From positions 62,001 to 126,000 of IMG/VR virus record IMGVR_UViG_3300032401_000690: a stretch of 64,000 bases of DNA; one strand, given 5' to 3'. This document shows positions 1 to 64,000 of this stretch, piece by piece. The translations under genes and the position numbers were made by a program. This stretch comes from a virus. Position 1 is the stretch's first letter. Each line of letters starts with the position of its first letter. The notes under the pieces were generated by a model. It was not told where the DNA came from and searched no databases. It saw nothing but the letters and a program-made list of their open reading frames with translations.

Positions 1-1089
1 ATAAGTAATATTCTAACTATTAACACACCAGGAACACTTACTATTTCGGGAATAGTTTATAAACAATTAGGACTTTTTACTTATACGACTGGAACAATTA
101 TAGACACAACGGGTACTGTATCTGTGCAATCAATAACTTTAAACTTATCAGGATTTACATTCAGAAAATTACTTGTAAATAATACAATTACTTTAACGAG
201 TAATATCAACGCAACTACTTTTGGTACTTGGGGTGCTAATGTAATAACCTTTACATTAGGTGCTTTTTCACTTAATTTTACAAATCTTGAATTGGGTAAT
301 ACAGGTATAACCACATTACCAACCGCTTGGGTATGCCAAAATATAGAATTTGCAAATGGTGGAACTGGTACATTAAATACTAATTCTATTACTATTAACG
401 GTAATATTTTACAATCATCTATTGGTATTTATGGAGGAACTACAACTTTTACATATGCAGGAACTGGTAGTTGGACATCAACGAGTACAGGATATTTTAG
501 TAATACGTTTAATATCAACACTGCCGGTACATTAACTTTTATAAGTGGTAATATTGGAGGTGGGACATTTACTTACACATCAGGTACCGTTGTAACTACG
601 AGTTCAACTTTGACTATTAACGTATCAACAACATTAAATACTAATGGTATTACTTGGAATAATGTAACTTTATCTAATACAGCAATATATACATATACAA
701 TAAATTCTCCATTTGTTGGGACAGGGACTTTAACCATAGGAACAAGTACATCAACAATATTTGCAGGTACTGCAGGATTTACTTTTGGGATATTAACTAA
801 TGCATCAACCGTGGCAACATCAGTAACACTTGTTAATGGATTAACATACACCATAACATCATCATTAAATTGTTTTACAACTCGTAATGGGTCTTCATTA
901 TTATTTACATCTAATCACGCTACATTAACATCTAATTTAATATTTTCTGGGGGTGCTACTTGTAATGTCTTAGCAAATTTTACACGAATAAATGCAAGTG
1001 GTGGAAGACCTATAATGACTTTTAATGGAACATTAGTAGGTTGTTCTAATATTATTGAAAGACACGATTTTGTAACATATGGATATTAA
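1..1089 (+). CDS. Beta-rich repetitive tail fibre/adhesin, C-terminal part (5' end outside window)
   Basis: The reading frame is open from base 1, so the gene starts upstream of the window; a GTG at 124 is only an internal codon. The visible 362 residues are almost entirely Thr, Ser, Gly, Asn and Ile, with repeated short strands such as TLTISG, SITINGN and STLTINVS, and very few charged residues. This composition fits a beta-helix or beta-prism fibre shaft like those of phage tail fibres and bacterial adhesins. It ends with a more polar tail, IIERHDFVTYGY. No enzymatic motif was seen. It probably acts in host recognition, because it lies beside another surface-binding protein and glycosyltransferases. 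The adhesin class is inferred from composition, not from a named family. Confidence 0.6.
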   Translation: MSNILTINTPGTLTISGIVYKQLGLFTYTTGTIIDTTGTVSVQSITLNLSGFTFRKLLVNNTITLTSNINATTFGTWGANVITFTLGAFSLNFTNLELGNTGITTLPTAWVCQNIEFANGGTGTLNTNSITINGNILQSSIGIYGGTTTFTYAGTGSWTSTSTGYFSNTFNINTAGTLTFISGNIGGGTFTYTSGTVVTTSSTLTINVSTTLNTNGITWNNVTLSNTAIYTYTINSPFVGTGTLTIGTSTSTIFAGTAGFTFGILTNASTVATSVTLVNGLTYTITSSLNCFTTRNGSSLLFTSNHATLTSNLIFSGGATCNVLANFTRINASGGRPIMTFNGTLVGCSNIIERHDFVTYGY

Positions 1090-1095
1090 AATATA

Positions 1096-1119
1096 TGTGT
1101 GATTCAACATTCACGTATT
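1096..1119 (+). repeat. 24-base direct repeat, copy 1 (copy 2 at 1352-1375)
   Basis: The bases TGTGTGATTCAACATTCACG followed by TATT occur here, just after the stop of the adhesin gene, and identically at 1352-1375 inside the next coding sequence, where they encode the VCDSTFTYC region. A non-coding exact copy of coding sequence beside a fibre gene looks like the scar of a past recombination or a decayed gene start. Confidence 0.85.
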
Positions 1120-1188
1120 TTATGTTTGACCTTAATTTTTTAATAACACAAAATTATGTATATTTTGTTATATAACTTAAAATGTAAA

Positions 1189-1196
1189 TATTTATA
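1189..1196 (+). promoter_or_regulatory. TATTTATA element, candidate late promoter
   Basis: TATTTATA followed by an A-rich leader, 14 bases before a 17-codon ORF and about 100 bases before the BspA-like gene at 1294. The same octamer in the same orientation precedes many genes in the window, on both strands. Confidence 0.5.
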
Positions 1197-1209
1197 ACAA
1201 AACAAAATT

Positions 1210-1263
1210 ATGTCAGACATTTTATTGTTGTTGATAATTTTATTGATTTACTTAAAAGATTAA
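1210..1263 (+). CDS. Possible 17-residue hydrophobic leader peptide
   Basis: An ATG placed after the same A-rich leader (AACAAAACAAAATT) that precedes real genes here opens a 17-codon frame. It encodes MSDI followed by a run of Leu and Ile and ending YLKD. It fills the otherwise empty 1090-1293 interval and follows a TATTTATA element. It may be a leader peptide, a tiny membrane peptide or the remnant of a lost gene. The only support is its start context, so expression is uncertain. Confidence 0.25.
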   Translation: MSDILLLLIILLIYLKD

Positions 1264-1293
1264 CTAATTTATAAGAGTATAGTATAAATTAAA

Positions 1294-2652
1294 ATGCCAC
1301 ACACAATAGAAATAACAGGAGCAACCGGAACACCACCATATTCAGTATATGTGTGTGATTCAACATTCACGTATTGTTATGTAGTAACAGGATCAACAAT
1401 GATCCCCCCAACATTTATCTTTGATGTTCCATCACCATTAGATGTTGCTTCTTCAGTTATTGTTAAAATTGTTGATGCGAATGGTTGTGAAACGTTTGAA
1501 CCATATTCTTGTCCTCCGACACCAACACCAACACCAACAATTACACCAACACCATCATCAACACCAACGGATCTGTGTTATTGTTTAATGGCAGTTAATT
1601 CGTCTATGGTTGCCGGTTCGTTTGATTATATTGATTGTGATGGTGTTTTACAAAAAAATATACCAGTACCAATTGGTGTGACGTATTATGCGTGTGGTTG
1701 GGCACCTACCAATTTGGTTAATGTGAGTGTTGGAATTGGGAACTTATGTTCTTTGAGTAGTTGTGTTCCCCCATTACCAAGTATGTCGGCAACACCTACA
1801 CCTACACCAACACCTACACAAACACCATTACCTGTTGCCTTTGTAAGTCTTTGGAGAACATCAAATACGTCAGCAGGATCAAGTACAAGTACTCAAGTAA
1901 CATTACCGTTAAACTCGTCAGGAACATATAACTTTGTTGTTGATTGGGGTGATGGTGGTCCAACAGACACAATTACCGTTTGGAATGATCTTGCAACAAC
2001 ACACACATATGGAGTATCTGGTGACTACACAATTACAATTACGGGAATTATAAATGGATTTAGGTTTAATAATGTTGGTGACAAATTAAAACTATTAAAT
2101 GTTACACAATGGGGACCACTTAATGTTGGTAATCTTGGTAATTATTTTAGAGGTTGCTCAAATTTAGATTTAAGTAGTGTTTCGGATGTTTTAGATATGG
2201 TTGGGACAACTAATTGCATTGAGTTCTTTAGAGGTTGTAGTTCATTAACATCAATAAATAATTTAGAGTTTTGGGATGTATCGTCAGTAATATTTATGAA
2301 TGGTATGTTTAGTCAATGTACTACGTTTAATCATAATATCTCAACTTGGAATGTATCTTCAGTAACAAATATGAATAGTATGTTTGTTGTAAGCACATCA
2401 TTTGATCAAGATCTAGGTTCGTGGGATGTTTCATTAGTAACCACTATGTTATTAATGTTTGGTTCGGCAACGTTATCAACACCAAATTACGATTCACTTT
2501 TAAATGGTTGGGCATCACTCGGAGGTTCATTACAAAGTGGTGTATCGTTTAACGGAGGAAATTCTGTTTATACGATTGCAACATCCGGTGTTAGTAGAGT
2601 ATACCTTACTGGTACCAAATTATGGACAATAAGTGATGGTGGTGGAATTTAA
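1294..2652 (+). CDS. BspA/DUF285-like surface protein with PT-rich linkers and a PKD-like domain
   Basis: The protein has 452 residues. The N-terminal ~75 residues form a small domain, followed by a PTPTPT linker (about 76-92), a Cys-containing domain (about 93-160), a second PT linker (about 164-180) and a PKD-like strand set containing VDWGDGG and a later HTYGVSGDY. The C-terminal half (about 255-450) carries repeats of the form MF..C..FN..IS.WNVSSVTNM..MF, typical of the BspA-like DUF285 leucine-rich repeat found in bacterial surface proteins. No signal peptide is visible, as expected for a virion protein. It probably binds a host surface ligand at a fibre tip; the DUF285 repeats are seen, the binding role is inferred. 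The DNA encoding the linkers is a short ACACCA-type tandem repeat prone to length change. Confidence 0.75.
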   Translation: MPHTIEITGATGTPPYSVYVCDSTFTYCYVVTGSTMIPPTFIFDVPSPLDVASSVIVKIVDANGCETFEPYSCPPTPTPTPTITPTPSSTPTDLCYCLMAVNSSMVAGSFDYIDCDGVLQKNIPVPIGVTYYACGWAPTNLVNVSVGIGNLCSLSSCVPPLPSMSATPTPTPTPTQTPLPVAFVSLWRTSNTSAGSSTSTQVTLPLNSSGTYNFVVDWGDGGPTDTITVWNDLATTHTYGVSGDYTITITGIINGFRFNNVGDKLKLLNVTQWGPLNVGNLGNYFRGCSNLDLSSVSDVLDMVGTTNCIEFFRGCSSLTSINNLEFWDVSSVIFMNGMFSQCTTFNHNISTWNVSSVTNMNSMFVVSTSFDQDLGSWDVSLVTTMLLMFGSATLSTPNYDSLLNGWASLGGSLQSGVSFNGGNSVYTIATSGVSRVYLTGTKLWTISDGGGI

Positions 2653-2704
2653 ATTTCTTATTTAGTTTTTTAATTAGTTTTTTATTTTTATCTAAAACTA
2701 ATTA

Positions 2705-3952
2705 ATGAAGATTTTTATTCAAATCGCTTCCTATCGTGATCCCCAACTTAACTTAACAATCAAAGATTGTATTGAAAATTCTAAACACCCAAAAAATTTA
2801 GTATTTGGGATAACTAATCAATACCACCCTGACGATAATTTTAATATTGACGAATTCCAAAATGATAAAAGATTTAGGATAGAAAATGTTTTATATTCGG
2901 AATCCAAAGGGGCTTGTTGGGCTCGGAATTTACTACAACAAAGATATGGTGGTGAAACGTACACACTACAAATTGATTCTCACATGAGGTTTGCCCCTAA
3001 TTGGGATGTTGAGATGATAAAAATGATTAAACAACTCCAAAAGAAGGGACATAAAAAACCTTTATTGACGGGGTATGTTTCTTCGTTTGACCCCGATAAT
3101 GATCCTGAAGGTAGGGTACAAGAACCTTGGAGAATGTCTTTTGATAGGTTTATACCTGAATCACCAATTTTTTTCTTACCCGAAGTAATTCCAAATTGGA
3201 AATCATTAACCGAACCAATACCATCAAGATTTTATTCCGCACACTTTTGTTTCACACTAGGACAATTTGCTTATGAAGTTCAGCATGATAAAAATTATTA
3301 TTTTCACGGTGAAGAAATATCCATAGGTGTTAGAGCATTCACCCACGGTTACGATCTGTTTCATATACATAAAGTTTTAATTTGGCACGAATATACCAGA
3401 AAAAATCGTATAAAATCTTGGGATGATGATAAGGTATGGTACGAAAAAAACAACAATTCACATTTAAGAAATAAAAAATTATTCTCAATGGATGGTGAAG
3501 TTTATAACTCAGAAGAATTTGGGATCTATGGTTTTGGAACTGAAAGAACATTAAAAGATTATGAACAATATTCTGGTGTTTTATTCTCAAAACGAGCAGT
3601 TCAACAATATACAATTGATAAACAATACCCCCCAAACCCATATACATACAACACAGAAGAAGAATGGTTAGATAGTTTTACGTCGGTATTCAAACATTGT
3701 ATTGACGTATCATTTAGTAGTGTTCCTGAAACTGATTATGATTTTTGGGTTGTAGCATTTCACAACGAAAAGGATGAAACATTACATAGACAAGATGCCG
3801 ATGTGAATGAAATAAACAGAATGAAACAAGACCCTGATGGATATTGTAAAGTATGGAGAGAGTTTAATACAACAGAAAAACCAAAGTATTGGGTTGTTTG
3901 GCCACATAGTTTATCAAAGGGGTGGTGCGAAAGAATAACAGGAAATTTATAA
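2705..3952 (+). CDS. GT60-like glycosyltransferase (GlcNAc-transferase, Skp1 type)
   Basis: The 415-residue product starts MKIFIQIASYRDPQL, the characteristic opening of the GT60/GlcNAc family (polypeptide alpha-GlcNAc transferases related to Dictyostelium Skp1 transferase). The metal-binding motif appears as QIDSHMRFAPNWD with DSH at residues 91-93. The conserved H-G-EE segment and W-HEYTR occur around residues 200-232. Members transfer a sugar from UDP-GlcNAc to an acceptor hydroxyl. It is followed with almost no gap by two further glycosyltransferases, so the three are probably co-expressed. The target could be a phage structural protein, phage DNA or a host surface glycan; the sequence does not say which. 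Family assignment is fairly sure; substrate is inferred. Confidence 0.75.
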   Translation: MKIFIQIASYRDPQLNLTIKDCIENSKHPKNLVFGITNQYHPDDNFNIDEFQNDKRFRIENVLYSESKGACWARNLLQQRYGGETYTLQIDSHMRFAPNWDVEMIKMIKQLQKKGHKKPLLTGYVSSFDPDNDPEGRVQEPWRMSFDRFIPESPIFFLPEVIPNWKSLTEPIPSRFYSAHFCFTLGQFAYEVQHDKNYYFHGEEISIGVRAFTHGYDLFHIHKVLIWHEYTRKNRIKSWDDDKVWYEKNNNSHLRNKKLFSMDGEVYNSEEFGIYGFGTERTLKDYEQYSGVLFSKRAVQQYTIDKQYPPNPYTYNTEEEWLDSFTSVFKHCIDVSFSSVPETDYDFWVVAFHNEKDETLHRQDADVNEINRMKQDPDGYCKVWREFNTTEKPKYWVVWPHSLSKGWCERITGNL

Positions 3953-3955
3953 GGT

Positions 3956-4633
3956 ATGGAAATATTAGGAATTAAAATATCTAATAGAGGTTATTTTATT
4001 AATCTACCTGAAAGTATTGATAGATTGGAGAATGTTAATCAACAAATCATTAAATACGAATTAAAAAATTTAGAACGGGTTGAGGCAGTTACGGATCCTT
4101 GGCATCAAACATCTTGTACCAAAAGTCATAAAAAAGTTTTTGAGATTGCAAAATCAAGAAACGAAGAAATAATTACAGTATTTGAGGACGACTTTCAAAT
4201 TAACGATAAAATTAAATATTATAAAAATCAGGTTGATTTGTTACCAAAATTAGAAATGGTATTTAATGATTTAAAAATGGTTGAATGGGATGTTCTTTTG
4301 TTGGGTTGTAATCCAAAGTCGGATATCACCCCAATTACAAAACATTTAGGTGTTATTGATAAATGTTCTGGTGGGTGGGCATATATCATCAAAAAGAATG
4401 CATATGAATATATTCTAAATAATTTTGATTATAATAGAGATAGATTAGCAATTGATGATATTTTACCTTTATTAAACACTTGTGGGTTTAAAACAATAAC
4501 AACAATACCCATGTTGGTTCATCACGCAATTGGTTTTGAATCCACATTAGAACGAAAAGGCCCTGTTAATTACACCATTTGGATTGAGGGTAGTTGGGAT
4601 AAACATTATTATGGTATAACCAAAGAAATATGA
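3956..4633 (+). CDS. GT25-like glycosyltransferase (LPS galactosyltransferase type)
   Basis: The protein has 225 residues. The opening GYFINLPESIDRLENV matches the (FV)INL..S.DR start of GT25 enzymes. SCTKSHKKVFEIA and VFEDDFQIND (about 73-82) supply the S.(G/K)SH and E-D-D motifs that bind nucleotide sugar and metal. GGWAYIIKKNAYEYIL (about 139-154) matches the conserved G..aYli...A..il region. GT25 enzymes usually add galactose or glucose to LPS cores or to hydroxylysine. The gene starts three bases after the previous stop and overlaps the next start by four bases (ATGA), so translation of the cluster is probably coupled. Confidence 0.7.
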   Translation: MEILGIKISNRGYFINLPESIDRLENVNQQIIKYELKNLERVEAVTDPWHQTSCTKSHKKVFEIAKSRNEEIITVFEDDFQINDKIKYYKNQVDLLPKLEMVFNDLKMVEWDVLLLGCNPKSDITPITKHLGVIDKCSGGWAYIIKKNAYEYILNNFDYNRDRLAIDDILPLLNTCGFKTITTIPMLVHHAIGFESTLERKGPVNYTIWIEGSWDKHYYGITKEI

Positions 4634-6312
4634 TAACATTAGTAACAGGTTTATGGGATATAGGTAGAGGAGACCTTGATGAAGGTTGGTCAAGATCATA
4701 CCAACATTATTTGGATAAATTCAAAGAGTTGTTAAGTGTAAACAATAACCTCATCATTTTTGGTGATCAAGAGTTAAAAACTTTTGTGTCTCAACATAGA
4801 GACGATAATAATACCCAATTTATTTTGAGGGATTTAAGTTGGTTTAAAAATAATGAATACTACCCAATCATACAATCAATACGAACAAACCCAGAATGGT
4901 TTAACCAAGTTGGTTGGTTAGGTGGATCAACACAATCAAAATTGGAAATGTATAATCCTTTAGTTATGTCTAAAGTGTTTTTACTTAACGATGCAAAAAT
5001 ATTGGATAAGTTTAATTCTGATAAATTGTTTTGGATTGATGCTGGTTTAACAAATACCGTTCATCCAGGGTATTTTACTCACGATAAAGTATTGGATAAA
5101 ATTGATAAGTTATCTGATAAATTTTTATTTGTTTCTTTCCCATATGATGCGGAAACTGAAGTTCACGGGTTTAACTATAATGAAATGAAACGACTAACAA
5201 ATGCAACACCTAATATTGTTTGTCGTGGAGGATTTTTTGGTGGAGATAAGGATACAATATCACAAATGAATAGTTTGTATTATGGAATATTATTGGATAC
5301 CCTTAAACGGGGATTTATGGGAACAGAAGAAAGTTTATTCACAATACTTACTTATCAATATCCAAGTTTAATTGATTATTGTGAAATCAATTCAGATGGT
5401 TTAGTGTATAAATTTTTTGAGGATGTTAAAGATAATACAACAAATGTTAAAAATTTTAATTCAAACCCCATTGTTAATAAAACCAATAATAATAGGTTAG
5501 ACACTTCAAAAGTTGGTCTTTACGTTATAACATTTAATTCCCCAAAACAGTTTGAAACTTTAATTCAAAGTATGTTAGATTATGATCCTAATTTTATTAC
5601 ACGAACCAAAAAGTTTTTACTTGATAATTCAACCGACTTAACAACAACACCAAGATATATTGAACTATGTGATGAGTATGGGTTTGAACATATAAAGAAA
5701 GTTAATTTAGGTATTTGTGGGGGGAGACAATTTGTTTCAGACCATTTTAATGATTCCGATTTGGAAGTCGGAATATGGTCAGAAGATGATATGTTTTTTC
5801 AGAATAAACCGGGTGAAACTTGTCGTAATGGTTTTAATCGTTACACACCAAATTTATATCAAAAGTGTTTAGAAATATTAAAAAAAGAAAATTTTGATAT
5901 GCTCAAGTTAAATTTCACCGAATTTTACGGTGATAATTCAGTTTGTTGGCCGTGGTATAACACACCCCAAGATTTTAGACAAAAACATTGGACAAACAAT
6001 CCTACATTACCGGTGCAAGGGTTAGACCCTAACGCACCTTTAACAGAATTTAAAAATATTAAATCACATAAAGGTTTACCTTACGCGACAGGTGAAATTT
6101 ACTATTGTAATTGGACTCATTTTATTACAAAAGAAGGTAATCGTAAAATGTTCCAAGATACAAAATTCCAACATCCTTTTGAGAATACTTGGATGTCCCA
6201 CATTTATCAAGAAACCATAAAAGGAAAAATTAAGTCAGGATTGTTGTTATTAACACCAATAGAACATAAAAGATTTGATCACTATGACGGATCATTAAGA
6301 AAAGAATGTTAA
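4630..6312 (+). CDS. Two-domain glycosyltransferase: HtrL/YibB-like plus GT2-like
   Basis: The protein has 560 residues. Residues 1 to about 270 resemble the HtrL/YibB family (also WlaTC-type) of putative glycosyltransferases: LVTGLWDIGR at the start, RDLSWF near 75 and FWIDAGLTNT near 135, which carries the acidic metal-binding motif. From about residue 294 a second Rossmann-like module begins with VGLYVITFNSPKQFETL and contains WSEDDMFF near 383, an aspartate-rich motif as in GT2/GT-A transferases. It is therefore a fusion of two transferase domains. It overlaps the upstream gene by four bases and ends the three-gene sugar-transfer cluster. Acceptor unknown. Confidence 0.6.
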   Translation: MITLVTGLWDIGRGDLDEGWSRSYQHYLDKFKELLSVNNNLIIFGDQELKTFVSQHRDDNNTQFILRDLSWFKNNEYYPIIQSIRTNPEWFNQVGWLGGSTQSKLEMYNPLVMSKVFLLNDAKILDKFNSDKLFWIDAGLTNTVHPGYFTHDKVLDKIDKLSDKFLFVSFPYDAETEVHGFNYNEMKRLTNATPNIVCRGGFFGGDKDTISQMNSLYYGILLDTLKRGFMGTEESLFTILTYQYPSLIDYCEINSDGLVYKFFEDVKDNTTNVKNFNSNPIVNKTNNNRLDTSKVGLYVITFNSPKQFETLIQSMLDYDPNFITRTKKFLLDNSTDLTTTPRYIELCDEYGFEHIKKVNLGICGGRQFVSDHFNDSDLEVGIWSEDDMFFQNKPGETCRNGFNRYTPNLYQKCLEILKKENFDMLKLNFTEFYGDNSVCWPWYNTPQDFRQKHWTNNPTLPVQGLDPNAPLTEFKNIKSHKGLPYATGEIYYCNWTHFITKEGNRKMFQDTKFQHPFENTWMSHIYQETIKGKIKSGLLLLTPIEHKRFDHYDGSLRKEC

Positions 6313-6327
6313 AATGTATTATTGATA

Positions 6328-6335
6328 TATTTATA
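6328..6335 (+). promoter_or_regulatory. TATTTATA element, candidate late promoter
   Basis: TATTTATA followed by GTAAAAACTATAA, 13 bases upstream of the ATG at 6349. Confidence 0.5.
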
Positions 6336-6348
6336 GTAAAAACTATAA

Positions 6349-6765
6349 ATGGAATTCTACCTTAAACGAAATGCTACGTTACCCGTTTTAAAACTCCAAA
6401 TAACGAAAGACGGAAGAAGTGACTATAATAAATTTATGGATATGATCGAAACCTCGGCGATTTTCTTTTCTATGGTAAATACTGAAACGGGAATACCCAA
6501 GATCACAACAAGGGCTGCCGGGTTTGTTGAAAAAATACAACTTGAACCAAATGCAACACCCGAATATTATATCTATTATAAATTTACATCAAGGGATACA
6601 AATAAGGTTGGTAGATATGAAGGTCAATTCTTATTAAGAAATGATGAGGGAACATTAATTTTACCGATCAGAGAACAATTATTTATCAATATCCAAGAAA
6701 GTTTTATTGCTGATGACCTACCTTATGAGAGTTGTTATGTTATTGAATTTCCTTGTTGTAATTAA
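6349..6765 (+). CDS. Small beta-rich conserved phage protein, possibly a fibre/baseplate adaptor
   Basis: The 138-residue product has no motif I can name with confidence. The middle (about 45-115) alternates hydrophobic and polar residues and contains YYIYYKFTSRDTNKVGRYEGQF. This resembles the Y..F...T...G.Y...F pattern of N-terminal domains in phage baseplate upper proteins (BppU-like), an Ig-like fold. It lies between the glycosyltransferase cluster and another small gene and has its own TATTTATA element. Structural role is inferred from fold-like pattern and neighbours only. Confidence 0.35.
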   Translation: MEFYLKRNATLPVLKLQITKDGRSDYNKFMDMIETSAIFFSMVNTETGIPKITTRAAGFVEKIQLEPNATPEYYIYYKFTSRDTNKVGRYEGQFLLRNDEGTLILPIREQLFINIQESFIADDLPYESCYVIEFPCCN

Positions 6766-6786
6766 AAACATTCACTAAAATCGGTA

Positions 6787-6794
6787 TATTTATA
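6787..6794 (+). promoter_or_regulatory. TATTTATA element, candidate late promoter
   Basis: CGGTATATTTATATAAAAAC, 30 bases upstream of the ATG at 6825; the longer context CGGTATATTTATA is shared with the element upstream of the tail tube gene. Confidence 0.55.
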
Positions 6795-6824
6795 TAAAAA
6801 CATAAAACAAACAAAACAAAAAAA

Positions 6825-7061
6825 ATGAAAGTAGAAATTGCGAACCCAAAAACTATGGTTGTTGTTGCTGAACAAACAAAAACATTTAACTCATTAACAA
6901 TCAGACGTATGGTTGATTTCCCAGGACAAAAAAAGGTTATCGTTCATATTGAGGAAGCAAACGAACCTGTTGTATTATGGGAAGGTGCCTCTTATGACGC
7001 TATTGGTGAATGGACAAATGCTGATGTTATTGCTAAATTAAACACACTTTACACGGCATAA
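6825..7061 (+). CDS. Small protein of unknown function (78 aa)
   Basis: Not recognised. It is 78 residues, soluble, with a likely mixed alpha/beta fold: MKVEIANPKTMVVV, then RRMVDFPGQKKVIVHIEE, and a C-terminal helix ADVIAKLNTLYTA. The A-rich leader AAACAAACAAAACAAAAAAAATG is the non-Shine-Dalgarno start context shared by strongly expressed genes here, such as the sheath. A strong hairpin terminator follows the stop, so it is likely an abundant single transcript product. Confidence 0.65.
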   Translation: MKVEIANPKTMVVVAEQTKTFNSLTIRRMVDFPGQKKVIVHIEEANEPVVLWEGASYDAIGEWTNADVIAKLNTLYTA

Positions 7062-7070
7062 GAAATATTT

Positions 7071-7125
7071 AATATCCCCCGATGTTATTTAATGTTGGGG
7101 GGATATTGATAACCAACCTTTTTTA
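7071..7125 (+). terminator. Rho-independent terminator
   Basis: AATATCCCCC (7071-7080) pairs with GGGGGATATT (7098-7107); a T-run follows at 7119-7124. It separates the small gene from the polymerase gene. Confidence 0.75.
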
Positions 7126-7151
7126 TAATATATTTAAGTGTATAAGGTAAA

Positions 7152-7168
7152 TGTCGGCAAGTACGACA
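7152..7168 (+). promoter_or_regulatory. Hairpin in the leader of the polymerase mRNA, possible translational operator
   Basis: TGTCG (7152-7156) can pair with CGACA (7164-7168) around a seven-base loop GCAAGTA, about 30 bases before the polymerase start. T4 and RB69 gp43 repress their own translation by binding a short hairpin with an eight-base loop in the same place. The hairpin is seen; the operator role is inference. Confidence 0.3.
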
Positions 7169-7197
7169 GATAATGAACCAAACTTAAATATATTAAA

Positions 7198-10128
7198 ATG
7201 ATATCAGCAGAAGAAATTAAGGCCTTTCTTGAGGGGTCTGATCCTGAACAACACATTGTTTCAGTGGAATTTGATTACGCATCCAATTGTGTATATAAAA
7301 TCAAAGAAGTTCCCGGTCAAGGGAAAACAATACAAAAAGAAAGTTTTATTGCATTTGCTTGGGTAGGAGATCTACGTGGGTTAAATTTTTATGGTTCATC
7401 AAAAGATAACCAAAAAGAGGCGATGACCAAATATGGTATTGTGATTGAGAAATTACGAACCGATGGTAATGAACGATTAGAGAATGGTTTAACATTTTTG
7501 GTTAAGTCATTAAAAGGATATAGAGAACTTATACAATTCTTTAAAGATGGTGGTTTAGATCCTTGGGGTGAGAAATGTAAGGATAAGATAACGGTTTTAT
7601 CACCGGTGGAACAATACCTTGTTTCAAAGGAGAAAAGATTATTTAAGGGGTTTGAGGAATACAACGATATTACCAGATTTGGATTTGACCTTGAAACGAC
7701 CTCTTTGGAACCAAAGGATGGTCGTATCTTTATGATTGGGATGAAAACCAATAAAGGGTTCAAAAAAGTAATAGAATGTTCAAATGAAGATGAGGAGAGA
7801 CGAGGTCTTGTGGAATTCTTCAGAACAATAGATGAACTTAAACCATCAATTATTGCGGGATATAACTCAGCAAACTTTGACTGGTTTTGGATATTTGAGA
7901 GATGTAAGGCTCTGAATTTAGATATTAAGAAAATTGCAATATCATTAAACCCAAAGAAAACAATATCCCAAAAGGAATCAATGTTAAAACTTGCAAATGA
8001 GGTTGAAAGATTTAATCAGGTTCAATTGTGGGGTTATAATGTAATTGATATTATTCACTCAGTTCGTAGATCACAGGCAATCAATTCAAACATTAAAGAA
8101 GCGGGTTTGAAATACATCACAAAGTTTATTGATGCCGAAGCCAAAGATCGTATATATATTGACCACACAAAGATTGGTCCTATGTATGCCGACAAAGATG
8201 ATTATTGGCTAAACATAGAAAATGGTAATTACCGTAAATGTGGTATTGATTCCAAGATTGATGAGGTTTGTTTTAGACGAGGAGACACTTACATAAAAAC
8301 AACGGGGGATGATATTGTTGAGAGATATCTTGACGATGACCTTGAGGAGACATTGATTGTTGATGACGAATTTAACCAAGCAACGTTTCTATTGGCATCA
8401 TTGGTTCCAACAACTTATGAACGAGTTTCAACCATTGGAACTGCATCTCTTTGGAAGATGGTTATGTTAGCATGGTCATATAAACATGGGTTGGCAATTC
8501 CAAAGAAAGAAGAGAAAAGAAACTTTGTTGGTGGTTTATCACGTTTATTAAAGGTGGGATATTCTAAAGATGTATTAAAACTTGACTACTCTTCACTATA
8601 TCCATCAATTCAGTTAGTACACGATATATTTCCTGAATGTGATATTACAGGGGCAATGAAAGGATTTTTAACATACTTCCGTAATTCTCGTATTATGTTT
8701 AAGAATTTGGCGGCAGAATATAAAAACACCGATAAAAAGAAATCAACGTCTTATGACCGTAAACAATTACCTATTAAGATTTTCATCAACGCATTCTTTG
8801 GATCGTTATCGGCACCTCACGTATTTCCTTGGGGTGATATAAATATGGGGGAAGAAATAACCTGTACGGGGAGACAATATTTAAGACAAATGGTTAAATT
8901 TTTTACAAAACGAGGATATACCGCATCAGTGTTAGATACTGATGGTGTTAACTTTTCACTACCTGAAGGGGGTGTTGATGATAGGGTTTATATTGGGAAA
9001 GGAAATAACCCATTAATTAAAGAAGGTAAAGAATATACAGGATATGATGCGGATGTTGCAGAATTTAACGACATCTTTATGAAACGGGAGATGTTTTTAG
9101 ATTGTGATGGGACTTGGGATTCTTGTATTAACTTGGCTCGTAAGAACTATGCAACGATGGAACATAATGGTAAAGTTAAATTGACGGGTAATAGTATTAA
9201 GTCCAAAAAAATGCCAAAATATATTGAGAAGTTTTTGGATAAGGGTGTTAAACAATTACTTAAAGGTGAGGGTAAGGAATTTATTGAGTGGTATTATGAG
9301 TATATCCAAAAGATTTTTGATCAAAGAGTTCCATTGGCAGAAATTGCATCAAAGGCAAGAGTTAAAACAAGTGTTGATGGTTATATTACACGTAGTAAGC
9401 AAACAACAAAGTCGGGTAGTTTAATGTCCCGACAAGCGCATATGGAACTTATCATTAGAGATAAAATACAATCAAATCTTGGGGACACAATTTTTTATGT
9501 GAATAACGGAACTAAAGCGTCTCACGGAGATGTTCAGAAAGTTAATAAACCAAAGGCCGGTTGGAATAATGATCAGATAAATTTATTTTTTTCTGATTCT
9601 ACAAAATCTAAAGTATCTTTTAAAGAAAAGGAAACTTTTCTACTTAACAATGGTTGGGAGCAATCTTGGTCTGACGATAACTGGGTACGTAGTAATTCTA
9701 AGTATAAAGAGGCGAATAGTGGAACACCAACAGATATCGCATATAAAATGTCTAGTGCGGATTCTGTTGTTCAATTAAATTGTTATCGTATTGAACCATC
9801 TGATTTAGAAAACAACCCTGAGATGTTAGGTGAATATAATATCCAAAGAGCAATTGCAACTTTTAATAAACGAGTTGAACCATTACTAATTGTTTTTAGT
9901 AATGAGGTTAGAGATTCGTTATTAGTTAAAAATCCGGAGGATAGATGTTTTTATACTTCGGGGCAATGCGTATTAACAAATGGTAACCCATTTAAACCTG
10001 AAGATCAAGATGATTTGGTTGATCTATTAACTGTAACACCAGAAGAATTGGATTTCTGGACTAATGTTGGTATTAGCCCCGACCATATATATGACTTAGC
10101 GGAAAATGGGTGGGAAGAACATATATAA
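7198..10128 (+). CDS. Family B DNA polymerase (T4 gp43 type) with 3'-5' exonuclease
   Basis: Replicative DNA polymerase of 976 residues, slightly longer than T4 gp43 (898). Exonuclease motif I is FGFDLETTSL with D164 and E166; motif II is AGYNSANFDWFW (about 221-232); motif III is YRKCGIDSKID near 345. Polymerase motif A is LDYSSLYPSIQ near 463, motif B is KIFINAFFGSLSA near 523-535, and motif C is VLDTDGVNF near 579, where the usual DTDS serine is replaced by glycine. A KLTGNSIKSKKMPKYIE segment follows, as in other B-family enzymes. The last ~190 residues are less conserved and presumably hold the thumb and clamp-binding tail. It would work with the SSB, UvsX, helicase and exonuclease encoded at 41-47 kb. 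No intein or frameshift was seen. Confidence 0.93.
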   Translation: MISAEEIKAFLEGSDPEQHIVSVEFDYASNCVYKIKEVPGQGKTIQKESFIAFAWVGDLRGLNFYGSSKDNQKEAMTKYGIVIEKLRTDGNERLENGLTFLVKSLKGYRELIQFFKDGGLDPWGEKCKDKITVLSPVEQYLVSKEKRLFKGFEEYNDITRFGFDLETTSLEPKDGRIFMIGMKTNKGFKKVIECSNEDEERRGLVEFFRTIDELKPSIIAGYNSANFDWFWIFERCKALNLDIKKIAISLNPKKTISQKESMLKLANEVERFNQVQLWGYNVIDIIHSVRRSQAINSNIKEAGLKYITKFIDAEAKDRIYIDHTKIGPMYADKDDYWLNIENGNYRKCGIDSKIDEVCFRRGDTYIKTTGDDIVERYLDDDLEETLIVDDEFNQATFLLASLVPTTYERVSTIGTASLWKMVMLAWSYKHGLAIPKKEEKRNFVGGLSRLLKVGYSKDVLKLDYSSLYPSIQLVHDIFPECDITGAMKGFLTYFRNSRIMFKNLAAEYKNTDKKKSTSYDRKQLPIKIFINAFFGSLSAPHVFPWGDINMGEEITCTGRQYLRQMVKFFTKRGYTASVLDTDGVNFSLPEGGVDDRVYIGKGNNPLIKEGKEYTGYDADVAEFNDIFMKREMFLDCDGTWDSCINLARKNYATMEHNGKVKLTGNSIKSKKMPKYIEKFLDKGVKQLLKGEGKEFIEWYYEYIQKIFDQRVPLAEIASKARVKTSVDGYITRSKQTTKSGSLMSRQAHMELIIRDKIQSNLGDTIFYVNNGTKASHGDVQKVNKPKAGWNNDQINLFFSDSTKSKVSFKEKETFLLNNGWEQSWSDDNWVRSNSKYKEANSGTPTDIAYKMSSADSVVQLNCYRIEPSDLENNPEMLGEYNIQRAIATFNKRVEPLLIVFSNEVRDSLLVKNPEDRCFYTSGQCVLTNGNPFKPEDQDDLVDLLTVTPEELDFWTNVGISPDHIYDLAENGWEEHI

Positions 10129-10129
10129 G

Positions 10130-10486
10130 TTAGTTTAACTTTAGACCATCAGAACTGATAATGTACCAATTTCCCTCAACAAAACTTAAATGGACACACG
10201 CACCTTTATCTAATTGTAGTTCGTCCCATTCTTCATCAATTTTACCTAAATCGGGTTTTATCAGGGTGGTAGTTAAAGATTTAATTATCACCGACTGATT
10301 TACCTCAGAATTTAATACAATTTCTGAAGATTCAATATCTTTTACGATCACCAACATTTCTTCACCTGTTGTGTAATTTTCCTCTTTAACCACTTTTTCG
10401 GTAACCACATTTTTAGATGGTATAACTACGTGGGTTTGATATCTAACCACATTTTTTCTTTGTGATATATTTTCTATTTTTATCAT
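10130..10486 (-). CDS. Protein of unknown function downstream of neck gene (118 aa)
   Basis: Not recognised. The 118-residue protein is rich in Val, Ile and charged residues and predicted beta-rich: VVRYQTHVVIPSKNVVTEKVV, then EEMLVIVKDI, then a C-terminal CVHLSFVEGNWYIISSDG that reads like a beta-hairpin. Its start overlaps the stop of the upstream neck-type gene by four bases (ATGA), so the two are co-translated. It may therefore be a virion or assembly partner of that protein. It is convergent with the polymerase gene, with two bases between the stops. Confidence 0.6.
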   Translation of the reverse strand: MIKIENISQRKNVVRYQTHVVIPSKNVVTEKVVKEENYTTGEEMLVIVKDIESSEIVLNSEVNQSVIIKSLTTTLIKPDLGKIDEEWDELQLDKGACVHLSFVEGNWYIISSDGLKLN

Positions 10487-11610
10487 ATTACATAAATTTG
10501 TCTTGGCATTGCTCGGAATTTTAATGATTTATTTAAATTCTCAGCAATTAATGCTTCTCGTTCCATTACTTTGTCAGGTCTTAACCTTGTTAATTTACCT
10601 TCCACTCCGATTAGTTCCTCAATTAATTTTGTTTTTTCATCTTTTCCTTCAGTTGCTAGTGATGCATAATCCATAGTTAATTCAGAGTCAGGTGTTTTTA
10701 AGTTACCACTATATTTACCTCTAACTTTAGCAAGTGTTTCTTTACAATATGCTATAAACCAATTTCTAACCCAAACTTGTGCAGGGTGATTTAGATCCGT
10801 CCAAGAGATACTATCTAAAGGAACGTCAGATGGTAATTTAATTATGTCGGGATTATCTTTTAAACATTTGTCTCTACCACCTTCAGTAGTGTCATAATAC
10901 CAATACCAAACTTTACCTCTTGTCATTGTTCCATTACCAAAATCAAATTTACCTCCGGGAGTATTCATTAAGTGAATTGCCTTTTTACCTCCGGGTAATG
11001 CGGTGATTCTATATGTTAAATCTCCGGCAATAACTCTTCTTTGGATATTAATTTCTTGTGCTCTTAATAACATATCAAATACGGGCATCATAAAATAACT
11101 TCCACCACTACCACCCATTTGTGCAAGACCTCCACCTCCTCCGAGACCTCCACCATATCCTAACGATCCGAACGACCAAGGATCAAACATTGTATTATTT
11201 AATGTTGCTGGTGTAAACCATAGAAGTTCATTAATTTCTCTACCTGCAGGTATTTCATAAATTTGTTGGTTATGAACTAATTGGATATAATCCTTTTTAA
11301 GTTCCCACTCACCACCGGCTTGTAGACCAACAATTTTTGAATATGCGTATGTGTATCTTGTTTCGTAATCTAAACTTTTAGTAACGAATGCTCTTGCAAC
11401 TGATTGTGTTTCAATATTTAAATTATGAAGACTTGTCCATTGAGATTCTATTAACCAATCTTGAACATATTGAGAATATTGGTCAATAGAGAATTCTAAC
11501 AACGTATCCATTTGTTCGTCCTCCAATTCTATACCTCTTAATGGGGCACCAAGTACGTGTTTAACTTGTGTGTATAGTTTGGATCTTTCTGGCTCTGGTA
11601 TGATTGACAT
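10483..11610 (-). CDS. Neck / head-to-tail connector-type structural protein (T4 gp13-like)
   Basis: The protein has 375 residues. The N-terminal segment SIIPEPERSKLYTQVKHVLGAP, followed by LEDEQMDTLLEFSIDQYSQYVQDWL, resembles the alpha-helical adaptor start of neck and connector proteins in T4-like phages. A Gly-rich loop (GGGLGGGGGLAQMGGSGG, about 150-170) sits mid-protein. The C-terminal helix bundle contains WVRNWFIAYCKETLAKVRGKYSG, a conserved feature of gp13-type neck proteins (helix plus KVRGKY). It would close the head after packaging and connect to the tail. It has a TATTTATA element on the minus strand and is separated from the other neck genes by the repeat locus, the SOD fusion and the SNF2 gene. 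Function by resemblance and context. Confidence 0.55.
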   Translation of the reverse strand: MSIIPEPERSKLYTQVKHVLGAPLRGIELEDEQMDTLLEFSIDQYSQYVQDWLIESQWTSLHNLNIETQSVARAFVTKSLDYETRYTYAYSKIVGLQAGGEWELKKDYIQLVHNQQIYEIPAGREINELLWFTPATLNNTMFDPWSFGSLGYGGGLGGGGGLAQMGGSGGSYFMMPVFDMLLRAQEINIQRRVIAGDLTYRITALPGGKKAIHLMNTPGGKFDFGNGTMTRGKVWYWYYDTTEGGRDKCLKDNPDIIKLPSDVPLDSISWTDLNHPAQVWVRNWFIAYCKETLAKVRGKYSGNLKTPDSELTMDYASLATEGKDEKTKLIEELIGVEGKLTRLRPDKVMEREALIAENLNKSLKFRAMPRQIYVI

Positions 11611-11625
11611 AGTGTTGGTTTTTAT

Positions 11626-11633
11626 TATAAATA
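11626..11633 (-). promoter_or_regulatory. TATTTATA element on the minus strand
   Basis: Read on the minus strand: GGATATTTATAATAAAAAC, 15 bases before the ATG at 11610. It shows that the motif follows gene orientation. Confidence 0.55.
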
Positions 11634-11651
11634 TCCAACTAAATAAAAACT

Positions 11652-11753
11652 ATTTATTTATGGGTTAAATTATAGGTTTCCTCCGACTGTTATTTTTATA
11701 TCATACGAGACACAACTGGTGGGTGTCCCCCCAAATTATAGGTATCTTCCAAC
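11652..11753 (-). repeat. Interspersed-repeat locus, distal end (R1 and R2)
   Basis: R2 (11718-11753) is a diverged 36-base copy of the locus repeat, and its complement codes for the C-terminus LEDTYNLGGHPP of the adjacent small gene. A 30-base spacer (11688-11717) separates it from R1, of which only a 23-base half (11665-11687) is recognisable, with further changes. Decay at this end and perfect copies at the other end is the pattern of a CRISPR trailer versus leader. Confidence 0.75.
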
Positions 11754-12007
11754 CATATACTGAGTATATCCCTTGTTTGTGAGTCATCTAACCCAAAAAT
11801 GTTTTTAAAAAACGACCAAAGTCTTTCTCTATTTATAAACACAAACCCATTTTTAATATTATGACGATAGAAAAATAACGGTCTTAGGTCTCTATCAACA
11901 TAAAATGTTTTATCACCTTTAACCTCCGGAGTTAAATCACCAAACTCTTTGTGTAACCACTTAAACACCAATCTGTCCCTACTACTTTCAGTTATTATTA
12001 TTTTCAT
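11696..12007 (-). CDS. Array cassette protein A (103 aa), family with WL.KEFG.LTP motif
   Basis: The 103-residue protein is of unknown function. It opens MKIIITESSRDRLVFKWLHK and then EFGDLTP; these first 27 residues are identical to cassette protein B at 12286-12624. The middle (VKGDKTFYVDRDLRPLF and FGLDDSQTRDILSIWLEDTYNL) is diverged from it. The C-terminal LEDTYNLGGHPP is encoded by repeat R2 of the array, and the protein ends five residues later inside the spacer. The gene body between repeats (11754-12013) is exactly 260 bases, like cassette B. The small size and KxLxxEFG-type helix suggest a compact alpha/beta domain that is also found at the C-terminus of the SOD fusion. No catalytic motif was seen. 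Confidence 0.6.
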   Translation of the reverse strand: MKIIITESSRDRLVFKWLHKEFGDLTPEVKGDKTFYVDRDLRPLFFYRHNIKNGFVFINRERLWSFFKNIFGLDDSQTRDILSIWLEDTYNLGGHPPVVSRMI

Positions 12008-12013
12008 ATCATT

Positions 12014-12370
12014 TTAAATTATAGGTCTCTTCCAACCTTAGGTACGCTTGATTTGAATGGAAGAAACCATGTGTGAGTCCCCTCAAATTATAGGTCTCTT
12101 CCAACTTTTACTATTAATAAAAACATCCTATTCTGGGTGTGAGTCCCCTCAAATTATAGGTCTCCTCCAACTACGCCAAGCTTTGCAAAGGAGACCAAGT
12201 AGGTGTGAATCCCCTTAAATTATAGGTCTCCTCCAACTATAGAGAGAAAAGTAGAATAGCCCAAGTTGGTGTGAATCCCCTTAAATTATAGGTCTCCTCC
12301 AACGGAATTGGAAATGTAAAGGGTTGCCCAAGTTGGTGTGAATCCCCTTAAATTATAGGTCTCCTCCAAC
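12014..12370 (-). CRISPR. CRISPR-like repeat-spacer block, repeats R3-R8, no cas genes
   Basis: On the plus strand the 36-base repeat begins GGTGTGAGTCCCCTC and ends TAGGTCTCTTCCAAC. Copies here: half repeat R3 12014-12036, then R4 12070-12105, R5 12136-12171, R6 12202-12237, R7 12268-12303, R8 12335-12370. Spacers are 33, 30, 30, 30 and 31 bases and differ from one another, except that the last two share GCCCAAGTT before the repeat. Two repeat subtypes exist: GAGTCCCCTC with CTCTTCC, and GAATCCCCTT with CTCCTCC; R5 is a hybrid. The sizes match CRISPR arrays, but no cas gene or anti-repeat was found, and the repeat equals coding sequence for LEETYNLRG. The repeat structure is certain; CRISPR function is not. 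Confidence 0.5.
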
Positions 12371-12624
12371 CATATAGTCAGAATCTCCTTTGTTTGCAAG
12401 TAACTCAGACCAAAAATAGAATCAAAAAATACCCAAATTCTGTCGTAATTTATATAAACATCCCTATTTTTTGAATCCTGGTAATACACAAATAACGGTT
12501 TTCGGTCCTCATCAACATAATATGTTTTATCATCTTTAACCACCGGAGTTAGATCACCAAACTCTTTGTGTAACCACTTAAACACCAATCTGTCCCTACT
12601 ACTTTCAGTTATTATTATTTTCAT
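12286..12624 (-). CDS. Array cassette protein B (112 aa), paralogue of cassette A
   Basis: The 112-residue paralogue of cassette A has an identical N-terminus (MKIIITESSRDRLVFKWLHK) and is closer in its middle to the SOD-fusion C-terminal domain: KPLFVYYQD, YDRIWVFFDSIFGL and QTKEILTIW. Residues WLEETYNLRGFTP are encoded by repeat R8. Because the next spacer is 31 bases, the frame shifts, and repeat R7 is read as VGGDL followed by a stop. The 260-base body (12371-12630) lies between half repeat R9 and full repeat R8. Each repeat carries TATAAT on the minus strand, so half repeat R9, 7 bases before an ATG pair, might act as its promoter. Function unknown. Confidence 0.6.
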   Translation of the reverse strand: MKIIITESSRDRLVFKWLHKEFGDLTPVVKDDKTYYVDEDRKPLFVYYQDSKNRDVYINYDRIWVFFDSIFGLSYLQTKEILTIWLEETYNLRGFTPTWATLYISNSVGGDL

Positions 12625-12630
12625 ATCATT

Positions 12631-12786
12631 TTAAATTATAGGTCTCTTCCAACCAATTTACAGAAACTTGACGGTATATAATTGGGTGTGAGTCCCCTCA
12701 AATTATAGGTCTCTTCCAACGGGATTTGCATAATCACCTGCCCATGCACTGGTGTGAGTCCCCTCAAATTATAGGTCTCTTCCAAC
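12631..12786 (-). repeat. Interspersed-repeat locus, proximal end (R9-R11)
   Basis: Half repeat R9 is at 12631-12653, then full repeats R10 (12685-12720) and R11 (12751-12786), which are identical to each other. Spacers are 31 and 30 bases and unrelated to the others. R11, one spacer and R10 are translated in frame at the C-terminus of the SOD fusion, because 36+30 is a multiple of three. This end has the best-preserved copies. Confidence 0.8.
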
Positions 12787-14129
12787 CATACCTTCAGAAT
12801 CTCCTGTGTTTGCGGGCGTTTCAGACCAAAAATAGAATCAAAAAATACCCAAATTCTGTCGTAATCTACATAAATAAACCCATTTTTTTCATCCTGGTAA
12901 TACACAAATAACGGTTTTCTGTTCTCATCAACATAAAAGGTTTTATCACGTTTAACTACGGGTGTTAGATTTCCAAACTCTTTGTTTAACCACTTTAATG
13001 CGGATTTAAATTTAGGATCAACCGATTCGTTAATTGATTCTTTTTTACTTGTTCTCAAGTCATAAAGACTAGTAACGAATTCCCAATTAATATGGTTCCA
13101 AAATTTATTAATATATTGGTCTCGTTTATTTTTATATCTTAAATAATATGCGTGTTCCCAAAGATCTAATCCAAGGATTGGATATCCACCATTAACATCA
13201 TTCATTAATGGGTTATCTTGGTTTGGTGTTGTAATAATTTTTAATCTATTAGTTTTTGTTAAAACCAACCATACCCAACCTGAACCAAAACTATCCAAGG
13301 CGGCCTTATTAAATTCTTCTTTAAAATTTTTAAATGATTTGTATTGGTTTGTTATTTTATCTAAAAGATCCCCTTTTAAAGTTTGTTTTTTTGGGGTTAA
13401 CATTTTCCAAAACAATGCGTGATTAAATGCACCACCGGCATTATTTCTGACCTTTGTATTAAATTTAGTGATAGTTTTAATGATGTCCTCAAGTTCTATA
13501 TCACCTTTTCTACTTGATAATGCATCATTTAATTTTTTAACATAACCTTTATAATGTTTGTTATAATGAACATCCATTGTTTCAGGATCAACAAATTGTT
13601 TTAATGCCGAATATGAATAGGGTAATTTCTCAATACCAATTTTTTTCATTTCGGTAATGAATTCTTTTTGAATGTTAATTTTGTCTGTTAATACGATTTG
13701 TTCTGTTAAGATATCAATTCTATTTGAAATGGGTTTTAACCCCTCATAAACAATATTAACCATTTCGGGGTGTTCTTTTTCAAACATTTTAATTAATCGT
13801 CCAGCACCAGCATTTGCTTCATCCTCATTTTTTCCACCAATATCTTGACCAATTTCCCGTTTTAATATGGTCATTTGATGTTCGTGAATCCATTCGTGTG
13901 CAAGAGTTCTTAAGATATCTCGGTTCAACCGACCTTTAGTTAAAATTTTAATACCAAACTCATCACTTCTACTACCAGTCGTCATTTGACCTGTGCGATC
14001 ACCCAAGAAAGAAACTAATATATCATTCTTTAATGGATATTTTTCATTTAAAAACTTAATAAATTTTTTGGCAAGATCCTTACTTTCTTGGGACATTGAG
14101 CATTTAATATGTTTAATAGATACTTTCAT
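12636..14129 (-). CDS. HExxH metallopeptidase-like / Fe-Mn superoxide dismutase fusion with array-family C-terminal domain
   Basis: The protein has 497 residues in three parts. Residues 1-135 contain HEWIH at 78-82 with acidic residues in NEDEANAG (101-108), a zincin-like arrangement. Residues about 169-355 are an Fe/Mn superoxide dismutase: LPYSYSALKQFVDPETMDVH at the start, with all four metal ligands present as H188, H237 (GAFNHALFW), D322 and H326 (LDLWEHAYYLRY). Residues about 370-460 are a copy of the array cassette protein, and residues 449-482 are repeat-spacer-repeat read in frame (LEETYNLRG, VHGQVIMQIP, LEETYNLRG). Superoxide dismutase converts superoxide to peroxide and oxygen. The peptidase part may cleave a phage or host protein. 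No signal peptide is seen. Domain calls are firm for SOD, moderate for the peptidase. Confidence 0.85.
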   Translation of the reverse strand: MKVSIKHIKCSMSQESKDLAKKFIKFLNEKYPLKNDILVSFLGDRTGQMTTGSRSDEFGIKILTKGRLNRDILRTLAHEWIHEHQMTILKREIGQDIGGKNEDEANAGAGRLIKMFEKEHPEMVNIVYEGLKPISNRIDILTEQIVLTDKINIQKEFITEMKKIGIEKLPYSYSALKQFVDPETMDVHYNKHYKGYVKKLNDALSSRKGDIELEDIIKTITKFNTKVRNNAGGAFNHALFWKMLTPKKQTLKGDLLDKITNQYKSFKNFKEEFNKAALDSFGSGWVWLVLTKTNRLKIITTPNQDNPLMNDVNGGYPILGLDLWEHAYYLRYKNKRDQYINKFWNHINWEFVTSLYDLRTSKKESINESVDPKFKSALKWLNKEFGNLTPVVKRDKTFYVDENRKPLFVYYQDEKNGFIYVDYDRIWVFFDSIFGLKRPQTQEILKVWLEETYNLRGLTPVHGQVIMQIPLEETYNLRGLTPNYIPSSFCKLVGRDL

Positions 14130-14133
14130 TGTT

Positions 14134-14141
14134 TATAAATA
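14134..14141 (-). promoter_or_regulatory. TATTTATA element on the minus strand
   Basis: Minus-strand GATATTTATAAACA directly followed by the ATG at 14129. The gap of only four bases would make the mRNA nearly leaderless if this is a -10 element. Confidence 0.45.
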
Positions 14142-14158
14142 TCAATCAATCTATTCTT

Positions 14159-15922
14159 TTACATTCTTCTATTAATAGAATTTAACATTTCCTCAACAAT
14201 ATCCCCACCATTCTCAAGTAGATCATCACCCATAACGGTATTAATGATCTTTTTCTTGTGGTTTAAAATGTTATAAATTGCTCCCTCAATAGTATTTTCA
14301 AATAATGGATAATAAATTAACACATTATTTTTTTGACCATAACGATACGCCCTATCTTCTGCTTGAGCATGTTCGGCAGGAACAAAAGATAAATCATTCA
14401 TAATAACAACCTCAGCGGCAGTTAATGTTAACCCAACACCAGCAGCCTTTAAATTTCCAACGAACACCTTAATCTTATCGTTTTCTTGGAATTCATCAAT
14501 TGCGTGTTGTCGTTTTGGTTTTGAACAACTACCATCCAAATAAACGGATTGTTTCCCAAAATGATTATGTATTAATTGTAAGGTGTCAGTAAAGTTGGTG
14601 AATATAATAACTTTCTTACCCTGTTCAATAATATTCTCAACAATCTCAATAGTATGTTTTACTTTTTCGTTGGCAATAATTTTTCTAACCTTCATTAATT
14701 TACTGAACTGTATTGTAAGTGATGTAGATTCCTCCGACTTCTTTTCAAACCAATCATAATACTCACCCATCATCTCCTCATAATCTTTTGATTTTAAATT
14801 AAGATAAATTGGGGATATGATTTTTTCGGGTAGATCCAACACGTCGTCTTTTAATCGTCTCAACATTTGTTTTGATGTTCTATCTCTTAGTTCTTCCAAA
14901 TTAGACGCCCCCTGAACATTCCATATCTTTCTTTTACCCGCCATAAATTGATAACCCTGACAATAACGTATCGCATAAGCCATCCAATTCTGAGCAACGG
15001 GACTCTCAATAATATTTAATAAATTAAAATAATTCATTGGTCTATTGGTCATCGGAGTTCCCGTTAATAACCAAACCCTTTTAATTTTTTTAACAAATGA
15101 ATTGATGATTTTTGTTCGTTGAGCTTGGGGATTAGAGATCATATGAGCTTCATCCATTATAACCAAATCAAATTCAGAATTCTCCAATAAAGATTTCTCT
15201 TTTACCTTTGGATCATAAAAGTTTTTAAGGATGTCGTAATTAATGATTACAAAGTCGTGGTCAGTTGAAAACTTTTTACCCTCACAAATAAAAATACTAC
15301 GATCAGTGTAGTTCTCAATTTCTCGTTGCCAATTAATCTTTAACGATGCGGGACAAATAATTAATATCTTCTTAACACCAGTCTCTAATGCGGCAATAAT
15401 AGTTGCGGTTGTTTTACCCAACCCCATATCGTCAGCAAGAATAAATCTTCTTGACCCAACCAATTTCTCAATTGCCTCTTTTTGGTGATTAAGTGGTGGT
15501 CGGTTATCGTATTTGGAATAATCAACATCAACCTTCTCAATGGTGTGGGTTTTTATTAATGATGATTTAGGTACCCAAAATTCGGTTATCTCATCTTTTT
15601 CAAAAAACTTACCCCAAATATGATACGATTTTTCTTTCTCAACCAAAAGTTTTTCAATATAGATTTTATCTGGAACCTCTAAAAGGTATTTTTCTTCAGC
15701 AAATTTCTTTGCAAAGTAAGTGTCCAAATCAACCCACTTACGAGCAACTTTTGGTGTTACATCGTGATAGTTGTTAATATAATCAGATTGTGTTCTTGTT
15801 GGAAAGAATTTTTTATTCTTCTCTTTTTTTGTTTTTAACGAAAGGATATAGTTATTTGCCCCCGAGTAAACTTCAAGTAATTCTAATGCCTTATGTTCTA
15901 TCATTGTAGACGTGTTCTCCAA
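14159..15922 (-). CDS. SNF2-family DNA helicase/translocase
   Basis: The protein has up to 587 residues (581 from the ATG at 15904; a TTG at 15922 extends it by six). Helicase motif I is LADDMGLGKTTATI near 160-175, motif II is IMDEAHMIS near 255, motif III is WLLTGTPMTNRP, motif V is VGLTLTAAEVVIMND and motif VI is QAEDRAYRYGQ, all typical of SNF2/SWI2 ATPases. The N-terminal ~130 residues contain an accessory domain. In T4, UvsW is the recombination and fork-remodelling superfamily 2 helicase; this enzyme may fill that role during recombination-dependent replication with UvsX. It is divergent from the endonuclease gene at 15973, with about 50 bases shared for both promoters. Confidence 0.88.
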   Translation of the reverse strand: MENTSTMIEHKALELLEVYSGANNYILSLKTKKEKNKKFFPTRTQSDYINNYHDVTPKVARKWVDLDTYFAKKFAEEKYLLEVPDKIYIEKLLVEKEKSYHIWGKFFEKDEITEFWVPKSSLIKTHTIEKVDVDYSKYDNRPPLNHQKEAIEKLVGSRRFILADDMGLGKTTATIIAALETGVKKILIICPASLKINWQREIENYTDRSIFICEGKKFSTDHDFVIINYDILKNFYDPKVKEKSLLENSEFDLVIMDEAHMISNPQAQRTKIINSFVKKIKRVWLLTGTPMTNRPMNYFNLLNIIESPVAQNWMAYAIRYCQGYQFMAGKRKIWNVQGASNLEELRDRTSKQMLRRLKDDVLDLPEKIISPIYLNLKSKDYEEMMGEYYDWFEKKSEESTSLTIQFSKLMKVRKIIANEKVKHTIEIVENIIEQGKKVIIFTNFTDTLQLIHNHFGKQSVYLDGSCSKPKRQHAIDEFQENDKIKVFVGNLKAAGVGLTLTAAEVVIMNDLSFVPAEHAQAEDRAYRYGQKNNVLIYYPLFENTIEGAIYNILNHKKKIINTVMGDDLLENGGDIVEEMLNSINRRM

Positions 15923-15972
15923 AATAGTTAGTTTGTGTTAATAATAATCAATAAATAGATATTTATCAATAT

Positions 15973-16935
15973 ATGAGTAAATTTGAATTATATGGTTTGT
16001 ATTGTCCGTTAACCAACGAAATAAAATATGTTGGTATAACAAAAAATGGATTAAATAAAAGATTAAATAGTCATTTAAGAAAACCAACTAACGAATTTAT
16101 TGGTAAATGGTTTAAAGATTTAAAAAACAATAATAACAGACCAATTATTAAATTAATAAAAGAGTGTGACTCTTACGAAGATTTATTACTTTCCGAATAT
16201 AATGAAATAAAAAAACTTAGGGAATTAAAAATAGATATTTATAATTTAACTGACGGTGGGGATATTAATCCAATGTTGGGTAAATCACACACTTCCGAGT
16301 CTAAACTTAAAATGTCTTTATTCCATAAGGGGAAAATAATAAGTGACGAACAAAGACAAAAACAAAAAGAAACGTTAAATAGGTTGTGGTCAAATAAATT
16401 ATGGTCTGAAAAAATGAAACAAAAAATGTCGGAAAATACATCGGGGAGTAATAACCCAAATTGGAAGGGAGGGGTAACTAATGAGAAATGTTTATGTGGT
16501 AATAAAAAGAGTTTTGGTAGAAAAACTTGTATGTCTTGTAGGGACGTAAATGGAATTAAAAATCCGTTTTTTGGTAAAAAACACAGCGAAAAAACATTAA
16601 ATATATTAAGAGAAAAAAGTAAAAAATATGGGAAGGAAAACCCTAATTTCAAATACGATATTAATGAAGAAGAATTATATAATTTATATATTAAAAATAA
16701 TAAAACAGTAGTTGAGATTAGTAATCAATTTAATTGTGCGATAAACACAATAAATAAAAAATTAAGACAATATAATATATATAAACCAAAATCTAATATT
16801 TATAATTTAGTGATTGATGATGTAAAAAATTATTTACTAAATAATTTAAACTATATTCAGATTGGTTATATCTATGGGTGTAGTAATAAAATTATACATA
16901 AATTTGTAAAAAAACATAACTTATATGTCAAATAA
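15973..16935 (+). CDS. GIY-YIG homing endonuclease with NUMOD3 motifs
   Basis: The protein has 320 residues. The N-terminal GIY-YIG nuclease reads YGLYCPLTNEIKYVGITKNG (residues about 6-25), followed by a conserved Arg and a Glu (ECDSYEDLLLSEY). Downstream are NUMOD3 DNA-binding motifs: NPMLGKSHTSESKLKMS near 96, GSNNPNWKGG and NPFFGKKHSEKTL near 196. A C-terminal helix-turn-helix segment (TVVEISNQFNCAINTINKKL) follows. This is a freestanding homing endonuclease that would cut a cognate site in related phages. Its last 11 bases overlap the start of the neck gene at 16925, so it has inserted right against that gene. It is even more A+T rich than its neighbours. Confidence 0.88.
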   Translation: MSKFELYGLYCPLTNEIKYVGITKNGLNKRLNSHLRKPTNEFIGKWFKDLKNNNNRPIIKLIKECDSYEDLLLSEYNEIKKLRELKIDIYNLTDGGDINPMLGKSHTSESKLKMSLFHKGKIISDEQRQKQKETLNRLWSNKLWSEKMKQKMSENTSGSNNPNWKGGVTNEKCLCGNKKSFGRKTCMSCRDVNGIKNPFFGKKHSEKTLNILREKSKKYGKENPNFKYDINEEELYNLYIKNNKTVVEISNQFNCAINTINKKLRQYNIYKPKSNIYNLVIDDVKNYLLNNLNYIQIGYIYGCSNKIIHKFVKKHNLYVK

Positions 16936-17441
16936 TAAAGTGCCTATATCAAGGCTTGGTAAGTTCTTCTCCGAAGAAGATTTTTTTTTTAGAGGTGGCC
17001 CTTGGTCAGGAATGGTTACACGGTGATATGAATTTTACGTGTGTCCTTTATCGTATTGATAGATATAAAACAAAAACTGACGATGTTTATGGTGAAGCCC
17101 TTGAAGATGGTATAAAATATTTACCACCCGTTGAGTTTAATGGTTATGTTCAGATCACTGCCCCTGAAAATAAACTTATGGGATCCACTCGTATTGAGCA
17201 AATGGAACCAGGAAATATTAAAGTATCTGTTTATCAAAAAACATTGGATGATTTGGGTATTGATATTAGTTTTGGGGATTATATTGGTTATTATGAAAGT
17301 GAAACGGTAGTTAGATACTATACGGTAAATAACGATGGTCGTGTTATTTCGGATAACAAACATTCGTATGGGGGCTATAAACCATTTTATCGCACTATTA
17401 GTGCATCACCTGTTGGTCCAAACGAATTTAGAGGATTATAA
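16925..17441 (+). CDS. Small neck/tail-completion structural protein, frame broken at a T10 run
   Basis: The natural start is the ATG at 16925 (MSNNKVPISRLGKFFSEEDFF). This frame reaches a stop after 33 codons. The rest of the protein (LEVALGQEWLHGDMNFTCVLYRID and onward to 17441) is in the next frame. Removing one base from the ten-T run at 16981-16990 joins both into a 171-residue protein. The alternative TTG at 16956 would give an unlikely N-terminus. The C-terminal part contains MEPGNIKVSVYQKTLDDLG, DYIGYYESETVVRYYTVNNDG and YGGYKPFYR. It precedes a gp15-like gene by 11 bases, so a neck role is likely. The shift could be a sequencing or assembly error, a real mutation or transcriptional slippage. 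Confidence 0.7.
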
Positions 17442-17452
17442 TATATATTAAT

Positions 17453-18490
17453 ATGGGATTACCTAAAAAAATAAAAAAGACATTACCATTAACACAACCA
17501 AGAACTTTATATCCTAGAAGACAGGAATTAAAGGAGATGATTGAACGCGATGGAACTTATCTTCCCAAATCATTACTTCACGCAGATCTTGATCGTGGAT
17601 TTTTGGATTTTGTTAGGGATGAATTAAAATGTGTTGTTGAGGGAAAAACGGTTCCAATGGTTGATATTTTAATATCCACACAAAATTGGTCTCAATTTGT
17701 TGAAACTTGGGATTTCCAAAATATTGATAAAAATACCGAACCACCCCTTATTACTGTCATTAGAACACCTGAAGTTAAATACGGAACAAATCCGGCATTA
17801 AGGTATAATATACCAAATAGAAGGCAATATTATTATGCTCAAGTACCAACTTGGGATGGTCAAAGACACGGTATGGATATCTATAAAATACCACAACCCG
17901 TTCCTGTTGATATAAAATATACTGTTGCAATTATTTGTAATAGAATGAGAGAACTCAATAAGTTTAACCAAATCATATTGGAGAAATTCTCATCAAGACA
18001 AGCATATCAAAACATTAAAGGACACTACATTCCAATTGTTAACGACGATATAACAGACGAATCAGTGTTAGATCTTGAGAAAAGAAAAGTATATATTCAA
18101 AAATACACATTCACAATGTTGGGATTTTTAATTGATGAAGATGAGTTTGAGGTTCAACCTGCGGTTACAAGAATTTTTCAAATGTATGAAGTTGATACAC
18201 AAATAAAAAAGAAACGACAAAAAAGGGAAGAACCAAATATACCATCGGATTATATTCCAACATATCCATCAGGAGTAACGGAATCTATCCAAACCTTTGA
18301 ATATACTGTTAATTTAACTTTAGGTGAAACAACTAATGTTGATAATTTTAGTGTATACATTAATGGTGACTATTATGGTGATAATATTGAGTTTATACAA
18401 ATCAATACAAATGATGTATTAAGGATAACAGTTGTTAAACCAAACGAGTCTGATGGTACCAAAATTATATATAACCAAGAGTTATTATAA
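17453..18490 (+). CDS. Tail sheath stabiliser / tail terminator-like protein (T4 gp15-like)
   Basis: The protein has 345 residues. The central region pairs the pattern of T4 gp15: VDIKYTVAIICNRMRELNKFNQIILEKF (a strand followed by a long helix), then GHYIPIV and a strand KVYIQKYTFTMLGFLIDEDEF that carries the conserved wall of the ring-forming fold. In T4, gp15 forms a hexameric ring capping the tail tube and sheath and joins the tail to the neck. The C-terminal ~90 residues (from about PSDYIPTYPSG) are an extra beta-rich extension. Its place immediately before the sheath gene supports the call. Fold-level similarity only, so moderate confidence. Confidence 0.6.
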   Translation: MGLPKKIKKTLPLTQPRTLYPRRQELKEMIERDGTYLPKSLLHADLDRGFLDFVRDELKCVVEGKTVPMVDILISTQNWSQFVETWDFQNIDKNTEPPLITVIRTPEVKYGTNPALRYNIPNRRQYYYAQVPTWDGQRHGMDIYKIPQPVPVDIKYTVAIICNRMRELNKFNQIILEKFSSRQAYQNIKGHYIPIVNDDITDESVLDLEKRKVYIQKYTFTMLGFLIDEDEFEVQPAVTRIFQMYEVDTQIKKKRQKREEPNIPSDYIPTYPSGVTESIQTFEYTVNLTLGETTNVDNFSVYINGDYYGDNIEFIQINTNDVLRITVVKPNESDGTKIIYNQELL

Positions 18491-18655
18491 TCAATCTTCC
18501 CCATAAATATCTTTTTTCTCCTTACACTTTTCAAATATAAGGTTTTCCAAAAAACGATACATTTTGATCCCACGTTTATCACAATAACGTTTTAAAACTT
18601 CGTGCGACTCAACTGAAATCTTTAAATTCTTTATTTTTTTAACATCTTCACTCAT
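18491..18655 (-). CDS. Small ribbon-helix-helix (CopG-type) DNA-binding protein, 54 aa
   Basis: A 54-residue frame on the minus strand, between the stabiliser and the sheath, starts MSEDVKKIKNLKISVESHEV and continues LKRYCDKRGIKMYRFLENLI. A beta-strand KNLKISV, then helix SHEVLKRYCDKRG and helix MYRFLENLIFEKC is the ribbon-helix-helix layout of CopG/MetJ/Arc repressors, which bind operators as dimers. The product is basic and Lys-rich. It is the only minus-strand gene in this long plus-strand late region and lies just before the sheath promoter element, so it could regulate that promoter. Its stop codon directly abuts the stop of the upstream gene. Confidence 0.65.
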   Translation of the reverse strand: MSEDVKKIKNLKISVESHEVLKRYCDKRGIKMYRFLENLIFEKCKEKKDIYGED

Positions 18656-18734
18656 AGGTAGAAAAAAGGTAGAATAAAATCATACCATAATATAAATAGT
18701 TTCATATAAGTAAAGTTTTTGCTTAAAACTCCAA

Positions 18735-18742
18735 TATTTATA
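18735..18742 (+). promoter_or_regulatory. TATTTATA element upstream of tail sheath gene
   Basis: AATATTTATATAATAAAATAA followed by AACAAACAAACAAAATG. The sheath is an abundant late protein, so this supports a late-promoter reading of the motif. Confidence 0.6.
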
Positions 18743-18774
18743 TAATAAAATAAATCTATAAACAAACAAACAAA

Positions 18775-21700
18775 ATGGCAACTAACAGTAAAGTATTTGT
18801 ATCACCAGGTGTATATACTTCAGAAGTAGACTTAAGTTTCGTTGCACAAAGCGTTGGTGTTACCACTTTAGGTATTGTGGGGGAGACTTTAAAAGGACCT
18901 GCTTTCGAACCAATCTTTATCAGAAACTTTGATGAATTTACGGCTTTTTTTGGTGGAACATCTGCTGAGAAATTCGTAAATACTCAAATCCCTAAATATG
19001 AAGCGGCTTACATCGCAAAATCATATTTACAACAATCTAACCAATTATTCGTAACAAGAGTATTGGGATTATCAGGTTATGATGCAGGACCATCTTGGTC
19101 TATCGTAACTGTGGCAAACGTTGATCCAACAACAATCGGATTTGATTGTGCTAGTGGTGAGACAGTAGATTGTAACTTTGTATGTACATCAGCACATACA
19201 TTTGATATTAATGTTGATTTTACGGGATGTACTAATAACATATCATCTGTAGGATTTACAAGTAACTTCCCAAGTCAAATTCAATCAATCTTAAATAATT
19301 CTTACCAACAATTTAATGGTGGGACATCAACTTTAAATGATGATATAACAGGAACAATATATGATATCATCACATTAGATAATCCTGGCGCAGGTCAAAC
19401 AGTAATTGATTATTTCGGTTCTATTGATACCGATGATTATAATGTTTTACATCCAATTTTTTCTGCTGGAACTGAGAATAATAATTTTAGTGTTCCCTCG
19501 GTCTCTTTAGATGCAACTAATCTTGAATCACCATTAAATGATTCTTGGTATTATGCATTATTTGATAATACAGGAAATGGTAATTATACAGGTTTCTCAT
19601 TCTATTCTTATGTAACGGGAACAACTGCCACATCAACATCAAGTAATTGTGCGTCATTCTACTCACTTAGTGTTGGAGGGTCGGTTACTTCATTTGATCC
19701 TATTGTTTCAGGAGGTACAGGTTATACGGCATCAACAACAGGTTTAACAACAGTTAACATAAGTGGTGTTGGTTCAGGATTAACGGTAGATGTGTCAGTA
19801 AGTGGTACTGGTGTTGTTACAGGGGTTACAATTAATTGTGAAGGTTCAGGGTATGAATTGGGAGACATTGTTCAGATAGTTCAGCCAGGTTCAGGTGGAG
19901 ATGCGACCTTATCGATTATTGTCGGTGCAACTACTAATGGTATCATTAATTATAATACAAATACAATAAATGTATGTTTACCATCTGGGACATCAACTTG
20001 TGTATTATCTACGTTGGTTCCTACATTCAGTGCTTGTACGAGTGGTGTTAGTGTTAATTCAGTAATACAATCAAGTGGTGGAACCGCAAATAATTTCACG
20101 TCAGGTTCAGTAACATATGTGTTAACATCTGAAGATAGTACTTTAACAACAACTTGGACGGTTAATGTTCAAATAAATGATCCTTGTAATCCTTGTTCTT
20201 TCGCTAGTGGTGGAACACAAAATACAGGAGAAATAACAACTTGTTATTCAGGTCAAGTAGTAGGTAAATTATATCTATATACAGGTAATTCATTTACTGA
20301 CTATGATGATATGGTAGTTGGAACATTAAGATCAAGAGGTATATCTGATTATGTTGATGGTACAAACCCAACATATGAAATAACAGGAGTTACTGATGTA
20401 ACACTTGATATGACAGGACCTTACTCAGGAGTTGCAAAAAATCCTTATATGTCATTTGTTGTAAATGCAACAAATTATGAAGGAACTAATTATTCTTTTG
20501 AAACTTCTTTCACTGCGAGTGATGCTAAATACATACCTAAAGTGTTTGGAACTTCCAATTTTGGAAAACCAAGAAACGTTGTTCCATTAATGATGGAAGA
20601 AAGATTCCAAAACTTGTTAAATTACGCATACAAGAAAGGATACATTAGAGGTTTAAGTAATAACCTAATTTCTTTGAATTCTGCTCAAAGTGAAGAATCA
20701 ACATCAATTGGATGGTACTTGGATAAATACCAATCACCAAGTTCTCCTTGGGTTGTATCTGAATTAAGAGGTACTAAAATTTATAACTTATTTAAGTTCT
20801 ATACTATATCAGATGGTAATACGGCAAATACTGAAGTTAAAATATCAATTTCTGATATATCATTCGCAAATCAAACATTTACTGTATTGGTTCGTGATTA
20901 TTATGATAACGATTCTGCACCTACAGTATTGGAGAAATTCACAAACTGTACGTTGGATCCAAGTCAAAATAATTTCATTGCGAAGAAAGTAGGAACACTT
21001 GATGGTGAATATGAATTGAATTCTAAATACATAATGGTTGAAATGAATGAAGATGCTCCGGTAGATGCGTTACCTTGTGGATTTGAAGGATTTAACTTTA
21101 GAGAGTATTCAGGAGCAATTCCTCCATTCCCAATTTATAAAACAAAATACGATTTCCCAGGTGAAGTAATTTATAACCCACCATTCGGTTTACCTACAGG
21201 TGGAGACAATTCTACAACAACAGGTGGTGATAACATAAGAAGAACTTATCTTGGGATGTCAAATTTCTGGGGTTATGATAGTAACTTCTTTGAATATAAA
21301 GGTAAAAGAAACCCAATTTCATCTTGTAATTTAGAAGGTGGTGAGTGGTCTTACAGAACAAAAGGTTACCATATGGATAAAAACGCAAGTGGTCTTACGA
21401 TCTCAAGTGCGTTTGCTACAAGTGGGACACCAAGATTCTTTGTTGGAGACGCACCATTTGCATCTGAACCAACAAGTGAGTTAAGTCCTTATTATAGAAT
21501 ATTCTCAAGAAAATTCACTTTGTTTGTACAAGGAGGATTTGACGGATGGGATATCTATAGAGAATTTAGAACTAACGGTGATAAATATGTTTTAGGTAGA
21601 ATAGGTTTCCTTAATGGGGCTTGTCCTACAGATAGATACCCAACGGCATCTGGATGGGGAGCGTTTAAACAAATCTCTATTGGTGATGGAACACGTACTT

Positions 21701-22599
21701 GGGCAAATACTGACTACTACGCATACTTGTTAGGTATTAGAACATTCTCTAACCCTGAAGCAGTTAATATTAACGTATTTGTTACTCCGGGTATTGATTA
21801 TATTAATAACTCTGATTTAGTTGAATCAGCGATTGATATGGTTGAGAACGAAAGAGCGGATTCGTTGTATATTACAACAACTCCAGATTACAACTTGTTC
21901 TTACCAACAACAACAGGTATTGATGGATTAATCTACCCACAAGAAGCGGTTGATAATTTAGATGGTACGGGTATTGATTCCAACTACACGGCAACTTACT
22001 ACCCTTGGGTATTAACTCGTGATAGTGTTAATAATACACAAATCTACATTCCACCAACTGCTGAGGTGACGAGAAACTTAGCATTAACCGATAATATCGC
22101 GTTCCCTTGGTTCGCAGCGGCGGGTTACACTCGTGGTATTGTAAATGCGGTTAAAGCACGTAAGAAGTTAACTCAAGAAGATAGAGATACACTTTACCTT
22201 GGAAGACTTAACCCAATTGCTACCTTCTCTGATGTTGGTACCGTAATTTGGGGTAATAAGACACTTCAATCAAGAGAATCAGCACTTGATAGAATCAACG
22301 TAAGAAGATTGTTATTACAAGCACGTAAGTTGATATCTTCAGTTTCAGTTAGATTGTTGTTTGATCAAAATGACGAACAAGTAAGACAAGATTTCTTAAA
22401 TGCGGTTAATCCAATTTTAGACTCTATCAGAAGAGACCGAGGTTTATATGATTTCCGAGTAACAGTTTCAAGTGATACTGCGGACTTAGACAGAAATCAA
22501 ATGACGGGTAAGATCTATATCAAACCAACTCGTTCGTTAGAATTTATTGATATAACGTTCTATATTACACCAACAGGTGCATCGTTTGAGAATATATAA
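18775..22599 (+). CDS. Contractile tail sheath protein (gp18-like) with large inserted surface domain
   Basis: The protein has 1274 residues, about twice T4 gp18 (659). The N-terminal SPGVYTSEVDLSFVAQSVG and IVGETLKGPAFEPIFI (about 10-50) and the C-terminal 340 residues (from about 930, including NSDLVESAIDMVENERADSL, YPWVLTRDS, and FPWFAAAGYTRG near 1105) are the conserved sheath core, whose C-terminal arms interlock subunits. Between them, about residues 110-580 are Cys-, Gly- and Thr-rich and look inserted. Part of it (about 412-475, GGTANNFTSGSVTYVLTSED) resembles Ig-like DUF5018-type domains of Bacteroidetes surface proteins. The insert should project from the sheath and may bind host or matrix polysaccharide. 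A strong leader and terminator flank the gene. Confidence 0.92.
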   Translation: MATNSKVFVSPGVYTSEVDLSFVAQSVGVTTLGIVGETLKGPAFEPIFIRNFDEFTAFFGGTSAEKFVNTQIPKYEAAYIAKSYLQQSNQLFVTRVLGLSGYDAGPSWSIVTVANVDPTTIGFDCASGETVDCNFVCTSAHTFDINVDFTGCTNNISSVGFTSNFPSQIQSILNNSYQQFNGGTSTLNDDITGTIYDIITLDNPGAGQTVIDYFGSIDTDDYNVLHPIFSAGTENNNFSVPSVSLDATNLESPLNDSWYYALFDNTGNGNYTGFSFYSYVTGTTATSTSSNCASFYSLSVGGSVTSFDPIVSGGTGYTASTTGLTTVNISGVGSGLTVDVSVSGTGVVTGVTINCEGSGYELGDIVQIVQPGSGGDATLSIIVGATTNGIINYNTNTINVCLPSGTSTCVLSTLVPTFSACTSGVSVNSVIQSSGGTANNFTSGSVTYVLTSEDSTLTTTWTVNVQINDPCNPCSFASGGTQNTGEITTCYSGQVVGKLYLYTGNSFTDYDDMVVGTLRSRGISDYVDGTNPTYEITGVTDVTLDMTGPYSGVAKNPYMSFVVNATNYEGTNYSFETSFTASDAKYIPKVFGTSNFGKPRNVVPLMMEERFQNLLNYAYKKGYIRGLSNNLISLNSAQSEESTSIGWYLDKYQSPSSPWVVSELRGTKIYNLFKFYTISDGNTANTEVKISISDISFANQTFTVLVRDYYDNDSAPTVLEKFTNCTLDPSQNNFIAKKVGTLDGEYELNSKYIMVEMNEDAPVDALPCGFEGFNFREYSGAIPPFPIYKTKYDFPGEVIYNPPFGLPTGGDNSTTTGGDNIRRTYLGMSNFWGYDSNFFEYKGKRNPISSCNLEGGEWSYRTKGYHMDKNASGLTISSAFATSGTPRFFVGDAPFASEPTSELSPYYRIFSRKFTLFVQGGFDGWDIYREFRTNGDKYVLGRIGFLNGACPTDRYPTASGWGAFKQISIGDGTRTWANTDYYAYLLGIRTFSNPEAVNINVFVTPGIDYINNSDLVESAIDMVENERADSLYITTTPDYNLFLPTTTGIDGLIYPQEAVDNLDGTGIDSNYTATYYPWVLTRDSVNNTQIYIPPTAEVTRNLALTDNIAFPWFAAAGYTRGIVNAVKARKKLTQEDRDTLYLGRLNPIATFSDVGTVIWGNKTLQSRESALDRINVRRLLLQARKLISSVSVRLLFDQNDEQVRQDFLNAVNPILDSIRRDRGLYDFRVTVSSDTADLDRNQMTGKIYIKPTRSLEFIDITFYITPTGASFENI

Positions 22600-22615
22600 A
22601 CTCACTAACAACATA

Positions 22616-22652
22616 AACAAAATCCCCCTAACATTAGGGGGATTTTGTTTTT
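22616..22652 (+). terminator. Strong Rho-independent terminator after tail sheath
   Basis: AACAAAATCCCCCTAA (22616-22631) pairs perfectly with TTAGGGGGATTTTGTT (22634-22649), followed by T residues. It is the most stable hairpin seen here and is effectively bidirectional. Confidence 0.9.
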
Positions 22653-22667
22653 TATAATAATTCGTTA

Positions 22668-22675
22668 TATTTATA
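22668..22675 (+). promoter_or_regulatory. TATTTATA element upstream of endonuclease gene
   Basis: CGTTATATTTATAATG, 40 bases before the ATG at 22716. Confidence 0.45.
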
Positions 22676-22715
22676 ATGTAGATACGTATTAATAACATAT
22701 ATAAATATTTTACCA

Positions 22716-24236
22716 ATGAAAATAGAACTTAAATGTACCCATTGTAATCAATTATTCACAACGGATTATAAACACAGAGATAAACAATTTTGTGATAGAA
22801 CTTGTTATTTTAATTATGCAAGAGAAAATAAATTACTCGGTAAAACAAAGGATCCTAATGTTAGAGAAGAAAGAGAGTGCGTTCAATGTGGAATTAATTT
22901 TACTGAAAGAATAAAATATGAACGTAAACTATGTTCCAATGAGTGTAGAGAAAATTGGCAATTAATTGAATCTAATAAAAACAATAGAATAGATAAATCA
23001 AAAAAGAAACTATTGGAAAAATATGGTGTTGACTCAATATTCAAATTAGATGATTTTAAAAAAAATAAATCTCCAAGGTTTTTTGAAAAATATGGTGTTT
23101 ATCACCCAATGCTTGTACCAAAATTTGTTTCAAAACTTCAAGACACAATACGGAAAAAACATTTAATTAATTTAATACCAAAATTAGAAGATAAAAAAAT
23201 TGAACTATTAGATGATTATGTGACAAATAAATGTGGTAGTACTTCATATGTGTACAATTTTAAATGTAAGATTTGTGATAATATCTTTAGTAGTACCGTA
23301 ATGGGTTCGGGTAAAATCCCCATATGCCGTAAATGTTATCCAATAATTAAAAATTCAAATTTAGAACAAATCATTAAAGATTTTTTAAATAAAAAAAACA
23401 TTAAACACATAGATGGTGATAGGACAATATTAGAAGGGAAAGAAATTGATATTTTTTTACCTGAATTTAATTTAGGTATTGAAATTAATGGTAATTACTT
23501 TCATTCAGAGTTAGGTGGGGATAAAACAAAATTTTACCACATTAATAAAACAACTTTATCAAATAATAAAAACACAACATTAATACATTTTTATGAAGAT
23601 GAGATATTGTTAAAAACGGATATTGTGATTTCAAAATTATCAAGTAAATTAAATTTAAATAACACAATTTACGGTAGAAAGTGTGTTATTAAAGAAATCA
23701 CTAAAAAAGAATCAACTTTTTTTTTAAATGAAAATCATTTACAAGGTAATACAATTGATAAAATTAGATATGGACTTTTTTATGAAAATAATTTAGTGTC
23801 GGTAATGACGTTTGGTAAAAAAAGAAAATCGTTAGGAAATAAAATTAAAAATGATGGGGAATACGAGTTGGTTAGATTTTGTAATAAAAAATTCATAAAT
23901 GTGGTGGGGGGATTTTCAAAAATTTTAAAACATTTTATAAAGTTACATTCCCCAATCAAAATAGAAACTTTTGCCGATATTCGTTGGTCAGGGGTTAACT
24001 CATTAAAAACAGTTTACCACAAAAATAATTTTACATATGTAAGACAAACACCACCCAATTATTGGTATATTAAAACGGATAAATATATTAATAGACAACA
24101 TAGATTCTCATTTAGAAAAGATGTATTAGTAAGAGAGGGGTACGATAAAGAATTGACTGAATGGGATATTATGAAATTAAAAGGTTATGATAGAATATGG
24201 GATTGTGGGTCATTAAAATATGAACTTATTTTATAA
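22716..24236 (+). CDS. Homing endonuclease, Vsr-like (EDxHD/PD-(D/E)XK fold) with zinc fingers
   Basis: The protein has 506 residues. The N-terminal half holds several CxxC zinc-binding pairs: LKCTHCNQLF with FCDRTC, ECVQCG with LCSNEC, and FKCKICDN with ICRKCYP near 187-208. Near residues 243-265, EIDIFLPEFNLGIEINGNYFHSE-type sequence supplies the acidic and His residues of Vsr-like nucleases, as in the EDxHD homing endonucleases (I-Bth0305I type). The C-terminal ~200 residues include ETFADIRWSGVNSL and a Tyr/Trp-rich NYWYIKTDKY segment and probably bind DNA. It is flanked by two terminators between sheath and HAD-like genes, which indicates a freestanding insertion. Its codon use is strongly A+T biased (AAA, AAT). 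Confidence 0.78.
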   Translation: MKIELKCTHCNQLFTTDYKHRDKQFCDRTCYFNYARENKLLGKTKDPNVREERECVQCGINFTERIKYERKLCSNECRENWQLIESNKNNRIDKSKKKLLEKYGVDSIFKLDDFKKNKSPRFFEKYGVYHPMLVPKFVSKLQDTIRKKHLINLIPKLEDKKIELLDDYVTNKCGSTSYVYNFKCKICDNIFSSTVMGSGKIPICRKCYPIIKNSNLEQIIKDFLNKKNIKHIDGDRTILEGKEIDIFLPEFNLGIEINGNYFHSELGGDKTKFYHINKTTLSNNKNTTLIHFYEDEILLKTDIVISKLSSKLNLNNTIYGRKCVIKEITKKESTFFLNENHLQGNTIDKIRYGLFYENNLVSVMTFGKKRKSLGNKIKNDGEYELVRFCNKKFINVVGGFSKILKHFIKLHSPIKIETFADIRWSGVNSLKTVYHKNNFTYVRQTPPNYWYIKTDKYINRQHRFSFRKDVLVREGYDKELTEWDIMKLKGYDRIWDCGSLKYELIL

Positions 24237-24241
24237 TTAAC

Positions 24242-24271
24242 AAAAAAGGGAGACAAGTTCTCCCTTTTTTT
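24242..24271 (+). terminator. Rho-independent terminator
   Basis: AAAAAAGGGAGA pairs with TCTCCCTTTTTT around CAAGT; it closes the endonuclease transcript. Confidence 0.85.
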
Positions 24272-24278
24272 ATTTATA
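24271..24278 (+). promoter_or_regulatory. TATTTATA element that decides the start of the HAD-like gene
   Basis: TATTTATA ends at 24278 and overlaps the first in-frame ATG (24278). If the element is a promoter, that ATG is not transcribed and the ATG at 24293 is the start. Confidence 0.5.
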
Positions 24279-24292
24279 TGATATTTATTAAT

Positions 24293-25192
24293 ATGAATTA
24301 TAAAATCTTAACCAGACAAATCATTACCGAAATGGTAAATGAAATAGAAGAAAAACAATATGTTTTAAAGTATTATGCTTTTGATTGGGACGATAATCTA
24401 ATGAAAATGCCAACACAAATTGTTCTAAAGAATGAAGAAGGTAATGAAGTTGGTATGTCAACTGAAGACTTTGCGGAATATAGAACCGAGATTGGTGAAA
24501 AACCATTTAATTATAATGGTGAGACTATTATTGGTTTTGGTAATGATCCGTTCAGATATTTTAGAACTGCGGGTGATCAAAAATTCTTACGTGATATAGA
24601 AAACGCACCATTAGTAAGAGGTCCTTGGATGGATTTTGTTGAGGCGATTAACAACGGATCAGTATTCTCAATTATTACCGCTAGAGGTCACAACCCAAAT
24701 ACCCTTAAAAAAGGTGTGTATAAATTAATAATGATGGGTCGTGGTGGTTTAGATAAAGAACAACTAGTTGATAGTTTAAATATTTATAGACAAAAAATGG
24801 GACTTAAACCAATGTCTGATGAAAATACCTTAATTAAAGATTATTTAGATAGATGTAAATTTTATCCGGTAAGTTTTGGTGAAGGATCTGCAACCAACCC
24901 TGAAGAAGGTAAAGTTCGTGCAATGGAAGAATTTATAAGTTATGTGAAAAGATTATCACTTAGATTACAGAAAAAAGAATATCAATTTGTAAATGATGTG
25001 AGTAATAAATTTGTTCCAGTTTCACCTATGGTAGGATTTTCAGATGATGATATAAGAAATGTTGATGTTATGAAAAAACATTTTGAAAAAGAACCAGATA
25101 ATATATTAAGAACTTATCATACTAAAGATGATGAAAAAACTATGATAGAGCAACTAATTAATAGAACAATATTAAAAATTAAGTCAAAGTAA
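24293..25192 (+). CDS. HAD-like phosphatase/hydrolase family protein
   Basis: The protein has 299 residues from the ATG at 24293. Haloacid-dehalogenase motif I is YAFDWDDNLMKMPT (about 28-41; D at the nucleophile and +2 positions), motif II is SIITARGHNP (about 126-135; the Thr) and motif III/IV is VGFSDDDIRNVDVMK (about 246-260; paired acids). HAD enzymes remove phosphates from sugars, nucleotides or proteins through an aspartyl-phosphate. The middle third forms the cap region. The N-terminal MNYKILTRQIITEMVNEIEE helix is an extra segment. It sits between tail sheath and tail tube genes, which is an unexpected place for an enzyme. Substrate unknown. Confidence 0.7.
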   Translation: MNYKILTRQIITEMVNEIEEKQYVLKYYAFDWDDNLMKMPTQIVLKNEEGNEVGMSTEDFAEYRTEIGEKPFNYNGETIIGFGNDPFRYFRTAGDQKFLRDIENAPLVRGPWMDFVEAINNGSVFSIITARGHNPNTLKKGVYKLIMMGRGGLDKEQLVDSLNIYRQKMGLKPMSDENTLIKDYLDRCKFYPVSFGEGSATNPEEGKVRAMEEFISYVKRLSLRLQKKEYQFVNDVSNKFVPVSPMVGFSDDDIRNVDVMKKHFEKEPDNILRTYHTKDDEKTMIEQLINRTILKIKSK

Positions 25193-25215
25193 ATAGAAAA
25201 ATTATTACTCCGGTA

Positions 25216-25223
25216 TATTTATA
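25216..25223 (+). promoter_or_regulatory. TATTTATA element upstream of tail tube gene
   Basis: CCGGTATATTTATAATAAAAAC, about 38 bases before the tube ATG at 25261. Confidence 0.6.
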
Positions 25224-25260
25224 ATAAAAACAATAAACTAAAAATTAAAATAAAAAAATT

Positions 25261-25749
25261 ATGGCTGATTTATTAATGAAAATGCCAGTTCCTTACGAAC
25301 CGAAAAGACAGAACCGATTTATAGTAAGATTCCCATCATCGTTGGGGATAAACGAGTGGTTTGTTGAAAGTGCTGCAAGACCATCAATTAAAATCGGTTC
25401 AACAGAAATTCAATTCCTAAATACTTCAACATTTGTTGCTGGTAGATTTAACTGGGATCCAATTACTGTTAAATTCCGTGATCCAATTGGACCATCTGCT
25501 TCTCAAGCATTAATGGAATGGGTTCGTTTATGTGCTGAATCTGTTACGGGACGTATGGGATATGCCGCAGGATACAAGAAAAATGTTGACATTGAGATGT
25601 TAGATCCAACAGGTGTTGTTGTTGAGAAATGGATATTAGAGGGTACATTCTTAACAGATGTGAATTTTGGTTCATTAGGTTATAGTACTGACGCATTGGC
25701 TGATATTAGTGCAACTTTACGAATGGATCGTTGCATCCTCGTGTATTGA
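25261..25749 (+). CDS. Tail tube protein (T4 gp19-like)
   Basis: The protein has 162 residues, the same size as T4 gp19 (163). The sequence KRQNRFIVRFPSSLGI, then WDPITVKFRDPIGPSASQAL, then KKNVDIEMLDPTGVVVEKW and GTFLTDVNFGSLGYS follows the two-sheet tube fold shared by gp19, Hcp and related proteins: strand pairs, the DP.G loops and a central helix (LMEWVRLCA). Hexameric rings of it stack to form the tube through which DNA passes. It lies downstream of the sheath as in T4, though separated from it by an endonuclease and the HAD-like gene. It has its own promoter element and a terminator, fitting its need for high copy number. Confidence 0.92.
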   Translation: MADLLMKMPVPYEPKRQNRFIVRFPSSLGINEWFVESAARPSIKIGSTEIQFLNTSTFVAGRFNWDPITVKFRDPIGPSASQALMEWVRLCAESVTGRMGYAAGYKKNVDIEMLDPTGVVVEKWILEGTFLTDVNFGSLGYSTDALADISATLRMDRCILVY

Positions 25750-25770
25750 AATTTATACTTAAAAATAATA

Positions 25771-25808
25771 AAAACCTGCAAGATTTACAATAGTCTTGTG
25801 GGTTTTTT
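25771..25808 (+). terminator. Rho-independent terminator after tail tube gene
   Basis: AAAACCTGCAAGA (25771-25783) pairs with TCTTGTGGGTTTT (25794-25806; two G-T pairs), then more T. Confidence 0.85.
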
Positions 25809-25854
25809 ATTTACTATGGTCTAATGTGAATTATTTTTTAATAAAAAGAATTAT

Positions 25855-26619
25855 ATGGAAAATGATGCGTCACAATATGGACAAATGGATTTTAATTTAC
25901 CACACGATGTGGTACAACTTCCTTCAAGAGGAGTATTTTATAAATCTAAAAAGAAAAGTGTAAAAGTTGGATACTTAACGGCATCTGATGAAAACATTTT
26001 ATCAAATATAAATTCCAACAAAACAATTAAGGAATCAATAGTTTTACCATTATTAAGAGGTAAAATATATGAATCTGATCTTAGGCCCGAAGATTTGTTA
26101 GATGGTGATGTTGAGGCGTTGTTATTATATCTAAGAAATACTTCATTTGGTCCTGAGTATGTTGTGACACTTAAAGATCCTGGAACGGGAAAAGAATTTG
26201 AGGCAACAATTCTTCTTGACGAATTAAATATTCAAAAAACTGAAGAACAACCTAACGATGAGGGTTATTTAAAAACTACTTTACCTAGAAGTAAGTCAAG
26301 TGTTACTTTGAAGTTTTTAACTATGAGAGAAAATATTGAGATTGATCACATTCTTGAGTCGTATCCTTCAGGGATTATACCACCAACGCACACATTAAAA
26401 TTAAGTAAAATGATTGTTGATATTGATGGTAATAGTGATAGAGGTGATATCTCAAAATTTATTGAAACAATGCCAATTATGGATTCAAAACATATTAAAA
26501 AATTTATGTCCAATAATGAATCTAGATTAGATTTAAATAAAGAAGTTATCGCCCCATCAGGAGAAAGAGTGAACGTAAGTATCGCTTTTGGGGTGGAGTT
26601 TTTTCGGCCTTTCTTCTAA
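25855..26619 (+). CDS. Baseplate hub assembly / tail assembly chaperone protein (T4 gp26-like)
   Basis: The protein has 254 residues. The segment VVQLPSRGVFYKSKKKSVKV, then GYLTASDENILSNINSNKT, IKESIVLPLLRG and DLLDGDVEALLLYLRNTSFG matches the T4 gp26 baseplate family (LP..G.FY, MTA..E.IL, G.R..LL...R...YG). In T4, genes 26 and 51 are adjacent and both act in hub assembly; in other myophages the equivalent pair are tail assembly chaperones made from one frameshifted message. It is followed in the +1 frame by a gp51-like segment, overlapping the last 32 bases. The 3' end contains GGGGTGGAGTTTTTTCGG, a plausible +1 shift site. Confidence 0.72.
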   Translation: MENDASQYGQMDFNLPHDVVQLPSRGVFYKSKKKSVKVGYLTASDENILSNINSNKTIKESIVLPLLRGKIYESDLRPEDLLDGDVEALLLYLRNTSFGPEYVVTLKDPGTGKEFEATILLDELNIQKTEEQPNDEGYLKTTLPRSKSSVTLKFLTMRENIEIDHILESYPSGIIPPTHTLKLSKMIVDIDGNSDRGDISKFIETMPIMDSKHIKKFMSNNESRLDLNKEVIAPSGERVNVSIAFGVEFFRPFF

Positions 26620-26758
26620 TCACACCGCACATATATTAGATGAATATTATCTATTAGCAAAAATTTTGAGAACTTCTTATACCGAATTTATGAAAATGCC
26701 AACATATATTCGTAGATATCTTATTGATAAAATTGTTGAGGAACATAAAAAACAATAA
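26588..26758 (+). CDS. gp51-like small tail-assembly segment in the +1 frame of gp26
   Basis: In the +1 frame relative to gp26 an open frame encodes HILDEYYLLAKILRTSYTEF followed by MKMPTYIRRYLIDKIVEEHKKQ. This has the 'F..(I/V)..MP...RR(F/Y)...K..EE' pattern of T4 gp51-type proteins. No ATG precedes the conserved part; the options are a TTG at 26588 (56 residues) or fusion to gp26 by +1 frameshifting at TTT TTT CGG (26599-26607). It is too short to be called by size filters and fills the gap before the tape measure gene. The gene is well supported; how it is started is not. Confidence 0.7.
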   Translation: MGWSFFGLSSNHTAHILDEYYLLAKILRTSYTEFMKMPTYIRRYLIDKIVEEHKKQ

Positions 26759-26790
26759 GAAAACTATTTATTGTAAAATATTGATTATTT

Positions 26791-28590
26791 ATGATGGCAG
26801 ATGAAAAGGCTCCCAGTGTTGATTCAGGAAATGATTACCTAGGATTTGATGTTGTTTCACAACTAAGTACATTATGGCAAAAACCCACAAATGTACTTAA
26901 TCAAATTGGAACTGTTATGGAGGGTGCTTTAAAAGCAATACCCAAAGCCATTGCGGATTTAGATTCAAAATCGGCAGTTTTAATAAATGCTCTTGGTGTT
27001 GGTAGTGGTAGAGGTGCGGAATTAACACAAACACTTGCTAGGGCAATTCCACAATATTTAGAATTAGGTTTAAAATCTGGTAAAGTTGTTGAAGATCAAC
27101 AAAAATTAATTGAGGCATTTAATGTTAATTTAAGATTGACTGATAAGCAACTTGTTGAATTGGCAGCAACGGCAATGGTTACGGGTCAGGCTGGTGAATT
27201 AATGGGTAAAAGTTTCATGGATGTTGGTATTCCATTATCAATGGTTGGTGATAGAATGAAAGAAGTTGTTGAGGTTGCAAACCAAGCGGGGGTAACTGTT
27301 AAGTCAGTTTCGGCTGGTGTTGTTAAGAATCTTGACAAAATGAATATCTACAATTTTGAAGGTGGTGTTAAAGGTTTGGCAAAAATGGCGGCACAGGCAT
27401 CAAGGTTAGGTATTGATATGGAAAAAATATTCACTGTTACTGAGAAGGTATTTAATCCTGAAGGTGCTATTGAGATGGCGGCCGGACTCCAAAGATTAGG
27501 TGTTACATCAAGTGAAATGTTAGATCCATTGAGATTAATGGATTTGGCTCAAAATGACCCTGAAGAATTACAAAATCAAATTGTTAATCTTGGTAAAGAA
27601 TTTACTGTTTTTAACAAACAAACCAACTCATTTGAAATATTACCAGGGGCTAAGAGAAGAATGCAGGAAATTGGTAAGGAACTTGGTATGACAGGTGGGG
27701 AATTCCAAAAAATGACTCTTAATGCCGCAAATTTTGATATGAAATTAAAATCAATCAAATTTGCTACTGGAGTAAAAGATGAGGATAAGGAATTAATTGC
27801 GACTATGGCACAGATAAATAAGTCGGGTGTTGCGGAGATTAAAGTTCGTCAAATGGTTACCGATAAGGAGGGTAAAGAAACTTGGACGGGTAAATATGAT
27901 GTAAAAGATGTTGATAAACTAACTCCTGGTGATATAGAAGCATTAAAAGAGGAAGAAATGCTTCAGGGAGCAACTATGGAAGATATTGCTAAACAACAAT
28001 TATCGCAATTAGTAACATTAAATGGGGCAATTGATAGATTAGGTGGTAGTGTTGCTTATGGTGTTGCGGGAAGTAAAACTGTTCAGGATAAGTTTAAAGG
28101 TGGAGTAAAAGAGGCAACAGAGGGAATAAATAAACTTAAACCATCTGTTACTACCGAAACTGTTGGTGATAATTTAGATGGTACTATGAAGTCAATAATG
28201 AGTTATATAGATACATTAAATTTAAATATGGGTACTATAACTACAGGTTTAGGAACTATTTATGACTATGTTAGTGATTATATTAAGGATCTTGGGGTTA
28301 AATTCCCAACATTAACAACATCAACCGCGACACCGGCAGGAACTACAACAAGTTCTGCAAGTAGTTTAGCGGCCGCTGCCGGAACCACTACACCTCCACC
28401 ACCAACAACAACGACAAATATTGCAATGACACATACATTTGATTTTAAAAATTTACCATCAAATGCTAATACTGCGGATATAAAGACAATGGTAGAGAAG
28501 GCAATAGTGGATGGTTTTAAAGATATCTCACAAGATCAGGCTCAAAACATTATTAAAGTTGGTAGTGGGTCTAATTATGGTTTAACCTAA
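26791..28590 (+). CDS. Tape measure / hub protein (T4 gp29 position)
   Basis: The protein has 599 residues; T4 gp29 has 590. It is mostly helical with Ala, Gly, Lys and Leu rich stretches: SQLSTLWQKPTNVLNQIGTV, KAIPKAIADLDSKSAVLINA, GLAKMAAQASRLGIDMEKIF, and DPEELQNQIVNLGKEF. A Thr/Ala/Ser/Pro-rich linker lies near 510-550 (TTSTATPAGTTTSSASS and a PPPPTTTT run). The gene follows gp26/gp51, as tape measures follow tail chaperone genes. It probably spans the tube lumen and sets tail length. Two adjacent ATG codons start it (26791 and 26794). The function is supported by size, helical composition and position rather than a signature motif. Confidence 0.65.
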   Translation: MMADEKAPSVDSGNDYLGFDVVSQLSTLWQKPTNVLNQIGTVMEGALKAIPKAIADLDSKSAVLINALGVGSGRGAELTQTLARAIPQYLELGLKSGKVVEDQQKLIEAFNVNLRLTDKQLVELAATAMVTGQAGELMGKSFMDVGIPLSMVGDRMKEVVEVANQAGVTVKSVSAGVVKNLDKMNIYNFEGGVKGLAKMAAQASRLGIDMEKIFTVTEKVFNPEGAIEMAAGLQRLGVTSSEMLDPLRLMDLAQNDPEELQNQIVNLGKEFTVFNKQTNSFEILPGAKRRMQEIGKELGMTGGEFQKMTLNAANFDMKLKSIKFATGVKDEDKELIATMAQINKSGVAEIKVRQMVTDKEGKETWTGKYDVKDVDKLTPGDIEALKEEEMLQGATMEDIAKQQLSQLVTLNGAIDRLGGSVAYGVAGSKTVQDKFKGGVKEATEGINKLKPSVTTETVGDNLDGTMKSIMSYIDTLNLNMGTITTGLGTIYDYVSDYIKDLGVKFPTLTTSTATPAGTTTSSASSLAAAAGTTTPPPPTTTTNIAMTHTFDFKNLPSNANTADIKTMVEKAIVDGFKDISQDQAQNIIKVGSGSNYGLT

Positions 28591-28620
28591 TGTTGGTTAA
28601 TAAAAAAAATACATCTAAGG

Positions 28621-28628
28621 TATTTATA
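28621..28628 (+). promoter_or_regulatory. TATTTATA element
   Basis: AAGGTATTTATAAGATAAAGG, 15 bases before the ATG at 28644; may drive the giant baseplate operon to about 40.6 kb. Confidence 0.5.
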
Positions 28629-28643
28629 AGATAAAGGTTAAAT

Positions 28644-31600
28644 ATGTCAGATAGTATATTATCATTTGCGTCATCGTCATCATTTAGAAACAAATTAATT
28701 GCGAGGAATTTAGCACCTTATCAGGTGCAAGGTGCGTATACTGCCCCTTCTGGAAATGTAACTTATGAGGCAACACCATTAGCGGATAGTAATGTAATTG
28801 ACTCACCTGATACGTTAATTTCAACAAATCAAGGGGCAAATCAACTTTATACGTTAAATGAGTATGGTCCTGAAGGTGGGTATAGTGGAAAATATAATGT
28901 ACCGGGAGCACCTTACCCTGTTGAACCAAATAAAGGACCTTACGATCCAAATGATACGATATTAGATTTAATTAACGAATTTTATATTGATACCGCATAT
29001 ATTCAAAATAAATATGGACCTGAAGGTGGGTATAAAGATTTGGTCGTTGTTACAGATGTTATTACATCAGGTAAGATGTATTTACCATATTGGGATCCAT
29101 CAATTTTTGTTCCATCATTTTATTCTCCGTATGAAATATTAAGTAGTAGTAATCCAAATGGATCTAGTGGGTCTTTATCACAAGATTCATATCTTGCAAA
29201 GATTGGAGCGGCACAACTAAAGGGGTATTTTGAGGATAGGATTGCATTAGAAATCCAACAAATGACAATTGGGTCAATTAATTTGGATACGTTGTCTGAT
29301 CCGTTCAGTGCGAGTTTATTGGCATCAGGACAACAACCATTTTTCATTAAAAATTGGAAAATTACGGTACCTGAAAGTCCGGTATTTGCCGCAATATCAT
29401 TTGCAAATAGATTAACGGGGACATATTTTCCTGTTTCATTTATTCCTGGTGATTATTTTGATGAGAATGATCCTGTTGGTAATGTTCCATCATCATTAAA
29501 TACGGCTAATAATTTAACGGGTGGTGCTTTAGGACCTATATTAAATAAATTTAGAAATCCGTCAGAGATATTTTTGGCAAATACGGGTAATGGACAACAA
29601 TCAGTATTGTTTGCAACATTAGATTATAATATATATAGACCACAATACCAAAAGAACCTCATCCAAGGGGTGTCAAGTGCAATCAATAACTTATTTGGTG
29701 GAGGGTCGGCATCTGTTGGTGGTTATTATGTTGGTAGTGTTGATTCGGAACCAAGTCAAATTACAACACCCGCAAATGAAGTTGCCGTTGATAGATTTGG
29801 TAAACAGGTTGGAACTATTGTTTATGGTCCTGATGAACTTGCCAAACTATATGAAGGCAATGAGGATAAAATAAATTTTGGATTAAAGGCGAAATCATAT
29901 ACTGATGGTGATGGTACGGATGGTAAATTTGTATGGACATCACCAAAATATAAAGACAATGCAGGATTTAAGGTTGGACCTGGTGGGCAGAACTTCCAAA
30001 AAGATGAAGAGTTTAACATTATTGAAAGTCAATACGGACAAAACCTTTCAACGGGTATAGAATATAAGGGAGGATCTATTTTAGATAACACCCAACGAAT
30101 TGTACAGGCCGCGGACAATGTCCAAGGTGCAAAAAGATTAAAACACGTTGGTAACGCAATTAATCAAGTGTCAAAAGTATTCAACGATGGATATAAAGAG
30201 ATGACTAAAGGATCACAAGTTATTGCATATTACGATCAAAGTACGGGTGAAAATACAATTGGTGTTAGTGGTTTTGAAGTTGGTAAAGAATATTGTAGAG
30301 TATTCCAAAAAGACACACCATATTTAACATACGCCGATTTACAAAAAACTGATGGTATAACAACATCAGGTAGAAAGTTTAGTTATTCTATCTTTGATAA
30401 TACCTATAACTTGAATATTGCACCAATAAGAAATCCGGGATCAACAAATATTGTTGATGGTAAAGTTAAAAAATATATGTTCTCATTGGAGAATTTGGCG
30501 TGGAGAACATCAGATCAACCAGGTTTTACATATGATGATTTACCTACTTGTGAAAAAGGTCAAAATGGGGGTAGAATAATGTGGTTTCCACCTTATGATA
30601 TAACATTTAGTGAGGATAGTAAGGCAAATTGGAACCCTACATCATTTTTGGGTAGACCTGAACCAATATATACCTATAAGAATACGACAAGAACGGGAAG
30701 TTTAAGTTGGAAGATAGTTGTTGATTCACCCGCGATGATGAACACAATTGTTGAAAAACAATTAGCAAATAGAAGTTCTCAAGAGATAAATTCTATTATG
30801 GATTCATTTTTTGCGGGATGTGTTAAATACGATATCTATGATTTGGCAGCAAAATTTAATACAATACCGACAAGTGAGTTATATACATATCAACAAATAC
30901 TTAATGACCCAAGATTAACACCTGAAGAATATAATAATATAATAAAAGAAGTTCCGGTGGATAAGGAAAGTGGTACGGTTACTGCTCCTGGTAAAGGAGC
31001 TGACGATGGTCCTGGAACTAAAACCGACAATAAAGATACGGTAGTTGCGAATGCTACTGATCCAATATCATTAGATGTGTTAAATGCATATTTAGGTTAT
31101 GGGTTTTATTTTGAAAATGATTCACCATATTATAATCCAAACATTAAAAACCCTTCGGCTGATGATGAATGGAAAATTCAAGGACCATTAGGAAGACCAC
31201 CGGCATCACAAGTTGATGGATCATCATTCACTTATGTTGATTACTATAATTATTATATTGGATTACAGGGGACATATAATACTAAGGCACCTGAAATTGT
31301 TTGGGCATCAACTGGATCAACTTTAGATCAAGGAACAACATTTACTAAAAGTGCTATTGACCCATTCTTTTCTGATGTTGTTAAATATAATTTTGAAACA
31401 TTACAAAAGGATTTTATTACATCATTAACAAAAATTCTTGTGGATATGAAAGGTAGTGTTACTATTACGATGGAAGGATCCGCATCACCAATTCAAAATG
31501 AGACCTATAATAAATTTCTTTCTGATAGAAGAATTAATTCAGTTATTGCGTGGTTAGCAAGTTTAGATTTTGGGGAACTTAAAGGTCAAAAATATATTGA

Positions 31601-33743
31601 TGATAAAAAATTAAATGTTATAGCATCAAGTTTGGGTGAAGTTGCAAATGTTACACCAAAAACAAAAAATGGTCCTTTTTCGTCAATTAATTGTCACGAA
31701 AATGTTCGTAACGATAGTAAAACCGGAAAGGTTGTTAATACTGGTGGTCAGTGGTATTCGGCACCGGCAATGGCTTGTAGAAGAGTTTATATTAAGACCA
31801 TTGTTGCAACCGGAATACCTGAAAGTCCTGTTGTTGATGATCCTGTTGTTATTGAACCAATACCTGTCGTTGTTATTGAGGGTACAGTAATAGGTAATAC
31901 AGACCCGATATATGTACCCCCACTTAAAGTTGCTCCAGTACCTGATATTAAACAATCGGTTAAAGATGGGATATCAAAAAAAGTATTGAGACATATGTTT
32001 TCTGAATGTGATTATTTTGAGGTAATAAAGGAAACTAACCCTATGGTGTTTGATAGTATTAAAGATAAAATTAAATACTTTAATCCGGCATTTCACTCTA
32101 TGACACCTGAAGGTTTAAATGCTAGATTAACATTCCTTAATCAATGCATGAGACCGGGTCAAACAATACCTGTTATTGGTCCTGATGGTAAACCAAAGTA
32201 TAACGATGCGTTAAATACATCGTTTGGTGCACCACCCGTTTTGGTATTAAGAATTGGGGATTTTTATAATACAAAAATTATACCTAACTCACTTGGTATT
32301 ACATTTGATCCGTTGGTATTTGATATTAACCCTGAAGGTATTGGTGTTCAACCGATGATTGCAAAAATTAGTTTGGGGTTTGATTTTATTGGTGGTCACG
32401 GAATTGCGGGACCTGTTAAGGAACTTCAAAACGCATTGTCTTTTAATTATTATGCGAATACCGAAATATATGATGAAAGATCGGTTGCAACGGAGAATAC
32501 TTCTGAACGAGATAATACTTTAGTGAAGGCAATTATTAAAGATGGGTCAGTTAATGGTAATCCACTTATGGCAAACCAAGTTGATAATCAAATTCCACAA
32601 AAGGGTGGAAGTACTGTTGGTACCATATTATCAACAACAACATCATCTGACGGATCTTTTGCTGAAGGAGATATTGAATATAAAACATTAATGAGTGATT
32701 TATCAACAGGAACTCAAACTTATTTTAAAACAATATTTAATCAGTTGAAAACACTTACTTCAACCACAAATGGCGGTATAATGTCATTATCAAGTACTGA
32801 TATGGAATTTAATAATGGTGTTTTTAATGAATATGATGCGGTACCAACTAATGTGGATATATACGGTAAGTCAAATAGTGTTGAAAAATACATTGAAAGT
32901 TTGGTTAAACAAACAAAAAAAGATGTTAATGATGAGGTGTCTCCGATAATTTCTGATATTGTTGGTAGTAGTAAGGGTTATCAAAGTTCATTAAAAAGAG
33001 AACTTAAAGACAATATGGGAAAAGAGGTTGAAAAGGCGGAAACTGAATTAAATGGTATTGTTATTGGACCAATAAATGAAATGACTTCCTATCAAGAAGG
33101 GTTTAATTATACGTTAAGAAAGTTGGACGTAATATGTGATGGTATTGACGGTATTAAATTGGGTACGGGAGATTATAAAGTTTATTCGTTAAGTGGTGAT
33201 AGTGTTATAAGTAATATAAAGGATGTATATGTATTTACCGCTGGAACACAGATTACAAGTTTTTTAAATGATTTTCTAAGAGATAAACTTTTTGAAAAAT
33301 TAGTATATAAAAAAGATGAAAATAATTTTGTTGGGATTACCGCAATGTCGATTCCTGAAAGTAGATTTTATATGGCAATGTCCCACATATTTTTGGATGA
33401 TAATAAATATAATGCATTTGTTACGTCATTAACGACAAGTAAAAAAATTAAAGAATCTGAAACAACAATTGTTGATGATATAAAAAAATATTGTGAAATT
33501 TTTAAGGTTAAATGTAAAGCAGAACACGATGCTGAAATAAAATTATTTAATGATATAGAAACATCTGAAGAGTATAAAAAATATGAAACCTTTAAACTTG
33601 TGGAGTTTGATAGTAAAGTACAATATACTACAGAAAAAACCGGAAATAATTTACAGAAGATAAATAGAATTAAAAATTTATATCTTGATGTGAATGTTAA
33701 GACAAGTAATAAAACATATAATGGTAAAGTTAAATTTAATTAA
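28644..33743 (+). CDS. Giant baseplate/tube-initiator protein with OmpA-like peptidoglycan-binding domain
   Basis: The protein has 1699 residues. Early on the motif YGPEGGY occurs twice (about residues 73 and 124). Around residues 630-700, GRIMWFPPYDITFSEDS with FLGRPEPIYTYKNTTRTGSL resembles tube-initiator and baseplate proteins of large phages. A region near 905-1055 reads as an OmpA C-terminal-like domain: VTITMEGSASP, then NKFLSDRRINSVIAWLASL and a late ACRRVYI. After a Pro/Val hinge, VLVLRIGDFYNTKIIPNSLG and GVQPMIAKISLGFDFIGGHG (about 1195-1255) form a second tube-like module. The last 350 residues are helical, with coiled-coil potential. OmpA-like domains bind peptidoglycan, so this part may dock the baseplate on the cell wall during injection. 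Role inferred. Confidence 0.6.
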   Translation: MSDSILSFASSSSFRNKLIARNLAPYQVQGAYTAPSGNVTYEATPLADSNVIDSPDTLISTNQGANQLYTLNEYGPEGGYSGKYNVPGAPYPVEPNKGPYDPNDTILDLINEFYIDTAYIQNKYGPEGGYKDLVVVTDVITSGKMYLPYWDPSIFVPSFYSPYEILSSSNPNGSSGSLSQDSYLAKIGAAQLKGYFEDRIALEIQQMTIGSINLDTLSDPFSASLLASGQQPFFIKNWKITVPESPVFAAISFANRLTGTYFPVSFIPGDYFDENDPVGNVPSSLNTANNLTGGALGPILNKFRNPSEIFLANTGNGQQSVLFATLDYNIYRPQYQKNLIQGVSSAINNLFGGGSASVGGYYVGSVDSEPSQITTPANEVAVDRFGKQVGTIVYGPDELAKLYEGNEDKINFGLKAKSYTDGDGTDGKFVWTSPKYKDNAGFKVGPGGQNFQKDEEFNIIESQYGQNLSTGIEYKGGSILDNTQRIVQAADNVQGAKRLKHVGNAINQVSKVFNDGYKEMTKGSQVIAYYDQSTGENTIGVSGFEVGKEYCRVFQKDTPYLTYADLQKTDGITTSGRKFSYSIFDNTYNLNIAPIRNPGSTNIVDGKVKKYMFSLENLAWRTSDQPGFTYDDLPTCEKGQNGGRIMWFPPYDITFSEDSKANWNPTSFLGRPEPIYTYKNTTRTGSLSWKIVVDSPAMMNTIVEKQLANRSSQEINSIMDSFFAGCVKYDIYDLAAKFNTIPTSELYTYQQILNDPRLTPEEYNNIIKEVPVDKESGTVTAPGKGADDGPGTKTDNKDTVVANATDPISLDVLNAYLGYGFYFENDSPYYNPNIKNPSADDEWKIQGPLGRPPASQVDGSSFTYVDYYNYYIGLQGTYNTKAPEIVWASTGSTLDQGTTFTKSAIDPFFSDVVKYNFETLQKDFITSLTKILVDMKGSVTITMEGSASPIQNETYNKFLSDRRINSVIAWLASLDFGELKGQKYIDDKKLNVIASSLGEVANVTPKTKNGPFSSINCHENVRNDSKTGKVVNTGGQWYSAPAMACRRVYIKTIVATGIPESPVVDDPVVIEPIPVVVIEGTVIGNTDPIYVPPLKVAPVPDIKQSVKDGISKKVLRHMFSECDYFEVIKETNPMVFDSIKDKIKYFNPAFHSMTPEGLNARLTFLNQCMRPGQTIPVIGPDGKPKYNDALNTSFGAPPVLVLRIGDFYNTKIIPNSLGITFDPLVFDINPEGIGVQPMIAKISLGFDFIGGHGIAGPVKELQNALSFNYYANTEIYDERSVATENTSERDNTLVKAIIKDGSVNGNPLMANQVDNQIPQKGGSTVGTILSTTTSSDGSFAEGDIEYKTLMSDLSTGTQTYFKTIFNQLKTLTSTTNGGIMSLSSTDMEFNNGVFNEYDAVPTNVDIYGKSNSVEKYIESLVKQTKKDVNDEVSPIISDIVGSSKGYQSSLKRELKDNMGKEVEKAETELNGIVIGPINEMTSYQEGFNYTLRKLDVICDGIDGIKLGTGDYKVYSLSGDSVISNIKDVYVFTAGTQITSFLNDFLRDKLFEKLVYKKDENNFVGITAMSIPESRFYMAMSHIFLDDNKYNAFVTSLTTSKKIKESETTIVDDIKKYCEIFKVKCKAEHDAEIKLFNDIETSEEYKKYETFKLVEFDSKVQYTTEKTGNNLQKINRIKNLYLDVNVKTSNKTYNGKVKFN

Positions 33744-33745
33744 TA

Positions 33746-34069
33746 ATGGCATTACAATATTATAATAGATACAATCAATTTTTACAAGATGGACAACAAA
33801 CAGTTGTTCCTTATATTAACTTGCCGATAAAATCGTCTGATAAACTCTATATATATAAAGTTGGAATTTCAAGGTTGGATAAAGTATCTCAACAATTTTA
33901 TGGAACACCCTTTTTTGGTTGGTTAATACTACAAGCAAACCCACAATTTACGGGTTTTGAGTTTAACATACCTGACGCGGCTATCTTGACAATTCCATAT
34001 CCTTTGTTAAGTTCATTACAAGACTATAAAAATACATTAGAAAATCATTTCTTCTACTATGGCAGATAA
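33746..34069 (+). CDS. Baseplate wedge protein, gp53/LysM-like
   Basis: The protein has 107 residues. The core YIYKVGISRLDKVSQQFYGTPFFGWLILQANPQ has the pattern of gp53 and tail protein X: a LysM-like '..D.la...YG....w..i...N' followed by a Pro-rich strand (AAILTIPYPL). In T4, gp53 joins neighbouring wedges around the hub. It begins two bases after the upstream stop and overlaps the next start by 11 bases, so it is translated with the giant genes on both sides. Confidence 0.65.
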   Translation: MALQYYNRYNQFLQDGQQTVVPYINLPIKSSDKLYIYKVGISRLDKVSQQFYGTPFFGWLILQANPQFTGFEFNIPDAAILTIPYPLLSSLQDYKNTLENHFFYYGR

Positions 34070-37000
34070 CGGGGAAAATATATTAGTAGAGTTTGATTAC
34101 CAAAACATTACAGTAATAGATCCAAATAAAATTATTGATAAAGATGGTAAACCACAACAAAGACTCATAAATCACGAAGATCTCGTTATGTATGCTAATT
34201 TGGAGTGCACGGTACTACCAAGAACAAAATTGGCACTTGGGGCACCATTAAGTGATACAATTAGAACTGTTTCAGTTGCAAGTATGAACTTCTTGAATCC
34301 TGGAAATAAAACTTTTTTGGATGACGATTGGTCGGACGAAATTACCGGTAAAAACACCCTACAAGGTAAAGGGGTTAATCAGAAAAAATCTAATATCATA
34401 CCGGGAAATACTTCAAATATTGATAAGAGTGATGATTATTATATAACCCAAACATTGGTTTCAAACGGTAATCCCGGAGCGGTAGATAATGGTTTATTGG
34501 GAATTACACAAATTAATATAAGTTATAGTACGGATTTTATGCCCATAATTGATGTTACATTGGAAGATGTTAAAGGTCGGGCATTGTTTGAGGGTGGAAA
34601 TAATTCACCATATGCAGCATTTTTCCAATTACCATATCCACTATTTTATTTAACAATAAAGGGTTATTTGGGTAAAGCGGTTAGATTACCATTAATGTTA
34701 GTTACATTTAATGCCTCTTTTGATCCTGGTTCAGGAAACTTTAGGGTTCAGTTAAAATTATATACATATAAGTATACTATTATGTCCAGCGTAAATTGGG
34801 GTGGAATGATGGCGGCACCATTAATGTATCAATCAAATGTTAAAACAAAACAAACTACTACCACAAAAAATGGTAATGGTAATGATAAGGTTACAAGTTC
34901 TTGGTCAAGTACTGGTTTTGCAAAAATGAAAGAACTTTACGCGACATATAAATCCAAAGGATTAATTGACGATGGTTTTCCTGAAATAACATTACAAGAA
35001 TTAAAGGTTAGATTAGATACATTCCTTAAAAATATAATTGAGGAGTATTCAAAAACAAATATGGATGTTCTTAATAAACTTGAAGAATATGCAAAAAATC
35101 TAACAGAATACGAACAAAAAGTTTATATATATTCTGGTGAAGATGCTTGGGCAAAAAAATATTTAGATTTTACTGATGTTTTTATTACAAAACCAACTAA
35201 CACTCAAAAAGATGGTCTTACATTATATAAATTTAAAAAAGAATATGATACTGCAGAAAAGAGACAATTAGCCTTAACGGTATTAGACGGACTTGTAATA
35301 TCTTATAATGGGTTACTTAAGGGAAATGCGACACTTGGTGATAATAAACCAAATAGTATTCCGGTGAATATTGTTTTAGATTTGAAAAAAAATGTTAGTA
35401 CATTTTACAGTAATGCGACAGTTACGGATATTGATTTAGTTAAAACATATTTCACAAGATCAAATAAAAAAATAACGGAAGAAGAAAAAGCAACATTTGA
35501 GGCAAAAGTAAAACTTGAATTTAATTCAAGTCAATTATTTTTCTTTGAGGGTAAAGGGTCATTTATAGATCAAACATCCACAATAGCCGAAAATTTTCAA
35601 ATACAAAAACAAAAGATTGAGGAAGGTATTGCTAAAGATTTAACTAACAAGATTGGTGCAACCTTTAAATCTGACGGAAAAGGTGGTGGAAGTGGTGGTA
35701 TTGGTTTTGCTCCAACCATTAGAAACGTTCTTGCGGTGTTTTTTGCACAAGGTGAGGCATTTTTACGCTTACTTGATGATGTTCATACAAAGGCGTGGGA
35801 TCTTAGAGATAGTCCATTAAGAAAAAATGCAATACTATCTAATTCATCTACCGTTAATAGTGTTGACCTTAAAGATTTAAGTATTGAAAAAACACCAATA
35901 TACCCTTGGCCTCAATTGATTGTTGAAAACAATCTAAAAGAAGATGGGGAAAGGTTTGAATTAATGTATCCGGGACATCCATCAATTGCAACAAAAGTAA
36001 GAGCGTTTTCTCCTGAAATATGGCCTGAAGTTCAGTTTGTTGAGGAGTTTATTAAAGGAACTGTTGAGAGATCGGTTAAACAGGATTTCCCTGGGTCAGT
36101 TACAAATTCAGAAACAAAACCAAGTAGATTAAGTTTTAATGCTATTGAATTCCCAATTAGTAATGAAGTATATCAAAATACGGAAGAAGTTAAATTTTTC
36201 TATGAGATTTATGAAAGAATGTTATTGAACTCATTCTACAGTAAATTAAGTAGAGATTCAAATATTGATTTTAATATGAAGGAATATTACGCAGAATGTG
36301 AAGTATTAGATATTATTACTGCGTTGGGGTCTGATAACCCTTATTTAACAAAAAAATTAAAAGAATATAATTTAACTTCAGGTTCGTATTTAGCGTTCTT
36401 AAAACACATATCAAACGAAGGGTCGGGAGAATCTTGGCAAAACTTTGTTAGAGGAGAATTTAACACATCATATATAAAAAATGAAGTTAATAGTTCTTTT
36501 GGGTTATTAAGTGGGGACATTATTGATAATGATAAATCAATGCCATTACTATCGTTAAAGGATGTCTCACAATCTACAGAATATTTTGGAGATAATAATA
36601 ATATTGAAAATTATGATTTTACCGACCTATATCCTATAACAAATTTGGGGTGGGATAACACTTATTTGGCAAACGCAAAGGGAATACAAAAAGCTGAAAA
36701 CATATTTAAAACAACACAAGTTTTAGAATATAATAACACTAATAAAATTATCACAAATTATTTAAATAAGGGTAAGGGTAAAGATCCTATCACAAACTTC
36801 AACTACAAACCGGCAATTTTTAGTCAAACAATAGATTTTACACTATTAGATCTAAAGGTCTTTTATAAAAATAGGAAATTTGAAGATCAATTTATTACGG
36901 AAGGAAACATATATTATTCTAATTATGAAAACAAATTAGATGCCGATCAAACTACATCTATGTTAAACACTCCTTATTTTGTTAATGCAATACAACAAGG

Positions 37001-40000
37001 TGTATATAATTTTAGGTATAAGTCAAACGATCAATCACCATATAAATCTGCGGCATTTTTATTCTTGAATAGTTTGCCGTTGGCAACTCTTAAGGAAAAA
37101 TATAAGGAATATGGGGATAACGCAAGTACCAAGGAACTTGATTATATTATATCAACATTTAAGAAATTTGGTGCGGTTCATGAATTACCATATGCTTGGA
37201 TATTAAAATATGGGTCAATTTGGCATCGTTATAAAACGTGGAAGGAAACGGGTGTTGATATATTAAGTGAGGTATGGACGGACTATAATTATGCTTATAA
37301 TTACGACCCAACAAATAGTGCTACAACAAAAAATTATACGGTAACAATAAATGGTGTTACTAAAGAAATTATCTTACAAGATAATTTTACAAGTGGTCTT
37401 TTAACTCAAACAAAAATAAATCCTGGGTTTTACCCAAGGACTATTGATGATTTTAATGTTTTTTTACAGGGACAAAAAGTGTTCGGGGCAATACCACAAT
37501 TAATAAATGGTACTTGTACTGTAAGTGGAACAACACTTGAAATTACATCAATTAATTCCAACGATATTTTTACTGGTGCCGTTTTATCGGGGAGTGGTTT
37601 ATCTATTGGTACAACAATATTAGATCAATTAAATGGAACTGCCGGTGGTATTGGAACATATGTTATTAGTCCATTACAGACTTCAGGAACAACACAATTT
37701 GTGGTAACCAATAACAACGCAAATGGATATACTAGTGGTGAAATACAAGGTGCGATTGATAACGGACTATCGTTGGTTAATACAACAGATTCTGTAATAA
37801 CTAAAACTCCAGGTTTTGATCTTGGGTCTATAACTAGAGGTTTAAGTATAACACCTTGGAGTTGTTATGTTGCAACAACTGATGGTGAATCAATATATCC
37901 TATGCCGTCATTTGGATCTACGATAAATCAAACACTTGTTGAATGTTTTAGACCTAATGGAACACTGAAGACTGAAGTTTCAAATAATGGTGCGATGTAT
38001 AACGGTTCGGTTAGGACATTTTGGAAAGCACCCAATTATGGGTATTTTGATAATTCAAGATTATCAATACCATCACCAGATAGTTATTTAAAGGAAGTAT
38101 TTAACGATGTTGCAATACAACAAAACTTCTCAATTAATGGGGAAACAAATAAATATTCAACAATAAGTGAATTATTTACAACCTTTAATAAAGAAATATT
38201 AGATATTCTTGAAACTGAATTTTTAAATTTTAGTAGATCAGAATATGATTATAACTCAACTTTATCTTCAAATGATGAACTTGACTCAAGTAAACAAAAT
38301 AAAAATTTCCAATCTTTGATGAGGGTTGTTATGAAATTACCAAAACCATCACCAACTAGTACAAATGGTAATTCTATTGTAAAAGAAATACAGGAAAATC
38401 AAATAACTAATTTTACTAGTTATTTAACTACGTTTATGGAATATAAAGTTGTAATGAAGTATGGTAACCCATCAAATTACGATAAAAAATTATTCTATAC
38501 ATTCTCTAATCAATTTATTATTGACCCATATTCTTATCAGGGTTATAATCAAAACTCACCAAATAGTTTACCAACTGCGGGTGGAACTTTAACGTTATCT
38601 CAATCTAAAACGCAATATCCTGAAACGTGGAAAACTTTGGAAACATATATTGGTTTTTCTGAAATACCTGAATTAGTATATTCTGATAATGGATCTTATA
38701 TTACTGACTTTTTTGTTGATATTGATGTTGAATTTAGTGAGAACAATATAAAGAATTTTGCACCAATTATTAAAATGTATGCAACTCAGAAACTACAAAA
38801 TAGTGCAATCACTAAGGTTGAGTTTTATAGTTTAATGGATACCTATCTTACAAAAAACACAACATATTTAAATACTGTCTTGGATTTAGAATTAACTAGA
38901 TTGAGAAAAGAGTTACCTACCATTGAAATAACCAGTGCGGATGGTAATGTTAAGTCGGATCTTGAAGGTGAACAAACTAGATATGAATTGTGGGATTTAT
39001 TTAAAACAATAAACGATACTTGGATTTCAGGGGCTGACTTTAAAAGTAAAACATTATTTGAAGATGTTTTAATAATGGATAGGGCAAGTAGGGATGTTGG
39101 TCAGAAAGTGTTTGTAGATATTTTTATGTTAAAGAATTTAATGGAAAACGCTAATTATGCAAATAAATTACTTGATATTGTCCAATCAATTTTAACTGCT
39201 AATAATTTTGTAAACTTTACATTACCTGCTTATGCCAATTTCTATAATGTAAAAGATGTGAGTAAAAATCCATCACCAAAACCTGAAGGAACACTAGAAT
39301 TTGCAAACACTTTATTTGGGACATTTTTAGATGTTGATTATAGAGAAACATCGGCAAAGTTTCTTTGTTTGTATAGTAATCCCCCAAGTAAACATTTGGC
39401 GATGAATGAAAATACTGATTATAGATATAGGGACGATGCGTTTGATTTAAGGAGAGCAACTGATAATCCTTTGTTGGAAAATCAAGATGGTAAAACTAAT
39501 TGGGATAAATCAAATAAGGTAGTTGGGTTTAATGTTGATATTGGACCACAAAATCAACAAATATTTAAACAGATTGATATTTCTCAAGACCCGGGATTAC
39601 CAACAAGTGAGTCGTTAGAGGTATTAAACCAAATGGCGAATTTAGATCAAAATAGAGGTGGGTATACACAAAGTGTTTCATTATATAACTTATATAAAAA
39701 TAGAAGTTATAGGTGTAGTATTGATATGATGGGTAATGCTCTTATGCAACCTATGATGTATTTTAATTTACGAAATGTTCCTATGTTTAGTGGGCCATAT
39801 ATGATCACTAAAGTTTCTCATAGAATAGGTTTAGATGGGTTTGATACAACAATAGAAGGTCAAAGACAACCATTCTATAGTATTCCTAAAATTGAGTCAT
39901 TTATACAGTCGTTAAGTACAAAAATACTTTCAAACATTAGAGAGAAAGTAGAACAAAATAATAAGGAGATAAATGCGACAACAACAAATGTTATTAGTCA

Positions 40001-40628
40001 AACAAATAATGTTGTGAATAATAGTAATATGACTGTTGGTTTAAGTCCAAATCAAGAATGTAGTGATAATTTAAATTCTGATTATAAAAATAAAAATTAT
40101 GTAACGGCAACACCACAAAAAAACACAATTACAATTAAAGAAGCAATAACATTAATTAATAAGAAAATTAATGAGTTAAACCCACCAAATAAAGAAGATT
40201 TAGCGTTATTAATTTATTCCATAATGTCATTAAGGTTAAGTACTAAATTTAGTGGTTATGGTAATAATTATGGTGTTATACCATTAACATCATCATATGG
40301 TGGTTCAGATGTTAGTTTTAGTAAGACATATTTCTGTGATACTAATAAAACTCCAATAGTTATTTTTAATACTCCTGATTTATTTATGGATTTTATGGTT
40401 AGTAAATATGGTACTCAGATGGTGGCATTAAACGCTTATTTATTGAATTTTACGACTTATCTTGATCCCCAACAATTGGCTAAAGCGATTGTTAAATTCT
40501 ATGTTATTAATTTCCCATCAATAAGTGATAATAATGTATACGACAAATTACCTGAAGATGATAAAATTAAATATGAGAATATTGTTATTAACGCAATTAA
40601 GGAATATAGGTTAAATGTGGGTCAATAA
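34059..40628 (+). CDS. Giant baseplate hub protein (2189 aa) with inserted beta domain
   Basis: The N-terminal ~250 residues (YANLECTVLPRTKL, ITQINISYSTDFMPIIDVTL and YPLFYLTIKGYLGKAVRLPL) have the strand pattern of hub proteins of the gp27/gpD type. The rest is a long mixed region. Near residues 1142-1220, CTVSGTTLEITSINSNDIFT, SGLSIGTTI and GIGTYVISPLQTSG form a short beta repeat known from phage tail fibres and looking inserted. A hub-like segment returns near 1840-1960 (LMQPMMYFNLRNVPMFSGPY, VSHRIGLDGFDTTIEGQRQP). The last ~170 residues (ALLIYSIMSLRLSTKFSGYG and PIVIFNTPDLFMDFMV) may be a lytic or wall-binding domain, but no catalytic set was confirmed. It is far longer than T4 gp27 (391) or gp5 (575). 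Confidence 0.6.
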   Translation: MADNGENILVEFDYQNITVIDPNKIIDKDGKPQQRLINHEDLVMYANLECTVLPRTKLALGAPLSDTIRTVSVASMNFLNPGNKTFLDDDWSDEITGKNTLQGKGVNQKKSNIIPGNTSNIDKSDDYYITQTLVSNGNPGAVDNGLLGITQINISYSTDFMPIIDVTLEDVKGRALFEGGNNSPYAAFFQLPYPLFYLTIKGYLGKAVRLPLMLVTFNASFDPGSGNFRVQLKLYTYKYTIMSSVNWGGMMAAPLMYQSNVKTKQTTTTKNGNGNDKVTSSWSSTGFAKMKELYATYKSKGLIDDGFPEITLQELKVRLDTFLKNIIEEYSKTNMDVLNKLEEYAKNLTEYEQKVYIYSGEDAWAKKYLDFTDVFITKPTNTQKDGLTLYKFKKEYDTAEKRQLALTVLDGLVISYNGLLKGNATLGDNKPNSIPVNIVLDLKKNVSTFYSNATVTDIDLVKTYFTRSNKKITEEEKATFEAKVKLEFNSSQLFFFEGKGSFIDQTSTIAENFQIQKQKIEEGIAKDLTNKIGATFKSDGKGGGSGGIGFAPTIRNVLAVFFAQGEAFLRLLDDVHTKAWDLRDSPLRKNAILSNSSTVNSVDLKDLSIEKTPIYPWPQLIVENNLKEDGERFELMYPGHPSIATKVRAFSPEIWPEVQFVEEFIKGTVERSVKQDFPGSVTNSETKPSRLSFNAIEFPISNEVYQNTEEVKFFYEIYERMLLNSFYSKLSRDSNIDFNMKEYYAECEVLDIITALGSDNPYLTKKLKEYNLTSGSYLAFLKHISNEGSGESWQNFVRGEFNTSYIKNEVNSSFGLLSGDIIDNDKSMPLLSLKDVSQSTEYFGDNNNIENYDFTDLYPITNLGWDNTYLANAKGIQKAENIFKTTQVLEYNNTNKIITNYLNKGKGKDPITNFNYKPAIFSQTIDFTLLDLKVFYKNRKFEDQFITEGNIYYSNYENKLDADQTTSMLNTPYFVNAIQQGVYNFRYKSNDQSPYKSAAFLFLNSLPLATLKEKYKEYGDNASTKELDYIISTFKKFGAVHELPYAWILKYGSIWHRYKTWKETGVDILSEVWTDYNYAYNYDPTNSATTKNYTVTINGVTKEIILQDNFTSGLLTQTKINPGFYPRTIDDFNVFLQGQKVFGAIPQLINGTCTVSGTTLEITSINSNDIFTGAVLSGSGLSIGTTILDQLNGTAGGIGTYVISPLQTSGTTQFVVTNNNANGYTSGEIQGAIDNGLSLVNTTDSVITKTPGFDLGSITRGLSITPWSCYVATTDGESIYPMPSFGSTINQTLVECFRPNGTLKTEVSNNGAMYNGSVRTFWKAPNYGYFDNSRLSIPSPDSYLKEVFNDVAIQQNFSINGETNKYSTISELFTTFNKEILDILETEFLNFSRSEYDYNSTLSSNDELDSSKQNKNFQSLMRVVMKLPKPSPTSTNGNSIVKEIQENQITNFTSYLTTFMEYKVVMKYGNPSNYDKKLFYTFSNQFIIDPYSYQGYNQNSPNSLPTAGGTLTLSQSKTQYPETWKTLETYIGFSEIPELVYSDNGSYITDFFVDIDVEFSENNIKNFAPIIKMYATQKLQNSAITKVEFYSLMDTYLTKNTTYLNTVLDLELTRLRKELPTIEITSADGNVKSDLEGEQTRYELWDLFKTINDTWISGADFKSKTLFEDVLIMDRASRDVGQKVFVDIFMLKNLMENANYANKLLDIVQSILTANNFVNFTLPAYANFYNVKDVSKNPSPKPEGTLEFANTLFGTFLDVDYRETSAKFLCLYSNPPSKHLAMNENTDYRYRDDAFDLRRATDNPLLENQDGKTNWDKSNKVVGFNVDIGPQNQQIFKQIDISQDPGLPTSESLEVLNQMANLDQNRGGYTQSVSLYNLYKNRSYRCSIDMMGNALMQPMMYFNLRNVPMFSGPYMITKVSHRIGLDGFDTTIEGQRQPFYSIPKIESFIQSLSTKILSNIREKVEQNNKEINATTTNVISQTNNVVNNSNMTVGLSPNQECSDNLNSDYKNKNYVTATPQKNTITIKEAITLINKKINELNPPNKEDLALLIYSIMSLRLSTKFSGYGNNYGVIPLTSSYGGSDVSFSKTYFCDTNKTPIVIFNTPDLFMDFMVSKYGTQMVALNAYLLNFTTYLDPQQLAKAIVKFYVINFPSISDNNVYDKLPEDDKIKYENIVINAIKEYRLNVGQ

Positions 40629-40662
40629 TCTACCAACACATAAATTTTTTAATACTTAATGA

Positions 40663-40670
40663 TATTTATA
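40663..40670 (+). promoter_or_regulatory. TATTTATA element
   Basis: TGATATTTATATAAAAAAG, 13 bases before the ATG at 40684. Confidence 0.5.
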
Positions 40671-40683
40671 TAAAAAAGAAATT

Positions 40684-40908
40684 ATGAACACTAAATTAAT
40701 ATTAGATAACTACTTGGGTAAAAACACAAGAGTTACAGAAAAAGACAAAGGAAATGGTTATAAAGAAGTTTGTGACCTTGATAGTGGAGATTGCTACACA
40801 ATTAGAATGAAAGATGGTTTAATTGAGAGAGTTGACAATACTATGAATACAAATAAAAAAATCCAAGTAGAGACTAAAACAGGTATTAAACAATTATTAA
40901 ACGGATAA
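40684..40908 (+). CDS. Small protein of unknown function (74 aa)
   Basis: Not recognised. It is 74 residues, with a short N-terminal helix (MNTKLILDNYLGK) and then a beta-hairpin pattern: KEVCDLDSGDCYTIRMKDGL and IERVDNTMN. Two Cys residues flank DLDSGD. A candidate promoter element lies just upstream and the next gene starts four bases after its stop, so the two form an operon. Function unknown; perhaps an assembly factor, given its place at the end of the hub operon. Confidence 0.6.
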   Translation: MNTKLILDNYLGKNTRVTEKDKGNGYKEVCDLDSGDCYTIRMKDGLIERVDNTMNTNKKIQVETKTGIKQLLNG

Positions 40909-40912
40909 TAAA

Positions 40913-41563
40913 ATGAGTGTAGATAAAAAGATTTTAGAGGAAATTAAGAGATATAATTCTATTAATAGTTATATTATGGAACAAGACATTCCTGATTTAC
41001 CACCACCATTACCGGGAGATGTGCCACCGGCACCTGATGCGGCACCATTACCGGGAGATATACCACCTGCACCTGACGCGGCAGCACCTGTACCACCTGT
41101 AGGGCCAACACCTGAACCTATTGACATTGCAAATGATCCTGATGTTGAAGAAGTTGGTAAAGAGGAGGACGAAAAAGAAGATATTGAGATTACTGATTTG
41201 GTAAAATCACAAAAAAATATTGAGGATAAACAAGAGGAATATTTTAATAATTTATTTGGCCAACTTGAGAATATGGAATCTAAGTTGGGTGAAATGGATA
41301 AAATTATGAATGCTCTTAATGCTCTTGAGGTTAAAGTTGAAAAAATGAGACCTAAAACCCCACAAGAAAAATTAGAATTAAGAAGTTTGGATTCAGGACC
41401 GTTTAATCAAAAACTATCAGATTTTTTTATTGACAAAGAAGAAGATATGGAAAAATCGGGAAAAAATGAATATGTTTTAACATCGGATGATGTTGAGGAC
41501 TTTTCACCAAACGAAATTAAGGGAACTTTTAATTCCTACGATGATGATGATATGATGCCGTAA
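40913..41563 (+). CDS. Acidic proline-rich coiled-coil protein of unknown function
   Basis: The protein has 216 residues. Residues about 25-70 are Pro- and Ala-rich with a tandem repeat (PLPGDVPPAPDAA then PLPGDIPPAPDAA). Residues about 75-95 are strongly acidic. Residues about 100-145 form a heptad-like coiled coil (NNLFGQLENMESKLGEMDKI, NALNALEVKVEKM). The acidic tail ends FNSYDDDDMMP. Such a layout is common in scaffold-like or assembly proteins and resembles no enzyme. It is followed by a terminator. The repeat-rich part may vary in length among relatives. Confidence 0.6.
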   Translation: MSVDKKILEEIKRYNSINSYIMEQDIPDLPPPLPGDVPPAPDAAPLPGDIPPAPDAAAPVPPVGPTPEPIDIANDPDVEEVGKEEDEKEDIEITDLVKSQKNIEDKQEEYFNNLFGQLENMESKLGEMDKIMNALNALEVKVEKMRPKTPQEKLELRSLDSGPFNQKLSDFFIDKEEDMEKSGKNEYVLTSDDVEDFSPNEIKGTFNSYDDDDMMP

Positions 41564-41567
41564 TTAT

Positions 41568-41590
41568 AAAACCACAAAATGTGGTTTTAT
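41568..41590 (+). terminator. Rho-independent terminator
   Basis: AAAACCACA (41568-41576) pairs with TGTGGTTTT (41580-41588) around AAA. It marks the end of the structural block. Confidence 0.8.
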
Positions 41591-41603
41591 TTACGACAAC
41601 AAG

Positions 41604-41632
41604 TTGACAACACACAATTTTCTATTTATACT
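41604..41632 (+). promoter_or_regulatory. Sigma-70-like promoter overlapping a TATTTATA element, upstream of SSB gene
   Basis: TTGACA (41604-41609) and TATACT (41627-41632) are separated by 17 bases; TATTTATA (41623-41630) overlaps the second box. The ATG of the SSB gene is at 41662. A housekeeping-type -35 box was not noticed beside the other TATTTATA elements and would suit early expression of replication genes. Confidence 0.45.
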
Positions 41633-41661
41633 TTCTATGTAAACTTTTAATTAATATATAT

Positions 41662-42525
41662 ATGGCGACAACAAATGTTTTAGATGCGGTTTTGGCTCAG
41701 TATGAAAGCTCAAAACAAGGTGGTTCTTCTAACACCACAAAAATGTCTCAGGACGAAAGAATGAAAAAATATTTCGCGGCTATCCTTAAGGATAACGAGA
41801 AACAAGGTCAGAAACGACTTAGAATATTACCAACAACTGATGGGTCTTCACCTTTCAAAGAAGTATGGTTCCACGAACTTAATGTGGATGGTAAATGGCA
41901 AAAATTCTATGATCCAGGAAAAAATGATAATGAGAGATCACCATTGAATGAGGTTCACGAAGAACTTATGTCAACGGGTAAAGAATCTGACAAAGAAATG
42001 GCACGACAATATAAAGCTCGTAAGTTTTATATCGTTAAAGTAATTGATCGTGATAACGAACAAGACGGAGTTAAGTTTTGGAGATTTAAACACAATTACA
42101 AACAAGAAGGGATCCTTGATAAAATTATTCCAATTTGGAAAGCAAAAGGTGATGTTACCGATTCTGATAAAGGTCGTGATTTAATCTTGGAACTTACCAA
42201 AGCAAAAACTCCAAAAGGGGCGGTATATACAGTAATTCAAACTGTAATGTATGATGACCCAACACCAACTCACGAAGATGTGGAAACAATGAACACTTGG
42301 ATCAATGATGAATTGACTTGGGAAGATGTTTATTCTAAAAAACCAATTGAATACCTTGAAGCGTTATCAAGAGGTGAAACTCCACGTTGGGATAGTGAAA
42401 AAGGTGGTTACGCCTATAGTAATGATGTTGTTGCAGAAACTTCTATTGGGGGATCAAAACAAGAGTCAAAGACTACTGTTGACCCACAAGCAAATGAAGA
42501 GGTTGACGAGGAATTACCATTCTAA
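41662..42525 (+). CDS. Single-stranded DNA-binding protein (T4 gp32-like)
   Basis: The protein has 287 residues (T4 gp32: 301). The N-terminal basic arm holds DERMKKYFAAIL. The OB-fold core has KRLRILPTTDGSSPFKEVWF, ARKFYIVKVIDRDNEQDGV and FWRFKHNYKQEGILDKI, matching the gp32 core with its VLVI.D and F.FG-like strands. The C-terminus is acidic and ends VDEELPF, the tail used to recruit recombination and replication partners. T4 gp32 binds zinc through three Cys and one His; this protein has no Cys at all, so it must fold without that site. The next genes, UvsX and RNase H, are known functional partners. Confidence 0.85.
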   Translation: MATTNVLDAVLAQYESSKQGGSSNTTKMSQDERMKKYFAAILKDNEKQGQKRLRILPTTDGSSPFKEVWFHELNVDGKWQKFYDPGKNDNERSPLNEVHEELMSTGKESDKEMARQYKARKFYIVKVIDRDNEQDGVKFWRFKHNYKQEGILDKIIPIWKAKGDVTDSDKGRDLILELTKAKTPKGAVYTVIQTVMYDDPTPTHEDVETMNTWINDELTWEDVYSKKPIEYLEALSRGETPRWDSEKGGYAYSNDVVAETSIGGSKQESKTTVDPQANEEVDEELPF

Positions 42526-42548
42526 AAAAAAAAGAACCTAAATGATAG

Positions 42549-42579
42549 GCACCGATTTACAATGTCGGTGCTTTTTTTT
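42549..42579 (+). terminator. Rho-independent terminator after SSB gene
   Basis: GCACCGA (42549-42555) pairs with TCGGTGC (42565-42571), followed by eight T. Confidence 0.9.
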
Positions 42580-42605
42580 ATCTTTTAAAAAACAAACAAA
42601 TTATT

Positions 42606-43595
42606 ATGGCAATAAAAAAGAAAGAAATATCCTTGGATGCAATCAAGGGTAAATTCTCAACAAAAACAAAGTATAAACCAGAAAGTTTTTATAATTGTGG
42701 TGAGGCGTTTATGGGGGCTTGCGGACTACCCGGACCTGTAATGGGGGGTATAAATATGTTCTTGGGGCATTCAAATGCTGGAAAGACAACGGCAATGATC
42801 CTTGCGGCTGCGGACGCTCAGAAAAAGGGTCACTTACCAGTTTTTATTATAACGGAGAAGAAGTGGAGTTTTGAGCATAGTGTGGAATTGGGGTTACAGG
42901 CTCAAAAAAATGCGGATGGAACTTGGGATGGGGACTTTATATTTAACGATTCGTTTGATGTTATTGAACAGGCAACGGACTTTATTAACAATATTTTAGA
43001 CGAACAAGAGAAGGGTAACCTCCCTTATAACTTATTGTTTTTGTTTGATAGTATTGGGTCAGTTCCGTGTCAGATGACTTTTGACGGAAAGGGTGGGTCC
43101 ATGCACAACTCAAGAGTTCTTGCGGATAAAATAGGTATGGGGATACATTCCAGAATTTCTAAATCTAAAAAAGAAGATTATCCTTATTATAATACTTTAG
43201 TTATAGTTAATCAACCATGGGTCGAGTTACCGGACAATCCATTTGGTCAACCTGAAATTCGAGCCAAAGGTGGTATAGCAATATGGTTGGCGAGTAGTTT
43301 AATATTCTTATTTGGTAATCAGAAAAAAGCTGGTATCAGTCATATTGATGCAACTAAAGACGGTAGAAAGGTGTCATTTGCAATTAGAACAAAGATATCT
43401 ATTTTGAAAAATCACGTAAATGGTCTCGGTTACAAGGATGGTAAAATAATTGCAGTACCGCAAGGGTATATTGAAGACACAAAAGAGGCTTTAGATAATT
43501 ATAAAAAAGAATATTCGGAGTATTGGGCAACAAAATTAGGTTATTCGGAATATTCTTTGGATGAATATACTAATGACATTGACCCTGAAGAATAA
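42606..43595 (+). CDS. uvsX: UvsX/RecA-like recombinase
   Basis: The protein has 329 residues (T4 UvsX: 391). Walker A is FLGHSNAGKTTAMI (about 54-67). The Walker B strand is LLFLFDSIGS (about 142-151), followed by a DNA-binding-loop region with SMHNSRVLADKIG, then YYNTLVIVNQPW, AKGGIAIWLASSLIFLFGN and VSFAIRTKISILKN, matching RecA-fold recombinases. It forms filaments on single-stranded DNA and drives strand exchange that primes T4-type replication. It is shorter than T4 UvsX at both ends. An endonuclease gene follows, then the RNase H-type gene, so a mobile element separates two replication genes. Confidence 0.85.
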   Translation: MAIKKKEISLDAIKGKFSTKTKYKPESFYNCGEAFMGACGLPGPVMGGINMFLGHSNAGKTTAMILAAADAQKKGHLPVFIITEKKWSFEHSVELGLQAQKNADGTWDGDFIFNDSFDVIEQATDFINNILDEQEKGNLPYNLLFLFDSIGSVPCQMTFDGKGGSMHNSRVLADKIGMGIHSRISKSKKEDYPYYNTLVIVNQPWVELPDNPFGQPEIRAKGGIAIWLASSLIFLFGNQKKAGISHIDATKDGRKVSFAIRTKISILKNHVNGLGYKDGKIIAVPQGYIEDTKEALDNYKKEYSEYWATKLGYSEYSLDEYTNDIDPEE

Positions 43596-43636
43596 AAAAA
43601 ATTGTTAATGGGACACTCTTTTACTTGATTTGACGA

Positions 43637-43644
43637 TATTTATA
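43637..43644 (+). promoter_or_regulatory. TATTTATA element next to an endonuclease start
   Basis: CGATATTTATATGATATG: the octamer ends four bases before the ATG at 43649, the same tight spacing as at 14134. Confidence 0.45.
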
Positions 43645-43648
43645 TGAT

Positions 43649-44536
43649 ATGTGTGATTGTAAAGAAACTATTGGCCATAAAACTTCTTGTTTTATTAAAT
43701 GTGATGAATGTGATAAAATTATTAAATATAAGGCTTTATCTACATATAAGACATCCATTAGACGAAGTAAAACTTTTGGGTTATGTTCGTCTTGTTTAAA
43801 GAATGGGGAAAGAAATCCGTTCTTCAATAAGAAACACACTAAAGAATCCATGGTTAGGATGGTTAAAACCTCAAATAATAGTGAAGAAAGAAAAAAATAT
43901 TACGAAAAAATAAGGTCAGAAGAATATAGAAAATATTTAAGTGATTGGATGAAAAAAAATAGTCCGATGAGAGGTAATTCATATTATAAAATATGGGTTC
44001 AAAAATATGGTGTCGATAAGGCCGATGAAATGAATAAAGAGTGTTCGTTAAAAAAATCGGTTAAAGGGGAAAAAAATTATTGGTTTGGTAAAACCCCCCC
44101 CTTTGGTTCTGGAAATGGTTGGTCAGGATGGTACAATGGGTGGTATTTTAGAAGTTTATTGGAGTTGTCGTATATGGTCAACGTAATAGAAAAATATGGG
44201 TTTAATTGGGAGACGGGAGAATCTAATAAATTTAAAATTGTTTTTAAACATAAAGATGTGGTGAAGAATTATTTTCCGGATTTTGTATTAAATAATAAAT
44301 ATATGGTTGAATGTAAACCAAAAAGATTATGGAATACCGATTTAATTATAAATAAAAAAAACGCAGCTGAAGAATTCTGTCAAAAAAATGACTTAATCTA
44401 TAAGTTAAGAGATATACCAAAAATGTCTGATGATGAGATATTATCATTATATGTAAATGGGGAATTAATTTGGATAGAAAGATACCGAATAAAATTCCAA
44501 GATAGAATTTTAAAAAAGAGTAACAAAATATTGTAG
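43649..44536 (+). CDS. Homing endonuclease, PD-(D/E)XK type with NUMOD3-like motifs
   Basis: The protein has 295 residues. The N-terminus has Cys pairs that may bind zinc (FIKCDECDKII and LCSSCLKNGE). NUMOD3-like motifs follow (NPFFNKKHTKESMVRMVKTS near 52 and GEKNYWFGKTPPFGSGNGWS). The nuclease core is YFPDFVLNNKYMVECKPK (about 209-226), giving the D ... E-x-K triad. The upstream FRSLLELSYM helix and W-E-TGESNKF strand fit the same fold. It is a freestanding nuclease gene between uvsX and the exonuclease gene; such enzymes in T4-like phages cut related genomes near their own insertion site. Assignment by motif. Confidence 0.75.
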   Translation: MCDCKETIGHKTSCFIKCDECDKIIKYKALSTYKTSIRRSKTFGLCSSCLKNGERNPFFNKKHTKESMVRMVKTSNNSEERKKYYEKIRSEEYRKYLSDWMKKNSPMRGNSYYKIWVQKYGVDKADEMNKECSLKKSVKGEKNYWFGKTPPFGSGNGWSGWYNGWYFRSLLELSYMVNVIEKYGFNWETGESNKFKIVFKHKDVVKNYFPDFVLNNKYMVECKPKRLWNTDLIINKKNAAEEFCQKNDLIYKLRDIPKMSDDEILSLYVNGELIWIERYRIKFQDRILKKSNKIL

Positions 44537-44558
44537 TAACAATTATAAAAAAATTTAA

Positions 44559-45578
44559 ATGACCAAAACACTTATTGTTGATGGTAACAACTTATTAAAA
44601 ATTGGATTTCACGGAGTTAAGGATTTCTATAATGATGGGGAACACATTGGTGGGACTTGGCATTTCCTTAACACAATCCGTAAATTTTTAGAGGAAACTA
44701 ACTTTAACAAAGTTATGGTTTTTTGGGATAGTGATACAAACTCAACCCAAAGAAAATTAATATACCCCAAATATAAGATGAATCGTAAATCTTCTCCTGA
44801 TAATATGGAGAAGACAGATTCATTTAACAAACAAAAAACAAGAGTTAAACAATATCTTGAAGAGATGTTTATAAGACAATTGGAGGTTGAAAATTCGGAA
44901 GCGGATGATCTTATTGCCTATTACTGTCAGATCTCTTTAGATGAGGTTAAAACGATATTCTCGTCCGACAAAGACTTAACTCAATTAATATCAGAAACGG
45001 TAACAATATATTCCCCCAACCTAAAGGCATATTATAAGTTTGGTGATAACATTAAGTTCAAAGACTGTTTAATTCCCCATTATAATGTTAAAACATTTAA
45101 GATTGTTGCTGGTGATACATCAGACAACATTGATGGTATTAGTTTAATGGGTGAGAAAACTTTAGTTAAATTATTTCCTGAAATACTTGATTCGGAAATA
45201 AGTTTTACAGATATTTTAACAAGAGGTAAGAAATTATTGGAAGAACAAGGTAAAAGTGTTGTTTTAAATAATCTAATAAGTGGAAAAACGAAGGAGGGTA
45301 TTCTTGGGGAAAAGTTCTACGAAATAAACAAGATATTGGTTGATTTATCTGAACCACTTATAAGTGAAGAGGGTAAGGAGATGGTTAAACAATATTATTC
45401 AGAAAGTTTAGATCCTGATGGAAGGGGTTATAGAAACTTAATGAAGATGATGATGTCGGACGGATTTTTTAAGTATTTACCAAAACGTGATGACGCTTGG
45501 GTTGGATTTATAAAACCATTTTTAAAATTAACAAGAAAAGAAAAAACAATTTACAAAAACAAAAAAACAAATTTATGA
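44559..45578 (+). CDS. rnh: RNase H / 5'-3' exonuclease (T4 Rnh, FEN family)
   Basis: The protein has 339 residues (T4 RNase H: 305). Acidic metal-binding residues of the PIN/FEN family are seen in LIVDGNNLL (about 5-13), VFWDSD (near 51), EVENSEADDLIAYY (about 109-122), FSSDKDL (about 134-140) and AGDTSDNIDGI (about 185-195), the last also containing the helix-hairpin-helix start. It removes RNA primers from Okazaki fragments and acts as a 5' exonuclease together with gp32. Its last four bases overlap the next gene's start (ATGA). Confidence 0.85.
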   Translation: MTKTLIVDGNNLLKIGFHGVKDFYNDGEHIGGTWHFLNTIRKFLEETNFNKVMVFWDSDTNSTQRKLIYPKYKMNRKSSPDNMEKTDSFNKQKTRVKQYLEEMFIRQLEVENSEADDLIAYYCQISLDEVKTIFSSDKDLTQLISETVTIYSPNLKAYYKFGDNIKFKDCLIPHYNVKTFKIVAGDTSDNIDGISLMGEKTLVKLFPEILDSEISFTDILTRGKKLLEEQGKSVVLNNLISGKTKEGILGEKFYEINKILVDLSEPLISEEGKEMVKQYYSESLDPDGRGYRNLMKMMMSDGFFKYLPKRDDAWVGFIKPFLKLTRKEKTIYKNKKTNL

Positions 45579-46024
45579 GAGATCAAGATTTTACAAAAGT
45601 GGAATTCCTTTTAAAGTGTAATGAGAACATCGTTGTTCAAAGATTCTTTAATGTTAGGGGTTTTAATCCTGAATCAAAAAATTCATTAGATGTTTATAAC
45701 TATATTGGAGACTTATGTCGTCAATTGACTTATAATATGAAGATGAGAACTGTTGTCTATATGATGGACAACCAATATGAAATTCAGGAAAATCCTGACA
45801 TCTTAAACACATCAAATACGGATGGTGAAGAGAACTTTAATTTAATAATTAGGGTTGGGGATATGACAATTTGTCATAGAGTGTTTGATGCAAAAGTGTA
45901 CCCACCAAAGGTAAGATACACCGTAGACCTACGTCCGCAACTAAAAGGTATACTATCTGACTTGACTGACATTTTTTCAGGCAAAAATTTTAATACGGAA
46001 TATGGCGGATTTAGTTTAGTTTGA
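45575..46024 (+). CDS. Conserved protein of unknown function between exonuclease and helicase genes
   Basis: The protein has 149 residues from the ATG at 45575, which overlaps the stop of the exonuclease gene; an upstream ATG at 45497 lies inside that gene and would add a Lys-rich extension, so it was not chosen. The sequence has strand-helix alternation: DFTKVEFLLKCNENIVVQRF, SLDVYNYIGDLCRQLTYNMK, then FNLIIRVGDMTICHRVFDAK. No known motif was recognised. Tight coupling to exonuclease and helicase suggests a replication accessory such as a loader or primer-processing factor, but that is context only. Confidence 0.55.
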   Translation: MRDQDFTKVEFLLKCNENIVVQRFFNVRGFNPESKNSLDVYNYIGDLCRQLTYNMKMRTVVYMMDNQYEIQENPDILNTSNTDGEENFNLIIRVGDMTICHRVFDAKVYPPKVRYTVDLRPQLKGILSDLTDIFSGKNFNTEYGGFSLV

Positions 46025-46057
46025 TAGTATTTATCTTTACGAACGAATAAAAAACAT

Positions 46058-47437
46058 ATGGCGACAAACAAAAATTTTGATTATTTAGGGAATAATTTTC
46101 AGATTCAGTTATTGAATCAAATCATTTTGGATAAAGAATTTTCACACTCAATTATTGATGTGATTGAGTCTAGTTATTTTGAAAACAAATATTTTAAAAT
46201 AATTATCCAGATGATCAGAGAGTATTATAAAAAATACGATCACACACCATCATTTGACACATTAGAACAAGTGGCAAAATCCGAATTACAACAAGAGATT
46301 GCATCCAAGATTGTTTTGGATATGATTGGTAAAATCAAGGATGCACCTATTGACGGGGGGGATTTTGTTCAAGACAAGGCACTTAAGTTTTGCAAACAAG
46401 AGGAAGTAATTAAAGTTATGGGTAAGGCTCAAAAAATCATTGATGGTGGTGAATTTGAGAGTTATGAGACCATAGAACAAATGTTTAGAGAAGCATTACA
46501 AGTAGGTGAAAAAAACACAAATTTGGCAAGTGTTTTTAGTAACTTGGATCAAGTATTAGATGATGACTACAGACACCCCATACCGATGGGAATACCTGGT
46601 ATTGACAGGTTGTTAAAGGGTGGTTTGGCTAAAGGTGAGATTGGAGTTATTTTGGCACCGACTGGTGTTGGTAAATCAACTCTATTAACTAAGATTGCTA
46701 ATCACGCATTTAACTTGGGGAACAATGTAATACAGATCTTCTTTGAAGATAATCCAAAGATTATTCAGAGAAAACATTACACATTATGGACTAAAATTCA
46801 CCCGGACGAATTATCAGAAAAAAAGGATGAGGTTATCCGAAGAGTTAAGGAGATTGAGGATTCTATGCCGAACAAATTAATTATGCAAAAGTTGCCCTCA
46901 GATACGGTTACAATGCTTCAAATTAAGAACCAACTCAGAAAGTTAATTGCGGATGGTACCAAGATAGATATGGTATTATTGGATTATATTGATTGTGTTG
47001 TTCCGGATAAGAATTTGGGTGATGAATGGAAGAGTGAAGGATCTGTAATGAGAGGTTTTGAATCAATGTGTCACGAACTTGACCTTGTTGGTTGGACTGC
47101 AACACAAGGAAACAGAAGCTCAATATCATCTGAAGTGGTTACAACAGATCAAATGGGTGGTTCCATTAAGAAGGCACAAGTTGGTCACGTAATTATCTCA
47201 GTTGCAAAAACATTACAACAAAAAGAATTAAAATTGGCGACAATAGCAATTACTAAATCAAGAATTGGTGATGATGGTATTGTCTTTGAAAATTGCAAAT
47301 TCGACAACGGTATGTTAGAAATTGATACCGAAAGTTCTATGACATTTTTAGGTGTGGAGGAACAAAAAGAAGACAGACAACGTCAACGAGTAAAAGAGTT
47401 GATGGAAAAAAGAAAACAAAAAGAACAAATAAATTAA
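46058..47437 (+). CDS. Replicative DNA helicase (DnaB / T4 gp41-like)
   Basis: The protein has 459 residues (T4 gp41: 475). The N-terminal ~140 residues form a helical domain. The RecA-like motor has MGIPGIDRLLKGGLAKGEIG, Walker A LAPTGVGKSTLLTKIA (about 199-214), EDNPKIIQRKH containing the catalytic Glu region, Walker B MVLLDYIDCV (about 305-314), ATQGNRSS (Q motif near 350) and an arginine-finger segment ITKSRIGDDG near 407. It unwinds the fork 5' to 3' as a hexamer. It starts 33 bases after the small upstream gene and is followed 15 bases later by the reductase gene. Confidence 0.88.
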   Translation: MATNKNFDYLGNNFQIQLLNQIILDKEFSHSIIDVIESSYFENKYFKIIIQMIREYYKKYDHTPSFDTLEQVAKSELQQEIASKIVLDMIGKIKDAPIDGGDFVQDKALKFCKQEEVIKVMGKAQKIIDGGEFESYETIEQMFREALQVGEKNTNLASVFSNLDQVLDDDYRHPIPMGIPGIDRLLKGGLAKGEIGVILAPTGVGKSTLLTKIANHAFNLGNNVIQIFFEDNPKIIQRKHYTLWTKIHPDELSEKKDEVIRRVKEIEDSMPNKLIMQKLPSDTVTMLQIKNQLRKLIADGTKIDMVLLDYIDCVVPDKNLGDEWKSEGSVMRGFESMCHELDLVGWTATQGNRSSISSEVVTTDQMGGSIKKAQVGHVIISVAKTLQQKELKLATIAITKSRIGDDGIVFENCKFDNGMLEIDTESSMTFLGVEEQKEDRQRQRVKELMEKRKQKEQIN

Positions 47438-47452
47438 ACAATTAACAAAACT

Positions 47453-49312
47453 ATGGACGCATCACAACAGATTTTATCGGATCTAACGGTTTATATGAAG
47501 TACGCAAAATTTGTACCAGAATTAAATAGACGTGAAACTTGGGGAGAATTAGTAACCCGAAACATTAATATGCACATTAAGAAATACCCATCACTTGAGA
47601 GTGAAATAAGAGAGGTATATAAGTTTGTGTATGACAAAAAAGTATTACCATCAATGAGATCAATGCAATTTGGTGGAAAACCAATTGAGCTCTCACCTAA
47701 CAGAATTTTTAATTGTGCGTATTTGCCAATTGACAATTTGGAATCGTTTTCCGAATCAATGTTCTTGTTATTAGGTGGGACAGGTGTTGGGTACTCAGTA
47801 CAAAAACACCACGTAGATAAACTTCCTGAGATTAGAAAACCAAACCCAAACAGGTTTAGAAGATTTTTAATTGGGGATTCTATTGAAGGGTGGTCAGACG
47901 CAATTAAGGTTCTATTCAAATCTTATTTTGGAGAACAATTATCAACACCTGATTTTGATTTTTCCGATATTAGGCATAAAGGATCTAGGTTAATCACATC
48001 TGGAGGTAAAGCCCCTGGACCCCAACCACTTAAAGATTGTTTACACAAATTAAAAAGTATTTTAGAGTCAAAAGAGGATGGTGATAAATTAACAACCATT
48101 GAGGTTCATGACATTATTTGTCATATAGCTGACGCAGTCCTTAGTGGAGGGATTAGAAGAGCGGCACTGATCTCACTATTCAATGCTGATGACCAAGAAA
48201 TGATTTCTTGTAAAACGGGTAATTGGTGGGAAACAAACCCACAAAGAGGGAGAGCGAACAACTCGGCAACATTGTTAAGGCATAAAATAACTCAAGAGTT
48301 TTTTATGGGACTATGGAAACGTATTGAGGCTTCAGGAGCGGGTGAACCAGGAATTTATTTCACAAATGATAAAGATTGGGGAACAAATCCTTGTTGTGAA
48401 ATTGCTCTCCGACCAAATCAATTTTGTAACCTATGTGAGGTAAATGTTTCGGATATTGTGTCTCAAGAAGATTTAAATAATCGTGTTAGAGCTGCGGCAT
48501 TCATTGGAACATTACAAGCGGGTTATACTAACTTCCATTACTTAAGAGATATTTGGAAAAGAACAACTGAGAAAGATGCGTTAATTGGTGTTTCTATGAC
48601 AGGAATTGGATCAGGAGTTGTTTTAGGTTATAATATGAAAGAAGCCGCAAAAATCGTTAAAGAGGAAAATGAACGAGTTGCAAAATTAATTGGTATTAAT
48701 AAATCGGCAAGAACAACAACTGTAAAACCTGCGGGGACAACATCATTAACATTGGGGACATCATCAGGTATTCACGCTTGGCACAATGACTACTACATTA
48801 GAAGAATCCGTGTTGGTAAAAATGAATCAATTTATGGGTATTTAAGTGAAAATCACCCTGAATTAGTTGAGGATGAATTCTTTAGACCCCACGATACTGC
48901 GGTCATATCAATCCCACAAAAAGCACCTGAAGGGGCAATTTTAAGAACTGAAAGTCCATTCCAACTATTGGAAAGAGTTAAAAAAGTAACTCAAGAATGG
49001 GTAAGACCGGGACATAGAGGGGGTTCAAATATGCATAATGTATCAGCAACAATCAGTTTGAAACCTGAAGATTGGGAATTGGCTGGGGAGTGGATGTGGA
49101 AAAACAGGGATTATTACAATGGTTTGTCTGTTTTACCTCACTCCGAACATACTTACATACAAAGTCCTTTTGAGGATTGTGATGAAGAAACATTTGATAG
49201 GTTAAATATGTCGTTAACCAATATTGACTTAAGTAAAGTTATTGAGTTGACAGATGAAACGGATTTAAGTGAGAGTTTAGCGTGTTCGGGAGGTTCATGC
49301 GAGATTTTATAA
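47453..49312 (+). CDS. nrdJ: Class II (adenosylcobalamin-dependent) ribonucleotide reductase
   Basis: The protein has 619 residues, similar to monomeric class II reductases of the Lactobacillus leichmannii type. RIFNCAYLPIDNL near 83 supplies an active-site Cys. LLLGGTGVGYSVQKH near 106 and ADAVLSGGIRRAALISLF near 225 are conserved specificity and barrel segments. TNPCCEIAL near 312 carries the radical Cys and the Glu, and FCNLCEVN follows. VKPAGTTSLTLGTSSGIHAW near 424 is the phosphate-binding loop. The C-terminal CSGGSC provides the redox pair. It makes deoxynucleotides for phage replication in any oxygen condition but needs host B12. T4 instead uses class I and III enzymes. No separate small subunit gene is present nearby, as expected. 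Confidence 0.9.
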   Translation: MDASQQILSDLTVYMKYAKFVPELNRRETWGELVTRNINMHIKKYPSLESEIREVYKFVYDKKVLPSMRSMQFGGKPIELSPNRIFNCAYLPIDNLESFSESMFLLLGGTGVGYSVQKHHVDKLPEIRKPNPNRFRRFLIGDSIEGWSDAIKVLFKSYFGEQLSTPDFDFSDIRHKGSRLITSGGKAPGPQPLKDCLHKLKSILESKEDGDKLTTIEVHDIICHIADAVLSGGIRRAALISLFNADDQEMISCKTGNWWETNPQRGRANNSATLLRHKITQEFFMGLWKRIEASGAGEPGIYFTNDKDWGTNPCCEIALRPNQFCNLCEVNVSDIVSQEDLNNRVRAAAFIGTLQAGYTNFHYLRDIWKRTTEKDALIGVSMTGIGSGVVLGYNMKEAAKIVKEENERVAKLIGINKSARTTTVKPAGTTSLTLGTSSGIHAWHNDYYIRRIRVGKNESIYGYLSENHPELVEDEFFRPHDTAVISIPQKAPEGAILRTESPFQLLERVKKVTQEWVRPGHRGGSNMHNVSATISLKPEDWELAGEWMWKNRDYYNGLSVLPHSEHTYIQSPFEDCDEETFDRLNMSLTNIDLSKVIELTDETDLSESLACSGGSCEIL

Positions 49313-49333
49313 TTAATTAACATTATGTAAATT

Positions 49334-49363
49334 AAAAGGAATACGTATTCGTATTCCTTTTTT
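49334..49363 (+). terminator. Rho-independent terminator after reductase gene
   Basis: AAAAGGAATACG (49334-49345) pairs with CGTATTCCTTTT (49350-49361) around TATT, then T-run. Confidence 0.9.
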
Positions 49364-49375
49364 AATTATTGGTGA

Positions 49376-49383
49376 TATTTATA
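49376..49383 (+). promoter_or_regulatory. TATTTATA element upstream of HNH endonuclease
   Basis: GGTGATATTTATAATAAAACACC, 14 bases before the ATG at 49398. Confidence 0.5.
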
Positions 49384-49397
49384 ATAAAACACCAATA

Positions 49398-49904
49398 ATG
49401 TTATTAAAGGAATTGGCAATTAGAAAAGAAAAACTTGTAAAAGGAAAAAACAGGTATTATCTTTATATTTTTAAATGTGGGTGTGGTAAAGAACTATTGG
49501 TACAATCTTCAGCATTAAAAACACATTCTGGAAAATGTATAAGATGTGCGCAACTTAAAGAACCTTATAAGTACATTTATAATGAATTAAAATTACATAA
49601 AAGAAATGATACTAAGGTTGAGTTAACATTTGAGGAATTTCTTGATGTAATTAAAGTAAGGGACTGTCATTATTGTGGTGAGGAGTTAAATTATGAAGAA
49701 TATTCTAGAGTTTGGGGGAAAATAAATAGTAGGGCTCACCAATTAGATAGAAAAGATAATAATTTGGGGTATAGTAAGGAAAATGTTGTTACTTGTTGTT
49801 GGGAGTGTAATAGGTTAAAATCTAACAGATTTACTTATGAAGAGTTCATTCAATTATCGCCCATCTTAAATAAAATACGAATTGAAAAGAAAGAATTAAA
49901 ATGA
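49398..49904 (+). CDS. HNH homing endonuclease
   Basis: The protein has 168 residues. The nuclease core is CHYCGEELNYEE (about 90-101), then AHQLDRKDNNLGYSKENVVTCCW (about 113-135) and ECNRLKSNRFTYEEF: Cys pairs bracket a zinc, HQLDR gives the first His/Asp and N..(C)..CN the following Asn. This is a standard HNH fold. An N-terminal GCGKELLVQSSALKTHSG with CIRCAQ forms another Cys pair. It is a freestanding endonuclease next to the reductase gene, a favourite neighbourhood for such elements in T4-like phages. Its end overlaps the next start by four bases. Confidence 0.85.
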   Translation: MLLKELAIRKEKLVKGKNRYYLYIFKCGCGKELLVQSSALKTHSGKCIRCAQLKEPYKYIYNELKLHKRNDTKVELTFEEFLDVIKVRDCHYCGEELNYEEYSRVWGKINSRAHQLDRKDNNLGYSKENVVTCCWECNRLKSNRFTYEEFIQLSPILNKIRIEKKELK

Positions 49905-50122
49905 TGGTAACAAAAGATTGGATATATGATTTATATGTGGAGGAGATTTCAAAAAAGAAGTCTCCCCCACTTGATTATTATAAAAATAAGGATGGTAATA
50001 TCGTTATGACCGAAGATTACCACAAAAAAAGGGGTTTCTGTTGTGGATCAAAATGTTTGCATTGCCCTTACGACCCAATTTATACTAAATATAGTACAAG
50101 AGTTAATGAATCACGATTATAG
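49901..50122 (+). CDS. DUF5522-like small Cys-rich protein
   Basis: The protein has 73 residues. The signature MTEDYHKKRGFCCGSKCLHC and then PYDP matches the DUF5522 family, small proteins with a CC...C..C cluster that presumably binds metal, common in Bacteroidetes and other bacteria. Its function is not known. It overlaps the endonuclease gene by four bases (ATGA) and is closed by a terminator. It may have been carried in with the endonuclease or acquired from a host. Confidence 0.7.
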   Translation: MMVTKDWIYDLYVEEISKKKSPPLDYYKNKDGNIVMTEDYHKKRGFCCGSKCLHCPYDPIYTKYSTRVNESRL

Positions 50123-50134
50123 TCGTGATTTTTT
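50109..50134 (+). terminator. Rho-independent terminator
   Basis: AATCACGA (50109-50116) pairs with TCGTGATT (50123-50130) around TTATAG, then TTTT. The 5' arm lies in the 3' end of the DUF5522 gene. Confidence 0.85.
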
Positions 50135-50141
50135 ATTTATA
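50134..50141 (+). promoter_or_regulatory. TATTTATA element upstream of the wedge operon
   Basis: The octamer directly follows the terminator stem; a related TATTTATT lies at 50159-50166, six bases before the gp25 ATG at 50172. Confidence 0.5.
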
Positions 50142-50171
50142 TAAAATATCCGAACATTATATTTATTAGAT

Positions 50172-50630
50172 ATGGCAAATGGAATAACATATGGAATAAA
50201 TTTCCCCTTTTTAGATTCTTACGTTGGTAAGTATTTGGATTGTTCTGATACATCGGATGAAGAGATTAGAAGTAGTTTGGTTCATCTATTATTAAGTCGT
50301 AAGGGTACGAGGTATTTTTTACCTGACTTTGGTAGTAGATTATATGAGTATTTATTTGAACCACTTGATGGTCCGACATTTAATGAGATGGAGTCTGAGA
50401 TTAGGGATTCGGTTCAAAAGTATATGCCGGGGATCTTAATTAGTAGTATTAAGATAACGGACGCATCTATGGGTGAGGAAGATAAGGGTTCTTATGTTAA
50501 TGGTGATGGTAAAAAGGAATTTACTGTTCCCAACATTGGGCAATTGGAGCACACGGCAAAAATAAGAATTGATTATAAAAACACCAATAACACATTCGAT
50601 TCAAGTGATTTTGTAATTATCAATATTTAA
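50172..50630 (+). CDS. Baseplate wedge protein gp25-like
   Basis: The protein has 152 residues (T4 gp25: 132). IRSSLVHLLLSRKGTRYFLP and then DFGSRLYEYLFEPLDG carries the core 'G.R...P.FG..L...lFe' motif of the gp25/lysozyme-like wedge family found in all contractile injection systems. It joins the sheath's first ring to the baseplate wedges. The C-terminal region has an inserted loop (GEEDKGSYVNGDGKKEFTV). It heads the wedge operon and is followed six bases later by gp6-like. Confidence 0.85.
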   Translation: MANGITYGINFPFLDSYVGKYLDCSDTSDEEIRSSLVHLLLSRKGTRYFLPDFGSRLYEYLFEPLDGPTFNEMESEIRDSVQKYMPGILISSIKITDASMGEEDKGSYVNGDGKKEFTVPNIGQLEHTAKIRIDYKNTNNTFDSSDFVIINI

Positions 50631-50636
50631 TAGAAT

Positions 50637-52475
50637 ATGGCAAATAAAAAAATATCTTATACGACTAGGGATTTCCAAGGGATAAGAACTGAGTTAATAA
50701 ATTTTACGAGAACTTATTATCCTGATTTAGTTCAAAACTTTAACGATGCTGGGGTATTCTCGGTATTATTAGATTTAAATGCTGCGGTGACGGATAACTT
50801 ACAATTTAATATTGATAGAAGTATTCAGGAAACTGTATTACAGTATGCGCAACAAAAATCGTCAATTTATAACATTGCAAGGACTTATGGTTTAAAGATT
50901 CCGGGATTAAGACCTTCTGTTGCTTTGGTTAACTTTTCCATTACGGTACCGGCTTTTGGTGATAGAGAAGATTTAAGATATTGTGGTATATTAAGACGAG
51001 GATCTCAAGTAAATGGAGCGGGACAACCATTTGAAACGGTTTATGATATTGATTTTTCTTCTGCGGTAAATGCTGAAGGGTCGCCAAACAGATTAAAAAT
51101 ACCTAATTTTGATGCTACTGGTAAGTTATTAAATTATACGATTACAAAAAGGGAAGTTGTTGTTAATGGATCAACAAAGGTTTTTAAACGTGTTATTACA
51201 CCGAATGATGTTAAACCATTCTTTGAATTATTTTTACCTGAGAAAAATGTGTTAGGAATCACAAGTGTCTTACTTAAAGATGGGACACAATATACAAGTA
51301 CACCACAACCTCAAGAGTTTTTAGGGTTGGCTGATAGATGGTATGAAGTCCAAGCGTTGGTTGAGGATAGAGTGTTTGTTGAGGATCCTACAAAAGTTTC
51401 GGATCAACCGGGAATTAAGGTTGGTAGTTATATACAAACAATTGATAAGTTTATTAGTGAATATACACCTGAAGGTTTCTTAAAAATGACTTTTGGTGGT
51501 GGTAATGTTTCTGCTGACGAACAATTACGAGAATTTGCTAGAGATGGTTATCCACTTGATCTTAGTAAGTATATTAATAATTTGGCTTTAGGTTCTTCAC
51601 TTAAGTCAAACTCAACATTGTTTATACAATATAGAGTTGGTGGTGGTCAAGCAACCAATTTGGGGGTTAATATTATTAATCAGATTGGAACTGTTTCATT
51701 CTTTGTTAATGGTCCGTCTGAGTCTATTAATACTACTGTTGTTAATTCATTAAGATGTAATAACGTAACTGCGGCGATTGGTGGGGCAAATGCTCCTACC
51801 ACAGAGGAAGTAAGACAATATGTGACATATAACTTTGCTGCACAGAATAGAGCCGTTACAGTTAATGATTATGAATCTATATTACGTAATATGCCTTCAC
51901 AATATGGGGCACCTGGTAAAGTATCGGTAACTGAAGAAAATAATAAGATTAAAGTTAAGATGTTATCATATGATTCAAATGGTAAATTAACTGAGGTTAT
52001 ATCAAACACACTTAAGAATAATGTTGCAAATTATTTATCAAACTATAGAATGATAAACGATTATATCTCAGTTGAAACTGCAAATGTTATTGACTTGGGA
52101 GTAACGATTGATGTTGTTTTGGATGCAAGTCAAAACCAAGGTGCGGTTATTACAAAAATAATTGATATTGTAACAACTTATTTTAGTCCTTTACAGAGAC
52201 AGATGGGACAGAATGTTTATGTGTCGGAAATTAGACGATTAATTCAAAGTGAGAATGGTGTTATAAGTATTTCAGATATGCAATTCTTTAATAAAGTTGG
52301 TGGTCAATACTCTTCATCACAGACATCTCAACCATATTCGGATGTTGCAACAAAACAAATAGGGTTAATTGCTGATACCATATTTGCTGAACCAACACAG
52401 ATTTACCAAGTTAAACTACCGAATAAGGACATTAATGTTAGGGTTTTGAACTTTTCTACGGTCAATTTCTCTTGA
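50637..52475 (+). CDS. Baseplate wedge protein gp6-like (J-like)
   Basis: The protein has 612 residues (T4 gp6: 660). The N-terminal YTTRDFQGIRTELINFTRTY, DLVQNFNDAGVFSVLLDLNA and VTDNLQFNIDRSIQETVLQY match gp6/J baseplate proteins: '.D...i...l......yp......d....g..l.dl.A...D.l...i....E..l'. A core VNDYESILRNMPSQYGAPGK near 415-434 is also typical. In T4, gp6 dimers make the ring that links wedges and triggers sheath contraction. It lies directly after gp25, the universal order. Confidence 0.88.
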   Translation: MANKKISYTTRDFQGIRTELINFTRTYYPDLVQNFNDAGVFSVLLDLNAAVTDNLQFNIDRSIQETVLQYAQQKSSIYNIARTYGLKIPGLRPSVALVNFSITVPAFGDREDLRYCGILRRGSQVNGAGQPFETVYDIDFSSAVNAEGSPNRLKIPNFDATGKLLNYTITKREVVVNGSTKVFKRVITPNDVKPFFELFLPEKNVLGITSVLLKDGTQYTSTPQPQEFLGLADRWYEVQALVEDRVFVEDPTKVSDQPGIKVGSYIQTIDKFISEYTPEGFLKMTFGGGNVSADEQLREFARDGYPLDLSKYINNLALGSSLKSNSTLFIQYRVGGGQATNLGVNIINQIGTVSFFVNGPSESINTTVVNSLRCNNVTAAIGGANAPTTEEVRQYVTYNFAAQNRAVTVNDYESILRNMPSQYGAPGKVSVTEENNKIKVKMLSYDSNGKLTEVISNTLKNNVANYLSNYRMINDYISVETANVIDLGVTIDVVLDASQNQGAVITKIIDIVTTYFSPLQRQMGQNVYVSEIRRLIQSENGVISISDMQFFNKVGGQYSSSQTSQPYSDVATKQIGLIADTIFAEPTQIYQVKLPNKDINVRVLNFSTVNFS

Positions 52476-52549
52476 TGATTTATTTTTGAGATAAAAGAAT
52501 TATTTTTTGAAAATAGGAAATAAACTATTTATCAAAAAAAGAATTATTA

Positions 52550-55500
52550 ATGCCAAAATCATATAGAATAAGGACTCAACCTGGCGTTGACAAATCAATA
52601 CAAATTAAATTAGATCAGGATTTTGAATTCTTGGAGATCTTATCTCTAAAGATACTTCAAAGTGACATCTATACTCGTTTGTGCTCCGATTATGGGGTGG
52701 TTGTTGGTAGAGTTTTAACGAATGGTGGAACTGGACTACCAAATGCGAAAGTATCGGTATTCATCCCAATAAGTGAGGTGGATCAACAAAATCCAATTAT
52801 TTCCGAATTATATCCTTATACATCTTTAGAAGATTTAAATGTTGATGGGTATAGATATAACTTATTACCATATAAACCATCATATACAGGTCATGCAGCA
52901 ACAGGGACATTCCCTGAGAGAGATGATATTTTAACTGATTTTTCATTGGTTGAGGTTTATAACAATTATTATAAATTTACAACCAAAACAAATGAGAGTG
53001 GTGATTATATGATATTTGGTGTTCCAACAGGGAGTCAGACCATTGTTATGGATGTTGATCTTTCGGATATTGGGTGTTTTTCATTGACACCACAAGATTT
53101 GATTAATTCTGGAGTTGCGGGAGAAGGACAGTTTGATGGAAACAAATTTAAAACCTCAAGTAACCTTCGTGAGTTACCACAAATTATTAATTTAAATAAA
53201 ATTGTTGAAGTCCAACCATTATGGGGGGAACCTGAAGTTTGTTTGTTGGGAATTACAAGAGTTGATTTTGATTTAACTGCATCGTCAAACATTAATATCC
53301 AACCAACCTCAGTTTTTATGGGGTCTGTAATTTCAACTGCTAATGAAGATTCTCTTAAGAAAAGTTGTAAACCAAAATTAAACACGGGTAATATGTGTGA
53401 TTTGGTTGCTGGTCCCGGACAAATATTGGCAATCAGACAAACAATTAATGTTGATGCGAATGGTGATCCGGTTCTTGAAACTTATAAGATAGAACAAGAT
53501 GGTAAGATAATTGACGGTGATGGTACGTGGTTAATAAACTTACCAATGAACTTGGATTATATTACAACGAATGAATTCGGGGAACAAGTTATCTCTAATA
53601 ACCCTAAAATAGGTATTCCGACAAAGGCAAAATATAGATTTAAAGTTAAGTGGCAAAACGAACAAGGATTACAAAATAACTTTATGAGGGGTAATTACTT
53701 AATACCTAATGTAAAAGAACATGGGTGGGATAGTACTAACCCAGATTATGATCCATTTGACCCAACACTTGGTAGTGTATATGGGTTGGATATTCTTGTT
53801 GGATCAACACAAATGTCACAAATATTTCCTAAAGGTGGTTTAATATATAATAGTAGTGTTAATTCTAATGATTTAAGTATTTTAATTGGTGGTGTTCCGT
53901 ATTATGGTAGTTTAGATAGTATACCTCTAACTGGGTCAACAAATATTGTAACGTTAATATCAAATGCTATTGATGTGACTCAACAACAAACATTTTATTT
54001 TACTTTTTTACAGGATCCATATTTTACGGTATTAAAATCGTATGCGTTTAGTTTAGATTGGGATGATTATTACGATAAGGTATCAGCAATTAATTGTGAG
54101 GATACTTTTTATGAGTTTAATTATAATAAAGTTTATACTATTGCATCATTTATTGATAGATATAAAAATGGTAGAAATAGGGCGAGACATCTTGGGATTA
54201 AAGAAATAACTGATAGGTCTTGTCAGAGTGAGAATAATAAAATGCCTGTAAATGATGTTGTTAGAAATTTTGATTTTTTATTTTTCTTATTTTCATTATT
54301 AATTGCAATTTTATCCCCAGTACTTGCGATTGTTATAGTCTTTAATCACATATTGGCTTGGATATATCCTATTATTGTTAAAATAAATAACTTTATTATT
54401 AAAATTGTTAATGGTTTAATTTATGATTTATGTAAAGGGTTAAATGCTCTTAGGACTGCGGCAAATAAGAAAGAATGTAAGAAAGATGCTTTGGAATATA
54501 TGTCCGATGAAAATCCATTTAAACGATTATCATTACCTATGTTAACGTATCCCGATTGTGAAGCTTGTAGTTGTGATGATAAAGGTTTGGTAACGGAAAA
54601 TAGTGTTGCTGATGGTTTAAATGCCGCGGCTTTAAGTGTTAATTTATCGTTATTATCTGATTTGGGGTCAATAGAAAGTTATAGTTCTTTCACACTTGAT
54701 ACTGCGTTAGATCCTTGTACTGGTTTGCCATTTCCTAACCCACCTGATCAAACGGATTGGGATCAAGGAGTACAACAAATATTTGCGGGAACTTCAAATC
54801 CTGCTCAAGTTTATTATAAAGTACCTATTTGGGAAGAGGTAGGACCTAACGGAGTGACTCCTACTTCAGGTCAATTTTTTAAAAGATTTGGTGATGGTAT
54901 GACACTTGGTCAGTCTATGAATATGGCTAATTTAAGAGCAAGATATTCTGATGCGACCGCTAGAAATAGAATTACAATAACTCCTAACCCATTATTAGGT
55001 GGTGATTCATATAAAGATTTATCTATGATTATATTAGTTGATGCGGGAACTACCGCACAATTAACTGGTAATTTAATAACATTTAATGATCCAGAACTTA
55101 ATTCTGACCCAAATACTACGGGAGGAACTGAAAATCAGTTTGGTGGTAATGGGATTACAGGTATAACATTGGGAACTAGTACATATACGGTACCTTTAAT
55201 TTATATGGATGATTCGGGTGTTAATATAACATCAAATATAAAAGTTGTTAGTAGTGAAAGTGAAAAAGAATACTTATATAAGTCGGGGTTAGAATATTTT
55301 CAAGTAATTACTGGATATACGTGGGATCAACTTACAATACCAGGTCCATTACAACCAATAGGTAGTTATGTTGGTAGTTCAGTAATAAATTCGGGGGTTT
55401 TATATAAATATTTTTTACAAAATGAAATAAGTTATGTTAGTGCTTTAGCAGGATCACACTCTCCACCTTGGTATTGGTTTAATAGTTATCAACAACAAGA

Positions 55501-57781
55501 AATTTTAATTTTAGTAAGAGGTGTTGATCCATATACTGAAAAACAAGAAATAAAATATGATTTATCAGAATTATTTGGGCAACCATTAAATACCCTAACA
55601 GTGACTGGTGAATATTATTTAAATATACCAATACAACAGAATGATGGTGGGTTATATAGTTATGATCAAAAAACACCACAAACCCATGCAAATGCCAATA
55701 GTAACTCTAACACATTTTTATTTCACAAACCAATTGGGTTTACTGTGGATCCATTGGCGTTTACCGGATTCACCACCAATTCACCACAATATTATACATC
55801 AACAGATAGGTCTACTTTAAACTATATACACGGATCATATGATTCAGTCACTATGTCAGGTTGGATAGATATTGATGGTAGAATTACAGATGGTAATACT
55901 CAATTACAAAATTTTAGATGGAAAAGTACTGTTGGTCCATCTGGTGCAATAATTTTAAATGAATATATTGGAAGAGTTGATGGTGGATCATTCACAGTAA
56001 CAAATGGTAATCAATATTCTTGTTATGATGGGGGACTTGGAATTTTAGCCCTGTCTGGGTACCCACTATTTACACCACTTAGTCCGTTAGCGAGATGTTA
56101 CGCACCTGCTTATAGTGTCAATGCGAACGGTAATACACCATTAATGACAAACATGAATTCAAGTGAATATTTAATATTTAGATCTGATAGGTTACCAACA
56201 TCAGATCAAACGGATACGCTTGGTTATAATTCATTCCCATTACATCAAAATAATAATTTTTCATTTTACACCATATCACCTGAAGGTGGTGTTGTTAATT
56301 ATAATATTTCTGCGGGTGGTGTTGCAGGTTTTAATGATTTGGATGCTATTGGTGATTTAGGGACGGGTAATACTGCAAATTTGGTTAATACCTTCAGTTG
56401 TGAAGGTATGGTACCATTAGGTTGTTATTCAGGTGTGGGAACTAACTTTGGTATTGAGGATCCTTGTACTGATAATCAAACGGGTAAAAACGGACAAAAT
56501 CAAAGAGTTTATAATGGGTGTTATTATTTTGTTGATGATAAACTAATTAAAACAATTAAGGATGATTTAAAATTCCTTGCAGAATGGAGAACAAGATTTA
56601 GAATTATATTTGCTGCGTGTAGAGGGGTTTTCGGACATATGTTTCAAAACAATTGGATTAATGGTGTGTTATATATGCCATCATTTAATAAACAAACAAG
56701 ATATAATATTGTTGGAATACCTAGTTATAAATATTGTAAGGATGTTGTGGTATTTAACGATATTAGTAATAATTTCTACTATAGAAGTTCTCCATACGCT
56801 GACGATATTGGTCAATTTATTGGAGCTCCAAGACCAACCGCATCAAACTTACTAAATATTTCATTTGCGGGGGATGATGAGTCTGCAAATAAAAGACAAA
56901 TTCTATTCCCAACAACAATTATGGATTTGGGTAATAGGGATGAGTTTATTGCTGAAGTATGTGGTGATCCTGATTTTTCTAGTAGATATCTTGGGAATTC
57001 ATTTAAAAGTACATCTTATCAAGATAGTTCAGATTTATTACAAATGGCAATTATTTCTAGAATTGTAAACTCAACATTTTTACAACAAGTATTGTCGGTA
57101 CAAGAAGGTGGTATTGAACAATTTTTTAGTAGAGAAGGGGATAGAATTGATGGTGATATTGCACAATCATTCTCAATTAATTCAGAATATCAGGTAACTC
57201 CATTTATTGGGGGTAACTATGATGATAATTATGTGTTTATTGGTGGTGATAATAGTAATGAACCTGTGTTTGGTATCTTCTACGTTAGTGATGAGAATGA
57301 GTATAAAAATAGGAGAGGATTATCTCCTGGTATTAATATTTACAGTTTTAGTACCGCACCTCCGCTACAAACTTTTTATGGTTATCCGAACACACAAGAA
57401 GTTCCATTATATAAGTGGCAAATATCACCTAATAACACAATATTTGGTGATCAAACAAATGAGTGGATGACTAATAATACTGGTAACCTTACCGGTAATG
57501 GTTTCTATAGTCAAAAATATCAAAGTTTGGATGTGGTTAATGATGATTATTTTAAGACATCATTAATGTCTACAACATATCCGAACATTTATTATGGATA
57601 TATAACAAATTTTGATTCAACACCGTCACCAGTAACACCACAACCATACGTGAATATATCACCAATAGTTGCAAATCCTGTTGTTGTGGGAGCTCCAAAT
57701 TATTTTTATTTTGGTTTAAAAAATGGTAAAACCGCATTAAATAGGTTTATAAAAATATATATAGATACAACCGCAGAATAA
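52550..57781 (+). CDS. Giant baseplate wedge protein (gp7 position) with a hydrophobic segment
   Basis: The protein has 1743 residues; T4 gp7, in the same place, has 1032. After MPKSYRIRTQPGVDKSIQIK, a region at about 45-170 reads like a carboxypeptidase-regulatory/CNA-B beta domain (VVVGRVLTNGGTGLPNAKVS and SGDYMIFGVPTGSQTIVMDV). Residues about 573-627 are strikingly hydrophobic (FDFLFFLFSLLIAILSPVLA then IVIVFNHILAWIY), enough for one or two membrane passes, followed by Cys-rich DCEACSCDDKG. The rest is beta-rich, with repeated surface-type patterns. It has a TATTTATC variant element at 52528. A structural wedge role is inferred from size and order; the hydrophobic segment is unexplained. 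Confidence 0.6.
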   Translation: MPKSYRIRTQPGVDKSIQIKLDQDFEFLEILSLKILQSDIYTRLCSDYGVVVGRVLTNGGTGLPNAKVSVFIPISEVDQQNPIISELYPYTSLEDLNVDGYRYNLLPYKPSYTGHAATGTFPERDDILTDFSLVEVYNNYYKFTTKTNESGDYMIFGVPTGSQTIVMDVDLSDIGCFSLTPQDLINSGVAGEGQFDGNKFKTSSNLRELPQIINLNKIVEVQPLWGEPEVCLLGITRVDFDLTASSNINIQPTSVFMGSVISTANEDSLKKSCKPKLNTGNMCDLVAGPGQILAIRQTINVDANGDPVLETYKIEQDGKIIDGDGTWLINLPMNLDYITTNEFGEQVISNNPKIGIPTKAKYRFKVKWQNEQGLQNNFMRGNYLIPNVKEHGWDSTNPDYDPFDPTLGSVYGLDILVGSTQMSQIFPKGGLIYNSSVNSNDLSILIGGVPYYGSLDSIPLTGSTNIVTLISNAIDVTQQQTFYFTFLQDPYFTVLKSYAFSLDWDDYYDKVSAINCEDTFYEFNYNKVYTIASFIDRYKNGRNRARHLGIKEITDRSCQSENNKMPVNDVVRNFDFLFFLFSLLIAILSPVLAIVIVFNHILAWIYPIIVKINNFIIKIVNGLIYDLCKGLNALRTAANKKECKKDALEYMSDENPFKRLSLPMLTYPDCEACSCDDKGLVTENSVADGLNAAALSVNLSLLSDLGSIESYSSFTLDTALDPCTGLPFPNPPDQTDWDQGVQQIFAGTSNPAQVYYKVPIWEEVGPNGVTPTSGQFFKRFGDGMTLGQSMNMANLRARYSDATARNRITITPNPLLGGDSYKDLSMIILVDAGTTAQLTGNLITFNDPELNSDPNTTGGTENQFGGNGITGITLGTSTYTVPLIYMDDSGVNITSNIKVVSSESEKEYLYKSGLEYFQVITGYTWDQLTIPGPLQPIGSYVGSSVINSGVLYKYFLQNEISYVSALAGSHSPPWYWFNSYQQQEILILVRGVDPYTEKQEIKYDLSELFGQPLNTLTVTGEYYLNIPIQQNDGGLYSYDQKTPQTHANANSNSNTFLFHKPIGFTVDPLAFTGFTTNSPQYYTSTDRSTLNYIHGSYDSVTMSGWIDIDGRITDGNTQLQNFRWKSTVGPSGAIILNEYIGRVDGGSFTVTNGNQYSCYDGGLGILALSGYPLFTPLSPLARCYAPAYSVNANGNTPLMTNMNSSEYLIFRSDRLPTSDQTDTLGYNSFPLHQNNNFSFYTISPEGGVVNYNISAGGVAGFNDLDAIGDLGTGNTANLVNTFSCEGMVPLGCYSGVGTNFGIEDPCTDNQTGKNGQNQRVYNGCYYFVDDKLIKTIKDDLKFLAEWRTRFRIIFAACRGVFGHMFQNNWINGVLYMPSFNKQTRYNIVGIPSYKYCKDVVVFNDISNNFYYRSSPYADDIGQFIGAPRPTASNLLNISFAGDDESANKRQILFPTTIMDLGNRDEFIAEVCGDPDFSSRYLGNSFKSTSYQDSSDLLQMAIISRIVNSTFLQQVLSVQEGGIEQFFSREGDRIDGDIAQSFSINSEYQVTPFIGGNYDDNYVFIGGDNSNEPVFGIFYVSDENEYKNRRGLSPGINIYSFSTAPPLQTFYGYPNTQEVPLYKWQISPNNTIFGDQTNEWMTNNTGNLTGNGFYSQKYQSLDVVNDDYFKTSLMSTTYPNIYYGYITNFDSTPSPVTPQPYVNISPIVANPVVVGAPNYFYFGLKNGKTALNRFIKIYIDTTAE

Positions 57782-59523
57782 TGGGAATTGATAACAGTAC
57801 AAACATAGTATTAGGGTCTTTGAGATATAAAACATCTCCAAACGTCTCTATGTTTGTAAATGTCCCTATGGAACAAACGCAAAAAGAATTAATTGAGTTT
57901 GATAGGAGTGTTGATTTGAACTTACAACAAGTATTTCTTGATGAAAGAGAGGGATCTAATATTTTTAGACCCGTAACTAAATTCACTTATATTTTTAAAA
58001 ATCAATATGATGGGTTGGCAATATATCCACCATTTAGGAATAATTTATATTATACTGACGCTATTAACAATGCGATTAGTGCAACAACAAATCCGTCATT
58101 ACCTTGGCAAGGATATCCCCAATATTTTGAGTTTGATTTTATTCGTAACGACAATAATAATGTTGGGTATACTCAACCACCTAATAATCACTTAACGTTT
58201 GTTAATAAGAGTGCAAGTACGTATAATTGGACTCATTATATGAGTTATGCGTATGATAATGTGTATGACCGACAAATGGTGGCTATAGATCAAGAAACTT
58301 TGGCTAGTTGGTCTTGGGTTGCGTCTGATGGGTTACCATTTATAATAAAAGTGGGTAATGATAATAAGAAAAGGGTAATATCTTTTAGATGTGTTATGCC
58401 TCACGGATTATCGGTTGGTGATTCGGTTTATTTATCGTTTGATTATAATGGAGAATACTTTTTCCAAGTTAGTAGTTTGGGTGATGTTGGTTTTGGGAGT
58501 GAGGAATTTATTTTTAACATTTCAAATGTTGGATATACGGGAACTACGTTTAATCAGGGTGTTACTGGAATTTTTAAAAGACTTATTAGTAAGGCGAATT
58601 CGGGTGAAACAATGTCAACATATTATGTTAGAAGAAATAAGATTTTAACAAATGTTAATGATTCTCAACTAATTAAGGCTGGTTTTGAGCAAAATATTTT
58701 TAATTCTAAAATAAAATCTGAACCTGCGGTATTAACACCGAATAATTTGGCGAGAACATCTATTAAAGAGGGTAGTCAAGCCTATACTCTATCATTTAAC
58801 GATGACATTGATATTACGGAATTGATTGATAATCAAAAAAGACCATTATCTGAATTATTTTTCACAACAATATGGAAAGGTTATTTTGGTTGGACAAACC
58901 CATTAAAAAAGGGGTATGAGTTTAATTTACCACTTTATAATAATATTCCAAGTCCTTGGTGGAATGTTGCAAATGTAAATTCAGATTCTGGAATACCAAC
59001 GGGAACATATAATAGTCAAACTATACCACCACAAGGGCCTTTTACTTATCAACAAGATCTAAATATTGGGGACATTGTTGATGGTGATTATTGTGAATAT
59101 AATGGGTATGATCAAACAGAAAGAGTTATTTCAAACTTAAAACATAAATTTACCTTTAATAATTTATTTTTTACTTTGGATACTATTGCCCCACAGAATA
59201 ATCAATTTGGGTATTATTATAGACCACATAATCCGATTGTTATAAGAAGATTTTCGGATTATATTGAGGAGGGAAGTGCAACTAATGTTGTAGGGATACC
59301 TAATTATGCATTTTATTCTAACTTATCTAATAGTTTTAGGTGGAGAGATTTATATCCTTATGGGTTTATTGATGCCGATGGAATTGGTGTTGATTATCCA
59401 TTTATGAATGGAAAACAATATCCATTTGTTAATACGATATTTAGGTTGATACCTGAAGGTACGAAAACTGCAAATCAATACATAAACGAAATTGTTGAAC
59501 CTGTTATAGATGAGTGTGAATAA
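57781..59523 (+). CDS. Baseplate-region structural protein (gp8 position), 580 aa
   Basis: Not assigned to a family with certainty. It has 580 residues and overlaps the upstream stop by one base (TAATG). It begins GIDNSTNIVLGSLRYKTSPN and VSMFVNVPMEQTQKELIEFD, and has beta-rich regions such as KKRVISFRCVMPHGLSVGDS and YLSFDYNGEYFFQVSS that look like a small beta-barrel insertion. Aromatic-rich stretches (WKGYFGWTNPLKKGYEFNLP, PWWNVANVN) are common in wedge proteins. By order it occupies the place of T4 gp8. Its 3' end overlaps the next gene by 14 bases. Confidence 0.5.
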   Translation: MGIDNSTNIVLGSLRYKTSPNVSMFVNVPMEQTQKELIEFDRSVDLNLQQVFLDEREGSNIFRPVTKFTYIFKNQYDGLAIYPPFRNNLYYTDAINNAISATTNPSLPWQGYPQYFEFDFIRNDNNNVGYTQPPNNHLTFVNKSASTYNWTHYMSYAYDNVYDRQMVAIDQETLASWSWVASDGLPFIIKVGNDNKKRVISFRCVMPHGLSVGDSVYLSFDYNGEYFFQVSSLGDVGFGSEEFIFNISNVGYTGTTFNQGVTGIFKRLISKANSGETMSTYYVRRNKILTNVNDSQLIKAGFEQNIFNSKIKSEPAVLTPNNLARTSIKEGSQAYTLSFNDDIDITELIDNQKRPLSELFFTTIWKGYFGWTNPLKKGYEFNLPLYNNIPSPWWNVANVNSDSGIPTGTYNSQTIPPQGPFTYQQDLNIGDIVDGDYCEYNGYDQTERVISNLKHKFTFNNLFFTLDTIAPQNNQFGYYYRPHNPIVIRRFSDYIEEGSATNVVGIPNYAFYSNLSNSFRWRDLYPYGFIDADGIGVDYPFMNGKQYPFVNTIFRLIPEGTKTANQYINEIVEPVIDECE

Positions 59524-60328
59524 ATATAAAATAGTAAGACCAACTACTGATCAACATATTGATATACCAATTGAAATTAAATGGGATTTTTCTGGTAGGG
59601 ATGATAGTATTGATGATTATCAAGAAAAGATGGTTAAAGAGGTTACAGGATCTGCTAATGATTTTGAAATTGATAGATTTACACATAACGAATATACTGA
59701 AATTGGTGTTGATAAAACTTCCATTAATTATGAGTTTAATTTTTATGGTGGTGTTCCGGCAAATGTTACATCATCAACAATAACTGATTGGGTTAATTCA
59801 TATATTACTGAGGGATTTACAAGTAATGAAATTTATTATTATGAACCCCAATTTACAAAATCGTTCTTCAAGTTAGATTTTTATGACACAAAGGATTTAA
59901 AAACACAAAAAAACTATTTTACAATAATATTACCGGTACAACAGGGATTTTTTGAACTTGCATCAATATCTCAATTAATACCTGATGTTTATATTAGAAA
60001 ACCACAATTTAGGTTGGATTATATTGGAGATAAAGAAGGGTTTTACATTTATTGGTTACGAAAAAAAGATTATATAGACATTAACGAATTTTTTATGTCT
60101 GCAAAATTCTTTGATGCAAAACTTGGGGTATATGTTAAAATGACAAATGTACCACAATCAACAATTAATAACCCATTCACATTTAATGGTGATAATTATT
60201 TTTATTATCAGGTTAATTTGGATTATACAACAAAAACCTATGAGGCATATACAACTTCAAACTTAGTTCAAAGAGTTGGAACCGATAGTTTACCAATAAA
60301 ATGGTATGAATATGTAAACCCTGAATAA
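59510..60328 (+). CDS. Baseplate-region structural protein, 272 aa
   Basis: Not recognised. It has 272 residues, rich in Asp, Tyr and Phe, with KIVRPTTDQHIDIPIEIKWD at the N-terminus and several paired strands (KNYFTIILPVQQGFFELASI, YIGDKEGFYIYWLRKKDYID). It overlaps the previous gene by 14 bases and is followed one base later by the next, so it belongs to the wedge operon. The composition fits a virion protein. No enzymatic motif. Confidence 0.5.
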   Translation: MSVNKYKIVRPTTDQHIDIPIEIKWDFSGRDDSIDDYQEKMVKEVTGSANDFEIDRFTHNEYTEIGVDKTSINYEFNFYGGVPANVTSSTITDWVNSYITEGFTSNEIYYYEPQFTKSFFKLDFYDTKDLKTQKNYFTIILPVQQGFFELASISQLIPDVYIRKPQFRLDYIGDKEGFYIYWLRKKDYIDINEFFMSAKFFDAKLGVYVKMTNVPQSTINNPFTFNGDNYFYYQVNLDYTTKTYEAYTTSNLVQRVGTDSLPIKWYEYVNPE

Positions 60329-60329
60329 T

Positions 60330-61502
60330 ATGGAAGAACAAAAGTATTATTTTACAGTATCTCCTGAGAATATAATTGGGGATCTTCTTACCGTAAATTG
60401 GACGGGTGGGACTGATATTGCTTATAATGTGGATCCTTGTTGTCCAATAACAGGGATAACAGAAACAACGACAACGGGAACTGTTGGTGTTTATACTGGG
60501 ATGACATATGTGTTATCGGGTGGAACAAATGGTGAATCATTATTAACGGGACTTACAATTCCAATAATGATAACACAAACTGCGGTTGATATTGGTTATT
60601 ATTCGGTTTTTGATGGGGCAATAATCCAAAAAGATGTTATTACAAATTTCTTATTTTCAGCAACAACTGGAAGTCCATATACCTATTATTTTTATAACAC
60701 TTCAGATGTTGAATTAAAAAAGTTTCTTGAGGTGACAACCTTTAAAGTTGATTGGGGGGATTTAACAACAATAGAGACAATTACAGGTGTTGCGCCATTA
60801 TCACATAATTACCCATTAGGTAATAATCAATATGTTATTACGATGACGGCAACATCACCTTGGGGCATATCAACAATATCAAAGACAATAACCGTTCCAT
60901 TTACGAATGTCCCAATATTGAACCCATCGGGTAATGCAACATTCACTCCTGCGGGAGGTAGTTGGGCATCAACACAATTTAATTATAATTATATCTACCC
61001 ATATGATGAGGGGATGGACATAAACGATTACTATAGTTATAACTACGTTCCTGTCCCATTTATTGTCTCAGGATATACACAATCATCAATAAATGATTTG
61101 GCTCAATATGGTCCAAAATATACCTTAATTGATGGTAAATTTAAAGTTGGTGTTCAAGTTACTGGTACCTCAAATAGTGTTGGTACTTATTGGGGTCCAG
61201 ATCCAACAAACACGTATGTGTCATATACAATAGATGGTATTGATTATTATGATTATGAGGATGGAACAACATTATATGTTCTTCCCTCTTCAGGTTTCAC
61301 TCCTGATGACTTAATATTATCGGCAATAACTAAAAATGAGGCATTGTTAAATGTTATTGATCAACCCGAAGTCCAAACAGATGTATTCATTGAACGGGGT
61401 AAAAATTCGGCATTGGAACGAGTACAAAGACTTGGGGAAGTAGATAATGTTGGGGGCCTAATTAAGTACGGGTATGGATTTTTTAATGTTGAAAAACAAT
61501 AA
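60330..61502 (+). CDS. Baseplate-region protein with PKD-like domain
   Basis: The protein has 390 residues. Around residues 135-192 a PKD-like Ig fold is visible: FKVDWGDLTTIETITGVAPL, SHNYPLGNNQYVITMTATSP and ISKTITVPF, with the DWGD and H.Y hallmarks. The N-terminal ~100 residues are Thr/Gly-rich (TTTGTVGVYTGMTYVLSGGT). The C-terminal ~30 residues (DVFIERGKNSALERVQRLGE, VGGLIKYGYGFFNVEKQ) resemble a conserved assembly tail. PKD domains in phage tails usually project and bind sugars or proteins. An HNH gene follows it. Confidence 0.55.
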   Translation: MEEQKYYFTVSPENIIGDLLTVNWTGGTDIAYNVDPCCPITGITETTTTGTVGVYTGMTYVLSGGTNGESLLTGLTIPIMITQTAVDIGYYSVFDGAIIQKDVITNFLFSATTGSPYTYYFYNTSDVELKKFLEVTTFKVDWGDLTTIETITGVAPLSHNYPLGNNQYVITMTATSPWGISTISKTITVPFTNVPILNPSGNATFTPAGGSWASTQFNYNYIYPYDEGMDINDYYSYNYVPVPFIVSGYTQSSINDLAQYGPKYTLIDGKFKVGVQVTGTSNSVGTYWGPDPTNTYVSYTIDGIDYYDYEDGTTLYVLPSSGFTPDDLILSAITKNEALLNVIDQPEVQTDVFIERGKNSALERVQRLGEVDNVGGLIKYGYGFFNVEKQ

Positions 61503-61521
61503 TTTTAAGTATTTATTGAAT

Positions 61522-62451
61522 ATGAGTTATAATAAGAACTGTGGTAATTGTGGTAAGATCCAAACCTACACAACTAAAGGTAGGTTAGATTGTTCTATCC
61601 GAGAAAATTGGGTGTGTAATAGTTGCTCGTCAACTCATATGAAAAAAATATATGGTGATGATGTTATAACTAATGTGGTTGACTTATATGTTAATGGTAA
61701 TAGTTTTAGTAAAATAAGTTTAATATTAAAGATTAAAAGAGATAATGTTAAAAATATTTTAATTGAAAAGAATATTTGGGTTGAAAATAGGGACGATATT
61801 AAAAAAGAATTTAATGATGTTGATATTGAGAATATTATTAAAAAATATAATAGTGGGTTGTCGGTGAAAAAAATATCTAATTTATATGGTGTTAGTGTTG
61901 GACCAATTAAAAGAATTTTAAAAAATTCAAATTTATTAAGAAAAGGTCTTAGTGATGGTAAAAAAATTGTATTATCAGATGAACAGATATTACTTATTAA
62001 GGATTTATATTTAAATGAATTTAAAAATTGTGAAGAAATTAGTTATCAATTAGGTTTAACAAAATCATTTGTTGATAAATATTTGCGTAATTGTGGGTAT
62101 AGAAGGAATAAAAGTGAGGGGGTTTCAGTTGGATCCATATATAAATATCACGGTATTAAATATAACGAATATTTAAAAATTATCCCCGATTTGGATAAAT
62201 ATAAACTTGATGTCTCAAAAATGACTCGTCAACAACCAATACATAATTTATTGAATTACGATAAAAGAGGAAATTCGGGTGTTGAAGGGGCATATCACTT
62301 AGACCATAAATTCTCAATATCAGAAGGGTTTAAAAATAGAATACCTCCCGAAATAATTGGTGGTATAAAAAACCTTGAATTTATTACTTGGGAGGAAAAT
62401 ATAAAAAAAAGAACTAATTGTTCAATAACAATAAATGAACTAATAAATTAA
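61522..62451 (+). CDS. HNH-type homing endonuclease with helix-turn-helix repeats
   Basis: The protein has 309 residues from the ATG at 61522, after a TATTTATT element; an in-frame ATG at 61474 lies inside the previous gene and was not chosen. The N-terminus has CGNCGK and CNSC Cys pairs. Three helix-turn-helix repeats follow: VVDLYVNGNSFSKISLILKI, IIKKYNSGLSVKKISNLYGV and IKDLYLNEFKNCEEISYQLG. The C-terminal AYHLDHKFSISEGFKNRIPP near 255-275, then GIKNLEFITWEENIKKR, gives an H..DH...(N)...N nuclease core. It is a freestanding element within the wedge operon. Confidence 0.72.
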   Translation: MSYNKNCGNCGKIQTYTTKGRLDCSIRENWVCNSCSSTHMKKIYGDDVITNVVDLYVNGNSFSKISLILKIKRDNVKNILIEKNIWVENRDDIKKEFNDVDIENIIKKYNSGLSVKKISNLYGVSVGPIKRILKNSNLLRKGLSDGKKIVLSDEQILLIKDLYLNEFKNCEEISYQLGLTKSFVDKYLRNCGYRRNKSEGVSVGSIYKYHGIKYNEYLKIIPDLDKYKLDVSKMTRQQPIHNLLNYDKRGNSGVEGAYHLDHKFSISEGFKNRIPPEIIGGIKNLEFITWEENIKKRTNCSITINELIN

Positions 62452-62454
62452 ACA

Positions 62455-63363
62455 ATGGCAACTGGCGTTTATGGTACAATTCGTGGGAGCGATGTCTCTC
62501 CAGCGGATGTTGATATAATAATGAATTACACTCCAAGTAGGGATCAAACAGATAATTTTGTATTAACAAAATTGGATGCTAATAGTATATTAAGACCTTA
62601 TTTTAATAACAATCAAACGGGAGGTAATTCAGGTATTGAGATACTTGGTGGTATGTATAATTTAAAATTACCGGCAGACCAATTTAATAAAATAGGGATT
62701 TATACTCTATATATTAGACCTGCAGAGATTAGAACAAAGATTACTGATTGTGGTATTTTATCCGCATTACCAAATGTTAAGGGTATTGTTATTGATTTAA
62801 ATAATGTTCCAACTCAATTTACAAATAAATTCACAAATCAAGGTTTGGTAGGGTTTAGAGTTGAGTATTTAAATGACGATGGATCTAAAATCCCAAATTT
62901 CTTTAGGGTTATAACCTCATCATTTTATTGTGAACCTGTAATTCAGAATTTAACGAATACTTCGCAACAATCAATTAGATATAGATATACTGAGGGAACT
63001 ACAAACATTATGTTCTGTACGTTATCACCATCGTCATCTCCAACTAATAAACCAAATGCGACACCATATATTGGGCAACCTGATCAAAATATTATTATAA
63101 CAAATACATTTTTTAACCCAATAACCACAGAAATTGAAATTGTTGAACACGATATTTCTACATTGGCAATTGCGTTATATGGTAATCAAACTAAGTCTAT
63201 TGATGATGGTATTTACACTATTTACGATAGTAATAATAACATCTACAAACAATATAACTTATATGAAATTAGAGATCAATTTAGTGATCTTCTTTATGAA
63301 GTTAGACAAGATAGAAATAATAATATTGATTTTACTAAAAACTTTACAAATATAACAGGATAA
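62455..63363 (+). CDS. Baseplate-region structural protein, 302 aa
   Basis: Not assigned. It has 302 residues, starting MATGVYGTIRGSDVSPADVD, with beta-rich segments (GGMYNLKLPADQFNKIGIYT and LYIRPAEIRTKITDCG; GLVGFRVEYLNDDG; FFRVITSSFYCEP) and a C-terminal TIYDSNNNIYKQYNLYEIRD. It starts three bases after the endonuclease stop and overlaps the next gene by one base. Before insertion of the endonuclease gene it probably followed the PKD-like gene directly in the same operon. Confidence 0.5.
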   Translation: MATGVYGTIRGSDVSPADVDIIMNYTPSRDQTDNFVLTKLDANSILRPYFNNNQTGGNSGIEILGGMYNLKLPADQFNKIGIYTLYIRPAEIRTKITDCGILSALPNVKGIVIDLNNVPTQFTNKFTNQGLVGFRVEYLNDDGSKIPNFFRVITSSFYCEPVIQNLTNTSQQSIRYRYTEGTTNIMFCTLSPSSSPTNKPNATPYIGQPDQNIIITNTFFNPITTEIEIVEHDISTLAIALYGNQTKSIDDGIYTIYDSNNNIYKQYNLYEIRDQFSDLLYEVRQDRNNNIDFTKNFTNITG

Positions 63364-64000
63364 TGGCGGTTACAAAATATACTTGTCCACCACAAACTGC
63401 TAGCGGGGAGGGGACTTTTTCTGATAACCTAGTTGGTCTACAGTTAGTTAGTGGGGGAGGTTTTACTCAAGGTAATTTTGAATTTACAACGGGATTAACT
63501 GAAAAAACCAATAGAACATTTAGTATTGGGTCGTTTTCAGATCCTATATCGTTAGAGACACTTAATATTGATGATATTGCTCAATCAAAACTGTTGGTTG
63601 CAAAAAACTTCCAAGTTTACCCTAACTACGATTTAAGTGAGATAACTAATTTTACGTTATTCGGATCTTTATCAAAACGATTATCTGTTTCTGTAAGTAA
63701 AATAATTAACTTTTTCCCTGGTGGGATGGAAGTATTCTCATCAACAACAACGTTTGATGTAACAAAAACTGCGGATAACATATCATATGATTCTGTTGCG
63801 GATGAAACGTATCTTGAGATTTGCGCAAGTGTTGTTAGAAACCCATTTGATCTTGATTATACGGTTAATTCAACAAGAAACTTATTATTAAAGGAGATTG
63901 TTGTTTCTCCATTAAGAAATTTCTCAGTTGAGTATCAAAATTATTCTCTTTTTGTGAATGGTATTGAGTATGAGATTGTGACTTTTACACCACTTAATGA
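63363..64000 (+). CDS. Baseplate or tail protein, N-terminal part (3' end outside window)
   Basis: The frame starts at the ATG overlapping the upstream stop (TAATG) and remains open to the end of the window: 212 residues visible. It begins MAVTKYTCPPQTASGEGTFS and continues DNLVGLQLVSGGGFTQGNFE, then beta-rich sequence with YPNYDLSEITNFTLFGSLSK and KIINFFPGGMEVFSSTTTFD. No family is recognised. Position and composition match the neighbouring wedge-operon proteins. Confidence 0.6.
   Translation, partial: MAVTKYTCPPQTASGEGTFSDNLVGLQLVSGGGFTQGNFEFTTGLTEKTNRTFSIGSFSDPISLETLNIDDIAQSKLLVAKNFQVYPNYDLSEITNFTLFGSLSKRLSVSVSKIINFFPGGMEVFSSTTTFDVTKTADNISYDSVADETYLEICASVVRNPFDLDYTVNSTRNLLLKEIVVSPLRNFSVEYQNYSLFVNGIEYEIVTFTPLN

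What the first reader, a model, noticed from the sequence alone, without database searches (positions are those of the whole stretch)
11652..12786. CRISPR-sized interspersed-repeat array in a phage whose repeat is the coding 3' end of a gene family
Eight full 36-base repeats and three 23-base half repeats are separated by eight different spacers of 30, 33, 30, 30, 30, 31, 31 and 30 bases. These are CRISPR dimensions, with one decayed end (11665-11753) and one perfect end (R10 = R11). No cas gene is visible. The complement of the repeat, read in frame, is the C-terminus LEETYNLRG(L/F)TP of the local protein family. Inference: short DNA pieces may have been inserted one after another at a gene 3' end, each time duplicating a 36-base target, by a process that looks like spacer acquisition or integron-style capture but with a protein-coding site. 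It could be a cas-less phage array that borrows host Cas proteins, or a new cassette-capture system.
Basis: partly seen in the sequence, partly recalled or inferred. Interest (0 to 1): 0.92.

Follow-up and report, generated by a model that had tools for sequence, protein, structure and literature searches.

The report
Phage gene end captures host DNA
In a group of uncultured viruses of Bacteroidota bacteria, the coding end of one viral gene works as a CRISPR-like landing site where about 30-base pieces of host chromosomes pile up between copies of that gene end, although the viruses carry no recognisable CRISPR genes.

Summary
In detail: eight full and three half repeats with eight unrelated 30-33 base spacers, in three small arrays, each behind one copy of a phage gene; a fourth array ends the 144-kb record. 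It is not isolated: IMG/VR holds 66 distinct gene copies, 54 with at least one downstream repeat or half repeat, and 89 distinct spacers. Each array's repeats copy the 3' end of its own gene (R1 versus R2 differ by 1.1 bases, versus 8.0 between arrays). Two phages 99.6% identical differ by exactly one repeat+spacer unit at the gene-proximal end; three with 95-98% identical upstream flanks share no spacer. Spacers match Bacteroidia chromosomal genes: 13 of 395 genomes against 0 of 395 for reversed spacers, with two exact hits in one genome. They convincingly match no phage tested. No cas gene was found. I conclude that short host-DNA fragments are inserted repeatedly at a protein-coding site with duplication of 36 bases, most likely by the host's Cas1-Cas2 acting in trans (inferred). 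Function (acceptor decoy, by-product or guides) is open. It differs from known virus-borne CRISPR arrays in three tested points: coding repeat, no matching host repeat found, spacers from host chromosomes.

The parts
12636..14129 (-). gene 1: large ORF (N-terminal region with HEWIHEHQ motif, Fe/Mn superoxide dismutase domains, then the ~85-aa array-associated domain); its 3' end is repeat R11 and it reads on through S8, R10, S7 into the half repeat
   Evidence: (Pfam Sod_Fe_N/C)
12751..12786 (-). full repeat R11, coding 3' end of the gene 1 domain (LEETYNLRGLTP)
12721..12750 (-). spacer S8, 30 bases
12685..12720 (-). full repeat R10, identical to R11
12654..12684 (-). spacer S7, 31 bases
12631..12653 (-). 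terminal half repeat R9, just upstream of the gene 2 start
12286..12624 (-). gene 2: array-associated domain protein (112 aa); domain ends in R8, tail encoded by spacer S6
12335..12370 (-). full repeat R8 (coding end of gene 2)
12304..12334 (-). spacer S6, 31 bases
12268..12303 (-). full repeat R7, identical to R8
12238..12267 (-). spacer S5, 30 bases
12202..12237 (-). full repeat R6, identical to R8
12172..12201 (-). spacer S4, 30 bases
12136..12171 (-). full repeat R5 (diverged from R6-R8)
12106..12135 (-). spacer S3, 30 bases
12070..12105 (-). full repeat R4 (one base off R10/R11)
12037..12069 (-). spacer S2, 33 bases
12014..12036 (-). terminal half repeat R3, just upstream of the gene 3 start
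11696..12007 (-). gene 3: diverged copy of the array-associated domain protein (103 aa)
11718..11753 (-). decayed full repeat R2 (coding end of gene 3)
11688..11717 (-). spacer S1, 30 bases; shared (28-30 bases) with L012, L015, L031, L040, L041, L054, L059, L078: old, conserved gene-distal end
11665..11687 (-). terminal half repeat R1

Best explanation
The 3' end of a duplicated phage gene (about 97-aa domain ending WLxETYNLxGxTP) is the acceptor site of a CRISPR-type acquisition reaction. About 30-base fragments of host chromosome are inserted there one at a time; each insertion duplicates the 36-base gene end, so a short array grows from the gene, the newest spacer lying next to the gene and the oldest at the half repeat. 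The integrase is most probably the host's CRISPR adaptation complex (Cas1-Cas2) acting in trans on a repeat whose ends resemble host repeats. Shown: unit-wise change at the gene-proximal end, copying of the gene's own end, host-chromosome origin of the matched spacers, no cas gene found in the phage. Inferred: Cas1-Cas2 as the enzyme; degraded host DNA as the substrate; and, as the most likely use, an acceptor decoy that takes up spacers the host would otherwise store in its own array (roughly as likely as a tolerated by-product; guide function less likely).
For: Spacers are 29-33 bases (41 of 89 are 30); spacers in arrays of matched Bacteroidia genomes are 29-31 (43 of 52 are 30). L059 versus L078: 1429/1434 identical aligned positions, and L078, L054 and L035 hold one exact 67-base unit more at the gene-proximal end. 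L036, L071, L072: 765-779 of 800 identical bases upstream, no shared spacer. R1 and R2 differ by 1.09 bases within an array, 8.02 between arrays; 19 of 33 identical. Spacers match 13 of 395 Bacteroidia genomes, reversed spacers 0 of 395; two spacers of one phage hit one 1.7-Mb genome exactly (30/30, 29/29). No convincing match outside the arrays in the own genome or in 40 phage records. No Cas1 in 26 phage records, no cas hit shown among 103 proteins of the own record. 5 of 13 matched genomes carry Cas1; G820's CRISPR repeat GTTGTG...AAACACC shares GTTG and ACACC ends with the phage repeats. Trans use of an adaptation module on a different repeat is known in Flavobacterium columnare (PMC8092290).
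Against: No protospacer-adjacent motif is evident in about nine protospacers. 8 of 13 matched genomes show no Cas1, the best-matched G754 among them, though the genomes may be incomplete. The repeat was not found in 84,980 bacterial and archaeal genomes, so no host repeat of the same sequence is known. Repeats do not fold better than shuffled sequence. Known host arrays grow next to a non-coding leader. No integration was observed directly.
Confidence: 0.66

Rival explanations
1. The arrays are working guides: host Cas13b (type VI-B) or Cas9 (II-C) is loaded with phage-made crRNAs that act on host transcripts or host DNA, or formerly on rival phages.
For: 36-base repeat and about 30-base spacer match type VI-B dimensions; whole phage repeats align to repeats of the VI-B kind taken from loci found far better than shuffles (score 11-16 versus about -4.8 +- 3.3), one of which (Bergeyella, L091) has Cas13b next to the array. 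Self-matching spacers are absent, as selection against self-targeting would give.
Against: Matched spacers are about half sense, half antisense to host genes (5:4), so half could not target mRNA from a co-transcribed array. The VI-B likeness is mostly in the ends; in the interior it is weak and nearly explained by the peptide (p 0.002-0.46 against synonymous codons). Terminal spacers lack a full 3' repeat. Repeat hairpins are not better than shuffles.
Confidence: 0.15
2. A phage-encoded, non-Cas capture system (for example the domain protein itself with a phage recombinase) inserts host DNA fragments at its own gene end.
For: Array and gene go together in the loci examined; repeat sequence not found in bacterial genomes; no Cas1 in several matched hosts.
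Against: The domain (alpha-beta4-alpha-alpha, pLDDT 90) has no PDB fold match and no Pfam family; no integrase near the array was recognised; the tight 30-base size with 36-base duplication is, to my knowledge, the signature of Cas1-Cas2.
Confidence: 0.12
3. The spacers diversify the protein C-terminus: the gene-proximal spacer encodes a variable tail and the rest are a silent store.
For: Each insertion changes the tail (L059 ...PPKIVYRGFKMVGRDL, L078/L035 ...PPFWKL); repeats carry stops in the two other frames.
Against: 47 of 89 spacers are 29, 31 or 32 bases, not multiples of three. Stops in the tail frame (28/85) are not clearly fewer than in the other five frames (31-38/85). Matched spacers are fragments of host genes in both strands.
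Confidence: 0.05
4. Ordinary minisatellite or slippage array of a coding repeat.
For: Tandem gene duplication is evident (family D1).
Against: Spacers are unrelated to each other, turn over completely between close relatives, and match bacterial chromosomes.
Confidence: 0.02

Closest known systems
Virus-borne mini-CRISPR arrays (SPV1/SPV2 of Sulfolobales, PMC6858448)
   Same: Cas-less arrays in virus genomes, spacer turnover between close relatives, host adaptation proteins presumed to act in trans
   Different: There the arrays are intergenic, repeats and leaders resemble host CRISPR arrays, and spacers target related viruses. Here the repeat is a coding gene end, no such repeat was found in bacterial genomes, and matched spacers are host-chromosomal
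CRISPR array of Nostoc cyanophage N-1 (PMC4916379)
   Same: Phage array without cas genes, 37-base repeats, 29-37 base spacers
   Different: N-1 repeats belong to a CRISPR family common in its hosts (DR5), with a leader; not described as coding
In-trans adaptation of type VI-B arrays by type II-C proteins in Flavobacterium columnare (PMC8092290)
   Same: 36-base repeats with GTTG ends, Bacteroidota, acquisition by proteins encoded elsewhere
   Different: Bacterial chromosomal arrays of a complete system, acquiring phage-derived spacers
RNA anti-CRISPRs from solitary repeat units (PMC10651486)
   Same: Phage copies of CRISPR-like repeats without cas genes
   Different: Here arrays with spacers and demonstrable turnover, repeat inside a gene
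Spacer insertion outside canonical arrays by Cas1-Cas2 (non-canonical integration; my own knowledge of the field)
   Same: A repeat-like sequence can seed a new array
   Different: Those are rare accidents; here the site is conserved across many phages and gene copies

Membership tests
CRISPR array (anatomy) | Near-identical 23-50 base repeats separated by unique similar-sized spacers | tested here: met
CRISPR array (anatomy) | Polarised growth, new unit at the leader end, repeat duplicated | tested here: met
   the 'leader' is the gene; gain versus loss of the unit is not settled by itself
CRISPR array (anatomy) | Spacers derive from DNA other than the carrier genome | tested here: met
   (about ten of 80 spacers tested matched bacterial chromosomes)
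CRISPR array (anatomy) | Insertion by Cas1-Cas2 | not testable with these tools
   5 of 13 matched genomes carry Cas1; no direct evidence
CRISPR array (anatomy) | Transcription and processing into unit RNAs | not testable with these tools
   no RNA data
CRISPR-Cas system | cas genes in the same genome | tested here: not met
   (records may be incomplete)
Type VI-B CRISPR array | Repeat homologous to VI-B repeats, with hairpin | tested here: inconclusive
   ends alike, interior weakly; hairpin not better than shuffles
Virus-borne mini-CRISPR array | Repeats (near-)identical to those of the host | tested here: not met
   no match in 84,980 genomes to a lightly degenerate pattern; only short end motifs shared with G820
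Virus-borne mini-CRISPR array | Spacers target related viruses | tested here: not met
   no convincing hit in 40 related records, none above chance in INPHARED; 7 spacers tested in IMG/VR without an exact match elsewhere
Solitary repeat unit / RNA anti-CRISPR | Single repeat without spacers | tested here: not met
   54 of 66 gene copies are followed by at least one more repeat or half repeat
Minisatellite | Interspersed parts related to each other and stable in relatives | tested here: not met

The most novel reading that the evidence does not exclude
A phage gene family has evolved its own coding end into a lure for the host's CRISPR adaptation machinery: during infection, spacers cut from degraded host DNA are written into the phage genome instead of the host array, so that vaccination fails and the phage carries a record of its hosts.
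Probability: 0.3. Interest if true: 0.95.

Novelty: new variant of a known kind. Interest (0 to 1): 0.88.

Why it matters
If right, it is a CRISPR-type array whose repeat is a protein-coding gene end and whose spacers record host chromosomes. That would show viruses as recipients of the CRISPR acquisition reaction, suggest a counter-defence by diverting acquisition, and give a way to name the hosts of uncultured phages from their spacers (two exact hits already tie one phage to one genome). It also makes testable how little sequence an acquisition complex needs to start a new array.

Tried and rejected
Rfam and tRNA scans: nothing. Hairpin in the repeat: not above shuffles. Spacers against INPHARED phages, own genome, 40 sister records and, for seven spacers, IMG/VR by exact pattern: no convincing target outside the arrays (the one extra IMG/VR hit, L102, has three mismatches to either spacer). 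Repeat in GTDB genomes: none. Coding-tail selection on spacers: no significant frame bias. Codon constraint: TTG 60/63 and ACA 43/43 at the repeat ends look striking against pooled codons, but a per-position profile shows many other codons of the domain equally fixed, so I do not count it as evidence. VI-B homology: weakens to marginal when the ends are trimmed. Spacers of three matched-host CRISPR arrays against the phages: only 14-16 base chance-level matches. Papers: no description of a coding-repeat phage array found in the open library; subscription journals and preprints are not covered.

Full report
1. The observation. The window is bases 62,001-126,000 of a 144,147-base IMG/VR virus record with DNA polymerase B, tail sheath and baseplate genes, that is, a large tailed phage. 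The repeats and spacers are as described; chance gives none. They form three arrays, each behind one copy of a gene on the minus strand; a fourth copy with an array sits at the end of the record, where repeats probably stopped the assembly (inference).

2. The family. Two IMG/VR scans, one by protein and one by repeat, gave 23 loci and 45 stretches. Parsing them gave 89 distinct spacers of 29-33 bases and, later, 66 distinct gene copies, 54 with at least one repeat or half repeat about 66 bases downstream of the gene-end repeat. Diverged members keep the C-terminal pattern WLxExYxLxGxTP with other DNA (LDEVYGLTGLTP in L032/L033, LEETLKLKGYTP in L044), and their repeats follow the gene. Some members at the edge of the family (L058, L071 minus strand) are longer proteins with the same ending. 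Hence the C-terminal motif is a protein motif of the family and the arrays are built from it (inference).

3. How arrays change. L059 and L078 are 1429/1434 identical over the aligned stretch, but L078, L054 and L035 hold one extra 67-base unit (36-base repeat plus 31-base spacer) between gene and first spacer. The comparison alone does not say whether it was gained or lost. L036, L071 and L072 have upstream flanks 95-98% identical (765-779/800) and no spacer in common. Within arrays the first two full repeats differ by 1.09 bases on average, between arrays by 8.02; in the window R8=R7=R6, while R5 and R4 differ. The spacer next to the last half repeat is shared by nine loci. All this is the polarity of CRISPR growth, with the gene in the place of the leader.

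4. Where spacers come from. Apart from the arrays themselves there is no match beyond 14-base chance level in the own genome, no convincing one in 40 sister records and nothing above chance in INPHARED. Against 395 Bacteroidia genomes, 13 genomes match at E <= 5e-4; the same spacers reversed match 0 in the same kind of draw of 395. The control uses reversed, not complemented, letters and keeps base composition; it does not keep codon structure. Genes hit (names are my reading of the translated ORFs, not tool annotations): s52 Xaa-Pro aminopeptidase 30/30 and s51 sensor histidine kinase 29/29 in the same genome G754, both from one array of phage L036; s71 ribonucleotide reductase alpha chain 29/29 in G463 and G825 and 26-28/29 in others; s36 MiaB 28/29; s21 IS3-type transposase protein 29/30; s15 PurA 28/30; s63 PaaA-like 28/30; s75 RhuM-like 27/30; s72 a DUF1015-like protein 28/30. 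Weaker matches in conserved genes show a related host, not the host itself. Sense and antisense are 5:4. No adjacent motif stands out.

5. Enzyme. No Cas1 in 26 phage records, many of them fragments; among 103 proteins of the own record the PADLOC hits shown are all SNF2-helicase-type models matching one member. 5 of 13 matched genomes have Cas1. Three matched genomes carry 46-47 base repeats of the kind GTTGTGATTTGCTTTCAA...ACAAC, G820's ending in ACACC like the phage repeats; I take them to be type II-C from their sequence, but effectors were not checked. Spacers of three matched-genome arrays are 29-31 bases (loci L135, L138, L139). Known trans adaptation in F. columnare acts on 36-base VI-B repeats with proteins of a II-C locus. 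Host Cas1-Cas2 is therefore the economical candidate, not a proven one. The repeat itself is in none of 84,980 GTDB species genomes at the degenerate pattern used.

6. Likeness to type VI-B. Repeats of loci found, one with Cas13b alongside, align to phage repeats far better than shuffles. That set was fetched with a pattern fixing its ends, and with ends trimmed the signal falls to p 0.001-0.09 against shuffles and 0.002-0.46 against synonymous codons. I treat it as shared ends plus equal dimensions, not as homology.

7. Function. Guides: unproven, no strand bias, half-repeat termini, no hairpin signal. Protein-tail variation: no frame or length signal. Decoy acceptor or tolerated by-product remain; the conserved, multiplied site in many phages favours some use, but recent duplication could also explain it. 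The domain protein folds confidently as alpha-beta4-alpha-alpha, has no PDB relative and only unnamed phage relatives.

8. Limits. Metagenomic contigs may contain assembly errors at repeats; the single-unit difference is seen on several contigs (L078, L054, L035 with; L059 and, at its contig start, L041 without), which argues against an artefact. Only about ten spacers have host matches. Spacer search in IMG/VR was possible for seven spacers only. Literature search covered open-access papers only.

Noticed in passing
G000:C1:143740-144147 (L009 5741-6148), outside the window: Fourth gene+array of the same kind; the record ends inside the array, so the array probably broke the assembly.
   Followed up: partly
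L059, L078, L040, L054, L041 near the terminal half repeat: A run of G that differs in length between otherwise near-identical phages, just after AAATTTAAA or similar; could be a slippage site or sequencing error.
   Followed up: no
L071:9118-9322: An insertion of about 200 bases replaces the start of the last repeat; no Rfam or plasmid match.
   Followed up: partly
L015:834-1520: An array read in frame joins two copies of the domain in one 865-aa ORF, so spacers and repeats have become protein.
   Followed up: no
window 12636-14129: A superoxide-dismutase domain inside a larger phage protein with an HEWIHEHQ motif, fused to the array domain; long ORFs with the same domain at the end also in L011, L013, L054.
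   Followed up: partly
window 15973-16935, 22716-24236, 43649-44536, 49398-49904, 61474-62451: Several ORFs that look like homing-endonuclease genes (NUMOD3 match in the first; the others by eye).
   Followed up: no
window 12172-12201 and 12238-12334: In gene sense two neighbouring spacers begin with the same nine bases AACTTGGGC, and a third contains GGTCTCC, the complement of part of the repeat.
   Followed up: no
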